Below are positions 1-64,000 of a DNA stretch of 64,000 nucleotides, in pieces (position 1 is the first letter of the stretch; each line of letters begins with the position of its first letter). Location: assembly GCA_009694745.1 (NCBI GenBank), contig SHUF01000007.1, positions 1 through 64,000 on the forward strand, read 5' to 3'. The position numbers and the translations under genes were made by a program. This stretch comes from Acidobacteriota bacterium. Lineage in GTDB: Bacteria; Acidobacteriota; Vicinamibacteria; Vicinamibacterales; SCN-69-37. The notes under the pieces were generated by a model that saw only the letters and a list, made by a program, of their open reading frames with translations, made no database searches and was not told the DNA's origin.

Positions 1-309
1 GGGATGCCGCTCTACGGCGCGCAGCCGCCCACCGGGTGGGGCGACACCGCCGAGGACTGGGTCAACACGGGCGCACTGCTCAACCGGCTGAACTTCTCGG
101 TGCAGTTGTCGAACGGCCAGCTCCGTGGCGTGCGCGTCAACGTGCGGGAGCTCGCGCCCAACACGTCCGAGGCGAGCCGCAACGCACTGGTCCAGTCACT
201 ACTGCTTGGCAACGCGTCGCAAATCACGCGCGACACATTGGCCAAGGCCGAGTCACCGCAACAGCTGGTGGCACTGACCCTGGGCTCTCCGGAGTTCCAG
301 AAACGGTAA
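1..309 (+). CDS. DUF1800 family protein, C-terminal part (starts before the window)
   Basis: The reading frame is open from base 1 and ends with TAA at 307-309, so only about the last 102 residues are seen. The segment LYGAQPPTGWGDTAEDWVN, followed by LLNRLNF and the terminal LGSPEFQKR, is the characteristic C-terminus of DUF1800 proteins, which are secreted proteins of unknown function. DUF1800 genes are normally paired with a DUF1501 gene, and one follows 23 bases downstream, which supports the call. The internal ATG at 4 is not the real start. Function is not established for the family. Confidence 0.85.
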   Translation, partial: GMPLYGAQPPTGWGDTAEDWVNTGALLNRLNFSVQLSNGQLRGVRVNVRELAPNTSEASRNALVQSLLLGNASQITRDTLAKAESPQQLVALTLGSPEFQKR

Positions 310-332
310 CCGTCTGGCCCTGAGGTAACTCC

Positions 333-1556
333 ATGATGAACCGAAGAATCTTCCTCAAGAACGGCAGTCTGGCCCTCGTCAGCCTTGGTTTCGCGCCGGC
401 GTTCTTCACCAGAGCGGCACAGGCAGCCCAGACGAAGCGCAAGGTGCTGGTCACGGTGTTCCAGCGCGGCGCGGTGGACGGGCTCAACATGATCGTCCCG
501 TTCGGCGAGAAGGCCTACTACCAAGCGCGTCCGTCGATCGCGATTGCCAAGCCGGGCGAGACCGGCGGCGCAGTGGATCTGGATGGATTCTTCGGCCTCC
601 ACCCACGCATGGCGTCGCTGCAGCCGTACTTCAAGCGGGGCGAACTCGCGATCGTCAACGCCACCGGTTCCAACGATCCGACGCGGTCGCACTTCGACGC
701 GCAGGACTACATGGAGAGCGGCACGCCGGGGCGCAAGAGCACGCGCGACGGCTGGCTCAATCGCTACCTGCACGCGCGTGAGCACGAAGAGGCGAGCGCG
801 TTTCGCGCGGTGTCGCTGACGCAGCAGTTGCCGCGCGCGTTGCAGGGCACCGCACCGGCGCTGGCCATCGACCAGCTCGGCCGATTCGGCCTGCGCGCCG
901 GAGATCGGGGCGACATGATGCAGTCGTCGTTCGAGGCGCAGTACGCGGCGGCTGCGGATTCGCTGCTCAAGCCCACGAGCAAGGAAGCGTTTGACGCAAT
1001 CAGACAGCTGGAGTCGGTGGACCTCGCCAAGTACACGCCGCAGAACGGCGCGGTGTATCCCAACAGCGGTTACGGCCAGGCGCTCAAGCAGATTGCGCAG
1101 CTCATCAAGGCCAACATGGGCCTGGAGGTGGCGTTCGCCGAGTCAGGCAACTGGGACCATCACGCGAACGAAGGTCCGCAGATCGCTAACCGTCTCGACG
1201 ACTTAGCGAGCGGCATCGCGGCCTTCGCGCAGGACCTGGGCGATGGGATGGCCGACGTGATGGTGCTGACGATGTCGGAGTTCGGGCGAACGGTGTCCGA
1301 GAACGGCGCGCGCGGCACGGACCACGGCCACGGCAACGCGATGCTGCTGCTCGGCGGCGATGTGAAGGGTGGAAAGGTCTACGGCAAGTGGCCCGGCCTC
1401 GAACGCGAACAGCGCTACGAAGGACGCGACTTGGCGATTACGACTGACTTCCGCGACGTCTTCGCTGAAGTACTGGGCGGCCACCTCGGCGCGAAAGACA
1501 TCAATTCGGTCTTCCCGGGCCATACCGTCAAGAGTCGGCTTGGGCTCGTCGGCTGA
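333..1556 (+). CDS. DUF1501 domain protein with Tat-type signal
   Basis: A 407-residue exported protein. The N-terminus carries NRRIFLKNG followed by a hydrophobic stretch and an A-x-A type cleavage region near residue 30, as in Tat-secreted DUF1501 proteins (alkaline-phosphatase/sulfatase-like fold, function unknown). Family landmarks visible are RGAVDGLNMIVPFG near residue 45, the SHFDAQDYMESG block, GNWDHHANEG and the C-terminal EFGRTVSENG...TDHGHGNAM block with metal-ligand-like His/Asp residues. A GAGG ribosome site lies 7 to 10 bases upstream of the ATG. It forms a two-gene operon with the DUF1800 gene. Full length. Confidence 0.9.
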   Translation: MMNRRIFLKNGSLALVSLGFAPAFFTRAAQAAQTKRKVLVTVFQRGAVDGLNMIVPFGEKAYYQARPSIAIAKPGETGGAVDLDGFFGLHPRMASLQPYFKRGELAIVNATGSNDPTRSHFDAQDYMESGTPGRKSTRDGWLNRYLHAREHEEASAFRAVSLTQQLPRALQGTAPALAIDQLGRFGLRAGDRGDMMQSSFEAQYAAAADSLLKPTSKEAFDAIRQLESVDLAKYTPQNGAVYPNSGYGQALKQIAQLIKANMGLEVAFAESGNWDHHANEGPQIANRLDDLASGIAAFAQDLGDGMADVMVLTMSEFGRTVSENGARGTDHGHGNAMLLLGGDVKGGKVYGKWPGLEREQRYEGRDLAITTDFRDVFAEVLGGHLGAKDINSVFPGHTVKSRLGLVG

Positions 1557-1591
1557 CAGGACGCGCCGACGCAGACGCCGACTGCGTCATT

Positions 1592-1802
1592 CGTAATGGC
1601 GAAATGCCACAAATGTCCGAAATGGCGAAGTGTCGGACAAACCATTGCAGGGAAGAATGTGGGAATGTCCTTGGCGCAATGAATGAATGACCCGGTTCGA
1701 AGGAAATTCGACCATTCAACAACCAGGACATTCAGCGATTCTGCCACTCAAGCAATGTAGACATTTCGCCATTTCGGACATTTGTGACATTTCGCCACTA
1801 CG
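1592..1802. repeat. Inverted-repeat element, family A (40-nt arms)
   Basis: Arms at 1592-1631 and 1763-1802 are reverse complements over 40 nt with 3 mismatches; the core is ATTTCGCCATTTCGGACATT. Each arm itself carries two direct copies of ATTTCGCCA around TTTCGGACATTTGTG. The 131-nt interior encodes nothing recognisable. The pair sits between convergent genes (DUF1501 and methyltransferase), so it could act as a bidirectional terminator or be a small non-autonomous mobile element. A third arm copy is at 38973-39012. Confidence 0.8.
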
Positions 1803-1823
1803 CCGACACTTGTGCGGCAGCAG

Positions 1824-2696
1824 TTACCGCGAAGCTGTCCAGGCGCCAGCTGGACTCGTGCCCTTGATCATCTTTCCGTCCTCACTCACCCTGCCCGTGT
1901 AATGCTGCCCACCGACAGTAAAAGTAATGTCGTAGCCTAGGAGTTTGCCTTCGGTAATAGCGGCGTTGCCAAGCAGGCCTGTGACAAATTGAAACTTCTG
2001 ATAGAGCTTCAATACTTGGCCGTTCATGCTCCAGACGGAGGGTTCCGGTGGCCCCTGAAAGCGCACCTCATCAAGTGGTCTATCGTCCGGGGCGACTTTC
2101 GCCGGCACGACGTAGAGGATCGCCGTGCACCAGCTGGTCTCGCACGGATCAACTCGCTTCTCCGCCTCGGGCAGCCACTCATCTTCGCCCGAGCCCATAC
2201 GGAAGGTGTTGGTCACCACGCGCGTGCCGGGCTTCATGTTCAGGATGGTCGGCCGCAGTTGCTCGTTGAGGCTGGGCAGCAGGAACATGGTGAGGACGTT
2301 GGCTTTTGAGAAGTCGGTCTTGAAGAAATCGCCCTGAACGAACGTGGCGCTGGCAGACATCCCAGCCTCTTCGGCTCGCTGGCGCGCCAACGCCACCATA
2401 TCGGGATTAAATTCGACACCCATGGCCCTGGCACCACGCTTGGCGGCCGTGATCACCGTGATGCCGTCGCCGGAACCCAGATCAACCAGGAAGTCGCTCT
2501 TGGTGAGCTTCGCCATGTCGAGCATCGCGTCCACGGTTGGCTGCGGCGTCGGTACCCAGACCACGTCTTTGCCGGCCTGACCCACCTTGGGCTCAAACGG
2601 TTTTTGTGTGGTCGCCACCTGCGCGGCCAATACGGCACCCGCCAGCACTGCCACGGCGGCACCACCAGAAATCACTCGTCGTGCAAACTCAGTCAT
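1824..2696 (-). CDS. Exported class I SAM-dependent methyltransferase-like protein
   Basis: A 290-residue protein with a hydrophobic N-terminal segment (VISGGAAVAVLAGAVLAAQ) that should export or anchor it. The SAM-binding motif I is clear, VDLGSGDG near residue 72, followed by the acidic motif II (GVEFNPDMV) and the motif IV-like FVQGDFFKTDFS. The C-terminal 80 residues form a separate beta-rich region with several YTG/GYDITFTVGG stretches and are not typical of cytosolic methyltransferases. Related proteins occur in Acidobacteria and Proteobacteria, usually labelled class I SAM methyltransferase with no known substrate. Divergent from the PLP-enzyme gene across a perfect palindrome. SAM availability outside the cytoplasm would be a puzzle, so the N-terminal segment may be an anchor facing inward. 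Confidence 0.8.
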   Translation of the reverse strand: MTEFARRVISGGAAVAVLAGAVLAAQVATTQKPFEPKVGQAGKDVVWVPTPQPTVDAMLDMAKLTKSDFLVDLGSGDGITVITAAKRGARAMGVEFNPDMVALARQRAEEAGMSASATFVQGDFFKTDFSKANVLTMFLLPSLNEQLRPTILNMKPGTRVVTNTFRMGSGEDEWLPEAEKRVDPCETSWCTAILYVVPAKVAPDDRPLDEVRFQGPPEPSVWSMNGQVLKLYQKFQFVTGLLGNAAITEGKLLGYDITFTVGGQHYTGRVSEDGKMIKGTSPAGAWTASR

Positions 2697-2722
2697 GTGA
2701 CGTAAACCCCCGGTCTTGGATT

Positions 2723-2773
2723 CTAAATGAGCTCGTAGCTGATTTGCGGCAAATCAGCTACGAGCTCATTTAG
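2723..2773. promoter_or_regulatory. Perfect 51-bp palindrome between divergent genes
   Basis: Arms 2723-2747 and 2749-2773 are exact reverse complements (25 nt each) around a single G at 2748; the core is AGCTCGTAGCTGATTTGC. It lies between the methyltransferase (leftward) and DSD1 enzyme (rightward). Its outer edges overlap -10-like boxes for both genes: TAGGAT at 2771-2776 (6 nt before the ATG at 2783) and, on the minus strand, TAGAAT at 2720-2725. It could be a shared operator, a cruciform or a palindromic mobile repeat. Confidence 0.8.
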
Positions 2774-2782
2774 GATACCTGG

Positions 2783-3901
2783 ATGCCGTTGTCCCCTCGC
2801 TCACCCTACCCCGTGGTCTCGTCCAGCCGACTGGCGGCAAACATCGCCCGGATGCAGACACTGGCCAACCACGCCGGGGTCCGTCTACGGCCACACGCCA
2901 AGACTCACAAGAGCCCGGTGATCGCCCGCATGCAAATCGAGGCCGGTGCCGTGGGCATCTGCTGCGCGAAGCTCTCGGAAGCCGCGGTCTTCGCCGACGC
3001 GGGCATCACCGATATCCGGATTCCCTACCCGGTCAACCCGTCCAACGCCGACCGCCTGCTGGTGCTGATGGAACGGGTTCGCCTGTCGATCATCGTTGAC
3101 GACGCGGACGTGGCGGTTGACTGGTCGGGCGCGATGGTGCGGGCGAGGAAGGTGCTGGACATCCTAGTGAAGGTGGACGTGGGCACCCACCGATGTGGCG
3201 TGAATCCTGACTCGCCTGATGTGGTGAACACCATTACCCGCATCGCGCGGCTGCCGGGCTTGTCCTTCCGCGGCATCCTGAGCCACGCGGGACATACCTA
3301 CAACGCCGAATCACCCTACGCGCTCGCGGCCATCGTGGCCAGAGAAACCGAAATCATGATCGGCCTGGCGAAGCGCCTTCGTGAGGCCGGCGTACCCGTG
3401 GAGGAAATCAGCGTCGGGTCCACGCCTGCGGCGTCTCTTGCGCCCACCCAACATGGCATCACCGAGATGCGGCCCGGCAACTACGTATTCCTGGACCGAA
3501 CCCAGGTCGGCCTGGGGTCGGCCACGTACGAAAACTGCGCGCTTTTTGTCGTAGCCACGGTCGTCAGCCGGCCGGCGCCTGACCGCGCGATCCTCGACTG
3601 CGGCAGCAAGACCCTGACATCGGACGGAGCACGAGGATTCACGGACCTTCCTGGCTACGGGGCTATCTTCCTGTCTTCGAACGAGAATCAGCCCGACGCG
3701 TCGATTGTCATTGAACGCGTGTCGGAAGAACACGCCGTGTGTCGCGTTCCGGAGTCGTCGCCTCTGCGACCAGGTGATCGGGTCCGTGTGCTCCCCAACC
3801 ACGCATGCACCGTCACCAACCTGACCGATCGACTGTGGTTGGCCAGCGATCAGGGCGCGCTCGCGCCACTCACTGTTGCAGCCCGTGGACGCAACTGGTA
3901 G
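2783..3901 (+). CDS. DSD1-family PLP enzyme (D-serine dehydratase / D-threonine aldolase type)
   Basis: A 372-residue protein of the alanine-racemase-fold D-serine dehydratase-like family. The PLP lysine is K40 in RPHAKTHKSP; DVGTHRCGVNP and GSTPA supply further cofactor-binding loops. The C-terminal LPNHACTVTNL contains H340 and C342, the His-x-Cys pair that binds metal in eukaryotic-type D-serine dehydratases. D-threonine aldolases of the same family split D-threonine into glycine and acetaldehyde, so the reaction (dehydratase or aldolase) cannot be fixed from sequence alone; the His-x-Cys pair leans towards dehydratase. Start ATG 2783 has a TAGGAT box 6 nt upstream and no ribosome site, suggesting a leaderless mRNA. 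A microcompartment shell gene follows 65 bases downstream on the same strand. Confidence 0.85.
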   Translation: MPLSPRSPYPVVSSSRLAANIARMQTLANHAGVRLRPHAKTHKSPVIARMQIEAGAVGICCAKLSEAAVFADAGITDIRIPYPVNPSNADRLLVLMERVRLSIIVDDADVAVDWSGAMVRARKVLDILVKVDVGTHRCGVNPDSPDVVNTITRIARLPGLSFRGILSHAGHTYNAESPYALAAIVARETEIMIGLAKRLREAGVPVEEISVGSTPAASLAPTQHGITEMRPGNYVFLDRTQVGLGSATYENCALFVVATVVSRPAPDRAILDCGSKTLTSDGARGFTDLPGYGAIFLSSNENQPDASIVIERVSEEHAVCRVPESSPLRPGDRVRVLPNHACTVTNLTDRLWLASDQGALAPLTVAARGRNW

Positions 3902-3966
3902 CAGCGCCTGTGGGGCTGTGCGCCAAAGAGCTCGTTTCCAGGGACCCGTGGTAAAGTCCTGACCTG

Positions 3967-4260
3967 ATGACTCCAAAATCGAGCCCATCCGGCGACGCAC
4001 TGGGAATGGTCGAAACGCGCGGCTACGTCGGGATGGTGGAAGCCACCGACGCGATGCTGAAGACGGCAAACGTCACGTTTGTGGGCTGGCAGAAAGTGGA
4101 CGCCGGCCTCGTGACCGCCATCGTCCGCGGCGACGTGGCTTCAGTGAAGGCCGCGACCGATGCTGGCGCGGCTGCCGCTCGCAAGGTGGGCGACCTCGTG
4201 GGCGTGCACGTCATCCCGCGCCCGGCCGACGACGTGGGCACGATCTTCCCGATCGACTAA
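3967..4260 (+). CDS. BMC-H bacterial microcompartment shell protein, single gene
   Basis: A 97-residue single-BMC-domain protein of the PduA/EutM/CcmK type: [18 protein letters not shown] at residues 13-30, [16 protein letters not shown], and [11 protein letters not shown] near the C-terminus. These hexamers tile the facets of protein microcompartments. The pore-lining motif after the conserved lysine reads D45-A46-G47, where family members usually have small Gly/Ser residues, so the pore would carry an extra acidic ring. No other shell gene, pentamer (BMC-P), aldehyde dehydrogenase or alcohol dehydrogenase lies in this window. TAAAGT at 3952-3957 is a possible -10 box 9 nt before the ATG. 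Probably co-expressed with or just after the DSD1-type gene. Confidence 0.93.
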
Positions 4261-4270
4261 GTGCCGCGGC

Positions 4271-4320
4271 CTTCCGCCTTCGCTGAAGCTTCGGCGGACC
4301 GCCGTAGCCTTGGCGGAGGC
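4271..4320. repeat. Family F short hairpin repeat (CCGCC...GGCGG)
   Basis: Two adjacent hairpin units, one from 4275 (CCGCCTTCG...CGGCGG) and one at 4299-4320 (CCGCCGTAGCCTTGGCGG plus AGGC). The second 22-mer recurs exactly at 53732-53753. No coding content; sits between the shell-protein gene and the end of the convergent M14 peptidase gene. Bases 4350-4380 contain a GGGACCCCAGGACCCC-type stretch resembling 38893-38925. Confidence 0.6.
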
Positions 4321-4379
4321 TGGTGAGGCCCAGGCCGCGCTACGAATACCCGGACTCCGGGACCCCAGGACCCCGATTT

Positions 4380-7100
4380 CTATCTCGCCCCTGTCAGCGA
4401 ATTGAAGATTACCTTGAAGGTGCCGAAGGTCTGACCGCGCCACTGCGGGCGGAAGCCAAACAGGATCACGCGTCCATCACCATGCTGCACTTCGAGGGCG
4501 GCGGCCTTGCCCTGCAGGTGCTGTTCGCCCAGCAGGTAGCCTGAGGCGAGCGGTGAGCCCGTGTCGGCGTATCGCGCGAGGATGGTGCCCTTGAACCCGA
4601 CGAGTGTTTCGAAGGCCGGGCTCGAGTTGAAGAACACCGCTGTGGTCTTCTGCAGGCCGGCCATCACCGGCTGCGACGGATCAACTTCCACGTTGACCAG
4701 CGAGCCGCCGACGAAAAATTCCTGCCGGCCCAGACCCTGAAGGGTGTTGCGCACCGGCAACTTCAATTGGTCGATGGCGAATGCCGAGCTTCGGTTCAGG
4801 CAGACGAGGGTACCGCCCGCGCGCACGAATTCGTCGATCGCTTTGACGCGATTCGCGTCGCCCTCGGGCAATGCCGACGCACCGGTCGCACCGGCTCCGG
4901 CACCGCGTCCTGCTCCACCCGCACCACCAGCTCCGGCAGGTCCGCCACGGCCTCCACGACCCGCGCCCACCAGCACGCCTCGCGGCTCGTCGGTCACGAC
5001 AATCGCGTCGAATCGCGAGCGCAGGTTGCCCGCGCCAATTTCGTCGGCAGAGAGCTTGGTGAAGGGAAACTCGAAGCGCTCGAGCACCCAGCGCGTCCAG
5101 CCTTCGTCCATGCTTGCGCCGGGGTCGAACATCGCGATGCGCGGCTGACGAAGGGTGGTGGCCCGCGTGGCGACGCGTTCGGCGCGCAACGCCAGTGTCC
5201 GCACCATCGTGTCCTGCGCGTCTGGCGTGAGACCCGAGATGACATAGCGGCCCGAGGCGCCTGCGGCGCCTGGCGCCCATCCGACAGTGGCGCCACTCTT
5301 CCAGGCCTGATTCGCGGCGCGGAACGCGTTGTTCTGCGCGGGATCGATTGCGAGTGACGGTCCGGTGCCGGTGATGGCGCCAGCGGGCGGCACGATCGCC
5401 GCGGCCAACGGAATCGTCTCGAATCCAAGTCCTGGCGCACTGTCGTAGGGCGCAGGATCCGCGCCACCGACTGAGTCGTACTGGGACGTTCGAGCCGTGG
5501 GCGCCGCCACCTGGCCCAAAGGCTTCAGGGCTTTCTTCAACTCCGCACGCTTCCCGTCGTCCAGCGTGCCGATCGTCTGCATCGCCACGCCCATCGAGAG
5601 CGGCAGCGTCCAACCGGCTGCGTCGTATGGCTGCTCGGGCGCGCCACCGGGCGACTCACGGATGTCGGGATACTTCTGCACGTCGAGCACTTCCCTCGCG
5701 AGCGCGATGAACTCCTGATCGGTCGGCACCACCCAGCTGCCGGCCGCGTATGTCACATCACCCACGGTGAAGTCGGCGGTCAGTTCCGATATGCGCACGC
5801 CGCCGAACGCGATCCGCTTCAACATCTCGACCGCGGCCACCGGATCGCGCTGCGCCTTGGGCACCACATACGCCGACGGTCCGCTCGCGCGATGTTGCGT
5901 AATCTGCGCCATCCCCGACCGCCAGCGGTTCATCAGGACGTTGTCTTTGTACGTCGCGGCGTAATCGAGTACCGACATCGACGCGGTGTGCATATAGGCG
6001 ACGGAATCGCCAAGCCCGAAGTGGCCACCCGCCCACGGGCTCGGGTACAGGCTCTGCGGGCGCAGGTCCTGATAGGCCTGCGGAATGTCCTTGATGGTGT
6101 AGTCGCGCGGCGCCGCCATGTTTGCGAGAGCCGTCTCGGTCCAGAACGACGCGATGTTCTTGAACATCGGCGCATAGTCGATGTAGCCCGCGTACCACGC
6201 GTCGAAGCCCGTGCCCATGTGCGTGGCGCCCACCTGGCCGCGTTCTTCAAGACCCTGCGCGATGGCCATGCCGATCGTGTTCACCGTGCGCGACATCAGG
6301 AATGGCGCATGCAACGCGATGGGCTCGGCAAACGGCGGCAGCCAGATACGGGTGGGAAACGGCGCCGTCTGGTGATGCACATAGACGATCTGCGGCTCCC
6401 ACTGCCGCCACGCCTGCTCCATCACTCGCGATTCGATCATGTTGAGCATGTACGCGTCGCGGTTGTTGTCGTGGCCCACGTACTCCTGGTACAGCACAGG
6501 CAACGTCGTACTCACGCCGGGCGTGCCGACGTTCTTCATGTAGTGCTCGGCCACCATCTGATGGCCATCCGGATTGATGGTGGGCCACAACATCAGGACG
6601 ACGTTGTCCAGGATACGTTGCACCTGCTCGTCTCTCCCCGGCTCATTCGGATGCGATGTCAGCAGGTCGTAGGCCAGCTGCAGCGTGTGCTGCGGTCCCG
6701 CGACTTCGGTGGAGTGCAAACCGCCATCGATATGAACGATGGCCTTTCCCTCGCGCGCAAGGGCGCGGGCCTGATCTTCGGTGAGGCCTTCAGGTGACGC
6801 CAGGCGCCGCGCAATCTCGCGGTACCGATCCACGCGCGCCAGATTGCGCTCGGTGGAAATCAGCGCGACGTAGTACGTCCGCCCCTGCGTCGACGTACCC
6901 ATCGGCACAAGCTGCATCTTCGCGCTCGCCGCATCCAGCGCCCGAAAGTACTTGATCGTGTCGTCGTAGGTAGTCAGCTTGAAATCGGCCCCGGGCTTGA
7001 ACCCGATCACCGACTCAGGGGTGGGAACTCCGGATTGGGCGGACAGGGACGCTGATGCAAACAGGAGAGAAACAGCGAGCAGACGGACTGTGCGAGACAT
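4380..7100 (-). CDS. Secreted M14-family zinc carboxypeptidase
   Basis: A 906-residue protein with a signal peptide (residues 1-22, ending in SLSAQS). The N-terminal M14 domain carries the zinc ligands H129-x-x-E132 (GGLHSTEV), NPDGH near 176-180, DNNRD at 211-215 (substrate-binding Asn-Arg region) and HHQT near 242-245 as the third zinc site. The C-terminal half is a long region containing a Gly/Arg/Ala-rich low-complexity linker near residues 730-760 and a GATase-like FVRAGGTLVCLNRSS segment. Such giant M14 proteins are common in Acidobacteria and probably cleave peptides in the periplasm. ATG at 7100 follows a TAATAT box by 6 nt with no ribosome site. Confidence 0.9.
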   Translation of the reverse strand: MSRTVRLLAVSLLFASASLSAQSGVPTPESVIGFKPGADFKLTTYDDTIKYFRALDAASAKMQLVPMGTSTQGRTYYVALISTERNLARVDRYREIARRLASPEGLTEDQARALAREGKAIVHIDGGLHSTEVAGPQHTLQLAYDLLTSHPNEPGRDEQVQRILDNVVLMLWPTINPDGHQMVAEHYMKNVGTPGVSTTLPVLYQEYVGHDNNRDAYMLNMIESRVMEQAWRQWEPQIVYVHHQTAPFPTRIWLPPFAEPIALHAPFLMSRTVNTIGMAIAQGLEERGQVGATHMGTGFDAWYAGYIDYAPMFKNIASFWTETALANMAAPRDYTIKDIPQAYQDLRPQSLYPSPWAGGHFGLGDSVAYMHTASMSVLDYAATYKDNVLMNRWRSGMAQITQHRASGPSAYVVPKAQRDPVAAVEMLKRIAFGGVRISELTADFTVGDVTYAAGSWVVPTDQEFIALAREVLDVQKYPDIRESPGGAPEQPYDAAGWTLPLSMGVAMQTIGTLDDGKRAELKKALKPLGQVAAPTARTSQYDSVGGADPAPYDSAPGLGFETIPLAAAIVPPAGAITGTGPSLAIDPAQNNAFRAANQAWKSGATVGWAPGAAGASGRYVISGLTPDAQDTMVRTLALRAERVATRATTLRQPRIAMFDPGASMDEGWTRWVLERFEFPFTKLSADEIGAGNLRSRFDAIVVTDEPRGVLVGAGRGGRGGPAGAGGAGGAGRGAGAGATGASALPEGDANRVKAIDEFVRAGGTLVCLNRSSAFAIDQLKLPVRNTLQGLGRQEFFVGGSLVNVEVDPSQPVMAGLQKTTAVFFNSSPAFETLVGFKGTILARYADTGSPLASGYLLGEQHLQGKAAALEVQHGDGRVILFGFRPQWRGQTFGTFKVIFNSLTGAR

Positions 7101-7106
7101 AGGTGC

Positions 7107-7112
7107 ATATTA
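7107..7112 (-). promoter_or_regulatory. -10-like TAATAT box, 6 nt before the M14 start
   Basis: On the minus strand TAATAT is followed by 6 bases and the ATG of the M14 gene, the same geometry seen at eight other gene starts in the window. It predicts a transcript beginning at or next to the start codon. No -35 box is obvious. Confidence 0.45.
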
Positions 7113-7196
7113 ACTGGGGAAATTAGGAAGTTGGGAGATTAGGAACAGTAGGAAAGTTCCCCAGTTCCTAACTTCCTAAGTTCCTAACTTCCTAAG
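7112..7196. repeat. Family D inverted repeat (TTCCTAAGTTCCCCAG type)
   Basis: Left arm 7112-7154 and right arm 7157-7196 are imperfect reverse complements built from repeated TTCCTAACTTCCTAAG / GGAACTGGGGAA units, with a near-zero loop. The right arm runs into the MerR-type gene, providing its last codons and its TAG stop. Related direct-repeat stretches are at 36003-36066 and 53767-53800. Confidence 0.7.
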
Positions 7197-7651
7197 TGAC
7201 GAGGCGGCTTCTTTCTAATCGCCCGCCCTTTGACGGGTTTGAGCTTGAGCACCTCAGCCCCGAGCAGCGCCTGGGTGGGGTCCACGAGCAGGTCGAACAC
7301 GTGTCCTTGTCTCGTCTCAAGGAACAAGCCCACACCATTCGTCAGCAACCTCAAATCACCCGCATCGTCCAGCGTTTCAGACAGACGGCGGCGAAAGTAG
7401 TCGCGCAGGGCCTCCATCATGTGTTTGAGGGTGGCGTTGTCGAAGCCGCGGCGTCGGAGTTCGGCGAGCGCGAAGAGTTCAAGTACGTCCACCGGGGAGT
7501 ACCGGCGCTCGGTGAACCCACCCTGGTCGGTCTTGCGGGGCGCGATGGAGGGTTGGAAGACGCGCGCCTCGTCCCACCACTGCAACTGCTTGCCGGTCAG
7601 CCCGGTTTGGGCCGCGACTTCGCGGGCGGAGTAGGAGGACTTCAGCTTCAT
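7184..7651 (-). CDS. MerR-family transcriptional regulator
   Basis: A 155-residue DNA-binding protein. The N-terminal winged helix shows YSAREVAAQTGLTGKQLQWWDEARVFQPS and RRYSPVDVLELFALAELRRRGF, the MerR helix-turn-helix and wing. The C-terminal half (ALRDYFRRRL onward) has no cysteine ligand set or recognisable effector domain, so the inducer is unknown. It is the third gene of an operon with a sugar dehydrogenase and a pterin dehydratase, 7 bases after the latter. Its last three residues and stop codon lie inside a hairpin repeat, so the original C-terminus may have been different. Confidence 0.85.
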   Translation of the reverse strand: MKLKSSYSAREVAAQTGLTGKQLQWWDEARVFQPSIAPRKTDQGGFTERRYSPVDVLELFALAELRRRGFDNATLKHMMEALRDYFRRRLSETLDDAGDLRLLTNGVGLFLETRQGHVFDLLVDPTQALLGAEVLKLKPVKGRAIRKKPPRHLGS

Positions 7652-7658
7652 CGGCGCG

Positions 7659-7946
7659 TCACGGGGCCGGGAACGCCGCGTCGGTCGCCCTGGCTGCGTC
7701 CAGGTCTTTTGTTGTCACGCCGCCTGCGCTGTGCGTGGACCACGTGACGGTGACCTTCCGATAGCTGATGAGCAGGTCGGGGTGGTGATCCACGGATTCG
7801 GCGTAGGTGGCCACGCGTCCGGCAAACGCCATCGCCTCGGGGAAGGACGGACAGGTGAACGTTCGGCTGATGGCCGGCGCGTCGGCCACCCACCCGGGGA
7901 GGCTCGCGAGCGCCGCGCGAAGTTCAGTTGAGTTCAGGCTCTGCAT
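7659..7946 (-). CDS. phhB: 4a-hydroxytetrahydrobiopterin (pterin-carbinolamine) dehydratase
   Basis: A 95-residue single-domain protein of the PCD/DCoH family. The conserved block VDHHPDLLISYRKVTVTW followed by STHSAGGVTTKD is the family signature; the paired histidines and the later H/D residues form the active site that dehydrates 4a-hydroxytetrahydropterin, recycling the cofactor of aromatic amino acid hydroxylases. No hydroxylase gene is seen in the window. Start ATG 7946, 11 bases after the sugar dehydrogenase gene ends; same operon as the downstream MerR gene. Confidence 0.93.
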   Translation of the reverse strand: MQSLNSTELRAALASLPGWVADAPAISRTFTCPSFPEAMAFAGRVATYAESVDHHPDLLISYRKVTVTWSTHSAGGVTTKDLDAARATDAAFPAP

Positions 7947-7957
7947 GCTGGCCCCGG

Positions 7958-9184
<1,227 letters not shown>

Positions 9185-9190
9185 GGGGAA

Positions 9191-9205
9191 ATACTAGCCT
9201 AGACT
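9191..9205. promoter_or_regulatory. Divergent -10-like boxes (sugar dehydrogenase / DUF3052)
   Basis: Minus-strand TAGTAT at 9191-9196 lies 6 nt before the sugar dehydrogenase ATG. Plus-strand TAGACT at 9200-9205 lies 9 nt before ATG 9215 (or 3 nt before GTG 9209) of the DUF3052 gene. The whole divergent intergenic region is only about 25-30 bases, so each promoter must run into the neighbouring gene. Confidence 0.4.
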
Positions 9206-9208
9206 GCC

Positions 9209-9619
9209 GTGGTCATGGCGGGATACAGCGGCAAGGCGCTCGTACAGAAGATCGGCCTCAAGCCCGGGTACCGGCTGGCGCTGGCGGGCGAGCCTGACGG
9301 CTTCATCACGGAACTGGCTCCCCTGCCCGACGATGTGGTGGTGGTCACCGGGGGGAACAAGCCGATCGACTGCGTCATCCTGTTTGCGCACGAGGCCCGC
9401 ACGCTTGAATCGAGGATCGTTCGCTGGAAGGCTCGATTGGCACCGGCGGGCATGATGTGGATCGCGTGGCCGAAGAAGGCGTCGAGGGTTGTCACCGACG
9501 TCACCGAAGCCCTGGTGCGCAGCACCGGGTTGGGGGCTGGACTGGTGGACGTGAAGATCTGCGCTGTCAACGACGTCTGGTCGGGTCTCAAGTTCGTGCG
9601 CCGGCTCAAGGACCGGTAA
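9209..9619 (+). CDS. DUF3052 family protein
   Basis: A 134-136 residue cytosolic protein. GYSGKALVQKIGLKPGYRL at the N-terminus, the central KPIDCVILFAH, WIAWPKKAS and the terminal DVKICAVNDVWSGLKFVRR match DUF3052 proteins, a small family without known activity. Start could be GTG 9209 or ATG 9215; ATG 9215 fits the family start (MAGYSGK) better. Followed 9 bases later by the SnoaL-like gene on the same strand. Confidence 0.85.
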   Translation: MVMAGYSGKALVQKIGLKPGYRLALAGEPDGFITELAPLPDDVVVVTGGNKPIDCVILFAHEARTLESRIVRWKARLAPAGMMWIAWPKKASRVVTDVTEALVRSTGLGAGLVDVKICAVNDVWSGLKFVRRLKDR

Positions 9620-9628
9620 AGTGCTCGC

Positions 9629-10177
9629 ATGACGATCCGACTGCTCACCTTGTTACTGCTGGCAGTGGCTCTGCCCGCGCAAACTCCGCAGTCCGTAGCC
9701 GACGAACTGCTGGCCGCCGACCGCGCGGCTTCGGTCGCCGGCGAGAAGACCACGGTGATCCCGGCGCTGACCGCCATGTTTGCGCCAGACGTGGCGATGC
9801 AGGCGCCTGTTGTGGGATTTGCCCGGGGCATTGCAGCGGCAACGGAAGCACTGCGTGGGAACCCGGACAACATCGATGGCCGTATTGAGTGGGTGCCGGT
9901 TCGCGCAGGCATCTCGGCCGACGGCCTCCACGGGTTCACCTTCGGATTCATGACACTGCGCCGGCCGGACGGCACGACCGTTCCCGTCAAATACCTGGCG
10001 TATTGGGTGAAACGTGATGGGCGATGGCAGGTGGCTGCCTACAAACGCCGGCTGCGTTTCGTCGGCGACGTCAGCACGGCCGTGCTCGCGCCATCATTGC
10101 CGGGACAACTTCAGCAGGTCTCCACCGACGCGGCCACACTGGCCAGCCATCGCCATAGCCTGATTGCGGCTGAATAG
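9629..10177 (+). CDS. SnoaL/DUF4440-like exported protein, 5' half before an in-frame amber codon
   Basis: Encodes 182 residues before TAG at 10175-10177. Signal peptide MTIRLLTLLLLAVALPAQ, then an NTF2-like cone fold: ADELLAADRAAS, MFAPDVAMQAPVVGFARG, RADG-like DGLHGFTFGFMTL and YLAYWVKRDGRWQVAAYKRR. The reading frame stays open and protein-like after the TAG (see next entry), so this is the first of two tandem NTF2-like domains in a gene that appears interrupted. TAAAGT at 9617-9622 lies 6 nt before ATG 9629, though it overlaps the stop codon of the previous gene. Confidence 0.8.
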   Translation: MTIRLLTLLLLAVALPAQTPQSVADELLAADRAASVAGEKTTVIPALTAMFAPDVAMQAPVVGFARGIAAATEALRGNPDNIDGRIEWVPVRAGISADGLHGFTFGFMTLRRPDGTTVPVKYLAYWVKRDGRWQVAAYKRRLRFVGDVSTAVLAPSLPGQLQQVSTDAATLASHRHSLIAAE

Positions 10178-10519
10178 GCATTTTCAGACGAGGCGCAGAC
10201 GATCGGCATCGGCGCCGCGTTTGCGAAGTACGGCTCGGCCGACGCCATGGACATAGGCGGGCCAAACGATGCGATCTTTGTGATGGGAGCGGACGCGATT
10301 GGCAAGGCGATTGGCGGCAGTGAACCTTCGAGCACCAGCCCCGTCAGCTGGTCGGCCGATTCAGCCATCGTCTCTTCCAGCGGCGACCTGGGCGTCACCT
10401 TCGGATACATCCGGTCCAACGCCCCGGCCGGCACGGCTCCGGCTCAGCCGCCAGTGCCGTTCTTCACGATCTAGCATCGCGCGAGCCCGACGATGCCGTG
10501 GCGGTACGTCGCGGAATAG
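10178..10519 (+). pseudogene. Continuation of the SnoaL-like gene, second NTF2-like domain, broken by amber codons
   Basis: In the same frame as 9629-10177, the bases after TAG 10175 translate to AFSDEAQTIGIGAAFAKYG, DAMDIGGPNDAIFVMGADAI and SGDLGVTFGYI, a second NTF2/SnoaL-like domain typical of the end of such two-domain proteins. A second in-frame TAG at 10472-10474 is followed by a further in-frame HRASPTMPWRYVAE and then TAG at 10517-10519, the expected family C-terminus. Both inner TAGs are one transition away from plausible codons (CAG and TGG). Either recent inactivation or readthrough. Confidence 0.75.
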
Positions 10520-10525
10520 CCACGC

Positions 10526-10547
10526 GTCCCGGGCTGAAGCCCGGGAC
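10526..10547. terminator. Perfect 22-nt hairpin between convergent genes
   Basis: GTCCCGGGCT / AGCCCGGGAC, 10-bp perfect stem with loop GA, directly after the SnoaL-like relic and 16 bases before the end of thiO. There is no T-run, so it is not a canonical intrinsic terminator; it may still mark the 3' ends of both convergent transcripts, or be a dispersed palindromic repeat. Confidence 0.5.
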
Positions 10548-10562
10548 CTCCGAACGATCTGA

Positions 10563-11684
10563 CTAGGCCAGGACCCTCTCCGGCCGCGTCAAGGCGAGCA
10601 TTGGATCCCGATCGTTGTCGAGAATCTGCCGTGTCACCACATCGGCGGTGTACGGCGCGAGCAGGACGCCGTTGCGATAGTGTCCCGTCGCCATCGTGAT
10701 CCGGGGATGGCTGGCGAGCGGACCGAGCAACGGCAGGTGGTCCACGGTCGCTGGGCGGAGGCCGACGCGGACTTCCGCGAGCGACGCCTGCCACGCGCCC
10801 GGCAGCAGTTCCCCCACGGCGTCGAGCAAGTCACGCACACCGGCCACGGTTGACCGTTCATCGAAGCCCACGTCTTCAACCGTTGCGCCCACAAGGAGCG
10901 AGCCATCGGGCCAGGGCACGGTGTAACAGCGCGTGCCCCACACGGAGCGCTGCGGCATCGCGGCGCCGGGCCACTTCAGGTGCAGCAATTGTCCACGGAT
11001 GGGCCGCACCGGGAAGACGGGCACATCGGCCACACGCACGCGGCGCGACCAACTGCCTGCGGCAATCACCACGTGGTCGAACTCATCAACGCGGTCACCG
11101 ACGCGAACGTACACCACGTCACGTCTTTGGTCGACGTGAATGATCTCGGCCGGCGTTTCACACGTCGCGCCACGGCGGCGGGCCGAGGCCATCAGAGCGG
11201 TCACGAGGGCCGGTACCTGCACATATCCGTGGCCGGAAATCACAAGTCCTGCAAGCGCCGACGTGCTGACGGTTGGCTCAAACTCCCGCACCTGGGCGCC
11301 CTCCATCCACTGGTGAGTGATCCCTTCGGCCGACAGCCATGCGCGTGCGCGCTGCAGATGAGCGACCTCGTCGGCGCTCAGTGCCACCTCGAGCGTTCCG
11401 GACCGCGCGCAGGAGAAGGGCACGTCAACACTCTCGCGGAGCCGCTCCACCCAGCCGTCCCACATCGCGAGGCTGCGCACGCCGAGCGCAAGAAGCGGGC
11501 TGCCCGGCGAGCCTTCCGTGTAGGGACACAACACACCGGCCGAAGCCTGCGAGGCGCCTGCGCCGGGGCGACGCATGTCGAACATGGATACACTGGCGCC
11601 GCGCGCGGCCAGCGCGTCAGCGATGGCTGCGCCGATGATTCCAGCGCCGATGATTGCGATTCGTAAAGGAGCCAATTGGCCCAT
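10563..11684 (-). CDS. thiO: Glycine oxidase-like FAD-dependent amine oxidase
   Basis: A 373-residue FAD protein of the D-amino-acid-oxidase/glycine oxidase family. The dinucleotide-binding motif IIGAGIIGAAIADALAARG is at residues 10-28; ASAGVLCPY follows, then VVIAAGSWS and, near the C-terminus, VGLRPATVDHLPLLGPL and TGHYRNGVLLAPYTA, the ThiO signature. It would make the iminoglycine used for thiamin thiazole synthesis. No other thi gene is in the window, so its use in thiamin synthesis is inferred. I chose ATG 11684 (MGQLAPLRIAIIGAG) because upstream in-frame residues have no family similarity. Confidence 0.88.
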   Translation of the reverse strand: MGQLAPLRIAIIGAGIIGAAIADALAARGASVSMFDMRRPGAGASQASAGVLCPYTEGSPGSPLLALGVRSLAMWDGWVERLRESVDVPFSCARSGTLEVALSADEVAHLQRARAWLSAEGITHQWMEGAQVREFEPTVSTSALAGLVISGHGYVQVPALVTALMASARRRGATCETPAEIIHVDQRRDVVYVRVGDRVDEFDHVVIAAGSWSRRVRVADVPVFPVRPIRGQLLHLKWPGAAMPQRSVWGTRCYTVPWPDGSLLVGATVEDVGFDERSTVAGVRDLLDAVGELLPGAWQASLAEVRVGLRPATVDHLPLLGPLASHPRITMATGHYRNGVLLAPYTADVVTRQILDNDRDPMLALTRPERVLA

Positions 11685-11710
11685 TATTCCCCACGCCCGT
11701 GTAGCGCCGC

Positions 11711-11729
11711 GGGGACATCCCGTGTCCCC
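11711..11729. repeat. Short hairpin GGGGACA-TCCCG-TGTCCCC
   Basis: Perfect 7-bp stem with 5-nt loop in the divergent region between thiO and the glycine-zipper gene. No T-run. Possibly a dispersed GC-rich palindrome or part of the control region of either gene. Confidence 0.4.
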
Positions 11730-11827
11730 GGAGCTTGTCAAAAGCCGGTACAACCGGAGACTATGGTGGGAATGGCCCAGTCCGCGCGGCATCCGAATGC
11801 GGTACGGGCCTTGCTGGAGCTGGGAGC

Positions 11828-12841
11828 ATGGTGTCGGCGAAACTTCTTGGACTCGTGAGCGTGGGGTGCCTGGCGGCGGTGGCCGGGGGCTATATGACGC
11901 TACGCCCGGCGGCATCGGACCTAGCTCAGGCCGAGGCCCTCAGTCCAGAGACCAAAGCCGACCCGGCCAAAGCCGATTTGGCGACGGCTGAGTTGGTCAA
12001 GACCGAGCCGACCGCGCCGGCTGAGGCGGCGGTCTTCACACTGGATCCAACGCCCGCACCGCTCCCGGCGAGGCCGCCCCTGACCACAATCCCGAAGCCC
12101 GCAGCGCGGCCCTCCGGAAACGCCCCGGCCCCGGTTGGCCCTGCGTCGTCCCTCGCGGCCCCGGCGGAGACACCTGTTACTCAGGCGCCTCCTGTATCGG
12201 TGGAGCCGCCAGTCACGCCGCCAACGCAAGCTCCGGTGCCTGTCGAACCGCCACGGTATGTGCCGGACGCACCCGTGCAGACCGCCGCGCCGGTTTCAGA
12301 ACCGCAGCGGATTCAACTTGAAGAGCTGACCGTCGAAAAGCACTCGGTTATCGGCATCCGCCTAGACGAGGCCGTCTCCACCCGAACCGCCCGATTGGAA
12401 GACCGCGTGTCCGCAGTGGTCAGCCGCGATGTCACCGTGGATGAACGCACCGCAATTCCTGCCGGCACGCGACTGGAAGGCACGGTGTCGCTGGTGGAAC
12501 GTGGTGGCAAGTTCAGGAACCGGCCGCGGATCGGCCTTCGATTCGACCGGATGATCATGGCTGATGGCATGCGCGTGCCGATCAAGACCGACACGATCTA
12601 CCGCGAGGGCGACTCCCCGACCGCCGACGCCACCGCCAAGGTCGGTGCCGGCGCGGTGGCCGGCGCCATCCTGGGCGGATTGCTCGGCGGCAAAAAAGGC
12701 GCAGCCATCGGGACCGCTGCCGGTGCCGCCGGCGGCGCCGCCACGGTGATGAACTCCGAAGCCGGCGAAGCGTCAATCGCCGCGGGGGCGCCGTTGACAG
12801 TGCGGCTCGCCGAAGAGGTCACCGTTGCGATACGGCGATAA
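11828..12841 (+). CDS. Proline-rich membrane-anchored glycine-zipper protein, function unknown
   Basis: A 337-residue protein: an N-terminal membrane helix or signal (residues 4-25), a long Pro/Ala/Thr/Val-rich linker (about residues 30-155), a globular domain (IGIRLDEAVSTRTARLEDRV to RVPIKTDTIY), then a glycine zipper GAGAVAGAILGGLLGGKKG, and a short tail ending in LAEEVTVAIRR. The linker-plus-beta-domain arrangement recalls VirB10/TrbI-like proteins, and the Gly zipper recalls outer-membrane-associated proteins, but no family is certain. Start ATG 11828 is chosen because GGAG-type ribosome sites precede it and the helix begins just after. No operon partner on the plus strand upstream. Confidence 0.7.
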   Translation: MVSAKLLGLVSVGCLAAVAGGYMTLRPAASDLAQAEALSPETKADPAKADLATAELVKTEPTAPAEAAVFTLDPTPAPLPARPPLTTIPKPAARPSGNAPAPVGPASSLAAPAETPVTQAPPVSVEPPVTPPTQAPVPVEPPRYVPDAPVQTAAPVSEPQRIQLEELTVEKHSVIGIRLDEAVSTRTARLEDRVSAVVSRDVTVDERTAIPAGTRLEGTVSLVERGGKFRNRPRIGLRFDRMIMADGMRVPIKTDTIYREGDSPTADATAKVGAGAVAGAILGGLLGGKKGAAIGTAAGAAGGAATVMNSEAGEASIAAGAPLTVRLAEEVTVAIRR

Positions 12842-12863
12842 CGCCGGGTCAGAGAACTCCCCG

Positions 12864-13112
12864 ATTGAGGGTTGAGCGATTGAGCGATTGAGCGATTGAG
12901 GATCGGGATTTTACGCACTGCTGATTGCTGATCGCCGATGGGAATTGCCGGATGGTGGGATTGCGGGATCGTCGATTGAGGATGGGGACCTCCATCGCAC
13001 CATCAGCGATCAGCTACCCCGCGGTCCCACCATCCGGCAATTCCCATCCTCAATCCCACATCAGCACTCCGTTCCATCCCGATCCTCAGTCGCTCAATCC
13101 TCAACCCTCAAT
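12864..13112. repeat. Long imperfect hairpin element, family B, copy 1
   Basis: A 249-bp intergenic element. Outer arms 12864-12909 and 13076-13112 pair imperfectly; the left arm contains four tandem TTGAGCGA-type units. Inner arms 12937-12960 and 13025-13048 are a perfect 24-nt inverted repeat with core GGAATTGCCGGATGGTGGGA. Further complementary blocks lie between. No ORF of interest. Copy 2 (36972-37242) shares the terminal GAGGATCGGGAT / ATCCCGATCC and the inner AATTGCCGGA block. As RNA it would fold into one long stem-loop. Confidence 0.75.
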
Positions 13113-13148
13113 GTCAGCGCCAGCGTCAGCGTCCGTTCACTCGGCGGG

Positions 13149-13154
13149 TATAAT
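13149..13154 (+). promoter_or_regulatory. TATAAT -10 box, 6 nt before start codon
   Basis: A consensus TATAAT at 13149-13154 with the ATG of the phosphatase-like gene at 13161. The start point should fall on or beside the A of ATG, giving a leaderless mRNA. A clear -35 box is not visible. It sits 37 bases after the family B hairpin element. Confidence 0.6.
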
Positions 13155-13160
13155 GCCCCC

Positions 13161-13688
13161 ATGGTCCGCACACTTGTCGTCGCCTGTGTTCTCGTCGTGG
13201 CCGGTGGTTCCTCCACCGCGCGCACACAACAAGCCACCATCGAGGGCGTTCGGAATTACACAAAGGTTGACGCCACTGTCGGGTGCGTAGGGGCGACGGA
13301 CACCAAGGCTCTGGCGAACATTGCGAAGGCGGGATACAAGGCCGTGCTCAACCTGCGCGAGGCGACCGAGGCCGGCGCCTTGCTCGATGAATCGAAAGCG
13401 GCTGCCGAAGCTGCCGGCCTGAAGTACATCCACCTGCCGTTCAAGGGATCCGCACCGGATCCGAAAGTGGCGGATGAGTTCCTGAAGATCGTGGCCAACA
13501 CCGGCAACCAGCCACTGTTCATTCACTGCGGCGGCGCGAATCGCGTCGGCAGTCTGTGGCTGATCACACGCATGCTCGTGGACAAGTGGCCGCAGGAACA
13601 GGCCGTGGCCGAAGCGAAGGCGATTGGCCTCTCGAGTGACGCGTTGCAGAAATTCGCGCTCGACTACGTCGCGACGCACAAGGGATGA
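13161..13688 (+). CDS. Exported tyrosine-phosphatase-like protein
   Basis: A 175-residue protein with a signal peptide (to about residue 22) and a small PTP/DSP-like fold: TDTKALANIAKAGYKAVLNLRE, KYIHLPFKGSAPDPKVADEFL and the P-loop region FIHCGGANRVGSLWLITRML. The catalytic loop reads H122-C123-GGAN-R128, that is C-x4-R, one residue shorter than the standard C-x5-R of protein tyrosine phosphatases. The family is found widely in Acidobacteria, and activity is not established. I start it at ATG 13161 rather than an earlier in-frame ATG because the signal peptide begins there and TATAAT is 6 nt upstream. Its TGA overlaps the ATG of the decarboxylase gene. Confidence 0.8.
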   Translation: MVRTLVVACVLVVAGGSSTARTQQATIEGVRNYTKVDATVGCVGATDTKALANIAKAGYKAVLNLREATEAGALLDESKAAAEAAGLKYIHLPFKGSAPDPKVADEFLKIVANTGNQPLFIHCGGANRVGSLWLITRMLVDKWPQEQAVAEAKAIGLSSDALQKFALDYVATHKG

Positions 13689-15133
13689 CCACGGCCCCGC
13701 CGCCGTTCGGCGACATGCCGCCGGACGATTTCCGGCGCCACGCCCACACGCTCGTCGAATGGGCGGCCGGTTACTTCGAACAAATCGAAACACACGCGGT
13801 CCTGTCGCAGGTGTCGCCCGGCGACGTGCGGAAGGCCCTGCCCGACCATGCGCCCGAACAACCCGAGCCGTTCGAACAGGTCATTGCAGACCTCGATCGC
13901 ATCATCCTGCCGGCGGCCACGCACTGGAACCACCCGGGGTTCTTCGCCTACTTCGCCATTACCGGTAGCGCGCCCGGCGTGCTGATGGACCTGGTGTCGT
14001 CGGCCCTCAACCAACAAGCGATGCTCTGGCGCACGTCACCGGCGGCCACCGAACTCGAAGAGGTCACGCTGCGGTGGCTGGCGCGCCTGATGCATCTACC
14101 CGATCAGGTTGAAGGAGTCATCTACGACACGGCCTCCATCTCCACACTCCACGCACTGGCGGCGGCACGTGAAGTGGCGGTGCCCGATGTACGCACCAAG
14201 GGGTTGGCCGGCCGCAACCTGCCGCGCATGCGCGTCTACGCGTCCGAACACGCGCATTCGTCGGTGGACAAAGCCGTCATTGCGCTCGGTCTGGGCCACG
14301 AGTCACTTCGGCGCATCCCGGCGGACGAACATTTCAGCATGCGCATCGACGCGTTGGAGGCAGCCCTGGCCGAAGACCGCGCGTCCGGAATCACGCCAAT
14401 TGCGATCGTCGCCACCATTGGCACCACCTCGAGCACGTCGGTAGACGATGTGGTGGCTGCCGCGGCGATCGCGAAACGCGAAGGCGCGTGGCTCCACGTG
14501 GACGCGGCGTATGCCGGCGTGATGGCGATGGTCCCGGAGTTTGCGTGGATGCGCGCCGGGCTCGACCAGGCCGATTCGATTGTGGTCAACCCTCACAAGT
14601 GGCTGTTCACGCCGTTCGATCTGAGCGTGTTGTTCACGCCGCGCATGGATGTAATCCGCCAGGCGTTTTCATTGACACCCGAGTACCTCAAGACGCCGGA
14701 AACCGGCGCGGTGAAGAACCTGATGGACACCGGCATCCAGCTGGGGCGCCGGTTCCGGGCGCTGAAGTTGTGGGCCATCCTCCGGTACTTTGGCGCGGAA
14801 GGCGTGCGCGCGCGCCTGCGGGAGCACTGCCGACTCGCGCAGGTGTTCGCCTCGTGGGTGGACGCCGATCCGGACTTCGACCGCGTGGCTCCCGTGCCCT
14901 TCTCGGTCGTGTGCTTCCGATGTGCGCCGCCAGCCTACGGTGGGAACCTCGACGCGCTCAATCATGCGCTGATCGAGCGCGTCAACAAGACCGGCGAAGT
15001 CTTCCTCTCGCACACGTCACTGAACGGACAGATCGTGATCCGTCTGGCCGTCGGCAACCTGCGCACCGAGGAACGCCACCTCCGCCGCGCGTGGGACCTG
15101 CTCCGCGAAGCGCTTGACGCTCTGCGCGAGTAG
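13685..15133 (+). CDS. PLP-dependent group II (aromatic-L-amino-acid type) decarboxylase
   Basis: A 482-residue fold-type I enzyme. Landmarks: THWNHPGFFAYFAITGSAPG near residue 80, AHSSVDKAVIALGLG, IVATIGTTSSTSVDDV, WLHVDAAYAGVMAMV (PLP-stacking/aspartate) and NPHKWLFTPFD with the Schiff-base lysine near residue 305. Length and motif set fit aromatic amino acid decarboxylases (tyrosine, tryptophan, phenylalanine or DOPA); substrate cannot be told from sequence here. Overlaps the phosphatase-like gene by 4 bases (ATGA), so the two are translationally coupled. Confidence 0.92.
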   Translation: MTTAPPPFGDMPPDDFRRHAHTLVEWAAGYFEQIETHAVLSQVSPGDVRKALPDHAPEQPEPFEQVIADLDRIILPAATHWNHPGFFAYFAITGSAPGVLMDLVSSALNQQAMLWRTSPAATELEEVTLRWLARLMHLPDQVEGVIYDTASISTLHALAAAREVAVPDVRTKGLAGRNLPRMRVYASEHAHSSVDKAVIALGLGHESLRRIPADEHFSMRIDALEAALAEDRASGITPIAIVATIGTTSSTSVDDVVAAAAIAKREGAWLHVDAAYAGVMAMVPEFAWMRAGLDQADSIVVNPHKWLFTPFDLSVLFTPRMDVIRQAFSLTPEYLKTPETGAVKNLMDTGIQLGRRFRALKLWAILRYFGAEGVRARLREHCRLAQVFASWVDADPDFDRVAPVPFSVVCFRCAPPAYGGNLDALNHALIERVNKTGEVFLSHTSLNGQIVIRLAVGNLRTEERHLRRAWDLLREALDALRE

Positions 15134-15146
15134 CCCCCGGGATTTC

Positions 15147-15272
15147 CACCATGAAGGACATGAAGGACATGAAGGTCCATGAAGGCGCCGGGTTGGGCGC
15201 CGCCGGGCTCCCAACTCGTCGCTTCTGACAGCCCCATCAACACTTCATGGATCTTCATGGAGCTTCATGGTG
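15147..15272. repeat. Hairpin repeat, family C (CATGAAGGA units)
   Basis: Left arm 15147-15184 has repeated CATGAAGGA units, right arm 15243-15272 has CTTCATGGA units, giving an imperfect inverted repeat around a GC-rich loop (GGCGCCGGG...). It lies between the decarboxylase and a relic lipoprotein gene whose TGA stop (15265-15267) is inside the right arm. Confidence 0.65.
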
Positions 15273-15476
15273 AACTGCCGGCTTCGGTTGTGACCTTGAA
15301 TTCCAGGCCGGTCTCCACATCGAGATAAAAGTGCTGGGCCGGCATGCCTTTTCGCGTCACCTTCAGGTGATGAGCCTTCTTGGCACCAATGCTTTCGGTG
15401 CCGACAAGTTCAACGGTGTGGCTCTTGGCGCGATACTGCGTGCGCCACGCCGGTGCCGAAGGCGGACGAGCGTCGG
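15265..15476 (-). pseudogene. C-terminal relic of an outer-membrane lipoprotein-sorting-type protein
   Basis: On the minus strand an open frame without an early start codon reads PAWRTQYRAKSHTVELVG, AHHLKVTRKGMPAQHFYLD and VETGLEFKVTTEAG before TGA. The K-V-T-x-K-x-G-x-x-Q-x-x-Y-L-D-x-x-T-G-L-E pattern is the C-terminus of LolA-like outer membrane lipoprotein-sorting proteins. An in-frame TAG lies just upstream, and sixA abuts it, so about two thirds of the gene is missing. Call from pattern recognition, not a search. Confidence 0.6.
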
Positions 15477-15911
15477 TCAGCTACGCCAGGTCTCAGACCA
15501 CGTCAGGCCGTGGTCGTCGCTCGAAAGCGCCACGGCGCCGTGTTGAGGCATGGGCGCGCTTGAAGGGGACAACAAGCGCAAAAGCGCTGGAAGTGATGGC
15601 CAATGGCCGACAAGCGCCAGGTCTCGGGATTCCTGCTGAATCGCCGTGTGGATGATGCCGGGCGAATCCTCGGGGCTGAGCCCGCGCACCATCTTGAACT
15701 GGGCAAACGGCGCGCAGTTGCGAAGAAACGCTTCGCCAGTCTGGCGTGCGCGCAGCTTGCCGCTATGCCAGATCACCGCCGGCATTGCGCCGTGTTCGTT
15801 CGCGATCATCGCCAGTTGGAGGGCGTGTTCGTAGCCCGGTATGGAAAGAGGCCGCTGCGGATCGACATCCGGCCCCACCGCGTCAGCGTGGTGAATGAGC
15901 AGCAGTCTCAT
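15477..15911 (-). CDS. sixA: SixA-like phosphohistidine phosphatase
   Basis: A 144-residue member of the histidine phosphatase superfamily. LLLIHHADAVG at the N-terminus aligns with the usual RHG/RHA catalytic motif but has HH in place of RH, so the phosphate-binding arginine is replaced; the second conserved region WHSGKLRARQTGE and the late VGHWPSLP (second catalytic His) are present. SixA proteins dephosphorylate His on phosphotransfer or phosphocarrier proteins. Its start overlaps the end of the glutathione peroxidase gene by 29 bases; the two follow the M20 peptidase gene in one minus-strand operon. Confidence 0.83.
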   Translation of the reverse strand: MRLLLIHHADAVGPDVDPQRPLSIPGYEHALQLAMIANEHGAMPAVIWHSGKLRARQTGEAFLRNCAPFAQFKMVRGLSPEDSPGIIHTAIQQESRDLALVGHWPSLPALLRLLSPSSAPMPQHGAVALSSDDHGLTWSETWRS

Positions 15912-16395
15912 CGGTCACAAGCAGCTTCACCACGTCCTTGCGGATCTGCGCGGGCGTATCCACCGATCCGTGCCGTTTCACCACGTTGCCGCCTGCATCC
16001 ACAAGAAACTTGGTGAAGTTCCACTTGATCGCGCTGAGGCCGAGGACGCCCGCCTTCTGCGAGGCCAACCACTTGAACAAAGGATGCCCGTTCGTGCCCT
16101 TGATGCCAATTTTTGCAAACAACGGGAATGTCACATCAAACGTCGCCGTGCAGAAGTCCCGGATCTGCTCGTTGCCGCTGGGTTCCTGCCCGCCGAATTC
16201 GTCACAGGGAAACCCGAGCACCACCAGGCCCTGGTCCTTGAACTCGCGATACATGGCTTCCAGACCCTCATACTGCGGCGTGTAGCCGCACTCGCTTGCC
16301 ACGTTCACCACAAGCAGAGTCTTGCCGCGGAACTCGGCCATCGACGTGGTCGTGCCGTCGATTCGCGTCACCGAAATATCGTACAAACCAGACAC
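15883..16395 (-). CDS. Glutathione peroxidase-type thiol peroxidase
   Basis: A 170-residue protein with the full GPx signature: VNVASECGYTPQYEGLE with peroxidatic C36, LGFPCDEFGGQEPSGN with C64, and WNFTKFLVD near residue 125. The Gln and Trp of the catalytic tetrad are seen (GGQEP, KWNFT). Bacterial homologues usually use thioredoxin rather than glutathione. No signal peptide, so cytosolic. Start is GTG 16395, overlapping the TAG of the M20 gene by one base (TAGTG). Confidence 0.93.
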   Translation of the reverse strand: MSGLYDISVTRIDGTTTSMAEFRGKTLLVVNVASECGYTPQYEGLEAMYREFKDQGLVVLGFPCDEFGGQEPSGNEQIRDFCTATFDVTFPLFAKIGIKGTNGHPLFKWLASQKAGVLGLSAIKWNFTKFLVDAGGNVVKRHGSVDTPAQIRKDVVKLLVTDETAAHSPR

Positions 16396-17693
16396 TACTT
16401 CGCCCCGTCGCGCTGTAACCGGGCGAGCAACACGGCCATACGTTTGGTCATCGACGGTAGCGTGCGCAAGTCGGCCATTTCGTTGACGGTGTGCCCACCG
16501 CTCCCCATCAACCCGACGCCATCCAGAATCATGCGGGCGTGTGCCGCGATGAACGACACGTCAGCCGCGCCGGCCTTGTCGGGGTCAACCGCCACCACCT
16601 GGCCCGCACCCACATCCACACTCCCCCGGCTATACATCGTCAGCAGGCGTTCGTTGCCAGGCGTCGGGGCCAGCGGCGGATACCCATCGTCAAACGTCAG
16701 CGTCGCGCTCGTTTGCGGCAGTGACTGCGCAACGATGTCCTGCATCGTCTTCTTGGCGGCCACGAACTGCTCCTGCGACAGCGCACGCAGGTCGCCCGCC
16801 ACCACGGTATATTCGGCAATGACGTTGCCCTTGCCAAAGCCGGTGCCCCTCGATGTCGGCGCGTCAAACTCCACCGATGTGCCACCGAGAATCACCCCGG
16901 GATTAAACGTCAGATGAGGCTGGCCGGCGAGCTTCTCTCGAAACGCATTCAGAATGCGCGCGGCCTCAAACACCGCACCGTACCCATTCTCGGCATTGAA
17001 GATCTGCGACGAGTGCGCCGGCTTGCCCTTCACCCGCAACTCCCAACTCGTCGTGCCGCGCCTGGCGATGACCGCCGTGGCTGGATTGCTCGCGCCATCC
17101 TCGAATCCGATCGCCACATCCGCTCCCTGCGCCGCTTTGACGAGCGCCGTGCGTGAGGTGGCGAGCGGCCGCCCTGCGGACTCTTCATCACCGGTCATCA
17201 CCACCACGATGTTCATGGACTTCAGGAGGCCCACCGACTGCAGCGCCTTCAGGGCCTGGAGCATGACGACGTTGCCGCCTTTCATGTCGGTGATGCCGGG
17301 CCCTTTGGCGGCAATGGCGCTGACGCGTTCAAACTTCTGGAAGGGACTGTCGGCCTCGAACACCGTGTCGAGATGGCCGATCAAGAGCATGCGTGGCCCC
17401 GGGCCCGGATGGTCCGCCACCAGATGACCCGCGCGGCCGAACGGCGTGCCATCCACCCACTCCGTTGTGAAGCCGAGCGCATCGAACTCCTGTCGAAACG
17501 CGGCGCCGACCGCGCGCACACCGGCGAAGTTCATCGTGCCGCTGTTGATGTTGACGACACGTTCAAGCAACGCGAGCGCCCGATCGTTGTCGGCATCAAC
17601 GAAGGTCGTGAGGGCGCGTTCCTCAAGACTGAGGGTTCCTGCCTGCGGCAGCAGACCGGCAAGAGCGAATGCGAGTAACAGTCGAACAGGCAT
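16395..17693 (-). CDS. Secreted M20-family metallopeptidase (carboxypeptidase G2-like)
   Basis: A 432-residue exported zinc peptidase; signal peptide in residues 1-20. Zinc site motifs are LLIGHLDTVFE (His-x-Asp), PGITDMKGGNVVML (bridging Asp), MTGDEESAG (catalytic Glu pair) and a C-terminal HTVNEMADL His. The order and the FxRxSAIAAKGPG segment resemble carboxypeptidase G2, which removes C-terminal glutamate. Probably periplasmic peptide or acyl-amino-acid hydrolysis. First gene of the operon with glutathione peroxidase and sixA. TAGGAT at 17700-17705 is 6 nt before ATG, no ribosome site. Confidence 0.9.
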   Translation of the reverse strand: MPVRLLLAFALAGLLPQAGTLSLEERALTTFVDADNDRALALLERVVNINSGTMNFAGVRAVGAAFRQEFDALGFTTEWVDGTPFGRAGHLVADHPGPGPRMLLIGHLDTVFEADSPFQKFERVSAIAAKGPGITDMKGGNVVMLQALKALQSVGLLKSMNIVVVMTGDEESAGRPLATSRTALVKAAQGADVAIGFEDGASNPATAVIARRGTTSWELRVKGKPAHSSQIFNAENGYGAVFEAARILNAFREKLAGQPHLTFNPGVILGGTSVEFDAPTSRGTGFGKGNVIAEYTVVAGDLRALSQEQFVAAKKTMQDIVAQSLPQTSATLTFDDGYPPLAPTPGNERLLTMYSRGSVDVGAGQVVAVDPDKAGAADVSFIAAHARMILDGVGLMGSGGHTVNEMADLRTLPSMTKRMAVLLARLQRDGAK

Positions 17694-17699
17694 GGGTTG

Positions 17700-17705
17700 A
17701 TCCTA
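17700..17705 (-). promoter_or_regulatory. -10-like TAGGAT, 6 nt before M20 start
   Basis: Minus-strand TAGGAT with exactly 6 bases to the ATG at 17693. The same hexamer and spacing precede the DSD1-type gene (2771-2776) and the ABC-F gene (38884-38889). Confidence 0.45.
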
Positions 17706-17715
17706 TCCCGTCACG

Positions 17716-20094
17716 TCAGAACTTCCACTCAAAGCCGAGAATCGGGAACAACCCTTGCTGCTCCTGAAAGCGCACCGTGTTGGTGCGCCGATTCCATGTG
17801 TAGGCGGAAAAATTTATGCGGTTCGTGATGTTCTGGATGCCGGCAAAGAGCACAAACGGGCGCTTCCACGCGAACGTCCGCTGGACGCGCAGGTCCAGGC
17901 GGAAGTACGCAGGCGCACGTTCGGCGTTCACACGCGACAGATCGAAGATGCCACGGCCAACACTTGCCGACAACGCTGCGTCGAATGGCGTATACGGCCG
18001 GCCCCCGAGCCAGGAGGCCCGCGAGGACGCGAGCCACTTCGGAGTCAGATTCACGCCGCCGGTCACATTCACCACAAACGGGTAGTCAAACGACCCCGGC
18101 CTCAGCTTGCCCTCAAAGCCGGCCTGCTCGGACCTAGCCACGGAGACATTCGCCTGGCCGTACCAACGACCGCCGGGGGCTTTTTCAATGAACGCTTCAA
18201 GGCCAAACGCGCGACCTCGCCCTTCGCTGGCCATCGGGAACAACACCTCTCGCACATTGAATGTGTCTCCCACATTCGCCAGCGACAGCGTCGGGAATTG
18301 CGTGGAGACGGGATAGTCGGCGTACCGTTTGTAGTAACCCTCCAGGGTCACCCGCACCGAATCTGTCGGCAGATAGGTGACGCCCGATACGACGTGTTCC
18401 GACTTGAACGGCTTCAATCGCTCGTTTTCCGGGAACGCCGCCAGGAACAGGAAGAAGGGTTGCTGGTAGTACTGACCGTAGCTCGCGTTCCAGGTCATGC
18501 GGTCATTGACCCTGAAGCTGGCCCCGGCACGTGGACTCAGCCGTGTGTGGCCGATGTACTGGTAATGGTCCAGCCGGCCGCCCCACGTCAGATTCAGCCG
18601 CGGCGTGACGTCCATCGTCCCCTGCAGGTAGGCACCGCTCTGGTAGGCCGTGAACGAGCGATCCAACGTGAAGGCGTTGAGGCCGGGCTGCACTGAGAAG
18701 GGACTGTCGTCGCCGAGTGGAGAGCCGATGTCGTAGTTCAGACGGAACATCTTGACGCTGCCGCCCACCTGTATCTTGTTCCTGCGGCCCATCATGGTGG
18801 CGTAGGTGGTCAGGTCGTACTTGAAGGTCGTTTCACTCTCGCGTGAACCTTCTGTAAAGACCAGTGGCCCCTGATCGATGATCTCTTCGACGGGAACGCC
18901 AGGCGCCGGAACGCCGTCGCGCACGAGGTCCTTGACCGTGGACGTGACCGACGCTTCGGAGTGAGTGACGCTCAGCAGGCCGACGCCGCGCGTCCCGAAC
19001 ACGCGCTGCCAGTTCAGGCCTGTGGCACTGCGCCATCCCTGATACCGAATGTCAAAGTCAGCCAACCCCTCGTCCGGATCGGTGTTCTCCGTCAGCCCCA
19101 GCCGGATGCGATCGACGCCGCTCACATTCACCAGCCACAATCGGTCGAATGGCGTGACGTCGTACACGGCCTTTGCGTTCAGCGTGTAGAGGACCGGCAC
19201 TCCGCCGAACCCGACGTCCTTTGTGAACACGTCCAGAAAACTCCGTCGCGCAGACACCACCCAGGAGCCGCGCCCCTTGCTGAGTGGCCCCTCGAAGATG
19301 GCGCCCGCACCGGCAAACCCAAGTGTCGCGCGGCCGCGCACCCGTTCGCGGTCTCCTTCGCGTTGCGCGATCTGCAGCACACTGGACACGCGGTTGATGT
19401 AGGGCGCGGGATAACCGCCTGTCAGAAACGTCACGTCCTGGATCAGTTCCGTATCGAGGATGCTCACTGTGCCACCCGCAGACGCGAAATTTGCAAACGC
19501 GTTGATATTCGGAATTTCGATGTTGTCGACAATGAAGAGGTTCTCGAGTGGACTACCTCCGCGAACGATGATGTCGTTGCGGAAGTCGTTGGTGCCGATG
19601 ACAACCCCGGGGAGCGTCTGGAGGTACCGCGACACATCCTGGAGCGCCCCTGCGTTTTCGCGAATCTGGATCGGACGGATGAGGAAACCCGACGTCTTGA
19701 CTTCCTCGGAGGTGACAAACGCGGGAGCGGTGACCGTCACCGTCTGCTGCACGGCCGACGCGGGAGGCAACACGATCTCGACGATCGCATCCAGTCCGGC
19801 GCGCACGTCGATCGGCTCGCTCGTGAACGGCGGTTCTCCCGGGGGCGTGATCTCCAGCCGGTAGGCACCCGAACGAACGTCTGCGAGGCGGAACTTCCCT
19901 GTTTCGTCGGAGAGCACACAACGAATGGAATCCACCAGGCACACCGTGACCGCCAGGCCCGGCTTCTTGTCATGGGTGATGACTACCCCGGCGATCGCAC
20001 CGGTGCCCGTGGTGTCCTGGGCGTTCGTTTCTACTGGAGAGAAAAAAATGCCGAGAAAGAAGACCGTCAAGCATAAAACGTTACAGCGGCTCAT
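17716..20094 (-). CDS. TonB-dependent outer membrane receptor with carboxypeptidase-regulatory-like domain
   Basis: A 792-residue receptor. Signal peptide (residues 1-25, ending TNAQ), an N-terminal beta-sandwich regulatory-like domain (GAIAGVVITHDKKPGLAVTV to about residue 120), then the plug: LQDVSRYLQTLPGVVIGTND, IIVRGGSPLENLFIVDNIE and the later barrel strands ending in FPILGFEWKF with the terminal aromatic residue expected of outer membrane barrels. Imports an unknown large nutrient using TonB energy. Transcribed alone, between the M20 operon and ydbT. Substrate cannot be predicted; no SusD-like partner is nearby. Confidence 0.92.
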   Translation of the reverse strand: MSRCNVLCLTVFFLGIFFSPVETNAQDTTGTGAIAGVVITHDKKPGLAVTVCLVDSIRCVLSDETGKFRLADVRSGAYRLEITPPGEPPFTSEPIDVRAGLDAIVEIVLPPASAVQQTVTVTAPAFVTSEEVKTSGFLIRPIQIRENAGALQDVSRYLQTLPGVVIGTNDFRNDIIVRGGSPLENLFIVDNIEIPNINAFANFASAGGTVSILDTELIQDVTFLTGGYPAPYINRVSSVLQIAQREGDRERVRGRATLGFAGAGAIFEGPLSKGRGSWVVSARRSFLDVFTKDVGFGGVPVLYTLNAKAVYDVTPFDRLWLVNVSGVDRIRLGLTENTDPDEGLADFDIRYQGWRSATGLNWQRVFGTRGVGLLSVTHSEASVTSTVKDLVRDGVPAPGVPVEEIIDQGPLVFTEGSRESETTFKYDLTTYATMMGRRNKIQVGGSVKMFRLNYDIGSPLGDDSPFSVQPGLNAFTLDRSFTAYQSGAYLQGTMDVTPRLNLTWGGRLDHYQYIGHTRLSPRAGASFRVNDRMTWNASYGQYYQQPFFLFLAAFPENERLKPFKSEHVVSGVTYLPTDSVRVTLEGYYKRYADYPVSTQFPTLSLANVGDTFNVREVLFPMASEGRGRAFGLEAFIEKAPGGRWYGQANVSVARSEQAGFEGKLRPGSFDYPFVVNVTGGVNLTPKWLASSRASWLGGRPYTPFDAALSASVGRGIFDLSRVNAERAPAYFRLDLRVQRTFAWKRPFVLFAGIQNITNRINFSAYTWNRRTNTVRFQEQQGLFPILGFEWKF

Positions 20095-20114
20095 ACATCA
20101 AACGAATACGACCG

Positions 20115-21581
20115 CTACCATCGGAAAGTTGTGCTCGCAGCCTCACGCGCCAGCGCCACGCGCGCGTCCTCGGCGATGGGGCGAGAGAGGTACGGAATGT
20201 CGATGCGGTGCGCGCCGGCACCGGCGGTATCCACGCGAAGGCAGGCCATGGACCAGCGCCGATCGAACGGCGACTCTTCGAGATCCACCACCTGGATCTT
20301 GTCGAGTGGCACGACTGTCACGGCGCGGCGAATCCAGCCGCTCTTGAATGCCATGACGCGGTCGGTACGCGCCCAGCCGAGGCTCCTGACGTAGAGCCGC
20401 GCCGACACCACCCACCACACAGCCAGCAGTAGGCCGACGCCGGCCGCCCAGAGACCACCCAGCCACGGCGCGGTCGCGCCGCCCACGACACCGGCCCATA
20501 TCAGCGCGACGTTGCGGCGCCGCCGGAATCCGCGGGAGTCCACCGGCTGCCAGTTGAGAACCGACAGGTCGGCCTCGGGCAGCACCTCGGCCACAAATGC
20601 CGGCAGGGCACTCATCTTGATGATCGGCGCGATCCACTCGCGTTCGGTGGCCGATCGGCCACTGGGACTTCCGCCAGCCGTCTCTACTCTGACCGATGCA
20701 CGGCCGGCCCACAGGTGGCCGGGGCCCCTGAAGATCTTGACCGCCTGCACCCGACGCAGGGGAATCGTGGCCGTCACGCGCGTCAATGCGCCGTATGTGA
20801 TGAGCAGGTCACCACTGCGTCGAGCCAGTGAAAACCCGTGCAGGCGCACCATGGCCCACACCATCGAGAGGACGGGTGCGATGACAAACAAGCCGACCAG
20901 GACGGATGCATATATCGGCCACGCCGTGGAGTCCCAGCCCTCGAAGCGGTCCCACACACCGGACTCAAAGAGCAGTCCCCACGCGGCGCCAATCACCACC
21001 CACCCGCGGTTATCCAGCAGTCCGGCCAGGGCCAGCTCTCGGGGCGGCAATTGCAGCAGGGTCCGTGCTTCGCGCACTTGCGGCATCGGCGCCGCCACGG
21101 ATCCGTCGGCGCCCGGTTCGGCGGCCGCGACGCCAGGCTCGAATGGCCGGCCCTCGAACACACGCTGCCGCATTTCATCGAGCGCGGCGAATGGCAGCAC
21201 ACTCAGCGTCGCCTCCGCTTCGCCACCGGTGCCGGTCTGCACCTTCACGTCCACCACGCCGAACCACCGGTGCAGCACGTTCTGTACGGCGTCCACGCTC
21301 TGGATGCGCGCATACGGGATGTGGCGCTCGTTCCTGAAAATGATGCCCGTGCGCACGACAAGCTCCGTGGCGTCGTAGCGATACGTGGAAGACAGGTATC
21401 GGGCCACGGCCGCAATGGCACCGGGCACCAGGAACACGAACAGGAATCGCTCGACGCTGTTGCCGCGGCTCGTCGTCATCGTGGCGAACAGGGCGGGCAA
21501 TAGGAAGTTGCGCAGCTCACCCCCGAGCGCGAACAACACCGTCAGCGGATGAAACCGCTGATTGGGATTGTTAGACGGCAT
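20115..21581 (-). CDS. ydbT: Membrane protein with repeated bacterial PH domains (YdbT-like)
   Basis: A 488-residue membrane protein with several bPH2 domains (Bacillus YdbT type). Visible repeated blocks: RYDATELVVRTGIIFRNERHIPYARIQSVD (first), GDLLITYGALTRVTATIPLRRVQAVK (second) and TDRVMAFKSGWIRRAVTVVPLDKIQVVD (third), each followed by W or F and RVDTAG-like strands, separated by transmembrane helices. Role in membrane stress is suggested for Bacillus homologues, otherwise unknown. Start chosen at 21581 (MPSNNPNQRFHPLTVLF), overlapping the end of ydbS by 11 bases. Confidence 0.85.
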   Translation of the reverse strand: MPSNNPNQRFHPLTVLFALGGELRNFLLPALFATMTTSRGNSVERFLFVFLVPGAIAAVARYLSSTYRYDATELVVRTGIIFRNERHIPYARIQSVDAVQNVLHRWFGVVDVKVQTGTGGEAEATLSVLPFAALDEMRQRVFEGRPFEPGVAAAEPGADGSVAAPMPQVREARTLLQLPPRELALAGLLDNRGWVVIGAAWGLLFESGVWDRFEGWDSTAWPIYASVLVGLFVIAPVLSMVWAMVRLHGFSLARRSGDLLITYGALTRVTATIPLRRVQAVKIFRGPGHLWAGRASVRVETAGGSPSGRSATEREWIAPIIKMSALPAFVAEVLPEADLSVLNWQPVDSRGFRRRRNVALIWAGVVGGATAPWLGGLWAAGVGLLLAVWWVVSARLYVRSLGWARTDRVMAFKSGWIRRAVTVVPLDKIQVVDLEESPFDRRWSMACLRVDTAGAGAHRIDIPYLSRPIAEDARVALAREAASTTFRW

Positions 21582-22071
21582 CGCGTCCATCGCGCGGCAG
21601 CAACTGGTCGCGCAGCGCCAGCGCATCCTCCCGGCTCAATCCTGCCAGCGCCACCTGGGCATGCTCTGTGCCCGCGGTATGGACGATGAGTGTGCTGAGG
21701 CCGTGGCTGCGTTCGATGGGCCCCTGCGACACGTCGGTGTGCTGCACCCGGGTGTGCGGCACGTTGATCACGCGGCGCCAGATCACGCCGCGCCGAATCT
21801 CCAGACCCTCGGTATCCAGCCGGTAGGACGCATGCGCGTACGCCCGGCGGGGCCAGACCCAGAGCCACCAGGCCAGCAGGCCCGAACCGGCGAGCCACGC
21901 GCCTGCGCCAAGTCCCGCCATCATCCACGACGCGCCAACCGCCAATCCCAGCGACCCGAACGCCAGCAATGCGATGGCCGAAAGGATGCCGGCCGTGATC
22001 AACCCGGTAATCTGCTGTACGTGCACAAATCGGGGGTCGAGGCGATGGAAGCCATCAGGGAGCATTTCCAC
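21571..22071 (-). CDS. ydbS: Membrane PH-domain protein (YdbS-like)
   Basis: A 166-residue protein with the YdbS plan: short N-terminus FHRLDPRFVHVQQITG, two membrane helices (about residues 25-70), then one bPH2 domain ASYRLDTEGLEIRRGVIWRR to QHTDVSQGPIERSHGLSTL. YdbS and YdbT are encoded as a pair in many bacteria. The start is GTG 22071 or ATG 22065. Only about 20 bases separate it from the homologous start of a truncated gene on the other strand, so its original promoter may be gone. Confidence 0.87.
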   Translation of the reverse strand: MEMLPDGFHRLDPRFVHVQQITGLITAGILSAIALLAFGSLGLAVGASWMMAGLGAGAWLAGSGLLAWWLWVWPRRAYAHASYRLDTEGLEIRRGVIWRRVINVPHTRVQHTDVSQGPIERSHGLSTLIVHTAGTEHAQVALAGLSREDALALRDQLLPRDGRDAV

Positions 22072-22086
22072 CGATTATTCCACCAT

Positions 22087-22812
22087 TGTTCCGCTTCGAT
22101 CCGCGCCGCCGCCGTGCAGGTCCCGGTGATTGGCTCGCTGAACGGCACGTCGCCCGAAGGATGGCTCGACTATGCCCGGCTGATTCAGGACGCCGGCGCC
22201 GATGCGCTGGAGCTGAACTTCTATCATGTCGTAACCGATCCGAATCAGGACGGCGCGGCACTGGAGCAACGGCTGCTGGACGTGGTCCGGGCCGTCAAGG
22301 CCCACGTGCGAATCCCGGTTGCGATCAAGCTTTCGCCGTTTTATTCTTCGTTCGCGAACCTGGCTCATCAGCTCGACGACGCGGGCGCGAGCGGACTGGT
22401 GCTGTTCAACCGGTTCTACCAGCCCGATATCGACCCGGACGCGCTTGACGCGGTCCCGCGCCTTCAGCTGTCGGATTCCGGTGACCTGCTGTTACGGTTG
22501 CGCTGGCTCGCCATTCTCTCGGGGCGCGTCCGCGCGTCGCTTGCGGCCACCGGCGGGGCCCATACCTGCATCGACACCGTGAAAGCGGTGATGGCCGGAG
22601 CGCACGCGGTGCAGATGGTGGCCGCGCTCCTGCTGCACGGGCCGAGTCACCTCGCGAAGATCAGACGGGAACTGTCGCATTGGCTCGAAGTGCGGGAGTA
22701 TGAATCCCTCGAACAGGCGCAAGGCAGCATGAGCCTGTTGCGCTGCCCCAACCCCGAGGCATTCGAACGCGGGAACTACATGAAGGTATTGCAGACCTGG
22801 CGAGCGCGCTAG
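22087..22812 (+). pseudogene. 5'-truncated dihydroorotate dehydrogenase-like gene
   Basis: The plus-strand frame ending at TAG 22810-22812 encodes about 240 residues: VPVIGSLNGTSPEGWLDYAR, AGADALELNFYHV, IPVAIKLSPFYSSFANLA, TGGAHTCIDTVKAVMAGAHA and a final VLQTWRAR. This is the C-terminal two thirds of a dihydroorotate dehydrogenase-like (FMN TIM-barrel) protein of about 330 residues. The family N-terminus (strand beta-1 and the first FMN-binding loop) is absent; instead the frame runs back into the antisense of ydbS. No plausible start codon with ribosome site is seen. Most likely a deletion or inversion fused this fragment to the ydbS start. Confidence 0.8.
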
Positions 22813-22824
22813 ACGCGACGCTGT

Positions 22825-25800
22825 CTACCAGCGCGTGCCGAAGCGCACCTTGACCTGCAGTGTCTCGCGGCGCCCGCTCTTGAGGGTCCACACAAACACC
22901 AGGTTGTATTCACCCACGTAGCCCGGTGTGGACTGCCACATGAACCGGCCGGCGGCGCGGGCGAGGAACGAGCCCACAGGCAGCGGCGTCAGGATGCCGT
23001 GCTGCACCACATAGCCGTCCCACACGTCGCCCGACATGGTGCGCGGCAGCGCCAGTTCCACGCGCTCAAACTCGCGAGCCGTGATCCGCGCAACCCCTTG
23101 CTGTACCGGTGCAGACCGCAACTTCGCCTTCATGTCCATGCCGAGGCGTATAGGCACCGTCGGGGCGATCCGTTCGAGAGGGCGCAGGCTGGCGAGTGTG
23201 TGTCCCAAATCTTGCCCCACGGGGTTCACGCGAATGACGGCCTCGGGATCGGTGTCAGCGCTGAATGGGTTGGCCCCGCCGTTGGTGATGACGAAGTTTC
23301 GGCTGCCGATGCCTTCGGTGCGTCCCGCGCTGTCACTGACACCCCAGGCGATCGAGTGGGGGCCATTGCTGTAGCCGCTCGTGTTGATGACGAACGCACC
23401 AATCGGGCCTCGGCCCGAGTCGAGGTTGCGGAACCGAGTCGGGTTTGACGTGCGCGTGGTTCCGGGCGCCTGCGGCGTGGGGTTACCGAACAGGTTGGCC
23501 ACGTCATCGTTGCAGAAGGCGCCAGCAGGCACGGGATTCCCCACGCTGCCGCGGCACTGGTTGTAGCCGACGTTCCCAACGGGCACGCCGTCAATGTAAA
23601 CCGTCATCGTCGATCCGTTGAGGGGGACGATGATGTCGCCCGCGCCGGCGGTGGTGTTCGTGTCGGGCGTCAGCACCCATCCGAAGTTCGCGTAGTAGCC
23701 GCCTGTGGCCCCACCCTGCTGGGGCGTGTCGATCGATCCGAAGGGCTTCGCAAGCGTGTCGTTCGACATCGAGAAGGAGGTCGGCGAATTGTTGCCAGGT
23801 GAACGGCCGAGCAAGGTCTGCGTGCCCTGTGTGTCGGTGGCGATGGCATAGAGGGTCAACGGACCCTGACCGCCGAAGCCGGCCTGGTTGGGCACGTGCG
23901 GCAGCATGTTTGTGAGCAGCAGGTAACCCCAGCCGGCCATGTTGGCATTCGGGAAGTTCGGGTAGCCCGCCTCGACGTCGGGCCGAGCACCAGGCACAAA
24001 CGCCGCGTCGCCGACAAACACCATGTTGATGCCCAGCTTCATCAGGCAGTTGGCCTGAATATCGAAGCCCAGGCAATTGCGATAGATCTTGACGCTGGCC
24101 ACGCCCATGTCGTCGAGCGCCCAACCGGTCACACCGATGGCGCCCTGCACGCCGCCGGCGCCCTGGGACGGAGTGTCCACCTGGCCGAACGGCGGTGCGG
24201 CCGTGGTGCTGGGCGGCGTGATGGTGACACCAAGCTGGACGTACTGCGCTGCATTTGACGTCGAGCCTGGAAAAATCGGGCTGACACGAAGGACCACACC
24301 GAGCGGTGTGGACCCGGTGGACAGCGGCAACATCGACGAGTCTCTGAGCTGCACGGTGAAGGAGCCGGAGCCGGAACCGGTGGTCGCCGACAACTGGATG
24401 TAGCCCAATGTGTTCGTGCACATCGTCGGGCTGTTTGGGTCGTAGGTCTGGCAGACATCCACGGCCCAGTCCACGGGCGACGAACCGCCGACCTGTGTCA
24501 CCGTGATGGTCTGTGGAGGCGTCTTCGACGAAAGGTTCGGCGGAACGAGTGCGCCCGTGTGTTGTCCCGACATGCTCATGTCGGTGCGGTTGAGCACCAG
24601 TCTGGGCGCGGGCGTGTTTGTGGCAGACGGGTCATAGACCACGGGCCACTGCGAGAAGTTGAACAGGGTCGGCGCCGTATCCCCCGGCGTGATGAGGCCG
24701 GCGCAAATAAAGTAGAGCGCCCCCGACGTGAGGCCAGGCGTCGGCGTGAACCACGTGAAGGCGCCGGAGTCGAGTGCCGGGTGGGTGCCGGCGTTGGTCA
24801 ACGCGACCGCGCCGACGCTCGTCGCCGCGCAGTTGGTGGTCACCGGCGTCATGGGGGAGGCGTTGCCGGCGCCGGGTGACGTTTCCGGCTTCGTCGGCAC
24901 CGCGTACAGGGCCACTCTCCAGTTTGCGGCCGTCTCCCCGGCAGGATTCACGGCCGGCATCGTGGACGTCCATGAGATGCCAAACGTGCCAGTGGTTTTT
25001 TCGTGTGCGGCGAGCCTGAGCGATGACACCCAGAACTCGGTCGGCGCGGCGAACTCGTGATAGTCGATGCGGAAGTTGTCGATGCCGACGCGATTGAAGG
25101 GGGCGATGCGTGCCGTGGCGCAGCCAACGGGTCCTGACGCGCATTGCACTGCGGTGTTCTGCCAGCCCGTGCGCGAGGGACTCGTGAACACACCGGGGTC
25201 CGATTCAAGCGGAGCCTTGAGCCGATCGGCCAGGTCCACCTGAATACGGTCCAGCGTGTAGCGGGTCGAGAACGAATCCTGGTTCTGGGTCGGGCTCACT
25301 TTCATGTGGCGCAAGACGAGGTCCTGGCTCACGTTTTCAGCGTCGGCCACGACGCTCGGCGTGCCGGAGGTGTTCCAGGTTTCACCGGCGATGTGCCAGA
25401 CGAGGCGCGCAATCGAACCATTGAGGATGTCACGTTCGTGATTGACGCCCATGTCGAACGTCGCCAGCCGGTACCGCGACGCGTCAATGCGCGTGTGCAG
25501 GCCGCGCAGGTCTGAGCGCATCAGGTAACTCTGCGGGTCGTTGGTGCCAAGCCCCTTGAAGACCGTCTTGTTGCCGATGTTCGTAGCGTTGGGCAGCTCC
25601 ATCGGAAGGTTTGTGATCGTGCCCCCGGTGAGGTTCTGGTTGACGTCGATGTCGGCGGTGGAGGTGAAGTCCCACGGGTTGTTCAGCTCAACGGTCGCGA
25701 AGTCGTCGGCAGAGCCCAGCGGGTTCGGCGACGTAAACGTAAACTCCGGGTAGTCACGCACCACATACCGTCCGGTCGAACACGACCGCAGCAGGCGCGA

Positions 25801-26361
25801 AGTAGGTGAATCGGAATTGTTTGCGGTGAACTTGTCGCGCAGGCCGATGTAATACGTGCCGTTCGGCCAGGCTTCAGGGAAGAACTGGAACCCAGAGGCC
25901 TGGGCATACGCGAGCACGGCGTAGTTGCCGTTGACGCCGCAATCGGCCTCGGTGGAAATCACGATGTCGTAGGTGCCGCCGCCGGTCCAGGTGAGCGTCT
26001 TCGCGGTCTCGGCGCCAGGCGCCACCAGGCGCACCCAGTCCACGTCGATCTGGCCCATGACCGAGGCGCCGAAGACGGCCGGGTCGAACCGGATCGAATC
26101 AGCCGTCAACGACGACGTGGCGCCCCAGTTGATGCTGCTGGCATCGGTCGGGTCGTTGACGTTTTTCCAGCGCGCAAACCAGGTGCCCAGTGCCGCAAGG
26201 GCGGCCGGGTTCTTGAGCGGGATCGCGTGGATGACGTAGCGCGCACCTTCCATTGAGCCGCAGGGCGCATTGGAGCCGTTGCAACTGCCAAAGATGGGCG
26301 AGTAGGGCACGCCCACCTGCGCGTTGGCGCTGTTGACCATCGTGATCATGCCGCCGTTCAC
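22825..26361 (-). CDS. Large secreted Ig-like-domain protein, part after an in-frame amber codon
   Basis: About 1178 residues, continuous in frame with 26416-26880 across TAG 26416-26418. The N-terminal part is beta-rich with a discoidin/lectin-like feel (DVDWVRLVAPGAETAKTLTW). The C-terminal third has acidobacterial Ig-like units: FGQVDTPSQGAGGVQGAIGV then VTGWALDDMGVASVKIYRN, and FGSIDTPQQGGATGGYYANF then GWVLTPDTNTT, ending in VDGVPVGNVGYNQCRG. Many Asn/Thr/Pro and few charged residues suit an extracellular protein. GTG 26361 is only the first in-frame start codon after the stop; it is not supported by a ribosome site. Function unknown, probably surface adhesion or polymer binding. Confidence 0.7.
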   Translation of the reverse strand: MNGGMITMVNSANAQVGVPYSPIFGSCNGSNAPCGSMEGARYVIHAIPLKNPAALAALGTWFARWKNVNDPTDASSINWGATSSLTADSIRFDPAVFGASVMGQIDVDWVRLVAPGAETAKTLTWTGGGTYDIVISTEADCGVNGNYAVLAYAQASGFQFFPEAWPNGTYYIGLRDKFTANNSDSPTSRLLRSCSTGRYVVRDYPEFTFTSPNPLGSADDFATVELNNPWDFTSTADIDVNQNLTGGTITNLPMELPNATNIGNKTVFKGLGTNDPQSYLMRSDLRGLHTRIDASRYRLATFDMGVNHERDILNGSIARLVWHIAGETWNTSGTPSVVADAENVSQDLVLRHMKVSPTQNQDSFSTRYTLDRIQVDLADRLKAPLESDPGVFTSPSRTGWQNTAVQCASGPVGCATARIAPFNRVGIDNFRIDYHEFAAPTEFWVSSLRLAAHEKTTGTFGISWTSTMPAVNPAGETAANWRVALYAVPTKPETSPGAGNASPMTPVTTNCAATSVGAVALTNAGTHPALDSGAFTWFTPTPGLTSGALYFICAGLITPGDTAPTLFNFSQWPVVYDPSATNTPAPRLVLNRTDMSMSGQHTGALVPPNLSSKTPPQTITVTQVGGSSPVDWAVDVCQTYDPNSPTMCTNTLGYIQLSATTGSGSGSFTVQLRDSSMLPLSTGSTPLGVVLRVSPIFPGSTSNAAQYVQLGVTITPPSTTAAPPFGQVDTPSQGAGGVQGAIGVTGWALDDMGVASVKIYRNCLGFDIQANCLMKLGINMVFVGDAAFVPGARPDVEAGYPNFPNANMAGWGYLLLTNMLPHVPNQAGFGGQGPLTLYAIATDTQGTQTLLGRSPGNNSPTSFSMSNDTLAKPFGSIDTPQQGGATGGYYANFGWVLTPDTNTTAGAGDIIVPLNGSTMTVYIDGVPVGNVGYNQCRGSVGNPVPAGAFCNDDVANLFGNPTPQAPGTTRTSNPTRFRNLDSGRGPIGAFVINTSGYSNGPHSIAWGVSDSAGRTEGIGSRNFVITNGGANPFSADTDPEAVIRVNPVGQDLGHTLASLRPLERIAPTVPIRLGMDMKAKLRSAPVQQGVARITAREFERVELALPRTMSGDVWDGYVVQHGILTPLPVGSFLARAAGRFMWQSTPGYVGEYNLVFVWTLKSGRRETLQVKVRFGTRW

Positions 26362-26415
26362 GCGGCCGTTCGGATTGGAGTACGAACTGTAAATCGTGTC
26401 GCGGCTCCAGAATAT

Positions 26416-26880
26416 CTACATGACCGGTACCGAGCCGATCTGGCCAAACGCGGGCGCCTTGATTTCATTGGCGACGCGCATCTTCACGTAGAGGTACGAG
26501 TAGTTGCTGGTGTTGATCGGATGGTTCGAGCCGACTTTGCCGAGTTGCGCTGCGCCCGGCGTAAACGGGTCGAGGACGAAGAAGGAAGGGTCGGAAGTGC
26601 TGGGCGTGCCCTGGAAAATGTCGTTGCCCCAGGAGTCGGTCGTCATCTTCTTGCCGAGCATATTGGATGACGGCTGGTCGATCCCCCAGGTAAAAAATCC
26701 AATGTCCGTGCGTTGCTTCATGTCCCAGGCATCGCGCAGTTCGTGGGTCGCGTATTCCTTCCACGGGCGCACGATCGTGACGGAACTGGGCGCTGGAGAG
26801 GAGATAGCCTGAGCCGCAGCCATCGCCGGACAGAGCGTCAAGAGTACACAGGGGAGGCCACGGCGCAGGATCATCTTCAC
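26416..26880 (-). CDS. Large secreted protein, 5' part ending at an in-frame amber codon
   Basis: Starts GTG 26880 or ATG 26874, with signal peptide RRGLPCVLLTLCPAMAAAQ. The next residues (KEYATHELRDAWDMKQRTDI, FFTWGIDQPSSNMLGKK, YSYLYVKMRVAN) look like a beta-sandwich start. The frame stops at TAG 26416-26418 after PAFGQIGSVPVM, then continues in the same frame as IFWSRDTIYSSYSNPNGRV into the 1178-residue region. There are no other stops over the joined 1352 codons, so this is one gene with one interrupting amber codon rather than two genes. Confidence 0.72.
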   Translation of the reverse strand: MKMILRRGLPCVLLTLCPAMAAAQAISSPAPSSVTIVRPWKEYATHELRDAWDMKQRTDIGFFTWGIDQPSSNMLGKKMTTDSWGNDIFQGTPSTSDPSFFVLDPFTPGAAQLGKVGSNHPINTSNYSYLYVKMRVANEIKAPAFGQIGSVPVM

Positions 26881-26943
26881 GGGGTATCCTGCATATCCCG
26901 TAGCACCGATAGGGATCCCGAAGTCGTTAACGAAACAACCCGA

Positions 26944-28326
26944 TCAGGCTGGTTTGGTCACCCATCGTTTCGTGTCGGCTAAGGCCGCTTCCACGGGCCC
27001 AGGTCCGGTCGATTGCGGCGTCAGGCGGGCGGCCACGGCGGCCTCCGGCGTGATGGCCCGAAACACGCCTTCCTCAAAGAGAGGGTGGTACCGCTGCCAG
27101 TTTTGAAGGTCGAGCGACGAAAAATCGCGCCCTGCCTCGTACAGGTCCCGAACGACCTTCCCGGAGACCTCGTGGGCTGTCCGGAAGGGCAGGCCGCGAC
27201 CAACCAGGTAGTCGGCCACCTCGGTGGCCAGCAGCAGCCCTGAGGCCGCCTGGCGCATCACCGCCGGACGCGGGGTCAGCGTGCGGACCACCGCTGCCGA
27301 CGTCATCAGGCACCCTGCGAGGTCGTCTTCAGCCGAAAAGGCCAGGGCTTTGTCTTCCTGCAGGTCCTTGTTGTAGCCAAGGGGCAAGCCCTTCATCGTG
27401 GCGAGCCACCCTGCCAGGACGCCGATGGCGCGGCCGGCCTTCCCGCGGACCAGTTCCATGGGGTCTGGGTTTTTCTTCTGCGGCATCAGGCTGGACCCGG
27501 TGGCCACCTCGTCGGCCAGTTCGAAGAAGCCGAACTCTTCGCTGGTAAACAGGATGACGTCTTCAGCCAGTCGACTCAGGCGCGTCATGCACATCGCGCA
27601 GGCGTAGAGAAAGCTCGCCACAAAATCCCGATCGCCCGACGTGTCGATGCTGTTCAGCGTGACCCTGGAAAACCCGAGCGTCCGCGCCAGGAATTCAGTA
27701 TCGATGGCGTAGCTGGTTCCGGCAATGGCGCCCGACCCCAGCGGCATCAGGTCGGCTTCGCGGCGAGCGGTCTCAAGGCGGTCCCAATCGCGTCGTAGAG
27801 CGGCCGCATGCGAGAGCCAGACATGCGCCACAAGCACGGGCTGTGCGCGGCGCAGGTGCGTATACGACGGCATGGTGGCCTGGCCTGCTAACTCTGCCTG
27901 CGCGACCATCGCTTCCACCACCACCACCACGCCACGTTGCAGCATGGGGATCCGGCGCCGCAGGTAGAGCCGAAAATCTACTGAGACCTGCTCGTTGCGC
28001 GACCGGCCGGTATGCAGCCGCTTGCCAGCCTCACCGATGCGCGCCACAAGTTCACGCTCCACGAACGCATGAACATCCTCGTCATCAGCGCGATCGAGCA
28101 TTGCCGGGTCGGCGTGCACTGCCGCGCGCACAGCCTCTAGGCCCGCGACAATGGCGTCAGTGTCGGTCGGCGTCAGCACTCCGGCTTTCGAGAGCGCCTG
28201 TGCCCACGCACTGCTGCCTGTCAGGTCGTCGTCAATCAGCCGTTTGTCCACGCCCAGCGACTTGCCGAAATCGAAGACCTCGGCATTGGGCGCGCTGTCG
28301 AATCGCCCGCTCCATAAATTCGCCAT
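26944..28326 (-). CDS. argH: Argininosuccinate lyase
   Basis: A 460-residue fumarase-superfamily enzyme: LWSGRFDSAPNAEVFDFGKS at the N-terminus, HTGRSRNEQVSVDFRLYLRR, GSGAIAGTSYAIDTEFLA and the catalytic-loop signature TGSSLMPQKKNPDPMELVRG. It splits argininosuccinate to arginine and fumarate, the last step of arginine synthesis. ATG 28326 is used because upstream in-frame residues are foreign; it overlaps argG's TGA (ATGA). Second gene after argR-argG in the leftward arm of the arginine cluster. Confidence 0.96.
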   Translation of the reverse strand: MANLWSGRFDSAPNAEVFDFGKSLGVDKRLIDDDLTGSSAWAQALSKAGVLTPTDTDAIVAGLEAVRAAVHADPAMLDRADDEDVHAFVERELVARIGEAGKRLHTGRSRNEQVSVDFRLYLRRRIPMLQRGVVVVVEAMVAQAELAGQATMPSYTHLRRAQPVLVAHVWLSHAAALRRDWDRLETARREADLMPLGSGAIAGTSYAIDTEFLARTLGFSRVTLNSIDTSGDRDFVASFLYACAMCMTRLSRLAEDVILFTSEEFGFFELADEVATGSSLMPQKKNPDPMELVRGKAGRAIGVLAGWLATMKGLPLGYNKDLQEDKALAFSAEDDLAGCLMTSAAVVRTLTPRPAVMRQAASGLLLATEVADYLVGRGLPFRTAHEVSGKVVRDLYEAGRDFSSLDLQNWQRYHPLFEEGVFRAITPEAAVAARLTPQSTGPGPVEAALADTKRWVTKPA

Positions 28327-29267
28327 CAGATGGTCACCTCTTCGATGTGGCACTCGCCCAGATGACACTTCAATCGCACTGTGCCGCGCACCGCCGGCCA
28401 CAGGGCAGGCACCACCGCCGACAGCGCTTTCATCGCGTGATGCAGCACGACGGGCGCGGGTGCTTCTTCGACGATTCGCGGGCGCACGCCGGCGATGGCT
28501 GGAAAGTCGAGACGTCCGAGGCCATGAGAGCCGGCGATGGTTTCAAGGCTGGGCAACAGCTCGACCAGCGGCATCGCCACGCCATTGAGTGACACCGGAA
28601 CACCGTCCGCAAACTCAAGGTCCAGCATTGCGGGAGTCGCGGACCAGTCGGCGACCGGGCGCGTGAGGATGTAGTCGGCGGGCGGCACTTCGGCCCACGG
28701 GTCGCTCAGCAGGTGGCCGGTGAGCGCCCGGCCCCACAGGTTACGCACGGCGCTCAAGTGATCAACGGCGGATGGCAACGGCACGCCCCGGGCTTTCGCG
28801 AAGGGCAACACCTGCGCGGGAGCCAGGGCCCAGTCACGGCAGGGCGCCATCACGCGCAGTTCCCCGCCGCCCGCCGCCACCAGTGCATCGAGACCGGTTG
28901 CGTCGGACTGGGGCACGTGGCTGCCATGGGCCACCATCGCCGTGCCCTCAATCGCCGCGACCTGCGCCAGGTATTTGGCGACCAACGGCCGCGCATTCGC
29001 AGCGACGCGAGGGTCGCCCACACCAAGGGCCAGCGCCGGCGCCACAGCGGTGCGCGCAAACTCCTCGCGCACATCAAGGACGTGCGCACGCACGGCGCCG
29101 AGCGCGAGCGCGCGGTCGCGCACATCCGTCAGATCGGTGCCCTGCCCAAGGTCGAGCGTCACCGTGACCACGTCGGTCTGATATTGCTCCTCGAGCCATG
29201 CCACCGCCACCGACGACTCGAAGTCGCCGGCGTAGGCCAGCAGAATGACATGTCCTGTCGGGGTCAC
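28326..29267 (-). CDS. argG: Divergent, short argininosuccinate synthase
   Basis: About 313 residues from GTG 29267, which overlaps the argR TGA; the family is normally near 400. The fold is recognisable: VILLAYAGDFESSVAVAWL, RAHVLDVREEFARTAVAPAL, RVMAPCRDWALAPAQVLPFA, RNLWGRALTGHLLSDPW and GVPVSLNGVAMPLVELL. However the ATP-binding SGGLDTS is AGDFESS, the TGKGNDQVRFE aspartate-binding motif is replaced by SHVPQSDATGLDA, and the last ~80 residues are missing. Position between argR and argH argues for a role in arginine synthesis, but normal catalysis is doubtful. See finding. Confidence 0.8.
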   Translation of the reverse strand: MTPTGHVILLAYAGDFESSVAVAWLEEQYQTDVVTVTLDLGQGTDLTDVRDRALALGAVRAHVLDVREEFARTAVAPALALGVGDPRVAANARPLVAKYLAQVAAIEGTAMVAHGSHVPQSDATGLDALVAAGGGELRVMAPCRDWALAPAQVLPFAKARGVPLPSAVDHLSAVRNLWGRALTGHLLSDPWAEVPPADYILTRPVADWSATPAMLDLEFADGVPVSLNGVAMPLVELLPSLETIAGSHGLGRLDFPAIAGVRPRIVEEAPAPVVLHHAMKALSAVVPALWPAVRGTVRLKCHLGECHIEEVTI

Positions 29268-29713
29268 CCTTTCACTACTCCATTCCACCGTGTTTCAAGC
29301 GCACGCGCAGCGTCTTCGCCGCGACCAATGATGAGAATCGTGTCGTCGCCGGCAATCGTGCCAGCCACTTCCGCCGGTTGCGCCCTGTCGATCAGGATTG
29401 CCACCGGCTGAGCCTGCCCGGGGTCGGTGCGCAAAACCACCAGGTTGCCGACACGCTCGAGATTACGGACGAGCGTCGCCACGGCACGTCGAAGCTGCTC
29501 ATCGGTCGCGGGGGAACTGCGTTCGATGCCTGGCCGCACGTAGGCCCCGTCGCCCGCCCGCTTCACAAGACCCAGATCTTTCAAGTCGCGCGAGATCGTG
29601 GCCTGAGTCGCCTCAATACCCTTGGTCGCCAGATGACGACGCAGTTCCTCCTGAGACGCCACGGCCTCCTGGTCTACGATCTCAAGAATCTGCGATTGGC
29701 GCCAAGACTTCAT
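29264..29713 (-). CDS. argR: Arginine repressor
   Basis: A 149-residue ArgR. N-terminal winged helix: RQSQILEIVDQEAVASQEEL, ATISRDLKDLGLVKRAGDG. C-terminal hexamerisation/arginine-binding domain: VVLRTDPGQAQPVAILIDRA, EVAGTIAGDDTILIIGRGED, with the GT-x-AGDDT arginine-binding loop. Binds DNA operators with arginine as co-repressor. It is the first gene of the leftward arm, facing argC across about 110 bases that hold both promoters, so it probably regulates both arms and itself. Confidence 0.93.
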   Translation of the reverse strand: MKSWRQSQILEIVDQEAVASQEELRRHLATKGIEATQATISRDLKDLGLVKRAGDGAYVRPGIERSSPATDEQLRRAVATLVRNLERVGNLVVLRTDPGQAQPVAILIDRAQPAEVAGTIAGDDTILIIGRGEDAARALETRWNGVVKG

Positions 29714-29733
29714 AAGTATTCAGTCCGTGAGTG

Positions 29734-29812
29734 AGTATACAGCCAAGTTATGCGCTTGAGACCCTTAATTACGGATTTATTTGTTGATTTACAGAATTCA
29801 CATTCGTATACT
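29734..29812. promoter_or_regulatory. Divergent promoter region, argR / argC
   Basis: For argC: TTGATT at 29784-29789, a 17-nt spacer and TATACT at 29807-29812, 11 bases before ATG 29824. For argR: TATACT on the minus strand at 29734-29739. GTATAC palindromes at 29735-29740 and 29806-29811 flank an AT-rich segment unusual for this genome; GAATTC at 29794-29799 is in the argC spacer. These are candidate ArgR-contacted sites, by position only. Confidence 0.6.
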
Positions 29813-29823
29813 TACGCTCTATT

Positions 29824-30831
29824 ATGAATACCTATCCAGTGCCGGTTCGTGTGGCAATTGCCGGGGCCACCGGTTATGCGGGCCAGGAATTGCTGAATCT
29901 GCTGGTCTGGCACCCGAAGGTGCACATCGTGGCCGCCATGTCGTCGAGCGCCGAGTCGGCCGCGCGGCCGTTGCCCCGCCTCGCGCGGACCTGGGATGGC
30001 AAGATCGAGCCCTTCGACCGCGGCCGGCTCGAAAAAGAAGCGACGTTTGTGTTCCTGGCGATGCCCGAGGCCGCCGCGGCCGAACTGGCGCCGAAACTGC
30101 TGGATGCCGGCGTCAAGGTCATCGACTTGTCGGGCGCCTTCAGGATTCGCGACGAAGCGATGCGCGCCAAGTGGTATCCGGCCACGAACCTGATGCCCGG
30201 GTCGGTCGCCTATGGACTGGTTGAGCACAATCGCGAGGCGATCACGAACGCCTCAATGGTGGCGTGCCCCGGCTGTTATCCGACCGCCGCGCTGCTGGCG
30301 CTGGTCCCCCTGGTCAAGGCCGGTCTGGTGGATACATCCTGCGGACTGATCATCGACGCAAAGTCTGGCATCTCGGGCGCGGGTCGGACGGCGAGCGACC
30401 GGACCCACTTTTCCGAGAACCACGGGTCGATGGCCGCCTACGGTGTCATGGGCCATCGTCACGTCGCTGAGATGGAACAGGAACTGGGCAGCGAAGTGAC
30501 GTTCGTGCCGCACTTGGTGCCGCTCGACCGCGGCATTCTCGAGACCATTTACGTCAAGACACGCCCGGGCACCACCAACGAGGCCATTGGCGACGCCCTC
30601 GCGCGCGCATACAAGGACGAGCCGTTTGTGCGCCTCACCGAAGAAGCGCTGCCTGAAATCAAACACGTGGCCGGCACCAACTTCTGCGACATCGGCTGGG
30701 TGTTTGATGCGGCCAGTCGGCGATTGATCATGGTGGCGTGCCTCGACAATCTGGTAAAGGGCGCGGCCGGGCAGGCCGTTCAGAACTTCAATGTCATGTG
30801 CGGGTTTGACGAGCGGATGGGACTGCGATGA
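29824..30831 (+). CDS. argC: N-acetyl-gamma-glutamyl-phosphate reductase
   Basis: A 335-residue enzyme: Rossmann motif VAIAGATGYAGQELLNLL at the N-terminus, FLAMPEAAA, active-site cysteine in ASMVACPGCYPTAALLAL, SGISGAGRTASDRTHFSEN, and VPHLVPLDRGILETIYV. Reduces acetylglutamyl phosphate to the semialdehyde using NADPH. First gene of argC-B-D-A-J-F, all joined by 4-base stop/start overlaps. ATG 29824. Confidence 0.96.
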   Translation: MNTYPVPVRVAIAGATGYAGQELLNLLVWHPKVHIVAAMSSSAESAARPLPRLARTWDGKIEPFDRGRLEKEATFVFLAMPEAAAAELAPKLLDAGVKVIDLSGAFRIRDEAMRAKWYPATNLMPGSVAYGLVEHNREAITNASMVACPGCYPTAALLALVPLVKAGLVDTSCGLIIDAKSGISGAGRTASDRTHFSENHGSMAAYGVMGHRHVAEMEQELGSEVTFVPHLVPLDRGILETIYVKTRPGTTNEAIGDALARAYKDEPFVRLTEEALPEIKHVAGTNFCDIGWVFDAASRRLIMVACLDNLVKGAAGQAVQNFNVMCGFDERMGLR

Positions 30832-31667
30832 CCGGGCCGCTTGTTCTTAAGCTCGGCGGTGAACTGATCGAGACAGCCCAGGCGCGCGCGGCGTTCGCCC
30901 AGATGGCTCTGGCCGTGCAGGCGTCGCGCCCGCTGGTGGTCGTGCACGGCGGCGGACGCGCCATCGACGCGGAACTGGCGCGCCGCAACATCGCCCCGAA
31001 CAAAGTGGATGGCATCCGGCTGACCGACGCGCCCACGCTTGAAGCAGTCGTGGCCGTGCTCGCCGGCACCGCCAACACCGAGTTGGTGGCGGCCCTGGTG
31101 ATGGCCGGCGTGCGGGCCGTTGGCCTGACCGGGGTGGACGCGGGAATGGCCGAGGCCGCTCGCGCTCTTCCGATGACCTCAACGCGCGGTGCGATTGTAG
31201 ACCTCGGCTTGGTCGGTGATCCCGACGATGCCGATCCGTCGTTGCTTGAGCTGTTGATGACTCAGGGATACGTGCCGGTGGTGGCCAGCCTGGGGATCGA
31301 ATCCGGCCCGTCTGGCGCCGGCATCCTCAACGTCAACGCAGACGTCATGGCGTGCCGGCTGGCCGCGGCGTTGGGCGCGGAACTCATCATCGCCGGTACC
31401 ACGGCAGGGGTTCTGGACACGCACGGTGCCCTGATTCCCGCAGTGACGGTCGCCGGCATCGCCGCGTTGATTGGTGACGGCACCGCCACAGCGGGCATGG
31501 TGGCCAAACTCAGCGCCTGCCGCGCGGCGCTCGAAGACGGCGTAGCGGTCGTGAGGCTGGTGGACGGACGGGCGTTTGGTCCTGGCGTGAATCCGGCCGC
31601 GGTGCCGGGTACGACCCTGACACAACACGCGGCGAGAGAGGCCGCGGAGGCAGTGGGACAACGATGA
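30828..31667 (+). CDS. argB: Acetylglutamate kinase
   Basis: A 279-residue amino-acid kinase: LVLKLGGELIE (catalytic lysine and Gly loop), LVVVHGGGRAID, KVDGIRLTDAP, TGVDAGM and GILNVNADVMACRLAAAL, LIIAGTTAGVLD near the nucleotide site. Phosphorylates N-acetylglutamate. No long N-terminal helix as in arginine-inhibited hexameric forms; regulation by arginine therefore uncertain. Overlaps argC and argD by 4 bases each. Confidence 0.95.
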   Translation: MTGPLVLKLGGELIETAQARAAFAQMALAVQASRPLVVVHGGGRAIDAELARRNIAPNKVDGIRLTDAPTLEAVVAVLAGTANTELVAALVMAGVRAVGLTGVDAGMAEAARALPMTSTRGAIVDLGLVGDPDDADPSLLELLMTQGYVPVVASLGIESGPSGAGILNVNADVMACRLAAALGAELIIAGTTAGVLDTHGALIPAVTVAGIAALIGDGTATAGMVAKLSACRAALEDGVAVVRLVDGRAFGPGVNPAAVPGTTLTQHAAREAAEAVGQR

Positions 31668-32857
31668 ACACCCAGGAACTTGAAGCCCTGCACATCCTGC
31701 AGGTGTACCGCCGCACGCCGGTCGTGTTCGAACGCGGTGAAGGGGCGCACCTCTTCACAGGCGAGGGCTGCAAATACCTCGACTTCATCTCGGGCGTGGG
31801 TGTGGCGGCGCTCGGCCACGGCCACAAGGGCCTGGCCGATGCCATCGGCGCCCAGGCGCGCACGCTCCTGCACACGTCGAACCTCTTCTACCATCCACTG
31901 CAGGCCGAAGTTGCCACACTGCTGGCCGATCGAACTGGCCTCGATCGCGCGTTTTTCTGCAACAGTGGCGCGGAGGCCGTGGAAACGTGCCTGAAGTTCG
32001 CGCGCCGCTATTGGTACACGCAGGGCGCCACCACGCGCACAAAGTACGTCGCGTTCACCCATTCCTTCCACGGCCGCACCATGGGTGCGTTGTCGGTGAC
32101 GTGGGACGACCACTACCGCGCGCCGTTTGCGCCACTCATCCCGAATGTTGTGTTCGCCGATCCCACCGACGTCGCGGGCTTCGACGCGCTGGTCGATGAC
32201 ACCACGGCCGCCATCATCGTCGAACCAATTCAGGGCGAAGGCGGCGTACGTCCGATTCCTGCGGCGATGGCGGCGGCCATAGAAGCCGCATGCGCACGCA
32301 CGGGCGCGCTGCTGATCGCCGACGAAGTACAGAGCGGATCGGGACGGACTGGACCATTCCTCCACAGCCAGGCGCTGGGTCTCACCCCCGATCTGATCGC
32401 ACTGGGCAAAGCGCTGGGCGCTGGGGTACCGGTGGGCGTTGCGATGTTCTCGAACGCCGTGGCAGCCGCCGCGTCACCCGGCGATCACGGCAGCACGTAT
32501 GGCGGCAACCTCCTAGCCTGCCGCGCGGCGCTGGTCTTTCTTGAGGCGCTGTCTTCGCCGGCCCTGACCGCGTCAATGGCCGCAGCGTCGAATCGGTTGT
32601 TCTCGGGCTTGCGTGCGATGCAGCGCCGGCTCCCGGCCATCACGGATGTCCGCGGCGCGGGACTGATGGTGGGCGTGGATCTGGCGTACGACGCGGCGCC
32701 CGTGGTGGCCGCCGCGTTCGAGCGCGGCCTGCTGATCAACCGGACCAGCACCACCGTCGTAAGGCTGTTGCCGCCGTACATCATCACAACGGCGGATGTG
32801 GATGCGGCCCTGCCGCTGCTTGAAGACGCCATCGTGGCGGGAGGACCTGCACAGTGA
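31664..32857 (+). CDS. argD: Acetylornithine aminotransferase
   Basis: A 397-residue class III aminotransferase: VFERGEGAHLFTGEGCKYLD, NSGAEAVETCLKFARRYW, HSFHGRTMGALSVTW, EPIQGEGGVRP, ADEVQSGSGRTG and the PLP-lysine segment PDLIALGKALGAGVP, followed by HGSTYGGNLLACRAAL. Transaminates acetylglutamate semialdehyde. Same operon; starts in the argB stop. Confidence 0.96.
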   Translation: MNTQELEALHILQVYRRTPVVFERGEGAHLFTGEGCKYLDFISGVGVAALGHGHKGLADAIGAQARTLLHTSNLFYHPLQAEVATLLADRTGLDRAFFCNSGAEAVETCLKFARRYWYTQGATTRTKYVAFTHSFHGRTMGALSVTWDDHYRAPFAPLIPNVVFADPTDVAGFDALVDDTTAAIIVEPIQGEGGVRPIPAAMAAAIEAACARTGALLIADEVQSGSGRTGPFLHSQALGLTPDLIALGKALGAGVPVGVAMFSNAVAAAASPGDHGSTYGGNLLACRAALVFLEALSSPALTASMAAASNRLFSGLRAMQRRLPAITDVRGAGLMVGVDLAYDAAPVVAAAFERGLLINRTSTTVVRLLPPYIITTADVDAALPLLEDAIVAGGPAQ

Positions 32858-33384
32858 CCGATTTGATCATCCGGCCCGCGACTGCCGCGGACGCCGAGGC
32901 GATTCACACGCTTGTGACCGATCATCTGGACGAGGGCCATCTGTTGCCTCGCGAGCTGGGGGAACTGCGCGTCCACGCTGATCGATTCATCGTGTGTGAT
33001 GTGGCCGGGCGGATTGCGGCCTGTGCCGAACTGGCGCCCCTCTCCCCCAAGGTCGCCGAAGTCCGGTCGCTTGTGGTCTCGCGCGACTTCCGTGGCGCGG
33101 GCCTGGCGCATCGCCTGGTGGGCGAACTGCGCACGCGCGCAAGGACCATCGGATTCGATAGGCTCACGGCATTCGCGCATGACGCGCGGTTCTTTGTGCG
33201 GCAGGGGTTCTCGATCGTGCCGCACGTGTGGGTGCCTGAGAAGATCATGACCGACTGCGTGGGGTGCCCGCTCTTCCGCAAGTGCGCTCAGTACGCCGTG
33301 GTGCTGCCGCTCCAGACGCAGCAGTCGTATCGTCGCAGCAGTCCGCCGGTGACCGCGAAGCGCTCGCGGGCGCGGGTGGCCTGA
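32854..33384 (+). CDS. argA: GNAT acetyltransferase, ArgA-type N-acetylglutamate synthase
   Basis: A 176-residue single-domain GNAT protein: IRPATAADAEAIHTLV at the start, VRSLVVSRDFRGAGLAHRLV (acetyl-CoA loop) and the C-terminal EKIMTDCVGCPLFRKCAQYA cysteine-rich segment, which is characteristic of the short N-acetylglutamate synthases found in arginine operons. GTG start overlaps argD's TGA. With argJ also present the cell could both make and recycle acetyl groups. The final 20 residues are basic and serine-rich and may be extra. Confidence 0.85.
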   Translation: MTDLIIRPATAADAEAIHTLVTDHLDEGHLLPRELGELRVHADRFIVCDVAGRIAACAELAPLSPKVAEVRSLVVSRDFRGAGLAHRLVGELRTRARTIGFDRLTAFAHDARFFVRQGFSIVPHVWVPEKIMTDCVGCPLFRKCAQYAVVLPLQTQQSYRRSSPPVTAKRSRARVA

Positions 33385-33386
33385 TC

Positions 33387-34610
33387 ATGACAGCGCGTCT
33401 CATCGAAGGCGGCGTGACCACGCCCGCTGGATTCACTGCCGCCGGCGTGTACTGCGGAATCAAGAAACCAAACCCTGTCACCCATCCGCTCGACTTGTGT
33501 CTGATCGCGTCCACGCGGGGGCCCGTGCCGGCGGCGGCAGTCTTCACCACGAACCAGGCCGTCGCCGCGCCCGTCGTGGTCTCGCGTAACCACCTCGACC
33601 ACTCCGGCGGTCTGTGTGCCGGCGTGGTCGTCAACAGCGGCTGCGCCAACGCCTGCACCGGGGACGCCGGCATGGACGTGGCCAGGCAGATGTCGGCAGC
33701 GGCAGCGACGGCGCTGGGCTGTGACACCGTCCATGTCTTTGTCTCCTCCACTGGCGTGATCGGCGTCCCGTTGAATCTCGCGAAGATCAGGGCGGGTATC
33801 GCTGCGGCAACGGTCGCGCTTTCCACCGACGGCGGCGCCGACGCCACACGCGCCATCATGACGACCGACCCGTTTCCGAAGTCGTGTGCGGCTGTCATCG
33901 ACACGCCGAAGGGTCGCGTGACCGTCGGCGGCATGACCAAGGGCTCGGGCATGATCGAACCGAGGATGGCCACCATGCTCGGCTTCCTGACGACCGATGC
34001 CAAGGTCGCTCCCGCCGTCCTGCAGGCCGCTCTCCGCCAGGTGTGCGACGAAACATTTAACGCCATCACGGTGGACGGCGAATGTTCGACCAACGACTGC
34101 GTGCTGTTGATGGCGTCCGGCCTATCGGGCGTGGAAATCACCGACCCGTCGGACCCGGCGTTGGTCGAGCCCCTGCGCGTGGTGGCGGGCCACCTGGCGC
34201 GAGAGATTGTGCGGGGCGGCGAGGGCGCAACCAAACTCGTCACGGTGCGGGTCACCGGGGCCGTATCGCTAGCCGACGCGAGGCTCGCCGCGCGGACGAT
34301 CTGCAACTCGCCGCTCGTCAAAACCGCCATCCACGGCGGCGACCCGAACTGGGGCCGCCTGATCGCGGCGGCCGGACGGTCTGGTGCGCAGTTCGTGCTC
34401 GACTCGGCCTCGGTGCGCATCGGCGATGTCGATCTCTTTGTGCAGGGCGTCCCATTTGATGAACGTGCCGAGGCGGCTGCCACGGTGCTGAAACAGGAAC
34501 GCATGGTCATCACGGTGGACCTGGGCACTGGGGGCACCGACGAGGCCACGATGTGGACCTGCGACTTCAGCGAGGAATACGTCACGATCAACGCGGAGTA
34601 CCGGACGTGA
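33387..34610 (+). CDS. argJ: Bifunctional ornithine acetyltransferase / glutamate N-acetyltransferase
   Basis: A 407-residue ArgJ. N-terminal GGVTTPAGFTAAGVYCGIKK and later NSGCANACTGDAG, VSSTGVIG, and the autocleavage region GGMTKGSGMIEPRMATMLGF, where cleavage before the Thr of MATML generates the nucleophile. C-terminal NSPLVKTAIHGGDPNWGRL, VDLGTGG and ending TINAEYRT match the family. Transfers acetyl from ornithine to glutamate. ATG 33387 follows the GNAT gene's TGA (33382-33384) by two bases. Confidence 0.95.
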   Translation: MTARLIEGGVTTPAGFTAAGVYCGIKKPNPVTHPLDLCLIASTRGPVPAAAVFTTNQAVAAPVVVSRNHLDHSGGLCAGVVVNSGCANACTGDAGMDVARQMSAAAATALGCDTVHVFVSSTGVIGVPLNLAKIRAGIAAATVALSTDGGADATRAIMTTDPFPKSCAAVIDTPKGRVTVGGMTKGSGMIEPRMATMLGFLTTDAKVAPAVLQAALRQVCDETFNAITVDGECSTNDCVLLMASGLSGVEITDPSDPALVEPLRVVAGHLAREIVRGGEGATKLVTVRVTGAVSLADARLAARTICNSPLVKTAIHGGDPNWGRLIAAAGRSGAQFVLDSASVRIGDVDLFVQGVPFDERAEAAATVLKQERMVITVDLGTGGTDEATMWTCDFSEEYVTINAEYRT

Positions 34611-35539
34611 CGCTCGGGTCCAAAGACTTTCTTTCCATCCTCAACCTCACGCCCGAAGCCCTCGAACAGGCGCTGGCTCTGGCGGCGGTCTTCAAGGCGG
34701 ATCGACTGAATGGCCGCGCGCACCCGCAGATGCTGGAGGGCCAGCACGTCGCGCTGCTCTTCGAAAAGCCCTCGTTGCGCACGCATGCCGCATTCACGAT
34801 TGCGGTGCGTGAACTGGGTGGCGACGTGATCGAACCGTCGAGCGACGTGGCCTTTGGCGGACGCGAGTCGGCGAGTGACGTGGCCCGCAACCTCGAGCGT
34901 TGGGTTCGCCTCGTCGTGGTCCGGACCTTCGAGCAGGCGCGCCTGGAGCGTTTTGCCGCCGCGTCCGACCGCATGCGGGTGATCAACGCCCTGACCGATG
35001 AAGAGCACCCGTGCCAGGCACTCGCTGACATGCAGGCCCTCATCGAGCGGTGGGGCCCGCTGAAGGGCCGCACTATCGCGTTTGTTGGCGATGGCAACAA
35101 CGTGGCGGCGTCGCTGGCACAGGCCTCGGTCATGCTCGGCATCCATGTGCGCCTGGCGACACCGCCAGGATTCGAACTCAATCCGGGGTTGGCCGAATCA
35201 GTCCACAGGGTCGCCCGCTTCGGGGCCACGTTCACGCAGGGCCACGATCCAATCGCCGCCGTCAAGGGTGTGGATGCGGTTTACACTGACGCCTGGGCGT
35301 CCATGGGCCAGGAAAGCGACGCGGAACGCCGAATCGGGATCTTCGAGCCATATCAGGTGAATGCCTCGCTGATGGCACAGGCGGGCCAGGATGCCCTGTT
35401 CATGCACTGCCTGCCGGCGCACCGGGGCCATGAGGTGACCGACGACGTCATCGATTCACCTGCGTCGATTGTCTTTGACCAGAGCGAGAATCGGCTGCAC
35501 ACACAGAAGGCGCTACTCGCGATGATGTCGTCGCGGTAG
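34607..35539 (+). CDS. argF: Ornithine carbamoyltransferase
   Basis: A 310-residue transcarbamylase starting GTG 34607 (overlapping argJ's TGA). Carbamoyl-phosphate motif reads SLRTH at residues 56-60 instead of the usual STRTR. HPCQALADMQ, TDAWASMGQESDAE (ornithine SMG loop) and MHCLPAHRGHEV fit ornithine rather than acetylornithine carbamoyltransferases. Last gene of the rightward arginine operon; no clear terminator follows, and a membrane-protein gene starts 4 bases after the stop. Confidence 0.93.
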   Translation: MTLGSKDFLSILNLTPEALEQALALAAVFKADRLNGRAHPQMLEGQHVALLFEKPSLRTHAAFTIAVRELGGDVIEPSSDVAFGGRESASDVARNLERWVRLVVVRTFEQARLERFAAASDRMRVINALTDEEHPCQALADMQALIERWGPLKGRTIAFVGDGNNVAASLAQASVMLGIHVRLATPPGFELNPGLAESVHRVARFGATFTQGHDPIAAVKGVDAVYTDAWASMGQESDAERRIGIFEPYQVNASLMAQAGQDALFMHCLPAHRGHEVTDDVIDSPASIVFDQSENRLHTQKALLAMMSSR

Positions 35540-35543
35540 AACG

Positions 35544-36017
35544 ATGCGGATTGCGCTGGGGGTGATCGCCGCGACGTGCGCCACACCGTTGGCGATTGCT
35601 GCGGCGTTCGGCGCACTTCATTGTTTTCAGGTGGGATGGTTCAGAGAGCGGGGCTGGCCCCTCGTGCAGGACAGCATTCTGCTCTACGCCGCCTTCTCCG
35701 CACCGGTCGCGTTCTTCCTGACTATTGCGGCTGGTGGTCCCCTGGCGCATCGACTGGCGCATCTCGGACACACCGGGTTCAGGCGCCACGCAATGGCCGG
35801 GATCATCCTCGGCGCCACGCCATTCATCCTGTTTGACGGCTACGTCATCGGCACCAACCTCCTGCTCGACGCCCGTCCGGCCCCGGACATCAACACCGTC
35901 AAGATGGCCCTGCGCTGGGCCGCGCTCGGCGCATGGTGCGGCCTCTGGTCCGCCGGCGCCTACTGGGTGGTAGTCATCCGCGGACGCGAGCAATTCCGCC
36001 ACTTCCCCAGTGCCTAA
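35544..36017 (+). CDS. Small multi-pass membrane protein, unknown function
   Basis: A 157-residue protein with about four hydrophobic helices: near residues 3-25, 46-68, 84-103 and 123-146. No recognisable motif. It lies 4 bases after argF, so may be cotranscribed with the arginine genes. Its TAA stop is in a repeat of the TTCCTAAGTTCCCC type. I do not know its function. Confidence 0.65.
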   Translation: MRIALGVIAATCATPLAIAAAFGALHCFQVGWFRERGWPLVQDSILLYAAFSAPVAFFLTIAAGGPLAHRLAHLGHTGFRRHAMAGIILGATPFILFDGYVIGTNLLLDARPAPDINTVKMALRWAALGAWCGLWSAGAYWVVVIRGREQFRHFPSA

Positions 36018-36066
36018 GTTCCCCAATTCCTAAGTTCCCCAGTACGCTAGAGTTTCCCCAGTTCCA
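36003..36066. repeat. Family D repeat (TTCCTAAGTTCCCCAG units)
   Basis: Direct repeats of CTAAGTTCCCCA-like units (CCTAAGTTCCCCAATTCC, CCTAAGTTCCCCAGTACG, TTTCCCCAGTTCC). The first unit supplies the TAA stop of the membrane-protein gene. Related to 7112-7196 and 53767-53800. Confidence 0.6.
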
Positions 36067-36084
36067 TCACCCTTGGAGGCACCA

Positions 36085-36984
36085 TTGGCACGTCGAGGCA
36101 TTCGGTCTTTCGTTCTTGGATTGGCGCTGGTTGCGGCAGTTCTGATTCCTGAGTCTGCCGCGCGGCTCTCGGGGCAGGTTCAGGCACCGGCGCCGTCAGT
36201 TGACGCGATTCGTAATGCGACGCTCATCACGGTGTCGCGAGGCACCATCAACAACGGCACCATCGTGATGCGTGACGGTAAAATTGCCGCCATCGGCACC
36301 AACGTCCAGATTCCAGCGGGCGCGACCGTGGTTGATGGTACGGGCAAGTTTGTGACGCCCGGCCTCATCGACGCGCACTCACACATCGGCAACGACACCA
36401 TCAATGAGGGCGCCACGGCCGTCAGCTCCATAACCGACATGGGCCAGGTGCTCAACCCGACCAACATCGCCATCCAGCGCGACCTCGCGGGCGGGCTGAC
36501 CACCGCCAACATCCTGCACGGCAGCGCCAAGCCGATCGGCGGCGGATCCGTGACGATCAAGCTGCGCTGGGGTGTTAAGAAGGGTGACGACCTCATCTTC
36601 GAAGGCTCGATGCCCGGCATCAAGTTCGCGCTCGGTGAGAATCCCAAGCGCCAGGGCGGCGGCATCATCGTCAGCCCCACCGACGCAGATATCGCCGCGA
36701 TTCCAGAGGGTCAGCGGCACCTGTATGTGCTTCAGCGGCGCGTCGCTTTCACGCCCATCATCCGCACGCCGGCCGGAGACACGCAGGCCGAGCTGCGCAT
36801 CATGATGGTGAGCGACGGCGACGGCTACCGCGCGGTGATGCCGCTCGTGCGCATGGGCCGCGGCAAGATGATGGGCGTGGACCATAACAAGGGGCCGCGC
36901 TTTGTCGGCGCCTCGGCCGCGCTAATGACACCCGACGCGGCAACGACGCCTCCGCTCGCAGCCCCATCAGAAATTGAGGATTGA
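36085..36984 (+). CDS. Chimeric protein: amidohydrolase N-terminus joined to an unrelated C-terminus
   Basis: TTG 36085 is 5 bases after GGAGG and begins MARRGIRSFVLGLALVAA, a signal peptide; 299 residues. Residues ~40-170 are the start of an imidazolonepropionase-like amidohydrolase: NATLITVSRGTINNGTIVMR, DAHSHIGNDTINEG (His-x-His metal ligands) and GIKFALGENPKRQG. In the family, hundreds of residues of TIM barrel follow; here a different segment follows at about residue 186 (GGIIVSPTDADIAAIPEGQR, VMPLVRMGRGKMMGVDHNKG) and the protein ends inside a hairpin repeat (EIED stop). Probably a deletion fusion; catalytic function is unlikely. Confidence 0.65.
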   Translation: MARRGIRSFVLGLALVAAVLIPESAARLSGQVQAPAPSVDAIRNATLITVSRGTINNGTIVMRDGKIAAIGTNVQIPAGATVVDGTGKFVTPGLIDAHSHIGNDTINEGATAVSSITDMGQVLNPTNIAIQRDLAGGLTTANILHGSAKPIGGGSVTIKLRWGVKKGDDLIFEGSMPGIKFALGENPKRQGGGIIVSPTDADIAAIPEGQRHLYVLQRRVAFTPIIRTPAGDTQAELRIMMVSDGDGYRAVMPLVRMGRGKMMGVDHNKGPRFVGASAALMTPDAATTPPLAAPSEIED

Positions 36985-37242
36985 GGATTGAGGATCGGGA
37001 TGGAACGGATTGCTGCATGTGGATTGAGAAACGGAATTGCCGGAAGGTCTGATGGTGGCATAGCTGATCGCTGAAGGTGCGATGGACAATCACCATCCCT
37101 CAATCGACAATCACGATCTCACAATCCCACCATCACGATCGCGCTCCCACAATCCCACAATCCGGCAATCTCGCAATCCCCATCAACGATCAGAAATCAG
37201 CGATCCGTCCCATCCCGATCCCCAATCCCTCAATCCTCAATT
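36972..37242. repeat. Long imperfect hairpin element, family B, copy 2
   Basis: A 271-bp intergenic element. Terminal arms 36972-37010 and 37203-37242 match over 39-40 nt with 3 mismatches and a 1-nt bulge; ends read AATTGAGGATTGAGG. Inner blocks (AATTGCCGGA and TCCGGCAATC, CTGATCGCTGA and TCAGCGAT) also pair. The left arm encodes the last codons and TGA of the amidohydrolase chimera; the right arm ends 13 bases before the ABC-F stop. Same family as 12864-13112. Confidence 0.75.
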
Positions 37243-37254
37243 GAAGCGCTTTTC

Positions 37255-38877
37255 TCACGAGTGGATCCCAGGCGCTTCATGGCCCGTGCGCTCGACGTAT
37301 TCCACATAGGACCCTGGGAACAGGTGCGGCACGGCGCCGCTCAGTTCCAGCACACGCGTGCTCAGGCCGCGCAGGAATGAGCGATCGTGCGAGACAAAGA
37401 TCATCGTGCCCTCGAAATTCTTAAGGGCTTTGATCAGCATGTCTTTCGTCGCGAGATCGAGGTGGTTCGTGGGCTCGTCGAGCACGAGCAGGTTCGGCGG
37501 GTACATGAGCATCCGCGCGAGCACCAGCCTGGAACGTTCACCGCCCGAGAGTGATCGGATCTTCTTTTCGACTTCGTCGCCCGAGAACTGGAAGGCACCG
37601 AGCAGGCCGCGCAACGCACCCACGGTCTCGCCGGGAAAGTCGTACTGCGCTTGCTCCCAGATCGTCCGGTCCGGGTCGAGCAACTGCAGCGCCTGCTGAG
37701 CGAAGTAGCCCATCTGCACACTGGCCCCGATGCGGACCTGGCCGGAGTCTGGTTCGAGGGCGCCGGCCACCATTCGCAGCAGGGTGGTCTTGCCCGCGCC
37801 GTTGGCGCCCATCACCGCCCATCGTTCCCCGCGCTGAATGGTCATCGTCAAACCGTCGTACACGACCGTGGAACCGTAGGCCTTGTGCAGGTCTTCGACC
37901 ATCACCACCTTGTCGCCTGACCGGGGCGGCTGACGGAAGTCGAAGTCCACGAGCTTCCGCTTTTTCGGCAGCTCCAGTTTTTCGATCTTGTCGAGCGCTT
38001 TGACCCGGCTCTGCACCTGGGCGGCTTTGGCCGCATGCGCGGCGAAGCGGTCGATGAACCGTTGCTCCTTGGCGAGCATCGCCTGTTGGCGCGCGTACGC
38101 CGCTTCGCGGTTGGCGTCGCGCACGGCACGCTCGCGCTCATAGAAATCGTAGTTGCCGGCGTACACCGTGATTTCGCCGTCATCGATCTCGGCCACGCGC
38201 GAGACGATGCGATTCATGAATTCTCGGTCGTGCGACGTCATGAAAAGCGCGCCCGGCATGGACTTGAGGAAGCCTTCGAGCCAAATGATGGATTCGATAT
38301 CGAGGTGGTTGGTGGGCTCGTCCATCAACAGGACGTCGGGGCGTCCGAGCAGGACGCGCGCCATCGCCACGCGCATCTTCCAACCGCCCGACAGGGCGCC
38401 GACATCGCCGTCGATTCGGCTGTCGCTGAACCCGAGGCCATGCAGCACCTCGCGAGCCTGGCTCTCCAGGCCGTAACCGCCGAGGTGGTCGTACTCCTCC
38501 TGCACCTCGCCGAATCGCTCCAGGATGCGGTCCATGTCGTCGGCCCTGGCCGGATCGCCCATGGCCACCTGGAGGGCCTCGAGTTCATGGTGGAGGTCGC
38601 CCAGGCGCCCGCTCCCGGCGATAGCCTCGTCAAGGACCGACCGACCCTCCATTTCCTCCACGTCCTGGCGGAAGTAGCCCACGGTCAACTTCCGGGGCAC
38701 CGTCACCTCGCCCTCTTCCGGGCTCTCTTCGCCCACAATCATGCGGAACAGGGTGGTTTTGCCGGACCCATTTGGCCCGACCAGACCCACTTTGTCACCG
38801 GGATTGAGCTGGAAGTTGGCCTCCACGAACAGGAGTTGCCGACCGTACTGCTTGGAAATGTTGGAAAACGAAATCAC
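37255..38877 (-). CDS. ABC-F family ATPase (translation factor type)
   Basis: A 540-residue cytosolic protein with two ABC domains and no membrane region. Walker A GPNGSGKTT near residue 37 and GANGAGKTT near 350; signature LSGGWKMRVAMARVL and LSGGERSRLVLARML; Walker B LLMDEPTNHLD twice. The interdomain linker (about 240-315, basic and helical) and arm region fit YbiT/YkpA-like ABC-F proteins, which act on ribosomes. GTG 38877 is preceded by TAGGAT with 6 nt spacing. Monocistronic. Confidence 0.93.
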   Translation of the reverse strand: MISFSNISKQYGRQLLFVEANFQLNPGDKVGLVGPNGSGKTTLFRMIVGEESPEEGEVTVPRKLTVGYFRQDVEEMEGRSVLDEAIAGSGRLGDLHHELEALQVAMGDPARADDMDRILERFGEVQEEYDHLGGYGLESQAREVLHGLGFSDSRIDGDVGALSGGWKMRVAMARVLLGRPDVLLMDEPTNHLDIESIIWLEGFLKSMPGALFMTSHDREFMNRIVSRVAEIDDGEITVYAGNYDFYERERAVRDANREAAYARQQAMLAKEQRFIDRFAAHAAKAAQVQSRVKALDKIEKLELPKKRKLVDFDFRQPPRSGDKVVMVEDLHKAYGSTVVYDGLTMTIQRGERWAVMGANGAGKTTLLRMVAGALEPDSGQVRIGASVQMGYFAQQALQLLDPDRTIWEQAQYDFPGETVGALRGLLGAFQFSGDEVEKKIRSLSGGERSRLVLARMLMYPPNLLVLDEPTNHLDLATKDMLIKALKNFEGTMIFVSHDRSFLRGLSTRVLELSGAVPHLFPGSYVEYVERTGHEAPGIHS

Positions 38878-38883
38878 GAGATG

Positions 38884-38889
38884 ATCCTA
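38884..38889 (-). promoter_or_regulatory. -10-like TAGGAT, 6 nt before ABC-F start
   Basis: Minus-strand TAGGAT followed by CATCTC and then GTG. Same geometry as other leaderless-type starts in the window. Just upstream is a stretch of GGGTCCCGGGGTCC (38893-38925). Confidence 0.42.
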
Positions 38890-38972
38890 CCGGAGTCCTG
38901 GGGTCCCGGGGTCCCGGGGTCAGTCCAGCGTGCGAAAACCAAGAAGAAGCTGACAGGGATGCAGGTTCCAGA

Positions 38973-39012
38973 ATTTCGCCATTTCGGACATTTGTGCCAT
39001 TTCGCCATTGCA
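38973..39012. repeat. Family A repeat arm, single copy
   Basis: ATTTCGCCATTTCGGACATT and the rest of the 40-nt family A arm, nearly identical to 1763-1802. Only one arm is here. It lies in the 365-base region between the ABC-F and RRM genes, followed by a GGGGGG...TCCCCC stretch (39013-39036), then a leader-like sequence. Confidence 0.75.
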
Positions 39013-39022
39013 GGGGGGTGTC

Positions 39023-39236
39023 TTTGCTTTGTCCCCCGTACCCTGCTAACCTGTAGTTTCCGCTGAAGGTTGGCCTCCGAGCTATGCCCGCGTTGGAAGT
39101 CCTGGTATCAGAACCCCCACGTGATCGCCTACGCAAGTGGAACGGGAGTCCGTTCCGGCTGTTCTTCCGCGGGCAACTGATCGGGCATTCAGCCTGATGA
39201 GGCGCCCGGCCCTCAGGGGTCGTCTTGGCGCAGGAG
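39023..39236 (+). promoter_or_regulatory. Promoter and long leader region of the RRM gene
   Basis: A weak promoter can be drawn (TTTGCT 39023-39028, TAACCT 39047-39052, 18-nt spacer). Downstream, about 180 bases of leader contain a perfect 7-bp hairpin GGAACGG-GAGT-CCGTTCC at 39139-39156 and a further near-palindrome around 39180-39198, with an AGGAG ribosome site about 6 bases before the start. Other genes here have almost no leader, so this one may have RNA-level control. Confidence 0.4.
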
Positions 39237-39242
39237 TCGATC

Positions 39243-39572
39243 ATGGGTCGTAAACTGTACGTCGGTAATCTCCCCTACACCACCACTGAAGACGAGCTTC
39301 GTGACTTGTTCAGCGCGGCTGGTGCCGTTGACACCGTGAACGTTGTCCGTGACAACGCTACGGGCCGTGCGCGCGGGTTCGCGTTCGTCGAAATGGCGAC
39401 TGATGCGGATGCGCAGAAGGCCATTGAGCAGTTCAACGAGCAGCCGATGGGCGGCCGCAACCTGGCCGTGAACGAAGCGCGTCCGAAGCCCCAGTTCGGT
39501 GGCGGGGGCGGCTACGGCGGCGGCGCCGGTGCCGGCGGTGGCGGCAACCGTCGTCGCGAACCGCGCTGGTAA
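39243..39572 (+). CDS. RRM-type RNA-binding protein
   Basis: A 109-residue protein: one RNA recognition motif (RNP2 KLYVGNLPYTT at residues 4-14; RNP1 RGFAFVEM near 44-51) and a Gly/Arg-rich tail ending GGGGNRRREPRW. This plan matches cyanobacterial/proteobacterial cold-inducible Rbp proteins, thought to act as RNA chaperones. ATG 39243 (MGRKLYVG) has AGGAG upstream. Long leader and a strong intrinsic terminator suggest it is a single, highly expressed gene. Confidence 0.93.
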   Translation: MGRKLYVGNLPYTTTEDELRDLFSAAGAVDTVNVVRDNATGRARGFAFVEMATDADAQKAIEQFNEQPMGGRNLAVNEARPKPQFGGGGGYGGGAGAGGGGNRRREPRW

Positions 39573-39591
39573 CACCTCGCGGCAGATTCTG

Positions 39592-39628
39592 GACCCGGTC
39601 GCCGTCGGCGACCGGGTCATTCGTTTTT
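39592..39628 (+). terminator. Intrinsic terminator after the RRM gene
   Basis: Perfect 12-bp stem GACCCGGTCGCC / GGCGACCGGGTC (39592-39603 and 39607-39618), loop GTC, followed after ATTCG by TTTTT (39624-39628). The best rho-independent terminator in the window. Confidence 0.85.
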
Positions 39629-39665
39629 CAGGCACGACCCAGCAAGCAGTTTCCGGAGGTCCTCA

Positions 39666-39893
39666 GTGAAGGTGTACTCAAAAGGCGCGCGAGTGTCACA
39701 GCCAAACTACGGACCGGGCACGGTCACGGATGCCGACACGCATCACACAGTGATCGATTTCGACAACCACGGCCTCAAGCGATTCGTGACGACGATGGTG
39801 GCGCTGGCCCCTTCGAGCGAACCCGCGCCGGAGAAGGCCAAGGCCACCCGCCGCAAGAAGGCCACGAAGGCGACCAAGGCCGCCGAAGCCTAG
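39666..39893 (+). CDS. Small Tudor/KOW-like protein with basic tail
   Basis: A 75-residue protein starting GTG 39666 with an AGGTCC-type ribosome site at about 39656-39662 (GGAGG nearby). The first 45 residues (GARVSQPNYGPGTVTDADTH, HTVIDFDNHGLKRFV) match the small beta-barrel found at the end of UvrD-like helicases and in free small proteins (DUF3553-like). The tail is Lys/Ala/Thr-rich (KATRRKKATKATKAAEA), suggesting nucleic-acid binding. Function unknown. Follows the RRM terminator. Confidence 0.7.
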   Translation: MKVYSKGARVSQPNYGPGTVTDADTHHTVIDFDNHGLKRFVTTMVALAPSSEPAPEKAKATRRKKATKATKAAEA

Positions 39894-39961
39894 CTCAGGG
39901 CCAACCGGGGGACGCCTGAGTGCGGACGTAGCTCGGACTGGGTCTCAAGCCCGAGGCCCAA

Positions 39962-41302
39962 CTACCGGTAGCGCTCTTCGAGTGGCGCCGGCGGCAGCAT
40001 CTCAGACTCCCAAGCAGCCAGCCGACCTCGGAGGTCGGCGACGACGTCGCCCTTTGCGCCGAGCAGGTTCGTGCGCTCGCCATGGTCGGCTGCCAGGTCA
40101 AAGAGGTACGGCCCCTCCTCGTTTTCCACATACTTCAGATCGCCGTGCCGCACGGCCTTCTGCTGACGCCGTTGCGTCACGCGCCAGAACAACGTGCGGG
40201 GTACTGACGGGGCGCCGGTGAACGCCGGTACGAGGTTGATGCCGTCAAGGGGCCGCACGATCGCCGTGCCCGCCACCGCAGCAAACGTCGCGGTCCAATC
40301 CATCGTCACCGCCACCTGATCGGAGTGGCTGGCTGGCGCGATCCGCGCCGGCCAGCGCACGGCCGTTGCCACCCGCAGCCCTCCCTCGCCCACCGTCATC
40401 TTCGCGTGGCTGAAGGGGCCCATGTGCGAGAACCGCTCGCCGCCGTTGTCGCTCGTGAACACGAGCAAGGTGTCGTTCGACATTCCCGCGGCGTCAAGCG
40501 CCGCGAGCACCCGGCCCACGCCGTCATCAAGACTCCGCATCATTGCGGCAAACACTTCGGTGGAGCCGCCGGCCTTCCACTCGTCCACGGAAGGACGATG
40601 GCGATCGGCGGGGCCTTGCCAGGGCCAATGGGGCGCGTTGTATTGGAGACTGAGGAACAGCGGCGCGTCAGAACGCGTCGCGATAATCGCCTCCGCGCGC
40701 GCCGTCAGCAGGTCGGTCATGTAACCGTCGGTCGTGACCGGAGCGCGGTTGTCGAAGAACATCGGCCGCCGATACTCTGAGTCTTCCTTCGTGAAGTAGT
40801 CGCCACCGGCGCCGAGGAATCCATAGAACTGGTCGAAGCCGTGTTCCAGCGGATGGTGCTCCGGCGCCGTGCCCAGGTGCCACTTGCCCACCAGCGCGGT
40901 GCGATACCCTGCGTCCTTGAGCACACGCGGCAAGGTCGCCGGGGAAGCTGGCAGACCAACGGGATGGGTGGTAAGCGGCTCGTGCAATCCTGCTGGATCG
41001 CGGGCGGGATAGCGGCCGGTCATCAACGCCACACGCGTCGGAGAACAGACCGGCGCCGCGGAGTACGCCTGACGCAACACTATGCCCCCGCGTGCGATGC
41101 GGTCGATGTGTGGCGTCGTGTAGGCCGTGGCGCCCGTGAATCCCACATCGCCATATCCGAGGTCGTCGCACATGACGAGGATGATGTGCGGGCGAGGGTT
41201 CCGGCGACGAAGTCCGCAGCCTGCCAAGGCGCCGCCTGCGGCCAGCATCGTGGAGACAGCAAACGCTGATTGGAGAAACTCACGCCTAGTGGAACCGCTC
41301 AT
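39962..41302 (-). CDS. Lipoprotein sulfatase (type I, formylglycine-dependent)
   Basis: A 446-residue protein with Tat motif RREFLQ and lipobox ALAG-C29, so exported and lipidated. Sulfatase motif C86-S-P-T-R (APVCSPTRVALMTGR) carries the cysteine that becomes formylglycine; metal-site residues D46-D47 (MCDDLGYGD), SDNGG and the GKWHLG block are present. Hydrolyses sulfate esters of polysaccharides or similar; substrate not known. A maturase (FGE) is not in the window. ATG 41302 chosen at the start of the signal peptide. Confidence 0.92.
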   Translation of the reverse strand: MSGSTRREFLQSAFAVSTMLAAGGALAGCGLRRRNPRPHIILVMCDDLGYGDVGFTGATAYTTPHIDRIARGGIVLRQAYSAAPVCSPTRVALMTGRYPARDPAGLHEPLTTHPVGLPASPATLPRVLKDAGYRTALVGKWHLGTAPEHHPLEHGFDQFYGFLGAGGDYFTKEDSEYRRPMFFDNRAPVTTDGYMTDLLTARAEAIIATRSDAPLFLSLQYNAPHWPWQGPADRHRPSVDEWKAGGSTEVFAAMMRSLDDGVGRVLAALDAAGMSNDTLLVFTSDNGGERFSHMGPFSHAKMTVGEGGLRVATAVRWPARIAPASHSDQVAVTMDWTATFAAVAGTAIVRPLDGINLVPAFTGAPSVPRTLFWRVTQRRQQKAVRHGDLKYVENEEGPYLFDLAADHGERTNLLGAKGDVVADLRGRLAAWESEMLPPAPLEERYR

Positions 41303-41504
41303 GTCCGGTGGCGGGCATTGTGCCACGAGGCGCACCCAACTTTCCGGCTGTCTGGTCGGCACCGGAGTGAGCCTGGAGTCAGCAGCGCGACGCTCTACGA
41401 AGTCGTCGATTCTCTGCCGATCCCTACGGCGACCCCGGAACGCGCTGCGCGCGCGCGTGAAGTGACTACGTCCTGTTCGGTCGTATCGAGGACCTGGCGC
41501 GTGA
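41303..41504. other. Intergenic region without a recognisable gene
   Basis: About 200 bases between the sulfatase start and the end of the first PIN-domain gene. I see no conserved coding, hairpin or clear promoter motif; it is a normal-looking upstream region for the sulfatase. Confidence 0.5.
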
Positions 41505-41909
41505 TCAGCCGCGGATTGCCTCGATGAACTGTCGTGGTGTCTGAACGACGACCTCGCCAGTTGCGGCAACCGGATAGTGTTTGAGGTTCCCGGTCACAAG
41601 AACTGCAGAGGTCGCCGCAGCCACAGCCAGAAATGGCTCGTCGTCAGGGTCAGGTAATGGGTGGGGACACAGGGGTGCGGCGGCCGTCAGCAACCCGAAT
41701 CGATCGAGGGCGGCAAGCAGGTGGTCGACGTCCGCCGCGGCAAATCCGAATTCCTCGCGTCGCAACACGTCTTCATATTCGTCGCGAATCGCCGAATCGA
41801 AGACGAGCGTCAGATCACCGGCCATGAACGCTTCGAGGATCCATGCCGGTGGCCCGCTCGCTGACAACAATCCCGAAACCAAGACATTGGTATCGAGCAC
41901 GACCCGCAT
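41505..41909 (-). CDS. PIN-domain toxin of a type II toxin-antitoxin module
   Basis: A 134-residue PIN-family ribonuclease. Metal-binding acidic residues: D6 in VVLDTNVLVSG, E44 region in SAIRDEYEDVL, and DPDDEPFLAVAA. COG1569-like putative toxin. Its ATG overlaps the antitoxin TGA by one base (TGATG), giving coupled expression. No associated mobile element. Confidence 0.87.
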   Translation of the reverse strand: MRVVLDTNVLVSGLLSASGPPAWILEAFMAGDLTLVFDSAIRDEYEDVLRREEFGFAAADVDHLLAALDRFGLLTAAAPLCPHPLPDPDDEPFLAVAAATSAVLVTGNLKHYPVAATGEVVVQTPRQFIEAIRG

Positions 41910-42199
41910 CAGCGGGCCCGAGTGTCTCGGCGGGTCCTGGCAATGATCGAGACGACCTCTTTGGAAGACAACCGGTTCAGGCCGCGCTGCCGACTCTGCG
42001 TCCTCATCGATCGCAGCGCCTCGAGCCCACGCGCACGGCGCAGGGTTTCGAGGGTCTCATCAACCGTCCCGGCGTCTACTGAAATCATCACCGCCACCGG
42101 GCGACCACTCGCAGTCAGGATGGTCTCCCCTTCTGACTTGAGCGTCTCACGGACTGCGCGTGGGTTCGTCCTGAGGTCCCTGATGGTCACCGTCTTCAT
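41909..42199 (-). CDS. Phd/YefM-type antitoxin
   Basis: A 96-residue antitoxin: N-terminal MKTVTIRDLRTNPRAVRETL and SGRPVAVMISV form the Phd/YefM DNA-binding dimer, and the C-terminal half (RQRGLNRLSSKEVVSIIART) should wrap the toxin. The start codon lies in a palindrome (see next entry), fitting negative autoregulation. Partner of the 41505-41909 toxin. Confidence 0.87.
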   Translation of the reverse strand: MKTVTIRDLRTNPRAVRETLKSEGETILTASGRPVAVMISVDAGTVDETLETLRRARGLEALRSMRTQSRQRGLNRLSSKEVVSIIARTRRDTRAR

Positions 42200-42238
42200 G
42201 ATACTTTTATAGTATCAGTAACAGGTGACAAATGTCAC
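42197..42238 (-). promoter_or_regulatory. Toxin-antitoxin promoter with two operator-like palindromes
   Basis: TGATACT-TTTAT-AGTATCA (42199-42205 / 42211-42217) overlaps the antitoxin ATG and encloses the minus-strand TATAAA (42206-42211) that is 6 nt before the start. A second palindrome GTGAC-AAAT-GTCAC (42225-42238) is at the -35 position. Likely sites for antitoxin-toxin autorepression. Confidence 0.6.
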
Positions 42239-42249
42239 TTATAGCTTGG

Positions 42250-42669
42250 TCACGAGAGTCGCGTGACGCCGGGGTGTGCAACTGGGAGTCGAAGTTTCCT
42301 CGCTGCCTTGGCAAGCCTGGCGTCGTAAGCGATGAACGTCTCGGGATCGTCTCCCAGTGACAAGGCCGTAGCGAGATGGATGGCATCGAGAGCGCGCAGG
42401 TGAGGATCACGCAGGGCGGCGGCCCCTGCCAGGATCGGCTCATCGACCCGGACAAGTACAAGGCCGGCCAGCACGGCATCCGCGCGCGCCCTCTGCGAAG
42501 CGCTCGCGCCCGCCCTCCTGAGTGCTCGATGCACTTCCACACGGGCGACGACTGACGAAATACGATCGGGCCAGTCCGCGAGAGCGATCAGGAGGGCGCC
42601 CGTTTCGGCCTCCGGTACGATGAGTTTCACGATTGCCGACGCATCGAGGTAAACCGGGCTGAAGCTCAC
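42250..42669 (-). CDS. VapC-like PIN-domain toxin, second module
   Basis: A 139-residue VapC-type PIN ribonuclease: acidic residues in VYLDASAIVKLIVPE, VARVEVHRAL and LDAIHLATALSL. GTG start overlaps the preceding antitoxin stop (GTGA). Separate from the first module by 50 bases, same orientation. Confidence 0.87.
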   Translation of the reverse strand: MSFSPVYLDASAIVKLIVPEAETGALLIALADWPDRISSVVARVEVHRALRRAGASASQRARADAVLAGLVLVRVDEPILAGAAALRDPHLRALDAIHLATALSLGDDPETFIAYDARLAKAARKLRLPVAHPGVTRLS

Positions 42670-42959
42670 AGCCGGTCTTCTCTGACGTCACGCAGGGCCT
42701 TCGACAGTGCGCCACTCACTTTTCCATGTGGGCGACCGAGCGACAACAGATCGCGCTTCGCCGGCTCCGCGCGACCCGTGGCCACCAGTCGCTCGACAGA
42801 TGTGGAGGCCGTTGGCAGGGGGATCAGAAGCGCCACAGCATGGCCGCGGTCGGTCACGCGGTAGACTGTCCCCTCCGTCAGGCGAGCGAGATAGACACTG
42901 AGGTTCTGCCTCAGTTCGCGCACTCCCACCTCGACCTCTGATTTCAACAGTGCTCGCAT
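42666..42959 (-). CDS. Phd/prevent-host-death-type antitoxin, second module
   Basis: A 97-residue antitoxin: VEVGVRELRQNLSVYLARL at the N-terminus and HAVALLIPLP strand, then a flexible C-terminus. ATG 42959 (rather than an in-frame start 9 bases earlier) is supported by TACAAT with 7-nt spacing. Partner of 42250-42669. Confidence 0.85.
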   Translation of the reverse strand: MRALLKSEVEVGVRELRQNLSVYLARLTEGTVYRVTDRGHAVALLIPLPTASTSVERLVATGRAEPAKRDLLSLGRPHGKVSGALSKALRDVREDRL

Positions 42960-42976
42960 GTAGCACATTGTAGCAC
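42957..42976 (-). promoter_or_regulatory. Direct-repeat operator and TACAAT box at second antitoxin start
   Basis: Minus strand GTGCTACA occurs twice in tandem (42969-42976 and 42959-42966), enclosing TACAAT (42967-42972) 7 nt before the ATG. A compact start/operator that the antitoxin could occlude. Confidence 0.5.
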
Positions 42977-43016
42977 TTCGAGGTCCTGACGCAGGCCGGC
43001 CTCACGGCTCAGGCCC

Positions 43017-45980
<2,964 letters not shown>

Positions 45981-46045
45981 GACTGGACCTCCAAAAAGAC
46001 GTTCGAGACAGGAAACCGGTGGAATGGTAGCAGTACAGGGGTTGG

Positions 46046-46627
46046 TTAGGCGACCCGCGAACCCGCGAGTTTCCTGAGTCGGCGCAGGACCCAGCGCACA
46101 ACAAACGTGAGCGTGACAAGCATCACCAGCACCATCGCAGCCGCCACATAGGGATACTGCGTGGCGAACCACACGAGGATCAGGACAGCGCCGTCTTCAG
46201 CGAGGCTCAAGCCAATGTTCGACGCCGGCTCCGGCGACGCGCTCACCGCCGCGCGCATGGTGGTCTTTCCTGAATGAGCCACGAGCGCCAGCAGAGCGCC
46301 TGCCGCACCGGCCGCCAGCTGCCAGCCTGGGTCCAGGGCCGGCAGAGCGCCGTACGCGATCAGTCCGGCCACCGGCACGCGAACAAACGTCTGCAGCACG
46401 TTCCAGACCAGATCGACGATGGGAACTTTATCGGCGACGAACTCGATCGCGAACAAGACGAGGCAGGCGCCAATCACCCACCAGCTTTGAATGAGGCCCA
46501 GGTCGCCTGGCAGCACGACGAATCCTGCGCGCGCCACCAACCCGAGCGCCGCGACGGTACCGTACACGTTGAGACCCGCGGCAAAACACACCGCCACGAG
46601 AAAAGCCGCGACGTGTTCGGGAGACAC
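46046..46627 (-). CDS. DUF4126 membrane protein
   Basis: A 193-residue multi-pass protein starting GTG 46627 directly after the acylase gene's stop. LVAVCFAAGLNVYGTVAALGL at the N-terminus and SGKTTMRAAVSASPEPASNI in the middle are family marks; about six hydrophobic helices. DUF4126 function is unknown. Cotranscribed with the acylase and peptidase genes. Confidence 0.83.
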   Translation of the reverse strand: MSPEHVAAFLVAVCFAAGLNVYGTVAALGLVARAGFVVLPGDLGLIQSWWVIGACLVLFAIEFVADKVPIVDLVWNVLQTFVRVPVAGLIAYGALPALDPGWQLAAGAAGALLALVAHSGKTTMRAAVSASPEPASNIGLSLAEDGAVLILVWFATQYPYVAAAMVLVMLVTLTFVVRWVLRRLRKLAGSRVA

Positions 46628-46628
46628 C

Positions 46629-48986
46629 TCAGCGCTCCCGCTCGGCGAGGCCCGCACTCCGAAGCACCAGTCGGTGCGCGGCCGTGGCCGTCACACGGCC
46701 GCGCGAGTACACCATCGGAAAATACACGTCGTCGGCCCACAGTTGGTGGAGATTGCTGAAGTAGGGACTCTCGGGCTGAGCCGACTGTCCAGGGACGTTG
46801 GTCACGATGGATCGGTCCCAGTCTGACACGTCCATGATCTCGCGATAGGTCGCCCCGTCTGCGGCCACCGTACCGGTGCCGCCGGGGCGCTCCACCGTGG
46901 GCAAGCTGTAAGGCGGCAGCAACGGAAACGGGAACGCGCGAGTGTGCAGACGCCCCCACCGCCACCCACTCCAGTCCTCGCCCTGCGCCTGCGTCAACTG
47001 TTCCACCGCGAGCGCGAGGCTGGCCTCGTGCAGCTTCACGCGATCGCCGAGCGGCGTCGCGGAATCGCGTTCCTGAGGCGTTGAGATGCCGCGCCAGACG
47101 TCATATAGCGCCGCCGCCGCGCTGGCGCGGGTGAGCCGGCCATCCCACGACGCCAGAAGGGCGCGCGCACGCTCAACCTGTGGCGTCAATGTCACCCACC
47201 GACGGAACAAGGCAGTTTCGGAGGCGGCACGAAGGTGCAGATTGTCGAGTTGCATGCGTCGGTGGTCACCCAGGCTGTAGCGGCCCTCGGGTGACAGCAT
47301 CTGCATCAGGCGCGTGATCCGGTCGAACGGCACGTTCGTGGCCGACTTGAACATGATGGGAGGCGCGTACCCCTTCGGCTGGATGTTGTTGTTTGCGGTG
47401 GCGATGAAACCCCGCGCGGGATTGATCTCGCGCGGCAGGTCCTGACGGAAGCCATCCCACTCGTACGCACCGGTTCCCGGCACCGGCAGCCGGCCCACCC
47501 ACGATCGCTGGCCTGGCCCCGACGCCCGGCGATTCGGCGTGAGCGCGGAGGCCTGCCATGAAATTTGTCCGTCCACATCACCGCAAATCAAATTTTCGGT
47601 CGGCGCCTTCCAGTACATCGCCGCAGCCAGAAACTCGCGACAGTCCTTCGCTTGCGCCAGCCTCAGGCCTCCCAGGTACGGCGCGGTGCCAGGCTCAAGC
47701 AACGCCGACCGCAGCACATAGGCGCGATGACGAGCAGGGTCCTCGTAGAACACAGGCCCATGGCGACTGAACTTGAGTTCCACCACCTGCGACGCCTGGC
47801 CCTTGACCAGGATTTCCTCGCGCACGATTCGCAGCGGCTCCCATGCACCGCGGAACCGCACTTCGCCCGGGTTCGCCGGATTCACTTCCTCGACGTACAC
47901 ATCTTCCTGATCGGTACCGACAATCGTGAGGCCCCAACCAAGGCGATCGTTGTGACCAATCGCCACTCCAATGAACGGCAGTTCGCTGGCACCGATGACG
48001 TTCCAGCCCGGTGAATTCAAATGACTGATGTAGCGCAGCGATGGATGCGTGACCGTGCGATGGGGATCGTTGACGACAAACGGTTTGCCGGTCACGGACA
48101 GGTGACCGCTGACCACCCAATTGTTGGATCCGGGAGGGTCTGGTGGCGCGGAAGTCGTCAGCACGGGCGCCGAAAACACCTGGGCTCCCCGGCCGCCAAG
48201 CCAGGCGCGGTACGGCTCAAGAATCTCAAGCGGCGTTCCGCCGCGGCCACCGCCACGGCCGCCAGTGGTCACGTTCGCGTCGATGATCGACAGGTCGAGT
48301 CCCTCAGGCACCACGAGGTCATCCCACGGATCGGGAGCGCGTTGGGCGTTTGCGGCCGTCACGCCGAGGCGCACCACGTTGCGCGCGAGCGTGAGCTCGG
48401 CCTGCGCATCACCAAACGATGCGTTGCGCAAGACCACCGTCTCAGCCGTCCACAATACCGGCGTCAGACCTGTCACCTTGAACTCCACGGGCAGGTTGTT
48501 CGAACGCTCGCGAATGAAGGCGTTGACGCCGTTGGCGTACGCGTCGAAGATGCGCCGACCGTCCGGGTGGTAGCTGCTCCACTCACGCTCGTCCATCGGG
48601 CCGCGGTACTTCAGCAGGCGCGCCTGACGGTCACGCTCCACGGCCTGCGGCCCAAGGACTTCTGCCATGCGCCCCTCACGCTCACGCCGCCACTGGTCCA
48701 TCTGCCACAGGCGATCCTGCGCCATGACGTAACCCTGTGCGAAGAACAGATCGTCGGTGTTCTGCGCGTAGATGTGCGGAACGCCCCAGGTGTCGCGAAT
48801 GACCTCGACGCGATCCCGCAGACCCGGCACCGTCATTTCGCCGCTGATGGTCGCCAGTGACTCGCGAGCCATTGCCCGCAACCGCGGGTCGAGCACGAGG
48901 GTCGATTGCGACGTCCACGCGGACAAGGCAAACGGAGCGGCACCGGCCAGCGCCGCGACTAGAAAGAAGGCGTGAAGGGCGTTCAC
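46629..48986 (-). CDS. Penicillin-acylase family (S45) Ntn-hydrolase
   Basis: A 785-residue exported precursor; GTG 48986 overlaps the previous gene's TGA. Alpha-subunit region VIRDTWGVPHIYAQNTDDLF, MAQDRLWQMDQWRRE and spacer; the self-cleavage site is before Ser in DPPGSNNWVVSGH, giving the beta chain with N-terminal Ser nucleophile; later KPFVVNDPHR and IGHNDRLGWGLT support this. Removes acyl groups from amines, e.g. acyl-homoserine lactones or other acyl amines; substrate unknown. Confidence 0.92.
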   Translation of the reverse strand: MNALHAFFLVAALAGAAPFALSAWTSQSTLVLDPRLRAMARESLATISGEMTVPGLRDRVEVIRDTWGVPHIYAQNTDDLFFAQGYVMAQDRLWQMDQWRREREGRMAEVLGPQAVERDRQARLLKYRGPMDEREWSSYHPDGRRIFDAYANGVNAFIRERSNNLPVEFKVTGLTPVLWTAETVVLRNASFGDAQAELTLARNVVRLGVTAANAQRAPDPWDDLVVPEGLDLSIIDANVTTGGRGGGRGGTPLEILEPYRAWLGGRGAQVFSAPVLTTSAPPDPPGSNNWVVSGHLSVTGKPFVVNDPHRTVTHPSLRYISHLNSPGWNVIGASELPFIGVAIGHNDRLGWGLTIVGTDQEDVYVEEVNPANPGEVRFRGAWEPLRIVREEILVKGQASQVVELKFSRHGPVFYEDPARHRAYVLRSALLEPGTAPYLGGLRLAQAKDCREFLAAAMYWKAPTENLICGDVDGQISWQASALTPNRRASGPGQRSWVGRLPVPGTGAYEWDGFRQDLPREINPARGFIATANNNIQPKGYAPPIMFKSATNVPFDRITRLMQMLSPEGRYSLGDHRRMQLDNLHLRAASETALFRRWVTLTPQVERARALLASWDGRLTRASAAAALYDVWRGISTPQERDSATPLGDRVKLHEASLALAVEQLTQAQGEDWSGWRWGRLHTRAFPFPLLPPYSLPTVERPGGTGTVAADGATYREIMDVSDWDRSIVTNVPGQSAQPESPYFSNLHQLWADDVYFPMVYSRGRVTATAAHRLVLRSAGLAERER

Positions 48987-50734
48987 TTCACCAATCGGGC
49001 GGCCGTCACCGCGTCGCCCATCTCGAGCCGATCGACCACGTCCATGCCACGCACCACGCGACCAAGCGCGGTGAAGTCGCCCTCGTTGTGCGGTTGTGGC
49101 GTGCTGCCCAGCGTGTAGCCCGCCCTGCCGGTATCGAGCCCCGACGACGCCCATGCGAGATTGGCGCGCGTGAGCCCCAACCGGCTCACTTCATCGCGCA
49201 ACCGATTGGCGCCGCGAATAGTGGCCTGCTGCGCCACAAAGTTCGGCACCACGCGGCTGAACACAGTACCGACGATGGCGCCGGACTCGGTGAGGCGGAC
49301 AAACTCCTCCATACCCAGGGGCGATTCACCGGGATACAGCTCCAGCTCGATCTCTCCCCTCGGAGTGGTCCAAACCGCGCGAGGCCCAGATGCGCCGTTG
49401 TACGCAGGCACGACCCAGCGATCGACGATGGCGCGATAGTCGGCATCGGTGCGCGTGGGCGCCGGCTGCGCAGGACCGCCCTGACGTCCACCCCCAGCGG
49501 GCGGCGCAGGAATCAGCAGGTCCTTCATGGTCGGGTCGGTGGCCAGGTTGTCGAGGAACTGCTGGCCGATGGGCCCCATGCGGCGCAGTGACTGCGTGGC
49601 CGAAGTGCGGATCGCCAGACTCGGATCACGCAGGAGGGTGGCCGCCGCTTCAAGCGCCAACGGCGGCGCCAACTGCGTGAGCGGAGTGAACGCCGTCACA
49701 CGAAGCGCGGCGGGCTTCGATGCCGCCGTCGCCGCGGCGAGCCGGGGCGCCACCTGACCCACGCGACCTTTGTGCCGACCGAGGAGCTCGGCGGCCGAGA
49801 CCGACAGCCACGTGTCCGGGTCTTCAAGTGCGGCCAGCACCACGCCAAACGACTCCTCATCGTCGTAACCATCGAGGGCGCGCAGAGCTTCGGTGCGAAC
49901 GCGGCGGTCGGTGTCTTTGGTGCCGGCGCGCAATCGAGCGGCGGTGGCCGCGCGATCGACGACGACAGTGGCGGGCTCAACGGGCGGCGCCGTGCCGGGT
50001 GGAGGCGTCGACGTGGGCGCAGGCGGCAGCGCCAGACCACGCATCGCCCAGAACCTGACGTCGGGCGACTGGTCCTCGCTGAGTTTCAGCAGGTGTGGAA
50101 CGGCGGCGGGATTGTGGGGGCGGAACAGGGCCCATGCGGCGCGCCATCGGACTTCGATGCTTGGCGAGGTCGTCCACCTCACGATCGGCGCGATGTCTTC
50201 GCGGGTTGTGTAACGGCCCATCGACAGCAGCGCCTCACCCACCACACCTTCGGTAGCCGCTGCGCGAGTAGCGTTGGTCAGATACTGGGCCAACGCCTTC
50301 CAGGCTTCAGGCGTCCTGATCTTTCCGAGAGCCCGCGCCGCCTCAAACGCCACACCCGTGTTGGGGTTGGCCAGAAGCATCTGTGCGAGCCAGGAGACGG
50401 CTGCGGGATCCTTCAGTTGCCCCATCGCGAAAGCGACGGTCGCGACAATGTCCGGGCTCTCGTCGCGACGCAATGGTTGGAGCAGTACGCCTCCGCGAGG
50501 GTCGGCGATGCGGCCGACGGCCACCACGGCCCGGCGTTTGACCTCGGGGTGCTTCGACTGGAGAAGCCGCGCTAGCGCCACTTCGTCAAACTGCCGCGTG
50601 TCTTCGAGCTTCACCAGCAGTGCGATGTCAACAATGTCCGACTCGGCCAGCGGCGGCCGCTGGGTCGCGGCAGTGCCCGTCAGGTGGACGAGCGCGACGA
50701 TGGTGAGAAGCAGCCCGATTCGAATTCGTGTCAT
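48983..50734 (-). CDS. HEAT-repeat protein with C-terminal cyclophilin-type peptidyl-prolyl isomerase
   Basis: A 583-residue exported protein. Residues ~30-400 are HEAT repeats (LLQSKHPEVKRRAVVAVGRI, SPDIVATVAFAMGQLKDPAA, PNTGVAFEAARALGKI). Residues ~435-583 are a cyclophilin fold: WTTPRGEIELELYPGESPLG, SRVVPNFVAQQATIRG, AGYTLGSTPQPHNEGDFTAL. The isomerase active-site FVxQ Arg/Phe pattern is only partly kept. Lies between an S9 peptidase and an acylase in one operon. Confidence 0.88.
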   Translation of the reverse strand: MTRIRIGLLLTIVALVHLTGTAATQRPPLAESDIVDIALLVKLEDTRQFDEVALARLLQSKHPEVKRRAVVAVGRIADPRGGVLLQPLRRDESPDIVATVAFAMGQLKDPAAVSWLAQMLLANPNTGVAFEAARALGKIRTPEAWKALAQYLTNATRAAATEGVVGEALLSMGRYTTREDIAPIVRWTTSPSIEVRWRAAWALFRPHNPAAVPHLLKLSEDQSPDVRFWAMRGLALPPAPTSTPPPGTAPPVEPATVVVDRAATAARLRAGTKDTDRRVRTEALRALDGYDDEESFGVVLAALEDPDTWLSVSAAELLGRHKGRVGQVAPRLAAATAASKPAALRVTAFTPLTQLAPPLALEAAATLLRDPSLAIRTSATQSLRRMGPIGQQFLDNLATDPTMKDLLIPAPPAGGGRQGGPAQPAPTRTDADYRAIVDRWVVPAYNGASGPRAVWTTPRGEIELELYPGESPLGMEEFVRLTESGAIVGTVFSRVVPNFVAQQATIRGANRLRDEVSRLGLTRANLAWASSGLDTGRAGYTLGSTPQPHNEGDFTALGRVVRGMDVVDRLEMGDAVTAARLVK

Positions 50735-50740
50735 GTCACT

Positions 50741-53689
50741 TCATTTTTTGTTGAGGAAGGGCACGCCGTCGGTCATCCACTTCGGCGCTGGAGCGCCCTT
50801 GAGGTAGTGGTCGAAGAACTCAAAGTAGCGCACCGTCAGGTCCTTACGGTTGGCCATGCCCCGCAGGCCGTGTCCTTCTCCGGGATACGCCAGCATGACG
50901 GCGCGTTTGCCGTTGTAACGCAGGGCGTTGTAGAAGTTCATGCCTTCGGTGAACGAGACCGTCGGGTCGGCTGTGCCATGCATGATGAGGAACGGCGACG
51001 GCGCATCCTTGGCATGTGTGAGAGCTGACTCGAAGCGGTAGAGTTCGGGGTCGTCCCAGGGCGATACACCCCAGCGGCCCTGGCCATAGATGTAGTAGTC
51101 GTTGCCATTGGCGCCGCTGCCGCCGTTCACCTGATACGTCCAGCCCCAGCTCTGGCTAAAGTCTGAGGTGAGGTCCGTCACGCCTGCGCCCATGCCGACA
51201 GCGGCGAACATTTTGGAACGCGTGCCGATGAACGCGGCGCCTTCGCCGCCGTAGCTGTGGCCATGCACGCCGATCCGTTTCGGGTCGACGTACCCCATTT
51301 CAATGACCTTCTTCACCGCGGCTTCCACGCACTCGAGCATGTCGCTGTGTGATGAGCCGGTCCTGAAGTAAATGTCGGGCAACATGGTGATGTACCCGTG
51401 ACTCAAGGCCTGAGTCGGCATGCCGCCCATGCCGGTGAGATACGACGGCGCGCTGTAGCGATGCATGTTCTGCGAGTTCTTCTCGTAGAACGTCACGAGC
51501 ATGGGCCGCTTCTCGCCCGCCTTGTAGTCGTCGGGAAGCGCGAGGATGCCCTGCAGCCTCACGCCGTCGCGGTTCTTGTAGTCAAACAAGACGCGGCGGC
51601 CCCACTGATATTCGGCCTGCTGGGGATTCACGTCGGTGATCTTCTTTGACTCCTTGAAGTTGGGGCCGGACACGCGCAGGTCGGGAAACTCCGTGAACGT
51701 CTGGCGCGTGAATAGGAACGTCTCGGCCTTGGCGGCTTTGGCCGGAGTACTGAACGCGGCGTCTTCAAAGACCACCTCCTTCAGCGACCCGTCCGGCGCC
51801 AGTTCGTAGAAGCCGGCCTTCTTGGTGTATTCACCGTAGGCCGACAGTGTCATCGGCTTGGCCAGATCGATCGTGCCGCGCGGTCCCACGGCGAGCGGGT
51901 CGATCGGCTCGGTGCGCGCGTACCGGAAGCGCACTTCGCCCTTGCTGCCGAGGCCGTTCGTGAGGTTCCTGGCCGCACCACCGTCGAGCGAAAACTGCCA
52001 CAGGTCGTACCGATGCTGCACGAGCACCGACTTGCCGTCGCTCGAGTAGCCGGCCAAACCGTACGACGGCTTCGGGCCGGGATGATCAAATTCCATGTCA
52101 ACGAAACTGACCGCACTCGATCCGCCGAGTGTGCGTGTGGTTGCGGCGTCAAGGTCGTACTCCTGGAACTTGTTGTCTTTCCAGTACAGGAAGTGATGTC
52201 CGTCGGGAGAGATCCCGAACGCGTGCTCGCCGGTCAATTGGTTCTTGAGGATGAGCGTGCGCTCGCCGGTGGCGGTGTTGACCCGGTAGAAGTCTGCGGC
52301 CGGGCGCTTGTAGTCGTGGATGTACCCGCGCGTATCGCGCCCGACGGCCCATCGGCCATCCTGCGCCACCTCCAGCTCACGCATCGTCTCGTCGGCCAGC
52401 CTGATGACTTTGGCTGCCGGTACATCGAAAGCAGTGCGGAAGGTGAAGTTCCGGTCCGCCTCAGCACGAATCATCTGCTGCGACTGGATACGTTCGTCCG
52501 TGCTGTTCCAGACATCCACGTTGGCGAGTTCGTCGGTGCTTTTCCTCGTGGCCGAGCCGGACGCTTCCACCTGGTCCTTGATCCCAAAAAACACGCGCGT
52601 GTTGTCGTCGCTCCACGCGAGGGCGGCGCGATCGCTCACGACCCAGTCCTTCGGAAAGTCGGTCGCCTTGACGGGGTCCAGGATCACCGGCACAGCGGCG
52701 GCATCACCGAGGGCGGCCTGCACGGCCGGGTAGGCCACAAGCACATTGGCGCGCTCGCGCATCTTCTCCACATCGGCGCCCTTGAGCACCGCCAATGCCG
52801 TGCCGTCCTCGCTCCACGTCAGCCGGTTGTACGACTTCGCGTCGTTGTCCAGTGTGGTGATGCGCCCGCCCCTGGTGTCGAACACGAACAATCCGTTGCC
52901 GTCTTTGACGGTGGCGTCCACGGTGTAGGCGAGCAGATCCCCAACTCGATTAAACGTAATGTCGCCCACGCTGCCCAGAAGCTGATCGCGCCCGGTGGTG
53001 AGGTTGTGCAGGACGACGTCCACGCCTCGGGGCCCGGCTGGAGCGGCGGCGGCACCTGCTGCCGGCGCTGCGGGAGCCTCTGGTTCGGCGCCCGCGGCGC
53101 CTCGGCCGCCGGCCGGCGTTGGCGGCCGCCGGCGCAGAATCAAATGACTGGAGTTCGCGGCAAACGTAAACGACTGAATGTCCTGCCACGACCTGATCGC
53201 GCCAGTCTCGAGATTTCTCAGCTCGACCCGCCGTGGTTGAGCCGGCGGCGCCGCTGCGCCCCTTGCCGCCTGGCCCGCGGGTTCCGTGGCGTCCGGGGTG
53301 GGCGCCGGCGCCGGTGCGCCACCGGCAGCCCCACCTCGTCCTCCCCGACCGCCGCGGCCGGCGGTGGGATCCACCTGATAGGCAAACCAGCGGGAGTCGG
53401 CCGAAAACGCCCCGCCTGCGCCGTTCGCCACTTCAACGTTCTGATTCGTGGCCAGATTCAACAAGTGAAGGACCGGCTTGGTCTCAGTCGGCGCGGTGTT
53501 CGTGAGTGCCACGCCGTACGTCACCCACTTGCCGTCGCCCGAAATTTCCTGCCCGCTGATGCTGCGCCAGCGCGTGTAGTCTTCGATGCCCAACGGCTTC
53601 TTGGCAGGCGCCTGCGCACCCACCCACGCATAGGCTGATACAAAGGTGAGAACAAGAACGAGAGCGGTACGTCTGGCGGACTGATTCAC
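50741..53689 (-). CDS. Secreted S9-family prolyl-oligopeptidase-like peptidase, copy 2
   Basis: A 982-residue paralogue of 43017-45980. Signal peptide (VNQSARRTALVLVLTFVSAY); Gly/Pro/Ala-rich inserts in the propeller. Catalytic triad: GVHGHSYGGEGAAFIG (Ser), GTADPTVSF (Asp), PGEGHGLRGM (His). GTG 53689 has an AGGAG site; minus-strand TATAAT at 53711-53716 gives a conventional promoter 21 nt upstream. First gene of the operon with the HEAT/cyclophilin, acylase and DUF4126 genes. Confidence 0.92.
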   Translation of the reverse strand: MNQSARRTALVLVLTFVSAYAWVGAQAPAKKPLGIEDYTRWRSISGQEISGDGKWVTYGVALTNTAPTETKPVLHLLNLATNQNVEVANGAGGAFSADSRWFAYQVDPTAGRGGRGGRGGAAGGAPAPAPTPDATEPAGQAARGAAAPPAQPRRVELRNLETGAIRSWQDIQSFTFAANSSHLILRRRPPTPAGGRGAAGAEPEAPAAPAAGAAAAPAGPRGVDVVLHNLTTGRDQLLGSVGDITFNRVGDLLAYTVDATVKDGNGLFVFDTRGGRITTLDNDAKSYNRLTWSEDGTALAVLKGADVEKMRERANVLVAYPAVQAALGDAAAVPVILDPVKATDFPKDWVVSDRAALAWSDDNTRVFFGIKDQVEASGSATRKSTDELANVDVWNSTDERIQSQQMIRAEADRNFTFRTAFDVPAAKVIRLADETMRELEVAQDGRWAVGRDTRGYIHDYKRPAADFYRVNTATGERTLILKNQLTGEHAFGISPDGHHFLYWKDNKFQEYDLDAATTRTLGGSSAVSFVDMEFDHPGPKPSYGLAGYSSDGKSVLVQHRYDLWQFSLDGGAARNLTNGLGSKGEVRFRYARTEPIDPLAVGPRGTIDLAKPMTLSAYGEYTKKAGFYELAPDGSLKEVVFEDAAFSTPAKAAKAETFLFTRQTFTEFPDLRVSGPNFKESKKITDVNPQQAEYQWGRRVLFDYKNRDGVRLQGILALPDDYKAGEKRPMLVTFYEKNSQNMHRYSAPSYLTGMGGMPTQALSHGYITMLPDIYFRTGSSHSDMLECVEAAVKKVIEMGYVDPKRIGVHGHSYGGEGAAFIGTRSKMFAAVGMGAGVTDLTSDFSQSWGWTYQVNGGSGANGNDYYIYGQGRWGVSPWDDPELYRFESALTHAKDAPSPFLIMHGTADPTVSFTEGMNFYNALRYNGKRAVMLAYPGEGHGLRGMANRKDLTVRYFEFFDHYLKGAPAPKWMTDGVPFLNKK

Positions 53690-53731
53690 GGGTGTCTCCT
53701 GTTGCGCCAGATTATACGTCCAGGGCTTGCC

Positions 53732-53800
53732 CCGCCGTAGCCTTGGCGGAGGCGGGTCCAGGGTCCAGTTCCTAAGTTCCCCAGTTCCCCAGTTCCCCAC
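53732..53800. repeat. Families F and D repeats
   Basis: 53732-53753 is an exact copy of the 22-mer CCGCCGTAGCCTTGGCGG-AGGC seen at 4299-4320. 53767-53800 has TTCCTAAGTTCCCCAGTTCC followed by two more CCCCAGTT units. Both lie in the 143-base gap between the S9 and ggt promoters. Confidence 0.65.
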
Positions 53801-53832
53801 CTGCGATAGACTCGGCGCGCGGGGAGACTGCT

Positions 53833-55563
53833 ATGAAAACGAATACGTCGCTGGTCGGCACATTCGCGCTCGCCATCACACTGTCAGTCACGTCGGGGAT
53901 ACGCCCTACGGCGCAGGCGCCCGACCTTGGCGTCTCGGCTAAAGATGGCGTTATTGTCTCTTCTTCCGATATCGCGTCGGACATCGGCGCGGCAGTGCTC
54001 GGGCGCGGAGGCACGGCTGTGGACGCGGCCGTAGCCACGGCATTCGCCATGGCCGTCACGTACCCAACCGCCGGTAACATCGGCGGCGGCGGCTTCATGA
54101 TCGTGCGCACAGCCGATGGCGCGGCCACCACGTTTGACTATCGCGAACGTGCGCCCGGCAAATCGACACCGACGATGTATCTGGACGCGAAGGGTGAGAT
54201 CGTCCGCAGCCTCACAGCGGCCGGCTACCTGGCGCCAGGCGTACCCGGCACCGTGCGCGGTATGGCAATGGCCCATGCCCGCTTCGGCAAGTTGCCATGG
54301 AAGGACGTGGTCATGCCCGCGGCGAACCTGGCGCGCGACGGATTTGCGCTGTCGGCATCGTTGGCCGGCGGACTCAATCGCGAAGTGGCCGGATCGATGA
54401 AAGTGTTTAAGGGATCGGTGGCGGCGTACGCGAAGCCGGACGGCACGCCGTGGAAGGCGGGCGACCGCATCGTGCTCGGGGACCTGGCCAAGACACTCAC
54501 CGCCATCGCCGTTGATGGCCCCGACGCGTTCTACAAGGGCTGGATCGCCGATCTGATCGACAAGGACATGGCCGCAAACGGCGGCTTGATTACGAAGGCG
54601 GATCTTGCGGCCTACGAAGCGAAGGAACGCCCGGCAGTGCGAGGCACGTTCCTTGGATTCGACATCATCTCGATGCCGCCGCCCAGCTCAGGCGGCATCG
54701 CGCTCATCGAAATGCTGAACATGCTCGAGGCCCTGGAAATACAGAAACTGCCGAGGCTCTCAGTCGAGGCCATTCATCTGACGACCGAGGCACGTCGCAG
54801 GGCGTTCCTCGATCGTGCCCGCTTCCTGGGCGACCCGGACTTCGTCAAGGTTCCAGTCTCAACGCTCATCTCCAAACCACACGCCCGCGAGCAGCTCGCC
54901 ACCATCAGCAAGACGAAGGCCTCGTCTTCGGCCGAGCTTGGGAAGGACATTGTCACGATGCCCGCTGCGGAATCGGATGAAACGACGCACTTGTCGGTGG
55001 TGGATCGCGACGGTATGGCGGTGTCGAACACGTACACGCTTGAGGGCGGTTACGGCTCGCACCTGGTGGTGCCGGGCACGGGCTTCATCCTGAACAACGA
55101 GATGGGCGACTTCAACAAGAAGCCCGGCACGACGAATCTGACAGGCGACATCGGCACGCCCGCCAACGTCATTGCGCCGGGCAAACGGATGCTGAGTTCG
55201 ATGACACCCGTTATCGTGGCGCGGTCAGGCAAACTCGTGCTCGTCACGGGATCACCTGGTGGACGCACGATCATTAACACATCGCTCGATGTGGTGCTGG
55301 GAGTCACGGCGTGGGGCCTGACCGGTGTGGAGGCCGTGGCCGCACCGCGCATGCACCACCAGTGGCTGCCAGACCGCCTGTCGATTGAAGCCAACGGCAT
55401 CCCGCCCGCCACGCTCGAGGCACTCATCGCACTCGGACATGACGCACATATGAGCGGGACACAAGGGTCAGCTCAGACGATTTGGGTGCACCCCAACACG
55501 GGCGTCTTTTACGGCGTCACCGACAAGCGTTCTCCCACCGCAAAAGCCAGCCGCCGCGAGTAG
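53833..55563 (+). CDS. ggt: Gamma-glutamyltransferase
   Basis: A 576-residue exported Ntn-hydrolase: signal peptide to about residue 28, YPTAGNIGGGGFMIVRTADG, FDYRERAP, the autocleavage/nucleophile region DETTHLSVVDRDGMAVSNT (Thr near residue 385), TLEGGYGSHLVVPGTGFILN and GSPGGRTIINT. Transfers or hydrolyses gamma-glutamyl groups of glutathione in the periplasm. TAGACT at 53807-53812 and GGGGAG before the ATG give a normal promoter and ribosome site. No operon partner. Confidence 0.95.
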   Translation: MKTNTSLVGTFALAITLSVTSGIRPTAQAPDLGVSAKDGVIVSSSDIASDIGAAVLGRGGTAVDAAVATAFAMAVTYPTAGNIGGGGFMIVRTADGAATTFDYRERAPGKSTPTMYLDAKGEIVRSLTAAGYLAPGVPGTVRGMAMAHARFGKLPWKDVVMPAANLARDGFALSASLAGGLNREVAGSMKVFKGSVAAYAKPDGTPWKAGDRIVLGDLAKTLTAIAVDGPDAFYKGWIADLIDKDMAANGGLITKADLAAYEAKERPAVRGTFLGFDIISMPPPSSGGIALIEMLNMLEALEIQKLPRLSVEAIHLTTEARRRAFLDRARFLGDPDFVKVPVSTLISKPHAREQLATISKTKASSSAELGKDIVTMPAAESDETTHLSVVDRDGMAVSNTYTLEGGYGSHLVVPGTGFILNNEMGDFNKKPGTTNLTGDIGTPANVIAPGKRMLSSMTPVIVARSGKLVLVTGSPGGRTIINTSLDVVLGVTAWGLTGVEAVAAPRMHHQWLPDRLSIEANGIPPATLEALIALGHDAHMSGTQGSAQTIWVHPNTGVFYGVTDKRSPTAKASRRE

Positions 55564-55566
55564 TCC

Positions 55567-55713
55567 TCAGGCCACCGCGTGCTCCAGCAGCATGATCCCC
55601 GACTTCGGGTAGTGCCGCTGGTCGTCGAGAATCAATCGCGTCCGTGAGGCGGGCGCTGGAACCAGGGGGATGCCCCCACCGAGCAGGATGGGCACCAGCG
55701 CCACTTCCACCCG
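55567..55713 (-). pseudogene. C-terminal fragment of a RibD/dihydrofolate-reductase-family gene
   Basis: The minus-strand frame encodes RVEVALVPILLGGGIPLVPA and RTRLILDDQRHYPKSGIMLL before TGA, the C-terminus of the RibD-C-terminal/DHFR-like reductase family. Upstream of R (at about 55713) the similarity stops where the oppositely oriented TetR fragment begins. No start codon belongs to this fragment. Confidence 0.75.
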
Positions 55714-56051
55714 CGCTGCTCGGCCTCGCCGACTGCATGTCTGTAATGGGCACCACACCGGACGAAGTGGCCCACTCGCTCGCGTTCCTGCAAATCGATC
55801 TCACCGACACGGACTTCCTCGTGCATGCGCGGTCCAGCGCGCTGGGCTTTCGGGCAGGTATCGCGTCACTGATTCGTGACGCGAAGGCAGCCGGCGAACT
55901 GGGACCGTGTGATACGAACCGGCTCGCACGCGCGGTACACGCCACTCTGAACGGCTCGATCCTCGACTGGACGATCCACCGCGACGGCGCCATGGCCGCC
56001 TGGATTCGGCGCGATCTGCGCACCGTGTTGGACCGATACCGATCCGGGTAG
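55714..56051 (+). pseudogene. C-terminal fragment of a TetR-family regulator
   Basis: The frame encodes LLGLADCMSVMGTTPDEVAH, SLAFLQIDLTDTDFLVHARS and VHATLNGSILDWTIHRDGAM, the ligand-binding C-terminal domain of a TetR-like regulator. The DNA-binding N-terminus is absent. It abuts the reductase fragment within a few bases of 55713. The pair looks like one deletion that removed the facing 5' ends of two divergent genes. The plus frame from 55644 is only chance-open antisense of the reductase fragment. Confidence 0.75.
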
Positions 56052-56054
56052 ACT
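56049..56054 (+). promoter_or_regulatory. -10-like TAGACT, 6 nt before VWFA start
   Basis: TAGACT then GGCGAC then GTG. It falls inside or just after the TetR relic's last codons (TAG at 56049-56051 is also the relic's stop). Confidence 0.42.
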
Positions 56055-56060
56055 GGCGAC

Positions 56061-58034
56061 GTGGGTGTTCGAACAATCGCGTGCCTGATGGCGCTGTGCG
56101 TGGCCACAACGCTCTCGGGCGCCCCGCAGCTGGGCCAGGCCCCACCCGAGCGGCAGCTGCCGGTCTTCAGGACCGACTCTCACTTCGTCCGTGTGGACGC
56201 CTACCCCACTGAGAAAGACGGCTCGATCACGCGCGGCCTTGCCGCTGAAGACTTCGAGATCACCGAAGACGGCAAACCGCAGCGGCTGGATTCAGCCGAG
56301 TACATCGAATACGAGCGTTGGTCGCCCGGGATCGACCCGCCTTCCGTTGAAACCCAGCGTGAGTCGTACCGGCTCGCCGCCGATCCCCGGTACCGGGTCG
56401 TCGTCGTCTACGTGAACCGCCTGAGCCGTTCAAGCGCGCGACACATCCAGCAGCCGCTGGTGGACATGTTGACCCGGGAAGTGGGCCCCCGCGATTTGTA
56501 CGGCCTGCTGATGCCCAACCACGAGGCCAGCGATCTGGTCCTGGGCAAGTTCACGCCGGCCGAACAGGCGCGCCTCAGCCGATTCCTGTCCATCGTCGAT
56601 CACAGCAGCCCGTTTGAAATGGACCCGATCGAGCAGAGGCTCTTTTCGTGTTTCGGCATGGGCAGCGTCCAGCGATGGCGGCTCGACAATCTCTATCGCG
56701 ACCTCGAGGGCATCATCGCCATCCTCGGCACGTTGCGCGACGAACGCAAGAGCCTGGTGTTTGTCTCCGACTCCATGCCGGGCGTCGGCGGCCAACGCGG
56801 AGGTGGTGGCGGTAGTTCTTCAGGCTCGTCGATGCCCCAGGGCCAGCCGCCGATTTCGCGGCCCATGCCTGGCGCCACGGGGCTCTCGCTCGGTACCTAC
56901 AATCCGACGCAAGGCGTGGACACATGCGCGCTGCTGGCGCGCGACATGCCGTTCCAGAGTCCCGATCGTTACGACGATCTGATCCGCCTCGCCCGCCGCA
57001 TGAACGTGGCCATCCATCCCGTCAGCCCTATGGGAGTCACCGCCTCATCCAGCATCTTCAGCGGGTCGGCGCTGCGGCGCCTCGCTGACGAGACGGGTGG
57101 CATCGCGGTGGTCAACGTCAACGATATCGATGCAGGCCTGAAGAAGATCGTGAACGACATGCCGGCGTACTACTTGCTCGGCTATCACACCAGCAACACG
57201 AAATGGGATGGACGACGCCGCGAGATCAAGGTGCGCCTGAAATCAACCGGCAAGACGGTTCGCGCGCGCCGCGAGTATCTGGCCCCGAGCGCAGCCGACA
57301 TGGCGGCCATCCGCGCAGCCGCGGACGCGCCGCCAAGGCCGGCGGGCCCGACGCCCATCGAGCGCGCGCTGGGAGTGCTGGCGCGCCTGCGCGGCGATGC
57401 GGAGGTGCATCTGCAGGGTGCCGTTCGGGAGGGCGCGCTGGCGGTTGCGGTGGAAGTGCCGAGCGGGACGGCAACCTCGGGAGGATGGTACGAAGGCGCG
57501 GACGTGGAGGTGTTTGCGACGAGCGCCAGCAGCCCCATGACCGCCACCACGAAGATGCGGACTGGTGCGCGCGGTGCGGAAGTACGTCTACCCCTTGCTG
57601 CGGGTGATGCCGGGCCCTGGCAGGTGCGCGTGCTCATCAAGCGCGGCGACGACACCCTGGAAGATCGCGCTCGAGTCGTTCTCGACTCTACGGCGGCGTT
57701 TGGTGAGCCGTTGTTGTATCGTGCGGCGTCACCACCGGCGGCGCCGTACGTGCCCGTGGCCGATCGGCAGTTTCAGCGAAACGAACGGATGCGCGTGGAG
57801 TGGCTTGTGTCTTCACCCACGCCGATCAGACTCAAGGCGCGGCTGCTGCAGACCACCGGGAATCCGCTCACCTACGCCCCACCTGTCGTCTCTGAAGAAC
57901 GCGGGGGAGCGACCCTGGCGCGTGTAGACATGACCATGACGTCGATTGCGGCCGGCGACTACATCATCGAGCTGACGGCCGAGTCGAACGGCCAGGAACA
58001 GACGACGCTTTTGGCGATACGCGTTTTGCGGTAA
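56061..58034 (+). CDS. Acidobacterial VWFA-related domain protein
   Basis: A 657-residue exported protein (GTG 56061; signal peptide VRTIACLMALCVATTLSG). LAAEDFEITEDGKPQRLDSA is the typical beginning of the VWFA-related domain; YRVVVVYVNRLSRSSARHIQ, LVFVSDSMPG and DMPAYYLLGYHTSNTKWDG are further marks. A Gly/Ser/Gln-rich loop lies at about residues 235-270. The domain's metal-binding MIDAS motif is incomplete (serine run not seen). Function is unknown. TAGACT at 56049-56054 is 6 nt before the GTG. Its 3' end overlaps the serine hydrolase gene by 71 bases tail-to-tail. Confidence 0.85.
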   Translation: MGVRTIACLMALCVATTLSGAPQLGQAPPERQLPVFRTDSHFVRVDAYPTEKDGSITRGLAAEDFEITEDGKPQRLDSAEYIEYERWSPGIDPPSVETQRESYRLAADPRYRVVVVYVNRLSRSSARHIQQPLVDMLTREVGPRDLYGLLMPNHEASDLVLGKFTPAEQARLSRFLSIVDHSSPFEMDPIEQRLFSCFGMGSVQRWRLDNLYRDLEGIIAILGTLRDERKSLVFVSDSMPGVGGQRGGGGGSSSGSSMPQGQPPISRPMPGATGLSLGTYNPTQGVDTCALLARDMPFQSPDRYDDLIRLARRMNVAIHPVSPMGVTASSSIFSGSALRRLADETGGIAVVNVNDIDAGLKKIVNDMPAYYLLGYHTSNTKWDGRRREIKVRLKSTGKTVRARREYLAPSAADMAAIRAAADAPPRPAGPTPIERALGVLARLRGDAEVHLQGAVREGALAVAVEVPSGTATSGGWYEGADVEVFATSASSPMTATTKMRTGARGAEVRLPLAAGDAGPWQVRVLIKRGDDTLEDRARVVLDSTAAFGEPLLYRAASPPAAPYVPVADRQFQRNERMRVEWLVSSPTPIRLKARLLQTTGNPLTYAPPVVSEERGGATLARVDMTMTSIAAGDYIIELTAESNGQEQTTLLAIRVLR

Positions 58035-59802
58035 CGCCTGCCACCACCAGCGTGCCGCCTTCGCCGAACCGGACGCGCGTGAGCTGAGGCTGGCGATAGC
58101 TGTAGAACACCCATTCCGCAGCGGACTCGGCGGTCAGGGCCACGGGCGCAGTGGGCACTGCGCGGAATCCCGCAAGCCGGCGCGGCCCCCAGATGTACTG
58201 CAGCACCGGGCCGCCACGTTCGAAGCGCAGCCGGATGGTCACGGCCGGGTCGCCCTGCACGATGGCGGTACCCAGCAACTCCACTCGCTGATATTCGCCA
58301 AACTGGGTACGCCATTCACGCCAGAATCGCGACTGGTTGGCTTCAACCGTGGTGAAGGGCCGGCCATCTTCGAACTTGAAGGCTTCGTAGATAGGCCGGA
58401 AGTCGCCCTTGGCTGCCGCTTCGATAAGCGGCAGCGTGCGTTTCTCGAAGTCGGCGAACCTGCCGCCCGCGGGTGTGAGCGCTCCAACGGCGCCGAACAG
58501 CGCGGGGTCGTCGGCTTCAACGTCGAGCGCGGTCTCGGTGGCGCGCACCACGAATCGTGCGCCGGCCTCGGTCGTGTACGTGCCGGCGAGTGCGGCGCGT
58601 TGCGCCTTTGGCACCTCGACGGCCGCCGGCGGCATCACCACGGGAGCATCGTTGAAGTAGAGCGCCTCGAGTTGACGTGGTGCGAGTTGGGTCGCTGGGA
58701 TCACCGGCTGATTCGACATCGCAATGATCACCACGCCCTCGTCCACATAGCGGCGAAAATCGGTAAAGAAAAATCCGTTGCCACCGTTGTGGGTGATGAC
58801 GGTGCCACCTCGCCGTGACGTCTGCACGCCCCAGCCGTACGCGTACCGCTCGCCGCCTCCTGCCGGCGTATGGCCCGTCAGGTATTTGGTGCGAGCGTCA
58901 GCCGAGAGGACCTTCGAAGACTCCAGTGCGAGGTGCCAGCGATACAAGTCGTCGAGGGTCGCATGGATGCCGCCATTGGCGCGCAGATACCAGCCGGGGC
59001 CATCGGGCAGCCAGCCATTCTTGTAGGTGCGACCCCACGCCTGACCGTCGGCTCGGTAGCCCATGGGAAGCCGCGTGAGCGGCCACGCCGGTGCCTGGTA
59101 ACCCGTGTCGGCCATGTCGGCCGGCAGGAACAGGTGCTCGCGCAGAAATGCTTCGTAGCCTTGGCCCGACACACGTTCAACAATCGCACCGGCCAGTGCG
59201 AAGCCTTCGTTGGAGTACTCGAAACGTTCGCCGGGCTTGGCGACGAGCGGCGACGCGAGCACCCGCGCGACAAGTGCATCACGTTCGATCGGTTCTTCGT
59301 CCATGCCTCCGAGATCACCAGAGAACCCGGCGGTGTGCGTCAGCAGGTGATGAATGGTGATGCCGGCTTTGTCTTCGGGCACGCCGGGCAGGTACTTCGA
59401 GATCGGGTCGGCTGTGTTCAGCTTGCCGGCCATTTCGAGTTTCATGATGGCCGCGCCCGTGAACTGCTTGGTCACCGACCCGATGCACGAGACCATGTCC
59501 ACGGTATACGGCAACCCTGTTTCGCGATTGGCCAGGCCGTACGCCTTCTTCAGCACGACCTTGCCTTCGGTAGCCCAGTTGCCACCCCTGGGAACCGAGG
59601 CGATCAGCACGGCGCCAGAGAAGCCATGCGGCACAAGGCGCGTCAGGTAGTCGTCCACGCGCACGGCCTCAGCGCCTTGCCGGACTTCGCCCGTTCTCAA
59701 CGCCGACAGTTGCCCCTGCGCCTGCGTCTGGACGGCCGCCGCCGCGAGCCCCGCTGCCACCACCGCCGCTCCCGCAATCGTCGTAATCCTCACCATGGCC
59801 AT
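57964..59802 (-). CDS. Exported serine hydrolase (beta-lactamase class C-like)
   Basis: A 612-residue protein: signal peptide (residues 4-27), then the AmpC-like domain with S109-V-T-K112 (CIGSVTKQF), the Tyr of FEYSNEGFALAG near residue 197 and HNGGNGFF in the KTG-box position. A C-terminal NTF2-like or lipocalin-like region (residues ~440-600) is common in this family. Possible peptidase or esterase rather than drug resistance. ATG 59802 or 59796. Its last 24 codons (about 71 bases) overlap the end of the VWFA gene on the other strand. Confidence 0.87.
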   Translation of the reverse strand: MAMVRITTIAGAAVVAAGLAAAAVQTQAQGQLSALRTGEVRQGAEAVRVDDYLTRLVPHGFSGAVLIASVPRGGNWATEGKVVLKKAYGLANRETGLPYTVDMVSCIGSVTKQFTGAAIMKLEMAGKLNTADPISKYLPGVPEDKAGITIHHLLTHTAGFSGDLGGMDEEPIERDALVARVLASPLVAKPGERFEYSNEGFALAGAIVERVSGQGYEAFLREHLFLPADMADTGYQAPAWPLTRLPMGYRADGQAWGRTYKNGWLPDGPGWYLRANGGIHATLDDLYRWHLALESSKVLSADARTKYLTGHTPAGGGERYAYGWGVQTSRRGGTVITHNGGNGFFFTDFRRYVDEGVVIIAMSNQPVIPATQLAPRQLEALYFNDAPVVMPPAAVEVPKAQRAALAGTYTTEAGARFVVRATETALDVEADDPALFGAVGALTPAGGRFADFEKRTLPLIEAAAKGDFRPIYEAFKFEDGRPFTTVEANQSRFWREWRTQFGEYQRVELLGTAIVQGDPAVTIRLRFERGGPVLQYIWGPRRLAGFRAVPTAPVALTAESAAEWVFYSYRQPQLTRVRFGEGGTLVVAGVTAKRVSPKASSVPGRSTRPSAR

Positions 59803-59817
59803 CTTGTACTCCCTTCA

Positions 59818-60072
59818 TGGTATTCTGCCCAGCGCAGCACGATTGAGTTGCTGAGGTATCTCTCGATGATGAGACCAACCATGGTCGACGTCGTCAAGGC
59901 CGGCACATTCGACCCGGCCGCGTGGACAACCGCTGAAGAGGCGGCCAACACGCGAGACTTCGACCAGGCGCTCGCCGCGATTGCGTCGCAGTCCGACGCC
60001 TATGCCGCGATGCTGGCCGGCATGTCCGACGCCGACCTTCGGTCCGAGATCTGGGGCGGCATGGACTCATGA
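59818..60072 (+). pseudogene. Internal fragment of a DinB-like gene
   Basis: The frame reads ELLRYLSMMRPTMVDVVKAG and AWTTAEEAANTRDFDQALAA and ends DADLRSEIWGGMDS, matching the middle of a DinB-superfamily metal-binding helical protein. The first ~40 and last ~60 residues of such proteins are absent; the end is the Nudix gene's start (ATGA overlap at 60069). ATG 59866 could start translation, but the product would lack the metal-binding histidines. Confidence 0.6.
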
Positions 60073-60950
60073 CGTCACGGCCGGGCCCTCCCGGCAGCCT
60101 GCTGAACCTCGACGCCTCTCGTCCGCCTGTCGAACCGCTGGACGCCGCGACGCTCGTGCTGCTTCGCGATGGCAGTGACGGTATCGAGGTCTTCTGCGTC
60201 GAGCGCAATCGCAAGAGCCGCTTCATGAGCGGAGCCCTCGTGTTCCCGGGTGGAAGGGTGGAGCCGGGTGACCGTGACCCTGCGTGGGATCCATTGCTGC
60301 TGGCTCCCCATGCGCGAACCGTTGCCATCAGTGGATCGACGGGCCCGCGGCGGGACCTGGCGCTTGCCGCCTGTCGTGAGTCTCTCGAGGAGGCGGCGAT
60401 TCTTCCCGTCACGGGCGTGCTCACCCATAACGAGGCGCTCGAGTTGCGGGCCGCGCTCGCGTCAGGCGTCGATGCGCTGCGCGCTGCGTTGACAACGCGC
60501 GGGCTTTCGGTCGACCTCGGCTCGCTGGTGCCCTTCGCACGTTGGGTCACTCCGGCCGCTGAGGCGCGGCGGTTCGACACGCGGTTTTTTATGATGCGCA
60601 CGCCCTTGGGGCAGGACGGCGCGCACGACGAGTACGAAACGATGTCCAGTTTCTGGGCTACACCTCGCGAGGTGCTTGCTCGTTGGGAAGCACGGGCCGT
60701 GCAGTTGGCGCCGCCGACGCATCACACCCTGCTTCGGCTCTCGAGGAGCGGCACAGTTGATGAGGCCCTCGCCCTTGCGCAGACCGCCCCGCTGGACCCC
60801 GTCTGCCCGGCGCTCGTGAACTACGACGGCACGATCGCTTTGACGCTGCCTGGCGATCCCGATCATCCTCAGGCTGTGCGGGTCATCGAAAGCCACACTC
60901 GGTACGTCCTGCGCGACGAACAATGGCGTCCGGAAGAGCCGCGGCCTTGA
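60069..60950 (+). CDS. NUDIX hydrolase, NUDT19-like
   Basis: A 293-residue protein. LVFPGGRVEPGDRDP begins the Nudix region and ALAACRESLEEAAILP its catalytic helix (REx2EE), with a long insert between them, as in NUDT19-type coenzyme-A-ester diphosphatases. Also FARWVTPAAEARRFDTRFFM near residue 165, a feature of that group. Cytosolic. Overlaps the DinB relic. Substrate not determinable here. Confidence 0.83.
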   Translation: MTSRPGPPGSLLNLDASRPPVEPLDAATLVLLRDGSDGIEVFCVERNRKSRFMSGALVFPGGRVEPGDRDPAWDPLLLAPHARTVAISGSTGPRRDLALAACRESLEEAAILPVTGVLTHNEALELRAALASGVDALRAALTTRGLSVDLGSLVPFARWVTPAAEARRFDTRFFMMRTPLGQDGAHDEYETMSSFWATPREVLARWEARAVQLAPPTHHTLLRLSRSGTVDEALALAQTAPLDPVCPALVNYDGTIALTLPGDPDHPQAVRVIESHTRYVLRDEQWRPEEPRP

Positions 60951-62213
60951 CTACTTTTCTTTGAGCAACTTCTCGATCAGCTTCGACAACATCTCCTCAT
61001 TCACGTCGTCGTAGCCGACCATGATCAGGCGGATGCGGCCCTGCTTGTCAATGATGTGAATCTGCGGGATGCCGCCAACTTCGTAGGCCTTGTCGTTCGG
61101 ATTCTCGAAGTGGGTGTAGTTGCCGTCGGCGCCGCGCACCGGAGGCTTGCGCTGATCTTCTACCGCCACGGGCACATTGAGCCCTTCGTGGGCCCAGTAC
61201 TCACGGTCGCGTTCGAACTCCACGTCGGCGGTCAACGGGCGCTCGGCGCCGAAGTATCCATATAGCTCGGTGGCGAGGACGACGCGGAAGCCGCGCGACC
61301 CGTACTTCGCCAGCAACCGCTTCACGCCTGGATAACTTTCCTTGCACGGCCCGCACCAGTGGGCCGTGAACTCCAGCAGCGTCACGGCGCCCGGCATGGC
61401 GATGGTCGTATCGGGGAGCGCGTTAAGCCAGCGCGGCGCCCCGATGGGCGCGGCAAGCGTGCCGACCAGCGCGTAACGCGCCATCACCGGCGCAAGCATG
61501 AGGTCCACGTTCCTGATGTCGCTCCAGTTCGTCTTGGCGGCGGTCAGCAGTTGCTGCGCGCGGGCGTTGTCACCACGGCCCGATACGGCCTCGGCCATAT
61601 TGATGTGTGCGATGACGATGGTGCTGCCGTACTGCGTGCGCTGCGCTGGCGTGAAGGCCTTCCCGCGTTCGATCAACCAAGTGGAATGTTTGATGATGCC
61701 GTCGTCAATATCGTCGCCCCGGTAGAAGCCGTTCAGGCGCGAATGGGCGCTGAGTTGCGCGTCGAGATGGTCACCCTTCAGTCGATCGAGCTCATCCACG
61801 TAGCGTTCGAGCCTGGCGTTTCGCTCGGGGGATTTGGGCTCGAGCAACCCCGTCAAGACCGCTTGCGACAACACGTCGGCGCGCACATTCACGGGAAGGG
61901 TCTTCGACCCGAGGGCACGGTTCAGCGCGGCCTCGGCCAGGGCGGGCTGCGCCGCCTCGCCGTAGAGCGCAATCAACTGCGCCAGGTCAGCTTCAACAAT
62001 GGTGGCGGCATTGAACTGGGCGGCACACTTCTGTGCCAGTGCGATTTTGTCGGCCTCGATCTTGCGGATCGCATCGCCGGTAATTTGCTTGAGGGCCCGT
62101 TGCTCGCTTTGCACAAAGTCGCGCGCCGCCTTCACGCAGGCCGCCGGGGTGGTGGGCTGGGGCGCCGGCGACTGGGCAAGACCAACAAGAAGCAGAAGAG
62201 GCAGGAAGTTCAT
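60951..62213 (-). CDS. TlpA-like thioredoxin-domain protein with long N-terminal helical region
   Basis: A 420-residue exported protein (signal peptide to ~residue 19). Residues ~20-260 are helical, TPR-like (LAQLIALYGEAAQPALAEAA, DVLSQAVLTGLLEPKSPERN). The C-terminal thioredoxin domain has the WCGPC motif (HWCGPCKESYPGVKR near residue 292) and the cis-Pro region GGIPQIHIID. Probably a periplasmic disulfide reductase fed by the DsbD encoded 7 bases upstream in the same operon. Confidence 0.88.
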   Translation of the reverse strand: MNFLPLLLLVGLAQSPAPQPTTPAACVKAARDFVQSEQRALKQITGDAIRKIEADKIALAQKCAAQFNAATIVEADLAQLIALYGEAAQPALAEAALNRALGSKTLPVNVRADVLSQAVLTGLLEPKSPERNARLERYVDELDRLKGDHLDAQLSAHSRLNGFYRGDDIDDGIIKHSTWLIERGKAFTPAQRTQYGSTIVIAHINMAEAVSGRGDNARAQQLLTAAKTNWSDIRNVDLMLAPVMARYALVGTLAAPIGAPRWLNALPDTTIAMPGAVTLLEFTAHWCGPCKESYPGVKRLLAKYGSRGFRVVLATELYGYFGAERPLTADVEFERDREYWAHEGLNVPVAVEDQRKPPVRGADGNYTHFENPNDKAYEVGGIPQIHIIDKQGRIRLIMVGYDDVNEEMLSKLIEKLLKEK

Positions 62214-62220
62214 AGGTGTC

Positions 62221-64000
62221 TCACAGTCCGCGTTGGAGGAACGAAATAAAGAAAGACGCGTCGCGGGTCAACCCGCCAAACGCCACCACCGGCACGCCGC
62301 GCGGATCCAACACGGCATAGTATGGCAGCGCCACGGTGCCAAAGGTATCCCGCTGGAGGTTCTGAAAACGGAGGTACTGCTCACCTCGCCCATCGGTATA
62401 CAGACGCAGGCGCACGTATCGTGACAACTCGCGCGAGACCTCGGGTTTGGTGAACATGTTGGCCTCCATCCACCGGCAATTCGTGCAGGTGTAGCCGGTG
62501 AAGTCCACCAGGATGGGCCGGTCCTCTTTCGCGGCCTGCGCCAGTGCGCCCTCGTAGTCGTTGACGATCCATGCCAACTCCCCGCCCTCTCCACCACCCA
62601 GTTCTCCGGGCGGCAGGAACGATTCGAGCTCCCCAAGACGCTGACCAGCGAGGCCGGTGCCCAGCCATCCCGTCAACACCACGGCGGACACAACGACCGC
62701 CCAGCGCGGAAGTCCGGGTCGCGAGAGTCGCGGCGCATGACCGAGTCGCATCCCACCGGCCAGATACACAACCAGCGCGACACCGATGACGAGCCACAGC
62801 GCAATCACGACGTCGCGCGTGAAGATGCCCCAGCCCCACACCAGGTCCACGTTCGAGAGAAACTTGAGCGCGGCCGCCAGCTCCAGCAACCCCATCGTCG
62901 CCTTGACCGAAAGCAGCCACGCCCCGGAACGTGGCAACGACGCCAGCGCCTGGGGCGCCCACGCCAGCAACACAAACGGCGCCGCAAACACACTCGAGAA
63001 CACGAGCAGGCCGGCGAGGGGCCATTGCCAGTCACCTTGCGCGGCCACCACCAGCAGCGTGCCCAGGAATGGCGCAGTGCAAGTGAACGAGGTCAGCGTG
63101 AATGCCAACCCCATCAGCAACGTGCCCACATATCGGCCGCGCCCGGAATCCACTGAGGCCGCGCGCGTCAGGAACTTCGACGGTAGGGCCAGCTCGAACG
63201 CGCCGAAGAGGTTCAGCGCAAACGCCACGAAGAGTGCGGCGATACCCAGGTTCAGCCACGGGTTTGCGGCGAACTGATTCAGCCCCGACGCGCCGAAGCC
63301 CACGGCAAGCACCACCCCGACAGCCGTGAACGTCAAGACGATGCCGATGCCGTAGACGAGCGCCTGGGTCACTGCGCGTCGCCGATCTTTTTCGGCGCGT
63401 CCCGTGAAATAGGACACGGTGATGGGCACCATCGGAAAGACGCAGGGCGTGAGCAACGACAACGCACCCATCAGTGCGGCCAGCCCGAGATACGCGCCGA
63501 GCGTGCTGGCGGTGCTGGAAGCGGCCATGTCTTCGACGAAAGCCTTCGGCGCACCGGTGGCCGCCGCACGGGGCCGTTCGACGGCCGTGGCATCGGCGCC
63601 CGTGCCCGGCACCATGAGGATCAAGCTCACGCGTTCAGTGGCCGGTGGCAAGCAGAAGCGGTCGGTGCACGTCTGAAATGTGATGTCGAGGTCCAGCGTC
63701 ACCCGTCCAGCCGCGCCGGTGGGCACCGTCAGCGGCACATAAAACGTGGCTTCTTCTGCGTGGTACTGAGTGTCGATGTTGAAGTTCGCGTCGGGCGCGG
63801 TGATGGGAAGCGGCGCGATGATGCTACCGGCGATCTTGAACGGCGACTCGGGCGACACGGTGATCACGAGCGCCTGCGGCCCACCGCCTTCCTGGGTCAG
63901 CGCATAGAGATGCCACCCCGGATCGATCTTCGCGTCAATGACGGCCTCAAAATCCACACCTGCCTTGACGATCGTCGCCGGCTCGACGCGGGCAGACCAT
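62221..64000 (-). CDS. dsbD: Protein-disulfide reductase DsbD (starts beyond the window)
   Basis: At least 593 residues; the frame is open to the window end, reading WSARVEPATIVKAGVDFEAV before DAKIDPGWHLYALT. Parts in order: N-terminal DsbD-alpha domain with FQTCTDRFCLPP cysteines; central eight-helix CcdA-like region with SLLTPCVFPMVPI and FTLTSFTCTAP cysteines; C-terminal thioredoxin domain VDFTGYTCTNCRWMEANMFT. Passes electrons from cytosolic thioredoxin to periplasmic proteins such as the TlpA-like neighbour. Confidence 0.95.
   Translation of the reverse strand, partial: WSARVEPATIVKAGVDFEAVIDAKIDPGWHLYALTQEGGGPQALVITVSPESPFKIAGSIIAPLPITAPDANFNIDTQYHAEEATFYVPLTVPTGAAGRVTLDLDITFQTCTDRFCLPPATERVSLILMVPGTGADATAVERPRAAATGAPKAFVEDMAASSTASTLGAYLGLAALMGALSLLTPCVFPMVPITVSYFTGRAEKDRRRAVTQALVYGIGIVLTFTAVGVVLAVGFGASGLNQFAANPWLNLGIAALFVAFALNLFGAFELALPSKFLTRAASVDSGRGRYVGTLLMGLAFTLTSFTCTAPFLGTLLVVAAQGDWQWPLAGLLVFSSVFAAPFVLLAWAPQALASLPRSGAWLLSVKATMGLLELAAALKFLSNVDLVWGWGIFTRDVVIALWLVIGVALVVYLAGGMRLGHAPRLSRPGLPRWAVVVSAVVLTGWLGTGLAGQRLGELESFLPPGELGGGEGGELAWIVNDYEGALAQAAKEDRPILVDFTGYTCTNCRWMEANMFTKPEVSRELSRYVRLRLYTDGRGEQYLRFQNLQRDTFGTVALPYYAVLDPRGVPVVAFGGLTRDASFFISFLQRGL

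Follow-up and report, generated by a model that had tools for sequence, protein, structure and literature searches.

The perfect palindrome at positions 2723-2773 of the 64,000-nucleotide stretch analysed here (the window) is very probably a REPIN-like element that has taken the place of an older GACGTC REP, and we consider it one case of a wider process in which one repeat family is replaced by another while the sites are preserved. In the proposed scheme a REPIN would be a pair of inverted REPs that form a long hairpin, non-autonomous and dependent for its movement on a RAYT, a Y1/HUH transposase acting on single-strand DNA; REPINs, or REP doublets, and their RAYT (TnpA_REP) were reportedly described by Bertels and Rainey in 2011. 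The gap between the two divergent genes that surround the palindrome would be a long-standing REP site in part of the genus, and in the lineage of the window's own genome (G000, 83% complete) the older REP would have been swapped for a GAGCTC-family REPIN. Hereafter, GAGCTC elements are called family 1 and GACGTC elements family 2. All of the genomes used are draft assemblies in many contigs.

The exact 25-nt arms around a one-base centre that had been reported in the preliminary description were borne out, with base 2748 as the centre, and the arms grow to 28 nt (2720-2747 and 2749-2776) when one mismatch is allowed. Within the palindrome we distinguish REP arm 1, AATGAGCTCGTAGCTGATT (2726-2744, plus strand), a 19-mer of family 1 that is found in identical form elsewhere in the genome, the 7-nt spacer TGCGGCA (2745-2751) and REP arm 2, the inverted copy of arm 1 (2752-2770, minus strand). 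This is the longest exact inverted repeat of the window when spacers of up to 20 nt are considered, and order-1 Markov resamples of the window (n = 30) contained exact inverted repeats of 13 nt at most. Folding of 2720-2776 as DNA gave -27.3 kcal/mol (z = -12.1), and a 21-mer containing arm 1 forms a hairpin by itself with a CGT loop. No Rfam family was matched in the window at gathering thresholds, and the exact doublet with its 7-nt spacer was absent from the viral contigs searched.

The palindrome lies in an 86-bp gap between a class I SAM methyltransferase ORF (1824-2696, minus strand; Pfam Methyltransf_25 and others) and an ORF for a D-serine dehydratase-like/alanine racemase N-domain protein (2783-3901, plus strand; Ala_racemase_N and D-ser_dehydrat, PF01168 and PF14031), so that the divergent methyltransferase and DSD1-type genes previously named at this place agree with both ORFs and Pfam. 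The hexamers are also where they had been described: TAGAAT borders the element on the left (2720-2725, minus strand) and TAGGAT on the right (2771-2776, plus strand), the ATG at 2783 standing 6 nt 3' of the latter. Their role as -10 boxes of the methyltransferase and the DSD1-type gene, respectively, is putative: by eye, similar hexamers stand at matching places in relatives (TAGAAT in G006; TACAAT in G001, G004, and G006), whereas a consensus scan of 2600-2900 returned no sigma-70 promoter. The REPIN takes up all the space between the two putative -10 boxes, so that each gene has a copy of the 19-nt arm a short way upstream, and an effect of the element on both of them is possible.

Two other inverted repeats were observed in the window. 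One, of 43 nt (1592-1634 and 1760-1802, 93% complementary and 125 nt apart), is built of short near-repeats and stands between two convergent genes; among 270 fetched loci, its 16-nt core was found only in those covering the same place. The other is a set of imperfect inverted repeats of TTAGGAAC-like units at 7097-7184, with a long ORF of the minus strand (4380-7100) on one side and a MerR gene on the other, and its 16-nt core recurs in one fetched G000 locus (L178, contig C57).

A search of G000 for other copies, proposed in the preliminary description, located the arm at seven places, as pairs and as single arms. Four are inverted pairs with spacers of 7 (the window copy, contig C15), 35 (C21), 37 (C60), and 7 nt (C71), and the lone arms are on C6, C40, and C80. 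At up to three mismatches G000 gave 13 family-1 matches and the reversed control pattern none; the matches on C26 and C58, with three mismatches each, are probably due to chance and were left uncounted as elements. The arm was matched in 17 of the 60 genomes searched. The sibling genome G005 contained 49 matches (one for the reversed control) of the form AATGAGCTCGGAGG[CT]GATT, and G003 contained none at up to three mismatches. When 48 G005 arms were profiled, the preceding base was A in 41 and the following base T in 40, and the outer flanks presented no base preference from about five bases outward (the arm itself being fixed by the search). As in REPINs, the pairs of G000 and the arms of G005 belong to a family of many scattered copies in which the arms are conserved and the spacer varies. 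Furthermore, the family varies in presence and absence at orthologous sites, as expected of a mobile element; a cleanly empty site is the G003 counterpart (L068) of the L097 element of G005, and six more G003 sites are devoid of a family-2 element, only some of them being cleanly empty. (L064, L067, and L068 belong to G001, G005, and G003, respectively.)

Single REPs folded better than their shuffles in the case of the G000 family-1 arm (z -3.35) and family 2a (z -2.94), with no clear excess for the G005 arm (z -0.41) and family 2b (z -1.06). The possibility that these are canonical GTAG- or GTGG-headed REPs was rejected, no GTAG head being conserved across the families: GTAG is present inside the G000 arm, and the same place reads GGAG in G005 and GGGT or GGGA in family 2. 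A targeting of stop codons by GAGCTC elements was also considered, since in the L093, L097, and L103 empty-site comparisons the TGA of the element is, by eye, at the position of the stop codon of the relative. Nevertheless, of the 54 element sides that have an open frame of 100 codons or more, 19 use the TGA of TGAGCTC as the stop, close to the one third that frame alone would give, and the idea was dropped.

Three further observations concern the distribution of these repeats. A perfect 19-nt family-1 arm (L004 1504-1522, contig C40 of G000) lies within an apparent coding frame that is common to G001 and G002 with a few changes, and this arm is possibly a REP absorbed as codons. In G013, from the same family and another genus, a related arm was matched 37 times, in most cases as AACGACATCGGGTGTCGTT and in most cases as part of an inverted pair, which indicates that palindromes of this kind reach beyond the genus. 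The record of L067 (G005) is labelled Acidimicrobiia; its DNA and gene order fit the Vicinamibacterales group.

The divergent gene pair was recovered in the six congeners, from the ORF lists in G001, G003, G004, and G005, by alignment and translation in G006, and by the gene and the first methyltransferase residues in G002. This comparison of the gap in relatives, also suggested in the preliminary description, found the window palindrome in none of the six. The G006 gap contains a single family-2 REP (17/19, two mismatches) and the G001 gap a weak one (15/19, four mismatches), neither of them with an inverted repeat of at least 10 nt, and the gaps of G003, G004, and G005 contain neither a REP nor an inverted repeat of that length. 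The G000 REPIN fills the interval between hexamers that align by eye with the TAGAAT and TACAAT of the relatives. In G002 the gap is occupied by a long palindrome with nested 37-nt and 22-nt arms that starts with GGGGGACGGGAGTGTTTTCC. This repeat is found in four of the seven genus members, with six matches (three pairs) in G002, and G001 has a copy just upstream of a second group of Y1 genes. In the G002 loci (L065 and L134) the palindrome covers the start of the DSD1-type gene of the relatives and the usual ATG is absent by eye; the gene may start at a GTG within the palindrome.

There were four non-coding family-1 sites of G000 for which both flanks were found in a congener (the window, C6, C21, and C71), and at three of them the congener has a family-2 REP: G001 and G006 at the window site, G003 at C6, and G001 at C21, the left flank being aligned only at a distance in the last two sites (188 nt unaligned for C6 and 564 nt for C21). 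The C71 site is empty in G001. C60 gave one-sided matches only and C80 none, and the C40 arm, being in a coding frame, was not counted.

Genes for Y1 transposases (Y1_Tnp, PF01797) scored above the cut-off in all seven genus members, and those at what we call the rho locus carry NHFH and YVERN motifs, corresponding to the HUH motif and the catalytic tyrosine. The Y1 gene of G005 (C11:90678-91022) stands between two GAGCTC palindromes, one on either side, and the Y1 genes of G000 (C24), G002 (C310), and G003 (C11) are flanked by the second palindrome family, AAAGACGTCGGGTGTCTTT. Arms of this family 2 were matched 30 times in G000, 63 in G001, 43 in G002, 66 in G003, 12 in G005, seven in G006, and never in G004. 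In G000 we found no Y1 gene with GAGCTC flanks, those of the C24 gene being family 2 and those of the C65 gene belonging to neither family, so the case for mobilisation in the window's genome is borrowed from G005. The Y1 genes of G000, G003, and G005 occupy one chromosomal place with common flanking DNA, beside a gene that is putatively rho on reading its sequence. Between G003 and G005, the gene flanking the RAYT has 98.7% identity across 391 translated positions, whereas the transposases themselves are only 55% identical (65% between G000 and G003, and 71% between G000 and G002), indicating that the G005 enzyme was exchanged or diverged unusually fast.

Against NCBIfam NF047646, which has an equivalog cut-off of 80 bits, L120 (73.0), L122 (74.5), and L125 (63.2) scored below the threshold and L130 (98.3 bits) was the sole pass among the four scanned; the two rho-locus RAYTs scanned (73 and 74.5 bits) exceed the Pfam Y1_Tnp cut-off. 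The closest solved structure to the G000 enzyme was TnpA_REP (4er8), with a weak E value of 0.0045. At L122 1851-1901 (C24 of G000) and in L124 (G003), a family-2 REPIN at the 3' end of the gene is read through, so that it encodes the last residues of the transposase, GVFFDEKGTRRLF in G000. Another Y1 group (L129 on C51 of G003 and L130 on C19 of G005) is located amid repeated hairpins, CGTAGGGCCCGCTGGTTTTAAGCGGGCC, which resemble canonical GTAG REPs.

The wider process is clearest in the comparison of G003 with G005, in which the rho-adjacent RAYT would have been exchanged or would have diverged, and in which the family differs at many of the REPIN sites. All the listed family-1 places of G005 were fetched, giving 37 elements at up to three mismatches, and the orthologous G003 intervals were obtained by collinearity, by DNA search, or by their family-2 arms. 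At the 32 sites that were decided, G003 holds a family-2 element in 25 cases and none in seven (L085, L091, L093, L097, L101, L103, and L108), a proportion biased upward because 18 of the 25 shared sites came from fetching G003 GACGTC loci. Twenty-three of the shared sites were assigned by script (seven with one clear arm only) and the other two, the RAYT flanks, which are the two elements of L087 and escaped placement by the script, by reading. Sites L095, L096, L099, and L106 remained unplaced, with no orthologous interval among the sequences fetched, and L109 at 1663, a single arm with two mismatches and an ambiguous G003 interval, was omitted from the count.

When only the sites located without family-2 loci were considered (by position, DNA search, or the RAYT), seven of 14 were shared (L083, L086, the two RAYT flanks, L092, L100, and L111), or five of 12 if the RAYT flanks are excluded; L108 and L111 had been picked for DNA search as unplaced sites, and both had aligned with G001 family-2 loci. 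As a control we took 76 points elsewhere in those G005 loci, each over 200 bp away from the nearest arm and chosen with no restriction to intergenic gaps, and none of them had a REP in the G003 interval (Fisher p = 4.6e-7 for 7/14 vs 0/76). The loose threshold was passed by 24 of 3000 shuffled 90-mers. Outer edges coincide on both sides to within 12 nt at 10 of 23 shared sites and to within 25 nt at 22, and they match exactly at the two L102 sites. Finally, the G005 element of L110 runs directly into the outer portion of the GACGTC arm that is found in G003, a single case seen by eye, which suggests that the new element landed inside the old one. GAGCTC elements of G005 and GACGTC elements of G003 thus often share an orthologous site, which leads us to infer that a REP site endures while the family that fills it changes.

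These shared sites could also be insertion hotspots, so that old REPINs would be lost and new ones inserted independently in the same gaps with no conversion, because few sites of a compact genome tolerate insertion or are exposed as single-stranded DNA; we consider this possible, with a minority share of the probability. It finds support in the G002 gap, which gained a different palindrome and favours a hotspot at the window locus, in the edges, which at 13 of the 23 shared sites lie over 12 nt apart on one side or on both, and in the stop-codon position, by eye, of three of the four cleanly empty sites (L093, L097, and L103, not L085); moreover, the 76 control points were not confined to intergenic gaps. 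However, seven shared sites of 14 have a probability of about 5e-10 if about 1.5% of the gaps are occupied, an estimate from 66 G003 arm matches over an assumed 2500 gaps, and of 2e-6 at 5% occupancy. Independent insertion is also at odds with the two L102 sites, where the outer edges of the two elements agree to the base on both sides, and with the one GAGCTC element, that of L110 as judged by eye, which is fused to an outer GACGTC arm. We prefer the replacement of one family by another at existing sites, with RAYT-driven movement, as the inferred process, and its likeliest mechanism would be that a new RAYT and its REPIN land in, or convert, the REP hairpins already present.

The preliminary description had offered either a recent mobile origin or selection, for example as a dimeric repressor site or a cruciform that controls both genes. 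The dispersed copies, the family-flanked transposase gene of G005, and the presence or absence of the element in relatives speak for mobility. A selected operator would explain the symmetric placement between two putative -10 hexamers and the exact arms, and yet it appears highly improbable: the same arms recur at unrelated loci, at gene ends and within open frames, with spacers from 7 to 37 nt, the gap differs in all six congeners, and the sigma-70 scan was empty. Scattered copies with no relation to promoters, which had been named as the observation that would speak against such a role, are largely what we found, although the element still spans both putative -10 boxes. A bidirectional terminator or an mRNA-stabilising hairpin hardly merits belief; the hairpin is strong and such roles are reported for REPs (PMC6006769), but both genes start outward from the element, so that neither should have a transcript ending there, and a terminator scan of 2600-2900 found none.

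The question of whether REPs evolve by gene conversion is reportedly raised in the title of a paper by Higgins et al. in 1988. The present data are site-by-site, between species, and concern two families. Nunvar et al. 2013 (PMC3686654) describe the REP 'orthoswitch', in which related genomes have syntenic RAYTs whose flanking REPs are of different classes, and in the model given there a new class spreads while the original REPs stay and decay. Our observations are like that description in the syntenic RAYTs with different classes and in the two classes left in some genomes; unlike in that model, the new class is here often at the orthologous sites of the old one. The term was met in no other paper of the literature searched. 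That search, which covered a minority of the subscription literature, yielded no site-by-site report of gene conversion or replacement of REPs or REPINs, and the spread of REPs was described in 2021 as poorly understood (PMC8266576). In pseudomonads, syntenic RAYTs are reported to be stably inherited (Loper et al. 2012, PMC3390384).

The likeness to REPIN/RAYT systems (PMC3686654) lies in the short repeats, which form inverted pairs with spacers of varying length, in their dispersal, in the Y1 gene of G005 with the same family on its flanks, and in the empty sites of relatives. The differences are the lack of a conserved GTAG head and, in G000, of a resident RAYT with matching flanks. The copy number, tens of arms, is as in stenotrophomonads, pseudomonads having hundreds. 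Y1 transposases of Acidobacteria have been described with repeats that are atypical or terminal (PMC6006769, PMC3733652), and the TIRYT-type elements with GGGG-starting terminal inverted repeats that appear in the same papers can be likened to the G002 GGGGGACGGGAGTGTTTTCC palindrome, a family separate from that of the window.

A more specific reading is that REPIN populations are overwritten in place, that is, that the RAYT at a fixed address gives way, by exchange or divergence, to one of another specificity and the new family homes into the old sites, the window palindrome being one of them; this is a tentative proposal that we would put just short of an even chance. If true, orthologous sites would be inherited in the long term while their sequence is replaced genome-wide, and at the window the replacement would have remodelled what lies between two divergent promoters. 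In these genomes, any exact palindrome close to a promoter should be checked in relatives before it is called an operator. Moreover, two close species with two families at many shared sites, and a RAYT that has diverged at one address, represent a natural experiment in which new-site insertion could be told apart from the replacement of older copies.
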